Below are positions 1 through 8,364 of a stretch of 8,364 nt of DNA, piece by piece (the first letter of the stretch is position 1; each line of letters begins with the position of its first letter). Where the stretch lies: the NCBI GenBank assembly GCA_023130215.1, contig JAGMAN010000014.1, positions 1-8,364 on the forward strand. The letters run 5' to 3'. The notes beneath the pieces were generated by a model. The model was not told the DNA's origin and searched no databases. It worked only from the letters and a program-made list of their open reading frames with translations. The DNA comes from a bacterium. GTDB lineage: Bacteria; NPL-UPA2; JAGMAN01. The position numbers and the translations under genes are program-made.

Positions 1-361
1 ACGATAAGCTCTGTCGGACCATAGTGACTATTTCTTTCTCCTGAAATGGCTTCTGGACACACCCGTAGACTCCGGCATCCATGGCCTCTTTCACTTTCCG
101 CCCGCCGGGAGCCGAAGTGATGAGGATTATCTTCATCCCGGGATTCTTATCCTTAATAGTCCGGTAGAAATCTTCCTGCTCACTGGATGCCAGTCTATCC
201 AGCTCAAGGAAGAGCAGGTCATAATCCTTCTGATCCAGAAGCTGGAAGAGCTGGTCAACATTTTCCGAGAACTCTATGGAATGCTGGTTGCTCTCCATTA
301 TCTTGAGAGGGAACATGTCCTTCGTTTCTCCTCCAGCCACGATTAGAATCCTTCCTGCCAC
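1..361 (-). CDS. Receiver-like (CheY-fold) domain protein, partial, runs off the left edge
   Basis: Translation from the GTG at 361-359 gives 120 residues with no stop before base 1, so the C-terminus lies outside the window. The start is chosen because AAGGAGG stands five bases upstream. The chain has the response-regulator receiver pattern: beta-1 RILIVAGG (4-11), beta-3 YDLLFLEL (47-54), beta-4 KIILITSA (77-84) with Thr82, and beta-5 ending in Gln-Lys-Pro-Phe with Lys104. Oddities: the acidic pair after beta-1 is replaced by Ala-Gly-Gly, and the usual phospho-acceptor Asp is Glu53. Thr82 and Lys104 are kept. Glu at this position can mimic the phosphorylated state in some receivers, so the domain may be locked or work without phosphorylation (inference). 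No output domain is seen, but one could follow outside the window. It lies directly downstream of a sigma-54 promoter and the EBP gene, so it is a likely target of that activator. Confidence 0.85.
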   Translation of the reverse strand, partial: MAGRILIVAGGETKDMFPLKIMESNQHSIEFSENVDQLFQLLDQKDYDLLFLELDRLASSEQEDFYRTIKDKNPGMKIILITSAPGGRKVKEAMDAGVYGCVQKPFQEKEIVTMVRQSLS

Positions 362-437
362 ACCATCCTCCTTGGCCTCCCCTTTAACTTCTCCCTTTGA
401 GAGGAGCTGGCCGTGATGTTCATCTGTGTTTATGTAA

Positions 438-453
438 TGCAAATCCTGTGCCA
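438..453 (-). promoter_or_regulatory. Sigma-54 (RpoN) -24/-12 promoter of the receiver-like gene
   Basis: Read on the minus strand the sequence is TGGCACAGGATTTGCA. It matches the sigma-54 consensus TGGCAC-N5-TTGCA exactly, including the GG and GC doublets at the required spacing. Transcription would begin near base 427, giving a leader of about 66 bases before the GTG at 361. No sigma-70 promoter is obvious in this gap. It sits immediately beyond the terminator of the EBP gene, which fits independent, activator-dependent control of the downstream gene. The match is seen directly; activity is inferred. Confidence 0.82.
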
Positions 454-460
454 GGCAAAT

Positions 461-490
461 AAAAAAGCCACTTAGGATACCTAAGTGGCT
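461..490 (-). terminator. Intrinsic terminator of the sigma-54 activator gene
   Basis: Arms 466-476 and 480-490 are perfectly complementary over 11 bp (AGCCACTTAGG / CCTAAGTGGCT) around a three-base loop. On the minus strand the hairpin is followed by a run of six T (plus-strand A at 461-466; the innermost base is shared with the stem). There is no T-run on the other side, so it works only leftward. It ends the EBP transcript about 130 bases past the stop codon and insulates the sigma-54 promoter next to it. Confidence 0.9.
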
Positions 491-617
491 AATTTGCAAT
501 GAGTAAGGCTACTGCGGCCTCTAAAGCCGATTAAGGCTCAAGGAGCAATAAGTGTTGAATTTTCAACCCGAGAGAGCTTTCCATCTCTTTAACTATATTT
601 CTTTTAAGAGCTTATGA
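491..617 (-). other. Non-coding 3' region of the activator transcript, with short hairpins
   Basis: No gene is seen between the EBP stop codon and its terminator. The stretch holds a direct repeat TAAGGCT (504-510 and 532-538), a 4-bp CGGC/GCCG stem (515-518 with 526-529), a 5-bp AGAGA/TCTCT stem, and the dyad listed separately. I compared it by eye with the cyclic-di-GMP, fluoride and other common riboswitch cores and recognised none. Confidence 0.4.
554..567. promoter_or_regulatory. Dyad GTTGAA-TT-TTCAAC, candidate enhancer site for the sigma-54 activator
   Basis: Two perfect 6-bp half sites, GTTGAA and TTCAAC, are separated by TT. The centre is about 133 bp upstream of the predicted sigma-54 start site near 427. 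Enhancer-binding proteins with Fis-type HTH domains bind such dyads about 80-200 bp upstream of their promoters. A weaker dyad with the same outer bases (GTTG at 628-631, CAAC at 641-644) lies in the last codons of the EBP gene. The role is inferred from position and symmetry. Confidence 0.45.
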
Positions 618-2030
618 CTAAGACCCTGTTGTAGATTTTTCAACCCCTTTATCAAGTCCATACCTTTTAATCTTCCCGTAAAGGGTGCCCCGGTCAATTC
701 CCAGCTCCTTAGCTGTCTGATGCTTATTCCAGCGGCAATCGGCCAGGGTCTTGAGGATCAGTTCCTGTTCTATCTCCTGCAAGGTCCGTTGCTTATTAGC
801 GATGATTCCGATTCCAGTTTGTAATTTGTGGGGAAGGTCACCGGCAGTAATGGTATTGCCTTTACAGAATACAACTGCTCTCTCTACTACATTCTCCAGT
901 TCCCTGATGTTCCCCGGCCAGTTATGCTGCATCATCAGTTCCAGAGCTTCTTTAGAGAAATCATTGACCTCCTTACCTATTTTACTGGAAAAGCGACGGA
1001 GAAAGTCAGCACTTAGAAGCGGAATATCCTCTTTTCTCTCTCTCAGCGGCGGCACCTCAATGGTGATGACACTCAAACGGTAATAGAGGTCTTCACGGAA
1101 CTTCCTCTGAGCGATAGCTTCCTCTAAATTACTATTAGTAGCCGCGATGATTCTCATATCTAACTCGAGTGTCTTCTCTCCTCCCACTCTCTCAAATTTT
1201 CTCTCCTGAAGGACGCGCAGTAGCGCCAATTGGGTCATTGGGGAAAGCTCCCCTACCTCATCGAGGAAGATTGTTCCGGTATGAGCTAACTCAAACTTCC
1301 CTGGCTTCTGGCGGATAGCTCCCGTAAAGGCTCCTTTCTCATGGCCAAAGAGTTCACTCTGGAGGAGAGTCTCTGGCAGAGCAGCGCAGTTGACGACGAT
1401 GAAAGGCTTTTCCCATCGGCGGCTCTTGGAGTGAAGAGCCTGAGCTACTAACTCCTTGCCTGTCCCTGTTTCTCCCTGAATGAGCACAGTAGAATCGGTC
1501 TGGGCAGCAGCCGAGATTACATCATAGACCTCCTGCATCCTTTCAGTTCTTCCAATAAGGGTCTCCAGATCATAAGGAAGGTTAGAGCGATGTCGCAGGG
1601 AAAGTTTCTCTTTCTTCTCCTGATAGAGTTCCATGAAGTGTCTTCTTACCCGGAGCATAGCCTTGATGGTGCTCACCATCTCGTCCCGGTGGAAAGGTTC
1701 GGTGATGTAACTGTCCGCTCCGAAATTGAGGGCTTTCCTTCCTGCAGGGGCTTTATCCTCTCTGGTCAGGGCTAAGATGGGAATATACTTCAAGCGTTCA
1801 TCCGACTCAAGGCGCTCACAAATACGGTAGTCCTCAGCACTGTCTTTCTCGGCACTGAGGAGAATGAGATCCACTTCCTCCTCAGTAGCCATCATCGGTA
1901 TCCTGCCATGTGAGTCACAGGGAATTACCTGGTAGCCCAATGATTCAAGAGTCTCTTGAAGCCTTCCCCATTCCTTCAGGTCTCGGCTGGCAACCAGAAT
2001 CTTTGGCCTCTCCAGCTCGCTTTTCCTCAC
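618..2030 (-). CDS. Sigma-54-dependent transcriptional activator (NtrC family) with degenerate receiver
   Basis: A 470-residue bacterial enhancer-binding protein that remodels RNA polymerase-sigma-54 by ATP hydrolysis. Domains: receiver-like 10-130; AAA+ about 157-400 with Walker A GETGTGKE (186-193), the sigma-54 contact loop GAFTGA (233-238), Walker B IFLDE (254-258), sensor I near 293-300, arginine-finger region R312/R318 and [10 protein letters not shown] sensor II (371-380); Fis-type HTH about 415-460. All AAA+ elements look intact, so it should be a working activator. The receiver is unusual: the acidic pocket is Ser15-Arg16, the acceptor Asp is Ser59, and the conserved Lys is Glu111; only Thr89 remains. 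Normal aspartyl phosphorylation is therefore unlikely, and no histidine kinase is in view. The GTG start is supported by AAGGAG (2038-2043) seven bases upstream. It is transcribed divergently from smc and has its own terminator. The neighbouring sigma-54 promoter suggests its target. Confidence 0.95.
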
Positions 2031-2056
2031 CTTTCAGCTCCTTTTTAAGCGACCGT

Positions 2057-2084
2057 ATTCTACCATAGTTTTTCGTGAAATCAA
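2057..2084 (-). promoter_or_regulatory. Sigma-70 promoter of the sigma-54 activator gene
   Basis: On the minus strand: TTGATT (2084-2079), 16-bp spacer, TAGAAT (2062-2057), with TGG just before the -10 box as an extended -10. Initiation near 2050 leaves a leader of about 20 bases that just contains the AAGGAG before the GTG at 2030. It is divergent from the smc promoter; the -35 boxes are 56 bp apart. Confidence 0.72.
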
Positions 2085-2140
2085 GTAAAAAAATCAATGG
2101 GACATTATCAAGAGCGCCGTTACACCATTACATTTTTTTC

Positions 2141-2169
2141 TTGACTGTTTTAACAGAGACTGGTATAGT
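2141..2169 (+). promoter_or_regulatory. Sigma-70 promoter of smc (extended -10)
   Basis: TTGACT (2141-2146), 17-bp spacer, TATAGT (2164-2169), preceded by TGG as an extended -10. Initiation near 2176 would place the Shine-Dalgarno almost at the 5' end, with a leader of only about 16 bases before the TTG at 2192. It probably serves smc, rpmB and the MEMO-AMMECR1 gene. Confidence 0.75.
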
Positions 2170-2178
2170 TGGCGGGAG

Positions 2179-2185
2179 GGAGGTG
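2179..2185 (+). promoter_or_regulatory. Ribosome binding site that sets the TTG start of smc
   Basis: GGAGGTG is a full-strength Shine-Dalgarno sequence, six bases before TTG at 2192-2194. The reading frame is open upstream to an ATG at 2075, but that codon lies before the promoter and would add 39 residues not expected in SMC proteins. The family's N-terminus, M-Y-(L/F)-K-R-L-E, begins exactly at the TTG. Confidence 0.88.
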
Positions 2186-2191
2186 ATAAAT

Positions 2192-5100
2192 TTGTATTTC
2201 AAGAGATTAGAGGTCTTTGGCTTTAAATCCTTCCCGGAGAAGACGGACTTTATCTTCGAGTCAGGAATCACCGCCATCGTTGGTCCCAATGGCTGCGGGA
2301 AGACAAACATTGCCGACGCTATTCGCTGGGCATTGGGAGAGCAGAGCGCTCTTGCCCTGAGGGGTTCCCGCATGGAGGACATCATCTTCAATGGAAGCGC
2401 TGATAGAAAACCTTTAGGAATGGCTGAGGTCTCCCTGACCATGTCTAACCCGGAGAACTTCCTTCCCCTGGAATATAGCGAGGTGACCATTACCCGTCGT
2501 ATGTTCCGCTCTGGAGAGAGCCATTACTTTATAAACCGCACCCCATGCCGCCTCAAGGACATAAGTGAACTCTTCATGGACACTGGAATCGGGACTCAGG
2601 CTTATTCCATCATTGAGCAGGGGAAGGTGGACCTCGTCTTAAGTTCAAAGCCGGATGACCGCCGTTATCTATTTGAAGAAGCCGCCGGAATCATGAAATA
2701 TAAGACCAGGAAGAAGACAGCTCTCAGAAAATTGGAGGCTACTGAGCAGAACCTCGTGCGAGCAAGCGATATCATTTCTGAAGTGAAGAGGCAGATCAAT
2801 TCTTTGAAGCGGCAGGTGAGGAAGGCAGGGCGGTATAAGGAAACTTTCGAGGAGTTAAAGGGACTGGAGATAAAATTAGCTTTGAATAGACTGAGCCGGG
2901 TAGAAGAGGAATCGGAGTCTTCTCTAAGAGAGGCAAAGAAGGCAAAAGATGAATCTGCAAAGTTTTCAGCCGGAGTAAGTGAGGGGGAAAGTAAGATTGA
3001 GGAGCTGAGAGTGGAACTTCTGGGGTTAGAGAAAGTTCTCAGTGGAAGGCAAAGGGAGAGCCAGGAAGTAAATAATAAAATCCACCAGAGTGAAAGTCAG
3101 ATCATGCTCCTTCGGGAAAGAAAGGAGGCGCTGGAGAAGGAAAAACGAAGAACCGGGGAAGAATTAGACGATCTGGAAGGGAAACTGTCTCAGATTAAGG
3201 AGGGGACAAAGAAGGCTGAATCCGATTTAGTCAGGTTAACTGAAGGGAACATTCGTAGAAGGGAGAAGGTCCAAAGCGCAGACGCATCCCTGAAGAAGCT
3301 ATCTCAAAAGATAAGAAACGAAGAATCTGAAATAAAAGAGAGCGAATCTATGGTGGTGGAGATAGCAACCCGGGAGGCAAAGGTCAGGAATGACCTGTCT
3401 GGCCTTAAGGTGACCCTTGAGAACTTGAGGAGTAGAAAGAAGCGCCTGAAGGTAGAAGAGGAGAGAGTAGGGAGTGAGAGGAAAAAGACAGAGGAAAGGT
3501 TAAGAGAACTTGAAGGAGAGTTAGAGGGCAGGAAGTCTGTCATTAGAGAAGTAGAAGAAAGCCAGAAGAAAATTCAAAATGAAGCCTCCACTCTAAACTC
3601 TAAACTCTCAGCCCTTCAGGGCAATCTTAGTTCTCGCCGGGAAGAACTGACCAGCTCTTCCTCCCGATTGAATTTCCTCCAGGACTTAAAGCAGAGATAC
3701 GAAGGTTATCAGAGCGGGGTGAAGGCAATCCTCCAGAATCAGGACAATTTTCCTGGAATTCTGGGAACGGTGGCTGACCTCATTGACCTTCCAGCCAATT
3801 TGGAGCAAGCCCTGGAAGTGGCTCTGGGAGATAAGGCGCAGGGGATTGTTGTGAGGAGAGCTCAAGATGCAGAAGAAGCCATAAGCTATCTCAAGCGCGA
3901 GAAAAAAGGAAGGGCCACATTCTTTTCCCTGAATTCAATTAAACCTCACGAGGAGCTGTCCCCGGATGCAGTTCTCAAGCAGAAGGGAGTAATCGGGATA
4001 GCTAAAGAGCTAATAAAATTTGACCCGGCCTATAAGGATGTCTTCTCCCAACTCTTGGGAAGGACAGTTGTTGTTGAGGACCTAAACGTAGCTAAGCAGA
4101 TAGCCAATGTGACTGATTCCTCTATGAACCTGGTTACGCTGGATGGGGAGCTCATCGGCAGAAGTGGTGCCCGCATCGGCGGAAGTGCCCCTAAGGGTAA
4201 GGGGGCGGGGATTCTTAGAAGGGATGCTGAGATCAGGGAACTTAAAGACGCAGTAGAGCATTTAGGGAAGACTATATCCGAAACCGAGTTGCAGTCAAAG
4301 GTAATCTCAGGGGAAATAAATAAGTTTTCTGGCGAGATAAATCTTCTTGAAGGGAAACGAAGTGCAATGCAGATGGAGAAAGCCGGTTTAGAAAGTGACC
4401 ACTCCTCAGCTAAGGTGGCCGGGGAGAGACTTTCCCGGGAGCTTTCTATAGTTCAGGGAGAGCTCAGAGAAGTGGCAGAAGATGATGAACTGAATAAGAA
4501 GGAGAGAGATGAGCTAAATAATCAGCTTGAGGAGATGGGCCAAAGAATAGAGGCGGCCCAGGAAAGGATAGCACTACTTCAGCAGTCAGTGGAGGAAGGA
4601 GGGAGGACTCGAGAGGAGCTCTCAGGAGAATTGACCGGGATAAAAGTAGAATTAGCCTCCTGGGAGGAGAAGGAGAAGGGAGAGAAAAATAACCTTAGCC
4701 GATTGGAAGAATCCCAGCAAGAATATATTGAGGCTCGCAATAGCCGCCTCTCCCGATTGAAGGAAGCTGAGAAGGGAAGAGGGGAGATAGGCCAGGGTGA
4801 AGAAGAGAGAGAAAGGAACTTGAAAGAACTTTTTGAAGAAAGAGATTCTTTCGAGGAAGACATTAGAAAACTGAATGAGGATAGAGAGAGTATTTTATCC
4901 CGGGTCAGTGAGTTGGAGAAGAAAGTTAGAGATGATAGAAGCAAGCGGGATGAGATTCAGGAGAGAATTAATGGCCTGGAAGTGCGCCAGGCCCAGCTCC
5001 GGATGGAGATGGACAATATCCGGAAGAGGATTTCCTCTGAATACCAGGTATCCCTGGATGAGCTGGAGGAGAGAAAGGTAGGGGAGCTGGATGAAGAAGT

Positions 5101-5749
5101 CACCGCCCAGGAGATTGCCAATCTCAAGGCAAGATTAGAGGTCATGGGGCCGGTGAATTTAGTGGCCATTGAGGAGAATAAAGAGTTAGAAGAGAGATAC
5201 AATTTCCTTACCAACCAGCAGGAGGACCTCCTCCAGGCCAAGGAATCCCTTCAAAAGGTGATTGCCAAGATTAATCGCACAACTCGCTCGCAATTCATGG
5301 ACACATTTACCCGGGTCAGAGGACACTTCAATGAGCTATTCCGAACCCTCTTTGGGGGAGGGAGAGCTGAACTGGTCTTGATTGATGAAGCTGATGTCCT
5401 GGAATCGGGAATCGACATCGTCGCCCAGCCTCCTGGAAAGAAGCTGCAGACCATATCCCTTCTCTCGGGTGGGGAGAGAGCCCTGACAGCCATCGCTCTT
5501 CTTTTTGCCCTGTTCAAGGTGAAACCCAGCCCCTTCTGCCTCTTAGACGAAATAGATGCTCCCCTGGACGAATCCAACATCGACCGCTTTATAAGACTGC
5601 TTCAGGAGTTTATTGGGAATTCCCAGTTCATTATCGTTACCCACAATAAGAGGACGATTGCCATGGCTAATGTTATGTATGGAGTGACCATGGAAGAATC
5701 CGGGGTGTCCAAATTGGTCACTGTCCGCTTCGCCAAGAAAACTTCGTAA
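2192..5749 (+). CDS. smc: Chromosome segregation protein SMC (bacterial condensin ATPase)
   Basis: 1185 residues, the usual length for bacterial SMC. As a homodimer with ScpA/ScpB it compacts and organises newly replicated chromosome in the nucleoid by ATP-driven loop extrusion. Order seen: N-terminal head with FGFKSF (9-14) and Walker [10 protein letters not shown] (31-39); first long coiled coil rich in Glu, Lys and Arg, about 170-515; globular hinge about 518-670 with the glycine-rich [15 protein letters not shown] stretch near its end; second coiled coil to about 1000; C-terminal head with ABC signature LLSGGE (1090-1095), Walker B CLLDE (1116-1120), D-loop APLDE and switch His1151. All catalytic motifs are intact. 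The start is TTG (see the ribosome binding site entry). rpmB follows after 23 bp with no terminator between them, so the genes are probably co-transcribed. scpA, scpB and ftsY are not in the window. The strong purine bias of the coding strand reflects the coiled-coil composition. Confidence 0.98.
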
Positions 5750-5772
5750 GGTTTATTTCAGGAGAGGAGAAG

Positions 5773-5961
5773 ATGTCCAGAATCTGTGCTATCTGCGGAA
5801 AAGAACCCATGACCGGCCACAATGTCAGCCACTCCCACCGTAAGACTAAGCGAAGGTGGCTGCCCAACCTTCAGCGAGTGAAGACCGTGGTAGACGGCGT
5901 CCCAAAAAGGATCAGAGTCTGCACTTCCTGCATCCGCTCCGGAAAAATTAAGAAAGTGTGA
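5773..5961 (+). CDS. rpmB: 50S ribosomal protein L28, zinc-binding four-cysteine form
   Basis: 62 residues, full length for L28, a component of the large ribosomal subunit. The start ATG has GGAGAGGAG a few bases upstream. The chain shows the L28 N-terminus with C5-x2-C8-G, the basic central [10 protein letters not shown] stretch (20-29), and a second C50-x2-C53 pair near the C-terminus. Four cysteines in two CXXC pairs mark the zinc-ribbon (C+) form; zinc-independent paralogues lack them. It lies 23 bp after smc, and its stop is followed within five bases by the next ATG, so the three genes appear translationally and transcriptionally linked. The L28 assignment is secure; zinc binding is inferred from the cysteines. 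Confidence 0.97.
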
Positions 5962-5966
5962 GGAGA

Positions 5967-7562
5967 ATGGCTGGAGAAAGGGAAGAATGGCCGGGGAGAG
6001 CCAGCTTCGTTCTGGAACTGATCGAACGAATCAAGGTTCCCTACGGGGGATATCCAGGCCATGTGCTCCTGAAGGGTGGATGGGCAGCTCTCATTTTATT
6101 AATGACTTTTGCTTTATCCTGTGCCGGGGAGAAGGCTAAAACATCTGAGGATTCTCCGAAACCAGTCGGAGAGGTGAGAAGCCCGGCTGTTAGTGGAATG
6201 TTTTATCCGGGGAATGCTTTTACTCTAAAGAATGAAGTTGATGAGTTCTTACAACGAGTTGAGAGAAAGGCTATACAGGGGAAACTCATCGCGTTAATTG
6301 CCCCTCATGCTGGCTACCGGTATTCTGGCCAGGTGGCTGCTTTCGCCTATAAGCAGCTCGAGGGCAAGAAGATTGATACTATTATCTTGATCGGCCCAAG
6401 CCACCGAACTCATTTCTCAGGGGTTTCTGTAGGTAATTACGGATATTATCAGACTCCCTTGGGCAAGGTAGCCGTGGATACGGAGTTGGCTGAGAGGATG
6501 ATGGAAGGAAGCAAACTGATAGACTTTTATCCCCCTGCCCACCAGCAAGAGCACTGTTTAGAGGTGCAGATTCCTTTTCTTCAAAGAATATTAACTAAGT
6601 TTAAGATACTTCCATTATTGACGGGAAGTTCTACCTTAGAGATTTCTCAAGAGCTAAGTCAAGTCCTCCTCAAGGAGATTAAGGGTAAGAACATCTTGCT
6701 TATTGCCAGCACTGATCTATCCCATTACTATCCTTACCAGGAAGCCTGTAGATTAGATAAGCGAACCTTGAAGGTGATAGAGGGGCTGGATGGCGAACTT
6801 CTTTACCGAGAGATGGCCTCTGGCCGAGCCGAGCTCTGTGGAGGCGCTGCGGTAGTGGCTACCCTTTTAACGGCTAAGCAGTTGGGGGCAGATAATGTGA
6901 AGATTTTAAAGTATGCTAACTCTGGGGACCGGGCACCCGAAGGGTCGGGGGACAAGTCACGGGTGGTTGGCTATGCGGCCATAGCCATTTATAAAGCCAG
7001 GGAGGGTAAAATGGAACGTGAACCACTCAATGAAACAGCTCAAAAGGAACTGCTGAGGATTGCCCGGACTTCGATAGAAAGCTATGTTAAAGAAGGCAAA
7101 ACTGCTGAGTTTGAGGTAAAGGAGCCAGTATTTCAGGAAAAGAGGGGAGTCTTCATCACTATTACTAAGGATGGTGCCCTTCGTGGCTGTATTGGACGGC
7201 ATGAATCAGATTTGCCTTTATATCAGACAGTAGCCCAGATGGCGGTATCGGCGGCCTGCCGTGACCCTCGATTTCCTCCTTTGCGAAATGAGGAACTGAG
7301 TCAGATTAAGATAAAGGTATCTGTCTATCTCATGTCTCCTACTGAGATAAAGAGCCTTGAGGAGTTTGATGTGGGGAAACATGGCATTATTGTTGAAAAG
7401 GGGCACCATTCGGCTACCTATTTACCGGAGGTGGCTACGGAGCAGGGCTGGACGAAAGAAGAGACCTTAAGCAGTCTCTGCCAGAAGGCAGGACTGCCCC
7501 CGGATGCCTGGCGGGAGGGGACAAAATTCTCCATCTATGCCACCCAGGTCTTTGGAGAATAG
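5967..7562 (+). CDS. Fused MEMO-AMMECR1 protein (AmmeMemoRadiSam proteins B and A) with lipoprotein-like signal
   Basis: 531 residues from ATG 5967. The MEMO domain (about 70-345) keeps the putative metal-site residues known from human MEMO1: His114 in APHAGY, His146 in GPSH, Asp250 and His253 in STDLSH, and Cys291. MEMO folds resemble extradiol dioxygenases; MEMO1 binds copper or iron. The AMMECR1 domain (about 350-531) has the hallmark LRGCIG (405-410). In many prokaryotes separate A and B genes accompany a radical SAM enzyme (the AmmeMemoRadiSam system, function unknown); that enzyme is not in the window. A hydrophobic segment (about 39-51) ends at Cys52 followed by a polar linker, like a lipoprotein signal, although the lipobox A-L-S-C is atypical. 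Start uncertain: ATG 5967 has GAGG only three bases upstream; GTG 5958 overlaps the rpmB stop by four bases; GTG 6063 would give a textbook 20-residue signal but has a poor ribosome binding site. Domain calls are firm, export is inferred. Confidence 0.9.
   Translation: MAGEREEWPGRASFVLELIERIKVPYGGYPGHVLLKGGWAALILLMTFALSCAGEKAKTSEDSPKPVGEVRSPAVSGMFYPGNAFTLKNEVDEFLQRVERKAIQGKLIALIAPHAGYRYSGQVAAFAYKQLEGKKIDTIILIGPSHRTHFSGVSVGNYGYYQTPLGKVAVDTELAERMMEGSKLIDFYPPAHQQEHCLEVQIPFLQRILTKFKILPLLTGSSTLEISQELSQVLLKEIKGKNILLIASTDLSHYYPYQEACRLDKRTLKVIEGLDGELLYREMASGRAELCGGAAVVATLLTAKQLGADNVKILKYANSGDRAPEGSGDKSRVVGYAAIAIYKAREGKMEREPLNETAQKELLRIARTSIESYVKEGKTAEFEVKEPVFQEKRGVFITITKDGALRGCIGRHESDLPLYQTVAQMAVSAACRDPRFPPLRNEELSQIKIKVSVYLMSPTEIKSLEEFDVGKHGIIVEKGHHSATYLPEVATEQGWTKEETLSSLCQKAGLPPDAWREGTKFSIYATQVFGE
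7000..7013 (+). promoter_or_regulatory. Internal ribosome binding site and ATG at the MEMO/AMMECR1 junction
   Basis: GGGAGGG (7000-7006) lies a few bases before an in-frame ATG at 7011, exactly where the AMMECR1 domain begins. Initiation here would yield a separate protein of 183 residues ending at 7562, about the size of free-standing AmmeMemoRadiSam protein A and without the N-terminal signal. It may be active or a relic of two genes that fused. Use is inferred. Confidence 0.45.
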
Positions 7563-7615
7563 AATAATAGGGACAGCGGGGATTCGAAGCTTGGGCACCA
7601 GAAGCACGGGAAAGA

Positions 7616-7840
7616 TTATTTAACCATCTTAAGATATTGCGGTGTGGAAATTTTCAGAACTCTTAGGTTATTACGAATAATAAACTTGGGAACGTCTTTG
7701 TCGGTTGGGACTACTAAGGGGCGTTTAAGGTCAGCACGTTTATAAATTCGATGGTCGCCTTCCTGATGCGAAAATTCACAGCCGACGTCAAGTAGAAACC
7801 GTTCAAACTTTCTCCAATGAACTGGCCTCAGGCGGGGCAT
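7616..7840 (-). CDS. hicA: HicA-family mRNA interferase toxin
   Basis: 74 residues, a typical HicA length. HicA toxins have a double-stranded-RNA-binding-like fold and cleave mRNA, stopping growth when unbound. The family pattern is clear: an N-terminal M-P-R-L-x-P-V segment, a hydrophobic helix, a Gly20-x-x-Phe turn, the motif G28-D-H30-R-I-Y with the catalytic histidine, then a V-V-P segment and a C-terminal helix with N-L-R at 58-60. All expected parts are present, so it should be functional. Its ATG overlaps the end of hicB by 13 bp, which points to translational coupling; the nearest Shine-Dalgarno-like bases, AAGGT, lie three bases upstream inside hicB. It converges on the MEMO-AMMECR1 gene with a 53-bp gap and no clear terminator. 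The order is antitoxin first, the reverse of the classical hicAB arrangement but found in other HicBA systems. Confidence 0.88.
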   Translation of the reverse strand: MPRLRPVHWRKFERFLLDVGCEFSHQEGDHRIYKRADLKRPLVVPTDKDVPKFIIRNNLRVLKISTPQYLKMVK

Positions 7841-8133
7841 GGGACCTTAAAAGATTCTTCTGTCCGTGATATGATAACAGGAGGGACCCAGTGTAGCTTC
7901 GGGCGGGAAACCTTCTTCCAGCCACATTCGAGAAGCACACTCTCTAATGTGCCCATTTTAAATAACTCTTCAAGGAAGATTCGAACAATTTCTTCAAACC
8001 TCTTTTTGGCCTGGTCAAAGTCATCACCACATGTAGAGAGGTCTAAAGCTGGAGTATATGCTATGAACTTCTTCCCTTCCTTTAGAAAAGTAACTGGGAG
8101 ATTAACTTCGTAAGACCGCATTTTCTTTCCCAT
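7828..8133 (-). CDS. hicB: HicB-family antitoxin
   Basis: 101 residues from ATG 8133, chosen because GAGAGG lies about five bases upstream; an upstream in-frame TTG at 8172 has no such support. HicB antitoxins bind and inactivate HicA. The HicB core is visible: beta strands with FIAYTPALDLSTCGDD (23-38), equivalent to the family's YVAYCPELGxxTxGDT, then an amphipathic helix QAKKRFEEIVRIFLEEL (41-57) and a G-T-L-E-S-V-L-L-E-C-G-W segment (61-72). The C-terminal tail (about 73-101) is rich in Pro and Trp and shows no ribbon-helix-helix or HTH domain that I can recognise, so how it represses its own promoter, if it does, is unclear. It is the first gene of a two-gene operon with hicA. Assignment rests on the core pattern and the HicA partner. 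Confidence 0.85.
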   Translation of the reverse strand: MGKKMRSYEVNLPVTFLKEGKKFIAYTPALDLSTCGDDFDQAKKRFEEIVRIFLEELFKMGTLESVLLECGWKKVSRPKLHWVPPVIISRTEESFKVPCPA

Positions 8134-8240
8134 TCGAACCTCTCTAATTATTGCCCACCCTTGCCAAAGCAATAGGAACGAGCTTATCAGCCCTGCCTCG
8201 CCGAGTTGATACAGGGGATTTCAATTGCCCTTCCATTGTG

Positions 8241-8270
8241 ATTTTACCACTATCCCTCAAGCCTTGTCAA
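8241..8270 (-). promoter_or_regulatory. Sigma-70 promoter of hicBA
   Basis: On the minus strand: a perfect TTGACA (8270-8265), 18-bp spacer, TAAAAT (8246-8241). Initiation near 8234 gives a leader of about 100 bases before hicB. No other promoter of this quality is seen upstream of the pair. Confidence 0.75.
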
Positions 8271-8272
8271 GG
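8262..8272. promoter_or_regulatory. Palindrome over the -35 box of hicBA, candidate operator
   Basis: CCTTG-T-CAAGG is a perfect 5-bp dyad around one base, and it covers the whole TTGACA box. A longer flanking pair, CCCTC (8254-8258) and GAGGG (8272-8276), surrounds it slightly off centre. A protein bound here would block polymerase, as in autoregulated toxin-antitoxin operons. The symmetry is seen; the function is inferred. Confidence 0.4.
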
Positions 8273-8344
8273 AGGGTTCCCACTTTTTCTAATTTACCCT
8301 ACATCCACTATGTTGAGATATAATTACATCACAAGATATACGTG

Positions 8345-8361
8345 TAGGGGATAATCCCTTA
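8345..8361. repeat. Imperfect 17-bp palindrome at the right edge
   Basis: TAGGGGAT-A-ATCCCTTA: 8-bp arms with one mismatch around a central A. It lies upstream of the hicBA promoter and beside the window edge. It could be an operator of a gene outside the window or chance. No gene is seen between 8134 and the window end apart from the promoter elements listed. Confidence 0.35.
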
Positions 8362-8364
8362 CCT

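Follow-up and report, generated by a model that had tools for sequence, protein, structure and literature searches.

The window, an 8,364-bp stretch of DNA that is the complete contig C43 of a MAG of the candidate phylum NPL-UPA2, is best explained as a whole by a two-transcript σ54 switch, a reading that we consider likely. The gene for a σ54 activator (EBP) would be read from a σ70-type promoter in the divergent region between it and smc, and its transcript would end at a terminator of its own. The EBP would bind an inverted repeat at about −138, perhaps also an imperfect copy further up, and loop onto RpoN-polymerase waiting at a −24/−12 promoter (453–438), where its AAA+/GAFTGA ring would open the promoter for transcription of a pseudo-receiver gene and any genes behind it. 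Instead of phosphorylation, the activity of the EBP would probably be set by a ligand, by a partner protein or by its own abundance. The best reading is that the module is of a kind already known, a co-localised σ54 activator and target, in the gene order typical of the phylum. What is unusual here is that the activator and its predicted target both carry degenerate receivers.

Genes and signals of the locus

The genome of the window (G000) comprises 1.01 Mb in 136 contigs with a completeness of ~90%, and its SMC protein is 79–80% identical to that of an NPL-UPA2 MAG. A published NPL-UPA2 genome is ~1 Mb, and pili are its only motility genes (PMC6305446). The open reading frame list and Pfam searches place the following genes in the window: a receiver-like gene running from 361 to beyond the left edge (2–361, minus strand), the EBP gene (2030–618, minus), smc (2192–5749, plus), rpmB (5773–5961), a Memo-AMMECR1 fusion gene (5958–7562, plus) and a hicA and hicB-like pair (7616–8172, minus). 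Searching the window against Rfam and for tRNAs gave no hits. As the window is a complete contig, the receiver gene is cut by the assembly, and comparison of the first 150 bases with other contigs gave no useful match for a leftward extension.

The EBP gene encodes an NtrC-type protein of 470 aa with a GTG start. Its degenerate receiver (about 2003–1647, from Pfam and a residue check) is followed by an AAA+ domain (Sigma54_activat, PF00158, 1559–1056, E = 2e-72) with an AAA lid and by a Fis-type HTH (PF02954, about 782–660, E = 5e-14), all on the minus strand. The GAFTGA motif is intact, as had been claimed in the original prediction, which also named a genome without rpoN as grounds against the module; rpoN was found in a single copy (PF00309 match on C23, E = 2e-15). 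A consensus scan predicts a σ70-like promoter before the EBP gene (TTGATT-16-TAGAAT, 2057–2084, minus) and another for smc at 2141–2169.

Scanning and folding identify an intrinsic terminator at 490–466 on the minus strand that ends the EBP transcript, with an 11-bp stem, a 3-nt loop and a T-run (−20 kcal/mol, z = −5.9). Just past it, a pattern search finds the −24/−12 element TGGCACAGGATTTGCA (453–438, minus), which has 0 mismatches to TGGCAC-N5-TTGCW and the correct 12-nt step between its −24 G and −12 C. The window has no other exact match, and the whole 1.01-Mb genome has only two more, one of them situated between an EBP gene and a pilin gene. With the −12 C at 439, +1 is predicted at about 427, which would give a leader of 66 nt. 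A ribosome-binding site read from the sequence (AAGGAGG, 373–367, minus) stands 5 nt before the GTG at 361 of the receiver gene, which continues for 120 codons up to the contig end (PF00072, E = 4e-12). The scan listed no σ70-like site on the minus strand from 592 to this GTG. Terminator, exact promoter and a promoter position suited to drive the receiver-like gene had all been predicted, and each is borne out by these features.

The terminator stem GCCACTTAG...CTAAGTGGC (467–489) is common to an EBP module of another genome of the same genus (G001:C72; L250:3404). Kinship of the two modules through GCCACTTAG was considered and rejected, as the alignment score is only modestly above that of other modules and the EBPs stand on different branches.

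Activators followed by −24/−12 promoters in NPL-UPA2

Searches of eight other NPL-UPA2 genomes turned up no ortholog of either the EBP or the receiver gene. The matches of the receiver gene there are weak (≤27% identity, the best in a paralogous EBP), and the window EBP forms a long, weakly placed branch in the EBP tree. A search for orthologous loci by way of smc found this gene at a contig edge in the nearest genomes (G002 C41, G001 C101) and beside neighbours different from those of the window in G003. With no ortholog in which to follow the conservation of 438–453, the layout was tested as a class.

Across nine NPL-UPA2 genomes, that of the window included, we counted sites of the form TGGCAC-R-N4-TTGC, with the reversed pattern as control, and called a site linked to an EBP when it lay on the same strand within 1.5 kb downstream of the AAA+ domain. 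The pattern occurs 52 times against 0 for the control (7 against 0 in the genome of the window). Same-strand downstream sites accompany 14 of the 32 full-length EBPs where 0.12 were expected, so that 14 of the 52 sites represent an enrichment of ~100-fold, and none of the 32 has a site upstream of it or antisense to it. The arrangement of an EBP with a downstream −24/−12 element is not chance. Only 4 of 92 EBPs in eight genomes from other families have the strict pattern downstream (Fisher p ~7e-7 against 14/32), a gap that may be due in part to a strict consensus and not to gene order. Behind the EBP-linked promoters lie, among others, a pilin gene (G000:C120), a PilZ gene (G001:C146), lpxD (G006, G008), the gene for a small Fis-like protein (G001:C72) and one for a lone receiver (G002:C46). 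Outside the phylum, the EBPs with the best scores against that of the window add two further kinds of locus with a downstream site, whose targets are uninformative.

The lone-receiver module, from a genome of the same genus, resembles the window in its EBP, exact −24/−12 element and lone receiver of ~125 aa. It differs in that both of its receivers are canonical, a kinase gene stands beside the EBP and a radical-SAM/SPASM gene comes next. Its EBP is ~42% identical to that of the window and lies on another branch or is weakly grouped.

A repeat scan of the window located the inverted repeat GTTGAATTTTCAAC (554–567), a candidate enhancer (UAS) at about −138, and an imperfect second copy matching at 15 of 17 bases lies 77 bp further upstream (630–646, direct repeat D1). 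No other site within one mismatch of GTTGAATTTTCAAC exists in the genome. Of the 14 EBP-linked modules, 10 have an inverted repeat (arms ≥6, spacer ≤8) between −185 and −105 compared with 2.5 in shuffles, and such repeats are at chance level in the neighbouring non-overlapping intervals; the −185 to −105 interval was set after the repeats had been seen, and the excess would survive correction for the six intervals tried. Their sequences vary from module to module, as expected because the EBPs differ. The distance in the window agrees with the 100–250 bp of Clostridiales enhancers (PMC6615313). We regard the repeat at 554–567 as a reasonably probable binding site of the window EBP.

The layout has counterparts in the co-localised EBP and target modules of Clostridiales (PMC6615313) and Desulfovibrio (PMC4641369), where an EBP gene lies beside the −24/−12 element of its likely single target, as here; the Clostridiales modules also share a repeat at enhancer distance (100–250 bp; PMC6615313). 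The one-component EBPs of Desulfovibrio are mostly divergent from their target operon or inside it, and one has its promoter downstream (PMC4641369), whereas in NPL-UPA2 all the linked promoters lie downstream of their EBP.

The layout also bears on the possibility that the −24/−12 promoter is real and another EBP of the cell drives the receiver operon while the target of the adjacent EBP is somewhere else. Three further EBPs, full-length or nearly so, are encoded in the genome (C24, C54, C120), and its lpxD has a −24/−12 element with no neighbouring EBP, so regulation at a distance does occur. This explanation is nonetheless unlikely, given that adjacency of EBPs and sites in the phylum is far above chance, that a unique inverted repeat lies between the EBP and the promoter, and that Clostridiales targets are mostly co-localised with their EBP, 65% of EBPs having a single target operon (PMC6615313). 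From the sequence features of the locus, we infer instead that the window EBP very probably acts on the promoter at 453–438. The proposal that the activator's target can be read from its position next to the activator gene has thus gained from the ~100-fold excess of the layout, the presence of rpoN and the candidate enhancer. For NPL-UPA2, an uncultured phylum with genomes of ~1–2 Mb, this means that gene order gives targets for close to half of the σ54 activators, and most of these modules also yield a candidate binding site.

Degenerate receivers in activator and predicted target

Alignment with the EBPs of the phylum shows that the receiver of the window EBP has S/R in place of the acidic pair, serine at the phosphoacceptor position (D57→S) and glutamate for the conserved lysine (K109→E), with the Thr kept. 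In the lone receiver the acidic pair is A/G and the phosphoacceptor is replaced (D57→E), with both Thr and Lys kept. By their residues neither the EBP receiver nor the lone receiver qualifies as a phosphorylation-controlled response regulator, and the canonical residues are present in each of the 25 other complete receiver-EBPs of the phylum that were examined. Both domains still score above the Pfam cut-off, that of the EBP at 33.0 bits for Response_reg against 30.2. No kinase gene is found beside the window EBP, unlike the EBPs at G002:C46, C54 and C24.

Because the phosphoacceptor Asp is missing in both receivers, a point overlooked in the original prediction, the switch must work differently. 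An EBP receiver with no acidic pair, Asp or Lys, together with the lack of an adjacent kinase gene, suggests that activity is probably not set by phosphorylation, and on these residues the window EBP very likely acts without it. The earlier label of a self-contained σ54 module is too strong as regards signal input.

The window EBP shares the order of receiver, AAA+ and Fis-type HTH with the NtrC-family regulators NtrC1, NtrC4 and ZraR, and among solved structures NtrC4 (4l4u) and ZraR (1ojl) are closest to it in sequence; it departs from that family in its receiver, which has no phosphoacceptor, acidic pair or Lys, and in having no adjacent kinase gene. A non-phosphorylatable receiver-like domain is a feature it has in common with FleQ-like EBPs, whose receiver-like domain has no Asp, although its similarity to FleQ is confined to the AAA+ part. 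FleQ is controlled by FleN and c-di-GMP (PMC12632262). A further match of the receiver segment of the window EBP is FrzS, a receiver known to lack the Asp. Pseudo-receivers make up several percent of the receiver family, and how they work in bacteria is for the most part unsettled (PMC12632262, PMC4395418); the module offers a natural case in which to ask how they govern an activator that needs switching on. One tentative and rather improbable scheme is that the lone pseudo-receiver, expressed from the −24/−12 promoter, binds the pseudo-receiver of the EBP and feeds back on it, in which case the receivers would be protein-protein adaptors in a phosphorylation-free circuit.

The same substitutions could mean that the EBP gene is decaying, its receiver active site lost through disuse and the promoter a relic. 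The EBP receiver keeps only the Thr of the catalytic positions where all examined relatives keep the full set, no kinase gene is adjacent and no ortholog was found in relatives. We consider decay very unlikely, since the frame is open over its full length with AAA+ motifs, GAFTGA and HTH intact, the Response_reg score of 33.0 against the 30.2-bit cut-off indicates that the fold is being kept, and both an exact promoter and good ribosome-binding sites are present. It is hardly credible that the −24/−12 match is coincidental and that the receiver gene depends on another promoter or on read-through out of the EBP gene. About one exact match is expected from base counts in a genome of this size, but the control counts (7 against 0 in the genome, 52 against 0 across the phylum), the location of the match in a short intergenic gap at a position typical of the phylum, the strong terminator opposing read-through and a minus strand with no σ70-like site listed from 592 to the GTG at 361 all speak against coincidence and a different origin of the transcript.

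Possible role of the operon and neighbouring observations

For the operon controlled by the proposed two-transcript switch, our best guess is a role in the envelope or cell surface, to which we give an even chance, because the other σ54-type sites of the genome precede pilin-like, PilZ and lpxD genes.

Sites resembling the −24/−12 element (TTGCG variant) stand before two prepilin-like genes in the genome of the window (L166:4856, G000:C116; L167:1820, G000:C16), and another such site precedes a small Fis-like gene followed by PilZ-like genes (L163:6715–6996, G000:C73). The lpxD gene has a −24/−12 element in four genomes of the phylum (L165:3720, G000:C113; L246:1706, G002:C32; L222 and L223, G006:C140 and G008:C5), and in two of these an EBP gene lies immediately upstream. 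In G003, a genome of the same order, −24/−12 elements precede groES-groEL, nifH-like and amt-glnK-like genes (L238, L239, L240), the gene names being assigned by eye.

Elsewhere in the window, at 5958–7562 (plus), Memo and AMMECR1 domains are joined in a single protein, and another Memo-like gene adjoins rpoN (L026:1348–2151, C23). At 7616–8172 (minus), a HicA toxin-like gene (PF07927) overlaps a gene that is HicB-like by eye and has no Pfam or NCBIfam match.

Two genomes encode a protein in which PilS-type six-TM, PAS and HisKA segments are fused to a σ54 AAA+ domain and HTH (L248:499–2589, G001:C5; L164:1–1098, G000:C120, the latter cut by the contig edge). With neither a kinase ATPase domain nor a receiver, the fusion resembles a one-protein PilS-PilR, and in both genomes it is followed by a −24/−12 site and then the start of a pilin-like gene.
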